A stretch of 7,798 bases of DNA from Candidatus Fermentibacterota bacterium (GTDB lineage Bacteria; JAFGKV01), in the NCBI GenBank assembly GCA_016928395.1, contig JAFGKV010000331.1, forward strand, positions 1 to 7,798, written 5' to 3'. Under the pieces are notes generated by a model. That model saw nothing but the letters and a program-made list of their open reading frames with translations. It was not told the origin of the DNA and made no database searches. Below are positions 1 to 7,798 of this stretch, piece after piece. Made by a program: the position numbers and the translations under genes. Numbering within the stretch: the stretch's first letter is position 1; each line of letters starts with the position of its first letter.

Positions 1-15
1 ATCCGGCATCATGCG

Positions 16-51
16 CCCTCACCCCGCACCCGCGGATGCGGGGGATGAGGG
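16..51. repeat. GC-rich imperfect hairpin repeat
   Basis: The arm at 16-28 (CCCTCACCCCGCA) pairs with 37-51, apart from a two-base bulge (G44, A45), around a short loop. This gives 13 base pairs. It resembles a second structure at 7217-7248 that is also bounded by CCCTC and GAGGG, so both probably belong to one dispersed intergenic repeat class. No T-run follows, so it is not a convincing intrinsic terminator. The gene upstream of the window, if any, is not visible. Confidence 0.55.
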
Positions 52-106
52 TGATGGGTGCCGCGTGGAGTGAAGTTACAGCTTAGTTATCAGTTCTCAG
101 TTCCGG

Positions 107-139
107 ACTGCTTACTGCCGACTGCCTACTGCCTACTGG
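107..139. repeat. Heptanucleotide array, ACTGCCT type
   Basis: Tandem seven-base units run ACTGCTT, ACTGCCG, ACTGCCT, ACTGCCT, then ACTGG. Two CAGTTCT/CAGTTCC heptads at 91-104 come just before. The ACTGCCG variant recurs at the degenerate end of the ATTGCCG array near 3005-3020, which ties the two islands together. Confidence 0.8.
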
Positions 140-166
140 TTCCAGCCCCGCAGGGCAAGGCACACC

Positions 167-240
167 GCTCGCAGGCGACAGGGTTCAGGGTTCGGGGTTC
201 AGCCCGGCCTCCTTCACTTCTTCACCTCTTCACCTCTCTG
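167..240. repeat. Composite repeat, copy 1
   Basis: The order is GCTCGCAGGCGACA, then three GGGTTCA-type heptads (181-201), a CCGGCC spacer, and three TTCAC(T/C)TC octads (213-236). The same order recurs at 438-507 and 530-607, and a related version lies at 2782-2857. This is therefore a multi-part unit duplicated as a block, not independent slippage at each site. Confidence 0.75.
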
Positions 241-437
241 CGTGAGACCCTCGCTTCCTTCATGCTCTTCATGCTCTTCATGGTGAACATAGCCCCGCAG
301 GGCAAGGCAACCGTGACGAAGGAATGCAGAGCATACGCTCCATTCCTTCGTCACTTGTTCCCCTTTGAGTCCTTTGTGCCTTTGTGGTGAATTGCCTTCT
401 CTGTGACCTCTGTGTCCTCTGTGGTGAGCTTCGCTTC

Positions 438-507
438 GCTCGCAGGCGACAGGGTTCAGGGTTCGGGGTTCAGGCCGGCCCTCTTCACCTCTTCACCTCT
501 TCACTTC
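438..507. repeat. Composite repeat, copy 2
   Basis: It has the same module order as the copy at 167-240: GCTCGCAGGCGACA, heptads at 452-472, a CCGGCC spacer, and octads at 484-507. It is followed by a TTTGCCCCTTGGGC linker that leads directly into the copy at 530-607. That linker is also present in the distant copy at 2782-2857. Confidence 0.75.
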
Positions 508-529
508 TTTGCCCCTTGGGCCTCGCTTC

Positions 530-607
530 GCTCGCGGGCGACAGGGTTCAGGTTTCGGGGTTCAGGCCGGCCTCCTTCACTTCTTTACCCCTTTACTTCT
601 TCACCTC
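530..607. repeat. Composite repeat, copy 3
   Basis: The module order is the same: GCTCGCGGGCGACA, heptads at 544-564 with one substituted unit (GGTTTCG), then four octad variants at 576-607, two of which have TTTAC in place of TTCAC. The divergence shows that the copies are not an assembly duplication. Confidence 0.7.
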
Positions 608-751
608 CAGAGCCCTTTGCGCTCTTTGCGTCTTTGTCGTTGACCCTGAGCGCAGTGGCGGGGCGTGAGACTGCCGCCTCCTCTGTGACCTCTGTGCCCT
701 CTGTGGTGAGTTTCTGCCTCTTCCTCCGCTCGCGCTCCCCCAAACTTTTCC

Positions 752-780
752 TTGAGTCCGACCCTTGACGAGACTATAGT
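752..780 (+). promoter_or_regulatory. Possible sigma70-like promoter
   Basis: TTGAGT at 752-757 and TATAGT at 775-780 are separated by 17 bases. This matches four of six and five of six consensus positions. The nearest gene start is about 300 bases downstream at 1079, so an association with that gene is only possible. A chance match is likely in a region this long. Confidence 0.2.
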
Positions 781-942
781 GGCATGTGGAGTTCACACGG
801 GGCAGAAGCGCGCAGCACGCTCCTGGTTCGTGTTTCGCATAGCCTCACGCGTTCACCTTCCCGTCACCCCGGGGGGAACCCGATGCCCGAGGACCCGCGC
901 TTTCATCCGATCCCCCACGCCGGCTCGCCGGTTCCGATCGGC

Positions 943-1019
943 CACTATTCTCATGTTGGAATAGTGGCCCGTGCGCCCTCTTCAGCCAGAACAAGTTCCC
1001 ATTTTGCCAGCGACCCTAG
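943..1019 (+). repeat. Palindrome-led intergenic element, copy 1
   Basis: CACTATTC (943-950), eight bases (951-958) and GAATAGTG (959-966) form a hairpin. In this copy it extends to ten paired bases per arm (941-950 with 959-968). A conserved tail runs to CCCTAG at 1014-1019. Over the 53 tail bases it matches the copy at 3135-3187 at 44 positions with no gaps (counted by eye). It lies 60 bases upstream of the start codon at 1079. No T-run follows the hairpin. It could be an operator or leader of the regulator gene, a structured RNA, or a small non-autonomous mobile repeat. The sequence alone does not decide between these. Confidence 0.75.
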
Positions 1020-1065
1020 AACTGCCCAAAAGACAATCGGCGCGAAGGATGGATTCTTAGGATTT

Positions 1066-1072
1066 GGTGAGG
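1066..1072 (+). promoter_or_regulatory. Ribosome binding site deciding the start at 1079
   Basis: GGTGAGG lies six bases before the ATG at 1079. An in-frame TTG at 1064 and GTG at 1067 would also open the frame, but they fall on or before this purine-rich site and would lose it. The ATG is therefore the better start. Confidence 0.6.
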
Positions 1073-1078
1073 GTCTCA

Positions 1079-2527
1079 ATGGCCACAACCACTGATGACT
1101 TCTTGACTCAACCCGAGGGTCGGACGCGGGAGTACAAACGCGACCTGTCATCGCTTCGGCCGGTACTCAAGACGCTAGTTGCATTCGCCAATACGGCGGG
1201 TGGGACGCTCGTGGTTGGCCGGGAAGACCGCGGCACGGTGGTCGGCATTCGCGATCCCCAAGGCGATGCCGAACGGCTTTCAAATGCTGTGGCTGACGGG
1301 ATCGCTCCGGACCTTCTCCCCGACATCGAGACCGTGGCCGTGGGTGACAAGACGCTGTTGGTCGCACACGTTGCACGGTGGCCGGGGCCGTTCTACTTGA
1401 AGGCTGAAGGACCGGAGAAGGGCGTCTATGTTCGGCTCGGGTCCACGACTCGCCGGGCAGGCGCCGACGCCGTTGCCGAGATGCGGCGGGTTGATGCAAG
1501 CCTTGCGTTTGACCAGTTGCCGTGCCTCGGCTCCGACCTTACAGATCTCGATAACGGGAGCATCGGCAGCGCGTTCGAGAAGGTTGGAAGGGACATTGGC
1601 CTGAGCAGTCTCCAGAGCCTTGGAGTCGTAGTCCGCTACGGAAAAGCTCAAGTCCCCTCAAACGGCGGCATCATCCTGTTCGGCACCGCCGAGGCGCGCC
1701 GCCTATACTTCCCGGATGCGGTCATCAGGTGCGCGCGATTCCACGGTACTGAGAAGGTTCATTTCATTGACCGGCAAGACATTGAGGGGAGAGTACTGCC
1801 GGGGATCGAGGACGCACAGAAGTTCATCGCACGGAACACACGGCTGGCGTCTAGGATCGAAGGGCTGCGGCGCCAGGACCTTCCTGAGTATCCCCGTGTG
1901 GCGCTTCGCGAGGCGCTCGTGAATGCCGTGGCGCACGCAGATTGGAGCGCACGGGGGAGTCAGATCATGGTTGCCGTGTTCTCGAACCGCATCGAGATTC
2001 AAAACCCGGGACAGCTGCCCTTCGGCATGACCATTGACGACATCAAGGCCGGGGTGAGCAGCATCCGTAATCGCGTTATCGCCCGCGTCCTGCACGAACT
2101 CGACTACATGGAAACCTGGGGCACCGGCTACAAGCGGATGCGCGCGGACTGCGAGGCTGGCGGTTACCCGCTGCCGGACTGGGTGGAACTCGGGCGGGTG
2201 ACTCGGGTGGTGTTCCATCCGCATCCACAGGTTGCGGCGACAGGCGATGTCGGTAGAAATGTCGGTGAAAGTGTCGGTAGAACCGTGGTGCCAGGCATCC
2301 CGCTCAACGACCGCCAACGATGGTTCGTAGAACGGCTTGTGGATGGTGTCCACGTTCGCGCCGATGATATCGCGCGGCAGTTCGGCAGGACTGTGAGGAC
2401 GGCCGAGCGCGACATCGCGGCCTTGGAACGTGCCGGGGTTGTCGAGTTCGTGGGTGCGCGGAAGAACGGCTACTATCGGGTGAAGGAAGCCGCAGTTTCC
2501 TCCCCGCAAGTCCGGACGACTCCATGA
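1079..2527 (+). CDS. AlbA_2 (Schlafen-type) domain / HATPase regulator, COG2865-like
   Basis: The product is a 482-residue, probably cytoplasmic nucleic-acid-binding regulator. Residues about 7-130 match the AlbA_2 fold: an EYK motif near residue 18, LVAFANTAGGTLVVG at 33-47, and the characteristic YVRLGSTTRRA at 117-127. Residues about 265-380 match the HATPase_c_4 type of GHKL ATPase domain: an N-box-like REALVNAVAHADW (277-289), NPG (309-311) and WGTGYKRM (347-354). A tetrapeptide-repeat linker (about 390-403) leads to a C-terminal winged helix (about 408-468). Family knowledge supports ATP-responsive transcriptional regulation, but the target is unknown. AlbA_2-related domains also occur in RNA nucleases, so an RNA-directed role is possible. 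The gene looks complete. A palindromic element 60 bases upstream may be its control site. Confidence 0.88.
   Translation: MATTTDDFLTQPEGRTREYKRDLSSLRPVLKTLVAFANTAGGTLVVGREDRGTVVGIRDPQGDAERLSNAVADGIAPDLLPDIETVAVGDKTLLVAHVARWPGPFYLKAEGPEKGVYVRLGSTTRRAGADAVAEMRRVDASLAFDQLPCLGSDLTDLDNGSIGSAFEKVGRDIGLSSLQSLGVVVRYGKAQVPSNGGIILFGTAEARRLYFPDAVIRCARFHGTEKVHFIDRQDIEGRVLPGIEDAQKFIARNTRLASRIEGLRRQDLPEYPRVALREALVNAVAHADWSARGSQIMVAVFSNRIEIQNPGQLPFGMTIDDIKAGVSSIRNRVIARVLHELDYMETWGTGYKRMRADCEAGGYPLPDWVELGRVTRVVFHPHPQVAATGDVGRNVGESVGRTVVPGIPLNDRQRWFVERLVDGVHVRADDIARQFGRTVRTAERDIAALERAGVVEFVGARKNGYYRVKEAAVSSPQVRTTP
2246..2281 (+). repeat. In-frame 12-base repeats encoding a linker
   Basis: Three 12-base units (GATGTCGGTAGA, AATGTCGGTGAA, AGTGTCGGTAGA) encode a D/N/S-V-G-R/E tetrapeptide repeat between the ATPase domain and the winged helix. 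The decayed relative at 3200-3991 has a different 12-base array at the same domain boundary. Confidence 0.8.
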
Positions 2528-2618
2528 ATCGCCTACGCGAAGCCTCGGCAGTCTGCGCCAGATAGCAGTCTCGGCACGTCAACGAGATCAGGACTTCCCG
2601 CTCCTGCTCCCTTGCTCC

Positions 2619-2635
2619 AGCGGTTCTCAACCGCT
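2619..2635. terminator. Inverted repeat downstream of the regulator, weak terminator candidate
   Basis: AGCGGTT (2619-2625) and AACCGCT (2629-2635) form a perfect seven-base stem with a CTC loop, 92 bases after the stop codon at 2525-2527. It lacks a T-run, so intrinsic termination is doubtful. Confidence 0.25.
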
Positions 2636-2718
2636 CCCCTGGGGATCGCCCTTCCCGCTCCCCGGCGGAGCCGCTGCGGGACGCTCCGTGGCGAGAGAAT
2701 GAGGCTTCGCTGCGCTCG

Positions 2719-2753
2719 CAGTTCTCAGTCTTCAGTCTTCAGTTCTCAGTTCG
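2719..2753. repeat. Heptanucleotide array, CAGTTCT type
   Basis: There are five tandem units: CAGTTCT, CAGTCTT, CAGTCTT, CAGTTCT, CAGTTCG. The same unit occurs twice at 91-104. Confidence 0.85.
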
Positions 2754-2781
2754 GGCTGCCGGCTCGCTCACCTCTTTGCTT

Positions 2782-2857
2782 CTTCACCTCTTCACTTCTT
2801 TGCCCCTTGGGCTTCGCTGCGCTCCCAGGCCCCAGGGCTCAGGGTTCAGGGTTCAGC
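2782..2857. repeat. Composite repeat, distant copy
   Basis: Octads (2783-2798), a TTTGCCCCTTGGGC linker, CTTCGCTGCGCTC and three heptads (GGGCTCA, GGGTTCA, GGGTTCA at 2835-2855) reproduce the arrangement at 491-565. The copies are about 2.3 kb apart on either side of the intact regulator. Confidence 0.75.
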
Positions 2858-2870
2858 TCGCCGCCCCATC

Positions 2871-2898
2871 TCCTCACTCCTCACTCCTCACTCCTCAC
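2871..2898. repeat. Heptanucleotide array, TCCTCAC x4
   Basis: There are four perfect tandem copies of TCCTCAC. It is entirely intergenic and pyrimidine-rich on the + strand. Confidence 0.9.
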
Positions 2899-2955
2899 TC
2901 GACAGCCCCGTTCCGTTCTTGACTTCCCCCTCCTCCCGCCATACCGTTTGCTCTA

Positions 2956-3007
<52 letters not shown>

Positions 3008-3110
3008 ACTGACTGCCGACTGGATCAGCTCCGCATTCCCAGGGGGAAGCATGCCCTCACTCTCATCCCACATCCCATGCCCCTGCATGGCCCGCCGAGC
3101 CAGAATCACC

Positions 3111-3187
3111 CACTATTCCAACCTTAGAATAGTGGCTACTGCGCCGTCTTCAGCCAGGACAAGTTTCCATTCTACCAGCGTCCCTAG
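3111..3187 (+). repeat. Palindrome-led intergenic element, copy 2
   Basis: CACTATTC (3111-3118), eight bases, GAATAGTG (3127-3134), with one further pair outside (C3110 with G3135). The tail ends at CCCTAG (3182-3187). It matches the tail of the copy at 943-1019 at about 83% without gaps. Similarity stops at CCCTAG, and ten bases later the sequence is already inside the coding region of a truncated regulator. That sharp edge marks either the right boundary of a mobile repeat or the end point of a deletion running from the leader into the gene. Confidence 0.75.
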
Positions 3188-3199
3188 CCCCCTCCCCTC

Positions 3200-3991
3200 G
3201 TGGACCAGGCCGTGGACTTCGTGCTCTCGAAGCTGAACCTCTCCGTGGGCACGCGTGCCGAGAGCGCCCAGGCATCTGTCGCCTATGAGCTCCCGCCCGC
3301 GGCGGTACGGGAAGCCATCGTGAATGCAGTGGCGCATCGCGACTACACAAGCCGCGGCAGCGTGCAGGTCATGCTGTTCGCTGATCGGCTGGAGGTCTGG
3401 AATCCCGGCACGTTGCCGCCTGCGCTGACACTGGCGCAACTCCGCGAGCCCCATGGCTCCATTCCGGCCAACCCGCTGCTGGCGGAGCCTCTCTATCTCG
3501 CCAAGTACATCGAGCGCATGGGTACCGGCACGGGCGACATGATCCGTCTGTGTCGCAAGGCTGGCTTGCCCGAGCCGGAATTCGCAATCCGCGACGGCTT
3601 CCTGATCACCCTCCGTCGTCCGGCGCGCGTTGTCCGTCTCGCCGCAGGGGAAGTCACGGGGGAAGTCGAGGCCCAAGGGGCTTAAGCCACCGGACAAGTC
3701 GCCGGACAAGTGACCGGACAAGTCGCCGGACAAGTCGACATTGATCCATGGGTCTTCAGGGTGCTGACGGCCTGTGCGGAAGGTCCACTCAAGAGCATCG
3801 AGATCCAAGCCGCGGCAGGCCTCAGGCATCGAGAGACATTCCAACGGAACTACCTCGACTACCTGCTCCGGGAAGAACTGGTCGAACGAACTGTACCCGA
3901 TAAGCCGCGCAGCCGCCTGCAGAGGTATCGGCTGACCCCCAAGGGACGTGCGCTACTGGAACACCTGAGCAGGGGGGAATCCCAACGGTGA
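3200..3991 (+). pseudogene. Truncated and interrupted COG2865-type regulator
   Basis: The reading starts at GTG 3200 and gives 161 residues: the HATPase_c_4 region, with N-box-like REAIVNAVAHRDY (37-49), WNPGTLPP (67-74) and ERMGTGTGDM (105-114). A TAA at 3683-3685 stops it. The same frame then continues through a (T/A)GQV tetrapeptide linker and a winged helix (DPWVFRVL to the stop at 3989-3991). The N-terminal AlbA_2 portion is absent: the frame has a TAG at 3185-3187, and upstream lies only an intergenic element. The gene is thus 5'-deleted and carries one in-frame nonsense codon. Coding-like sequence persists after the stop, so the damage looks recent, or the two halves may be made separately. 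GTG 3710 could restart translation but has no visible ribosome site. It is related in domain plan to the intact gene at 1079-2527 but is not a close duplicate. Confidence 0.85.
3689..3736 (+). repeat. Four 12-base tandem repeats encoding (T/A)GQV
   Basis: The four units are (A/G)CCGGACAAGT(C/G). They begin three bases after the in-frame stop and encode the linker between the ATPase domain and the winged helix. Degenerate GEVTGEV codons precede the stop, so the nonsense codon lies inside the linker. Confidence 0.9.
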
Positions 3992-4271
3992 TCCGGCGCT
4001 TTCATACTGCCGCCCTCCATGTTCCTTCTGGTCACACCAAGACGTTCGATGTCGAGTGTTCGATGTTGCACGCTCTCGCGCCTGGCTCCTCACGCCCGAC
4101 GCCCGACCAACTCCTGCCCCCTGTAACCTGCCCCCTATTCCCCGTCACCTATACCCTATGCCCTCACTCGATGCTCGTGGAGTCATTGCATCTCAGGAGT
4201 CTGAGGGCTTTTCGGAGTGGCTCAATGCTCCGCACATGGCGCCACTGGCTGCAGACGGAGCTGTCGTGGCG
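3992..4271. other. Repeat-bearing spacer before the HEAT gene
   Basis: Short arrays show this is intergenic: heptads GTTCGAT, GTCGAGT, GTTCGAT, GTTGCAC at 4044-4071, two ACGCCCG units at 4092-4105, and pyrimidine-rich stutter (CCTGTAACCTGCCCCCTATT) at 4128-4147. The HEAT frame is open back to 4056, but that extension translates these repeats and is proline-rich, unlike the rest of the protein. A short frame ending in TGA at 4273-4275 overlaps the ATG at 4272 (ATGA). It resembles nothing recognisable. Confidence 0.65.
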
Positions 4272-7100
4272 ATGACCGCCCGTTCTCGCGCGGCATTGGG
4301 AATCGTGTTTGTCGTGGCCCTTGCCTCGTATGCCGTACTCGATCATCTCGTCCCCCCCGGCAAGGTTCTCCAAGAACGCATCATGGGAATCGGATACGAT
4401 CTCGTGTACCGTCATCCGATCCTCACCGCCAAGATCGCGCTCCGCGTGGGGAATGAACGCACCAAAGGTGATGTCATCGAGGGGCTTCTGAGCGCCGATG
4501 ACATCGCGGGGGTTCCCCTTCTTCTGGGCTGCCTCGATGAGAAGAGCGCCCGCATGCGTCTCGGCGCCATCGGCATTCTCGGTCATCTTGAAGACCCCCG
4601 CGCCGTACGGCCACTGATCCGCCTCGTGCGGGACGACAAAGACTTGCGGATGTGGGCGGCCCAGGCACTCGCCCGAATCGGCGAGCCCGCCGTTGATGGG
4701 CTGTCGACACTCCTGGATCATGCCGACCCGCTGGTTCGCCTTCAGGCGATTGAGGCTCTAGGCAGAATCCAGGCACCCGGTGTCGATGAGGCGCTCTTCA
4801 GAGCCATGGGTGACGAGCTTCCCTTCAACAGAGCTGTTGCGGCTGCACCCCTTGCACTATCGGGACACGCGGAAGTCGCAGACACCCTTATCCGTTGGAA
4901 CGACATCGCCTGGCGTGCCACCGAATCGGCTATTCTCGCCTTGGACAGCCTGGCCGTCCCGGCGCTCATCCGGGCTGCCCACTCGGACGACTGGACGGTT
5001 CGGGAGGATGCCATCGGCTACCTCGGAGCGATCGCGGACCCGCGTTCCGTAGAGGTCCTGCTGGAGCGATTGGAGGATCAGTACTGGTCCACAAAGCTGG
5101 CTGCTGCGAGGGCACTGGCGAGAATTGGAGATTTGACCACGGCACCGGCGCTTCTACATGCCTACCTACACGAATCGACGCTGCTTGCCGAGCCGTTTCG
5201 TAAGGAGCTGGTCTCCCTCTGGGGCAAGCCCAGAACAACCGAACTCCTCCCCTACCTCGAATCGTCGAACGATACGCTGCGCCAGCGAGCCGCTGAGTTG
5301 CTGGCCCTCTCGACGGATCCGCCTGCCCTGAGAGCACTTGTTCCCCTGCTACGAGACCCCCTCTGCCCACTACGAGCGCAGGCCGTGAAAGCCATCGAAT
5401 CGCTGGGGGGAACGGAGACGGCGGACCTGCTGGCTGCCCTGAGGGATTCCTGCGAGGCGGTTCGAGTTGCGGCGGCCGGTGCCGTAGGCAGGCTCCGAAT
5501 GCGACCGGCCGTCCCGCTTCTGCTGAAGCTGCTGGAGAGCGACGCGGTGAAGGCGCGAGTTGCTGCCATCGATGCGCTGGGGCATTTGGGGGGACCGGCA
5601 GCAGATTCCGCGCTTGTGGCGGCGCTGCGCGATCAGGACTCCGGGACCCTTACGCACGTTCTGGAGGCACTTATGGCTGCGAAGACTCCAGTGCCACCCG
5701 AGGCGTTGTCACCGTTCCTCGGCAGTGCAGACAGAAGCATTCGATCCAAGGCAACATTGGTCCTCAACAATTCAAAAGGGAATGGCGCCCTGTCCGCCCT
5801 GGAGCGCATGTTGCAGGACCGAAGACCCGCGGTGGCGCAAGCCGCTGCCAGGGCGCTCGGAATCAGAGGTGGTGATGATGCGGTCGACCTCCTGGCACGT
5901 GCGCATTCGGTCAGGAATGATCTGGGAGGAGCCTGTCTTGAGGCCCTGAGAGCGATTGGAACGCCAGCGGCACTGAAGAGCCTTGCGGATGTGATGGCCA
6001 GCGCTGGCGGCCCTTCCGGCGGTGGAAATCGCGATGAACGCGCTGAGGGGACTTGGCGTTCGCCACGGTCGGCTTCCTCTCAGGTCCTGGGCGATGGCCT
6101 GGACCACAGCAGCCCAAGTGCACGGATGCGGGCGAGTCAACTCATGCTCGAATCGGGCGACTTCCGCGCGGTTCCGGTGCTAGTGGGTCTGATGGGATGT
6201 GCGCAAGAGCATGTGATGGAGGAGGCGATCAACGCGCTGTCTGAAGTGTACGACCACGCGGTTGCCCAGTTGGAGTCCGCCGCCACCTCCAGGGACGTGT
6301 ACGTACGATTGGGTGCGTGTGGGATTCTCCTCGCGAACAAGCGCTCGCGGTATGCGGACCCCATACTCAGGGAACTCCGCAACCCTGAGCCATCGATCCG
6401 CCGATGGGCTGCCCACATCCTGCGCATGATGGACGCATCCGACTATTCGGGCAGATTGAGGCTTCTGCTCCACGATGAGAACCCAGATGTGCGCAAGGAG
6501 GCATTCGGCGCGCTCTGCCAGCTCGGTGATAGTGCATCGACCCAGAGGCTCGCCGAGGTTATCGTGTCGGAGGTCGAGAGCCACGTGGGAGCACCGGTGT
6601 GGATCATCAGCACGCCCTTGTCGTATGTGACCTACCTTGTCCAAACCCACGGTGCGCCCGCTATCGATGCGCTGTCCACGCTGCTGAGTGACGCAGATCC
6701 GTGGCTGCAGTACGCCGTGTGGGAGGAGATCGCAGACGCCGGCGACACGACAACTGCGCCTTACTTCGTGGCCCTTACGAGGGAGAACCTGCCAATGCTC
6801 GCGCAGATCGCGCGATCCGCGCTGATCAAGTTGGGTGAGCCTGCACTGCGAGAGGTGCGTGCCAATGTCGGCGACAAGTGCGCCGAGACACGGCGGACCG
6901 CAGCGTACGTCCTGGGCAAGAACGGCACCGCCGGAGATCTTCCCATGGTCGAGCGACTGCTCAGCGACAGAAACCGCCTCGTTAGAGCCGAGGCTGTCCG
7001 CGCCCACGCTCGTCTCAAAAACAGAATCAACCACGAGCTCTATCCTCGCCAGAAGCGCACGTACGACTACTGGTATTCCGGGGAGATGGAGGTCGACTAG
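4272..7100 (+). CDS. Membrane-anchored HEAT-repeat protein
   Basis: With the ATG at 4272 the product is 942 residues. Residues about 7-24 form one hydrophobic segment (ALGIVFVVALASYAVL), which suggests an N-terminal signal anchor or signal peptide with the rest outside or periplasmic. From about residue 70 to the C-terminus it is almost entirely HEAT/PBS-lyase-like repeats of roughly 30-37 residues, for example RLGAIGILGHLEDPRAVRPL and AAQALARIGEPAVDGLSTLL. Such alpha-solenoids act as protein-binding scaffolds. No catalytic domain is visible and the partner is unknown. GGAG at 4257-4260 lies 11 bases before this ATG, a loose fit. An earlier in-frame start at 4056 would add 72 residues translated from intergenic repeats and is disfavoured. 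Residues about 576-603 break the repeat pattern because of apparent compensating frameshifts. Confidence 0.85.
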   Translation: MTARSRAALGIVFVVALASYAVLDHLVPPGKVLQERIMGIGYDLVYRHPILTAKIALRVGNERTKGDVIEGLLSADDIAGVPLLLGCLDEKSARMRLGAIGILGHLEDPRAVRPLIRLVRDDKDLRMWAAQALARIGEPAVDGLSTLLDHADPLVRLQAIEALGRIQAPGVDEALFRAMGDELPFNRAVAAAPLALSGHAEVADTLIRWNDIAWRATESAILALDSLAVPALIRAAHSDDWTVREDAIGYLGAIADPRSVEVLLERLEDQYWSTKLAAARALARIGDLTTAPALLHAYLHESTLLAEPFRKELVSLWGKPRTTELLPYLESSNDTLRQRAAELLALSTDPPALRALVPLLRDPLCPLRAQAVKAIESLGGTETADLLAALRDSCEAVRVAAAGAVGRLRMRPAVPLLLKLLESDAVKARVAAIDALGHLGGPAADSALVAALRDQDSGTLTHVLEALMAAKTPVPPEALSPFLGSADRSIRSKATLVLNNSKGNGALSALERMLQDRRPAVAQAAARALGIRGGDDAVDLLARAHSVRNDLGGACLEALRAIGTPAALKSLADVMASAGGPSGGGNRDERAEGTWRSPRSASSQVLGDGLDHSSPSARMRASQLMLESGDFRAVPVLVGLMGCAQEHVMEEAINALSEVYDHAVAQLESAATSRDVYVRLGACGILLANKRSRYADPILRELRNPEPSIRRWAAHILRMMDASDYSGRLRLLLHDENPDVRKEAFGALCQLGDSASTQRLAEVIVSEVESHVGAPVWIISTPLSYVTYLVQTHGAPAIDALSTLLSDADPWLQYAVWEEIADAGDTTTAPYFVALTRENLPMLAQIARSALIKLGEPALREVRANVGDKCAETRRTAAYVLGKNGTAGDLPMVERLLSDRNRLVRAEAVRAHARLKNRINHELYPRQKRTYDYWYSGEMEVD
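5997..6083 (+). other. Compensated frameshift segment within the HEAT gene
   Basis: In the annotated frame this stretch reads as Gly/Ser/Arg-rich sequence (AGGPSGGGNRDERAEG) with no HEAT character. From 6001 to about 6057 the frame one base later reads ALAALPAVEIAMNALRGLG, a good HEAT helix with mostly G/C third positions. From about 6059 to 6082 the next frame reads FATVGFLS. The original frame then resumes with QVLGDGLDHS. Joined in order these give a plausible continuous repeat. Three single-base gains, or equivalent indels, explain it. It could be real drift or a sequencing or assembly error. Confidence 0.7.
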
Positions 7101-7216
7101 GGTGATCATTGACGCCTGGCCTCAGCCCCACGTCAGCAAGAACCCTGCTCCCTCCCCGCACCTCACTCCTCGATTTCCCCTTTCGGATTCTCCGCGCGTG
7201 GGGGCTAGTTGCTTCC

Positions 7217-7248
7217 CCCTCGCCCCGCGGGAGAGGGTGGGGTGAGGG
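7217..7248. repeat. CCCTC...GAGGG hairpin repeat
   Basis: CCCTCGCCCC (7217-7226) pairs with GGGGTGAGGG (7239-7248) with one G-T wobble. It is of the same class as 16-51, and similar sequences are common between genes in many phyla. Confidence 0.55.
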
Positions 7249-7261
7249 CACGTCGGACACC

Positions 7262-7282
7262 TCCCCCTTTCGCAAAGGGGGA
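7262..7282. repeat. Perfect hairpin TCCCCCTTT / AAAGGGGGA
   Basis: The nine-base arms are perfect with a CGC loop, and GGGGGATTT follows at 7286-7294. This resembles a widespread dispersed intergenic repeat. It has no T-run and lies over 150 bases past the HEAT gene stop, so a terminator role is unlikely. Confidence 0.6.
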
Positions 7283-7371
7283 TCGTGGGGGATTTCGTAC
7301 TTCGGTCTTCCCGCGCAGCGCGTCCGGTGGGAACGACTTGAGTCGTGATCGAGCGAAGTGGATAGATGGGG

Positions 7372-7399
7372 TTCCGCCTTCCGCACTCCGCACTCCGCG
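7372..7399. repeat. Heptanucleotide array, (T/C)TCCGC(A/C/G) x4
   Basis: There are four tandem seven-base units: TTCCGCC, TTCCGCA, CTCCGCA, CTCCGCG. The period is the same as in the arrays at 2719-2753, 2871-2898 and 2956-3004, with an unrelated unit. Confidence 0.85.
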
Positions 7400-7600
7400 T
7401 TCGAGAGGCTTTCCGCGCCAGAGGGCAATGCTTGACGTCACGGGCGGGGCGGGGCTTCTTCCGACCCATTCAGCTCCGAGGGACACCTTCACCCAGGGGC
7501 CGTGATGGATACGATCGGATCGCACGCCCTCCACTCCCGCTCGCCGCGCCGATCCCCGGCATTCGCCCAGGGGCCCGGCCACGCCGGAACCGGCACTGCC

Positions 7601-7677
7601 CACTATTCTCGCATTAGAATAGTGCTTCGTGCGTGCGATTCTTGCTCGGCCGCGGGCCTCTCTACCAACGAGTTCGG
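7601..7677 (+). repeat. Palindrome-led intergenic element, copy 3 (diverged)
   Basis: CACTATTC (7601-7608), eight bases, GAATAGTG (7617-7624). The tail is diverged, but TGCG (tail positions 6-9), TTC (15-17) and CTACCAACG (38-46) fall at exactly the same distances from the palindrome as in the copy at 3111-3187. The palindrome arms are unchanged while the tail has drifted, so the hairpin appears to be the constrained part. The right boundary is placed by analogy. Confidence 0.6.
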
Positions 7678-7775
7678 CTTTCTGTCGTGCGCGAATCCCA
7701 ATAAGCAATACCTGACCCTCAATCTCACGGGCCTGTTATCAGCACGCCTGCCTGTGGTATGTCTCCGGTAAGGAG

Positions 7776-7798
7776 ATGACGAACACAACACTTCGGGC
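7776..7798 (+). CDS. Possible start of a further gene, cut by the window edge
   Basis: ATG at 7776 opens a frame reading MTNTTLR to the window edge, directly preceded by GGTAAGGAG. The purine-rich site touches the start codon, which is too close for an ideal ribosome site, so the true start may lie further on. The placement about 100 bases after the third palindromic element parallels the intact regulator at 1079, which also begins with a Thr-rich peptide. The product cannot be identified. Confidence 0.25.

What the first reader, a model, noticed from the sequence alone, without database searches (positions are those of the whole stretch)
943..7677. Three-copy palindrome-led element of about 77 bases
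Copies at 943-1019, 3111-3187 and 7601-7677 share CACTATTC, exactly eight bases, and GAATAGTG. They also share tail motifs at identical spacing; CTACCARCG starts 38 bases after the palindrome in copies 2 and 3. Copies 1 and 2 are about 83% identical across the tail. The arms are invariant in all three while the loops and the copy 3 tail vary, which points to selection on the hairpin. Two copies lie just 5' of COG2865-type regulators and the third just before a possible gene. I do not recognise it as a known family. It could be an operator or leader for these regulators, a structured RNA, or a small transposable repeat.
Basis: partly seen in the sequence, partly recalled or inferred. Interest (0 to 1): 0.75.

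Follow-up and report, generated by a model that had tools for sequence, protein, structure and literature searches.

The report
Genus-wide intergenic palindrome with rewritten arms
The three copies are part of a family of about 75-90 short palindromes lying between genes throughout this uncultured bacterium's genome and that of its one sequenced sister species; the middle of each palindrome is frozen, while the outer arms differ from site to site yet still pair perfectly, which points to a DNA site that is repeatedly rewritten by fold-back copying.

Summary
The core CTATTCT-N6-AGAATAG occurs 74 times exactly (93 with up to 2 mismatches; control 1) in the window's genome and about 67 times in a sister species, Ca. 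Eisenbacteria Prado127. It is absent from the other genus of the family and, but for one isolated match, from 57 more distant genomes. Sites are intergenic (3 of 80 inside called genes, against 76% of random positions) and next to unrelated genes; only two adjoin COG2865-type genes, so a dedicated operator is not supported.

New findings: (1) outside the frozen core, site-specific arms of up to 12 bp are perfectly complementary. This holds across 68 unrelated flank clusters, and in orthologous sites both arms have changed together. (2) The tail motif YTACCARCG sits exactly 37 nt from the palindrome in ten flanks, including all three window copies. (3) Flanking repeats are mosaics, often joined at the palindrome.

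The closest known kind is Neisseria dRS3/NIME (ATTCCC-N8-GGGAAT, same geometry), not REP/RAYT, an Rfam RNA or an intrinsic terminator. Most likely it is a double-stranded DNA site for an unidentified dimeric protein, with arms rewritten by fold-back template switching. The binding protein and the function are inferred, not shown.

The parts
943..966 (.). Palindrome copy 1, CACTATTC-TCATGTTG-GAATAGTG; core 945-964; 5-bp complementary arms outside the core
   Evidence: member of the genome-wide family
1004..1012 (+). Tail motif TTGCCAGCG (one mismatch to YTACCARCG), 37 nt after palindrome 1
942..1019 (+). Composite element copy 1 (palindrome plus T-type tail ...AAGTTCCCATTTTGCCAGCGACCCTAG)
   Evidence: 82% to copy 2
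3111..3134 (.). Palindrome copy 2, CACTATTC-CAACCTTA-GAATAGTG; core 3113-3132
3172..3180 (+). Tail motif CTACCAGCG, 37 nt after palindrome 2
3040..3187 (+). T-type repeat carrying palindrome 2 (81% to contig C170)
7601..7624 (.). Palindrome copy 3, CACTATTC-TCGCATTA-GAATAGTG; core 7603-7622
7662..7670 (+). Tail motif CTACCAACG, 37 nt after palindrome 3
7410..7726 (+). U-type dispersed repeat carrying palindrome 3; relatives in own contigs C135, C340, C301, C255 and in the sister species (L238, L215)
1079..2527 (+). Neighbour: COG2865-type ORF (SLFN_AlbA_2 + HATPase_c_4 + HTH_11), start 114 nt after core 1; not a constant partner of the palindrome
3200..3991 (+). Neighbour: 5'-truncated COG2865-type remnant (HATPase_c_4 at 3200-3685, Fic-like_C/winged helix at 3710-3991, same frame, interrupted by a stop), 67 nt after core 2

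Best explanation
The element is a member of a genus-restricted family of dispersed intergenic palindromes, organised like the Neisseria dRS3/NIME system. Its invariant core (RCTATTCTMANNTKAGAATAGY, two half-sites in dyad) is most likely recognised as double-stranded DNA by a dimeric protein not yet identified (inferred). Because the core can fold back, or because a bound protein stalls replication there, the nascent strand switches template at the palindrome. Fold-back copying makes the flanks into perfect, site-specific inverted arms, and jumps between copies join unrelated flanking repeats at the palindrome (inferred from the footprints). In gene-poor stretches such as this window the palindrome and its tail (37 nt, then YTACCARCG) are modules of intergenic mosaic repeats. 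Shown: copy number, genus restriction, intergenic placement, core constraint, half-site symmetry, arm complementarity and its concerted turnover, conserved positions, fixed tail spacing and mosaic junctions. Inferred: the binding protein, replication-linked copying and any benefit to the cell.
For: Copy number and restriction: 74 and about 67 sites in two species of one genus, 0 in the other genus of the family, 1 match among 57 distant genomes. Intergenic: 3/80 inside called genes versus 76% of random positions. Core: of 80 sites found with at most 1 mismatch allowed, 78 are perfect at the 12 core positions; 74 of 93 found with 2 mismatches allowed are perfect at 14 positions. Symmetry: in 70 sites oriented by flanking genes, both halves have the same base frequencies and G.U versus A.C mismatches are balanced, 45:34; the inner positions 8/13 vary close to independently. 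Arms: complementarity above shuffle at arm positions 1-4 in 68 unrelated clusters (z 4.7-5.6) and in register only, 149 pairs versus 77-94 when slid; also in each genome alone. Other inverted repeats of the same geometry do not extend: at least 5 bp in 24% of family sites versus about 1% of controls. Arms end abruptly, with pairing at background just past the first mismatch, as expected from a copying event rather than stepwise compensation. Concerted replacement in orthologous sites...CCGGGCA/TGCCCGG... versus ...CAGGGGGA/TCCCCCTG... (C160/L243), also C271/L216, C164/L241, C3/L204. One paralogue (C335) has an 8-nt clustered change that makes an 11-bp perfect arm, while four sister copies keep the imperfect form. 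Mosaic: about 10 of 28 homologous site pairs share only one flank, ending at the palindrome. Template switching as a maker of perfect stems: PMC8794818; quasipalindrome mutations in E. coli: PMC7202029 (abstract).
Against: No binding protein was identified. About half the sites have little or no outer arm, so arms are not required. Arms are longer at sites near stop codons than elsewhere (p = 0.0017), which selection for 3' hairpins would also explain. Arms do not extend at other short inverted repeats, so a plain mutational process must be tied to this core specifically. Only one paralogue shows a candidate single template-switch event. Shuffles do not model relatedness fully.
Confidence: 0.5

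Rival explanations
1. A functional hairpin in RNA, or a DNA cruciform. Selection keeps the whole stem paired, and the invariant top is bound by a protein; near gene ends it acts as an mRNA 3' end, a terminator or a stabiliser.
For: Covarying arms in two genomes; concerted change in orthologous sites; longer arms next to stop codons; divergent gene pairs under-represented, 9/59 and 4/47 against about 21% expected; long-armed sites fold far better than shuffles (z -8.6 and -10.4).
Against: Half of the sites have arms of 2 bp or less; no G.U bias in the transcribed orientation and equal half-site statistics; TTTT within 25 nt in only 2 of 160 flanks; arms stop abruptly without internal mismatches; no Rfam match; in the tail of four U-type copies no pair shows a two-sided change.
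Confidence: 0.25
2. A small mobile palindrome (REP- or MITE-like) spread by a transposase acting in trans.
For: Dispersed copies with a sharp consensus and few intermediates; presence/absence differences between the two species; mosaic flanks; REP families are likewise intergenic and favour tandem and convergent gene pairs (PMC3733652).
Against: Y1 (RAYT-type) transposase genes of both species lack the palindrome in the fetched flanks, up to about 1.5 kb on either side; no constant unpaired tag next to the stem; about ten orthologous positions kept at roughly 60-80% protein identity; outer arms differ at every site, so no constant element end is visible.
Confidence: 0.2
3. An ordinary operator of a transcription factor that controls the downstream genes.
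For: Dyad symmetry with independent half-sites; start-codon distances conserved in orthologous pairs (14/16, 24/23, 27/42, 42/56, 176/180, 250/248, 335/323).
Against: 15 and 13 sites lie between convergent genes; no preference for gene starts over stops in tandem pairs, 18 of 35 closer to the stop; neighbours functionally unrelated; complementary outer arms are unexplained.
Confidence: 0.2
4. Leader or operator specific to COG2865-type regulators, as first proposed.
For: Two of the three window copies lie 67 and 114 nt upstream of COG2865-type ORFs.
Against: Nearly all of the other sites adjoin unrelated genes, and the ORF next to copy 2 is a 5'-truncated remnant.
Confidence: 0.02

Closest known systems
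dRS3 repeats and neisserial intergenic mosaic elements (NIMEs), Neisseria
   Same: 20-bp palindrome with conserved 6-bp ends and an 8-nt variable middle (ATTCCC-N8-GGGAAT versus CTATTC-N8-GAATAG), intergenic, many copies, embedded in mosaics with 30-160-bp repeats (PMC3898611)
   Different: Unrelated sequence; about 75-90 copies rather than about 700; site-specific complementary outer arms and a motif at fixed 37-nt spacing, which are not described for dRS3 in the passages read; no phage or integrase link found or tested here
REP/BIME repeats and REPINs with RAYT transposases
   Same: Short intergenic palindromes, lineage-specific, mosaic surroundings, tandem/convergent bias
   Different: No GTAG or CGTC tag, RAYT genes not flanked, perfect dyad rather than asymmetric hairpin with tail, arms differ at each site
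Quasipalindrome correction / template-switch mutations
   Same: Makes perfect inverted arms in one event with abrupt ends (PMC8794818, PMC7202029)
   Different: Known as scattered mutation events; here tied to one conserved core at dozens of loci in two species
Dispersed chromosome-organising palindromes (Noc, MatP and ParB sites; from memory, untested)
   Same: Tens of copies of a strict palindrome spread over a chromosome
   Different: Those sites are not known for site-specific complementary arms; the binding protein here is unknown

Membership tests
dRS3/NIME | 20-bp repeat, 6-bp inverted ends, 8-nt variable middle | tested here: met
   CTATTC-N8-GAATAG at 78 of 80 sites; dRS3 definition from PMC3898611
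dRS3/NIME | Sequence ATTCCC-N8-GGGAAT | tested here: not met
   Core sequence is CTATTC/GAATAG
dRS3/NIME | Mosaic with other short repeats in intergenic regions | tested here: met
   T- and U-type repeats joined at the palindrome
dRS3/NIME | Target of filamentous-phage integration | not tested
   Phage genes and integrases were not searched; one 175-bp MITE sits in a palindrome
REP/RAYT | GTAG or CGTC tag at one end of the stem | tested here: not met
   No constant flank outside the core; arm positions vary between sites
REP/RAYT | RAYT gene flanked by the repeat | tested here: not met
   Five Y1_Tnp matches in the own genome and three in the sister, none with the palindrome in the fetched flanks
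Intrinsic terminator | Stem followed by a U-tract | tested here: not met
   TTTT within 25 nt in 2 of 160 flanks
Known structured RNA (Rfam 15) | Match to a covariance model | tested here: not met
   No match at E up to 1 in the window
Transcription-factor operator | Placement upstream of regulated gene starts | tested here: inconclusive
   No start bias in tandem pairs, but conserved start distances in some orthologous pairs
Transcription-factor operator | Bound by a cognate protein | not testable with these tools
   Needs pull-down or DAP-seq

The most novel reading that the evidence does not exclude
A dedicated protein acts at this palindrome (nicking, hairpin opening or fork arrest) and regenerates perfect inverted arms at each site. 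That would be a core-plus-self-copied-flank element in which palindrome form is inherited although its sequence is not, with a bipartite recognition site (palindrome, 37 nt, YTACCARCG).
Probability: 0.2. Interest if true: 0.8.

Novelty: new variant of a known kind. Interest (0 to 1): 0.55.

Why it matters
It is a natural case in which dozens of palindromes share a frozen core while their flanks keep perfect pairing despite complete sequence turnover. This lets two explanations for paired stems, selection on a hairpin and template-switch copying, be told apart in living genomes. It also shows that NIME-like intergenic mosaics occur far outside Neisseria, in an uncultured phylum, and it warns that covariation alone does not prove a functional RNA.

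Tried and rejected
COG2865-specific operator: rejected, other neighbours are unrelated. REP with RAYT: no flanking. Rfam RNA: none. Intrinsic terminator: no U-tracts. SOS-type operator, considered because one conserved site precedes a UvdE-type endonuclease: other neighbours do not fit. Recombination at the palindrome centre from two half-sites: one (C232) proved to be a full site split by a 175-bp MITE with 14-bp inverted ends and target duplication CTGAG; the other (C10) is a deletion from the centre to about +170, so this was not pursued. General palindrome mutability: rejected as the sole cause because other inverted repeats do not extend. Tail as promoter: motif orientation and distance to genes are inconsistent. 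Literature search for the core letters returned only incidental hits. Matches of the 24-mer pattern in other phyla were not examined further and look like single chance hits.

Full report
Observation. The three palindromes are at 943-966, 3111-3134 and 7601-7624 as described. In each, a motif of the form YTACCARCG (copy 1 with one mismatch) begins after exactly 37 further nucleotides. The window is contig C69 of a 4.79-Mb, 94%-complete draft genome.

A genome-wide family. The pattern CACTATTC-N8-GAATAGTG has 26 places in this genome and the reversed-pattern control has none. The wider core CTATTCT-N6-AGAATAG has 74 exact places, and 93 with up to two mismatches against one for the control. The only other genome of the genus held has 63 places with that core and 67 with the slightly looser one. 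Shared contig lengths and site positions identify it as Candidatus Eisenbacteria isolate Prado127. The other genus of the family has none, and 57 further genomes have one match between them.

Placement. I called genes with a simple hexamer model. Three of 80 sites fall in called genes against 76% of random positions; the rest are tandem 35, convergent 15, divergent 9, with others at contig edges. Prado127 gives 30, 13 and 4. Part of the intergenic bias is expected, because the core carries stop codons in two of three frames. Neighbouring genes belong to many families. COG2865-type ORFs stand next to only the two window copies, and the second is a 5'-truncated remnant.

Core. Positions CTATTC and GAATAG are invariant in 78 of 80 sites; the next position is T/A with rare C/G; then M and A, with K and T on the other half. 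In 70 sites oriented by flanking genes both halves have the same composition, and G.U and A.C mismatches are balanced. That is what a double-stranded DNA site read by a symmetric dimer would show, and no strand preference is seen.

Arms. Outside the core, bases on the two sides pair far above shuffles in both genomes. With one site per cluster of flank homology (68 clusters over both genomes), arm positions 1-4 still give z 4.7-5.6. Sliding the register drops pairs in arm positions 4-8 from 149 to 77-94 of 340. Arms reach 12 bp, end abruptly, and pairing just past the first mismatch is at background. Other inverted repeats with 6-bp arms and an 8-nt spacer in the same DNA do not extend: at least 5 bp in 24% of family sites, about 1% of controls. 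About half of the sites have arms of 2 bp or less.

Orthologous sites. About ten sites lie next to the same gene in both species; in three cases both flanking genes are orthologous. Distances to the downstream start are often kept (14/16, 24/23, 176/180, 250/248, 335/323). In four pairs both species have arms of at least 5 bp with wholly different sequence, for example ATCCGGGCA/TGCCCGGAT against CGCCAGGGGGA/TCCCCCTGGCG. Pairing is therefore kept or re-made while sequence turns over. The site-bearing contigs were chosen for having sites, so I also located seven neighbour genes in Prado127 without that bias: one has a site in the same intergenic region, one has a decayed remnant (CTATTCTGCTTCGTGAATTC) between two orthologous genes, five have none. 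Positions are thus partly conserved and partly turning over.

How arms change. Five paralogous copies share about 300 nt at 82-88% identity. Four have the imperfect left flank CACTGGCCGCCA (or near it); C335 instead has CACCTTGGCCA, the exact reverse complement of its right flank, so one cluster of changes made an 11-bp perfect arm. This is the footprint described for template switching (PMC8794818) and for quasipalindrome mutations in E. coli (PMC7202029). Selection on a hairpin could act on top: arms are longer within 80 nt of a stop codon (p = 0.0017 against the remaining sites).

Mosaic surroundings. Copy 2 lies in a 148-nt repeat, copy 3 in a 245-330-nt repeat present in both species. About ten of 28 homologous site pairs share one flank only, ending at the palindrome. 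The tail motif at 37 nt is found in ten own flanks and in two Prado127 flanks (plus one at 36 nt); other distances have zero to two. Several of the sequences between palindrome and motif are unrelated. A related 27-nt motif (AACTTGACATTTTACCWACGTCCCTAG) also occurs in at least eleven places without the palindrome.

Comparison. Geometry, placement and mosaic context match Neisseria dRS3 and NIMEs (PMC3898611), though the sequence differs and a phage link was not tested. REP/RAYT membership fails on the tag and on the flanked transposase. Rfam and terminator readings fail.

Limits. Both genomes are fragmented drafts, gene calls are approximate, ortholog sampling is incomplete (17 of the 67 Prado127 sites were not listed by coordinate), shuffles do not model all relatedness, and the p value for arm length is one of several comparisons made. 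The binding protein, the replication link and any cellular benefit are inferences.

Noticed in passing
L138:1058-1232 (G000 C232:45757-45931): A 175-bp MITE-like insert with 14-bp inverted ends (CCCACGTTGAGCGA) and a CTGAG target duplication sits in the middle of a palindrome of this family; single copy in the DNA held.
   Followed up: partly
L175, L176, L177, L178, L179, L183, L184 and others: A 27-nt motif AACTTGACATTTTACCWACGTCCCTAG recurs without the palindrome, often near contig ends, as the constant 3' part of otherwise different repeats.
   Followed up: partly
window 3200-3991: A 5'-truncated COG2865-type gene remnant starts a few bases after the tail of copy 2 and is interrupted in frame by a stop.
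   Followed up: no
L179:257-270 (G000 C10): A paralogous copy lacks the right half of the palindrome through a deletion running from the palindrome centre to about +170.
   Followed up: partly
window 3684-3731: Four 12-nt tandem units (AAGTCGCCGGAC-like) lie across the break between the two remnant ORFs.
   Followed up: no
window 180-620 and 2700-3015: Low-complexity intergenic repeats (TTCACCTC, GATTGCC, TTCAGTTC units) fill the spaces around the palindromes.
   Followed up: no
L164:2915-2960 and L219:3594-3637: A UvdE-type UV endonuclease gene has the palindrome 23-24 nt before its start in both species; the gene was not found in the sister genus.
   Followed up: partly
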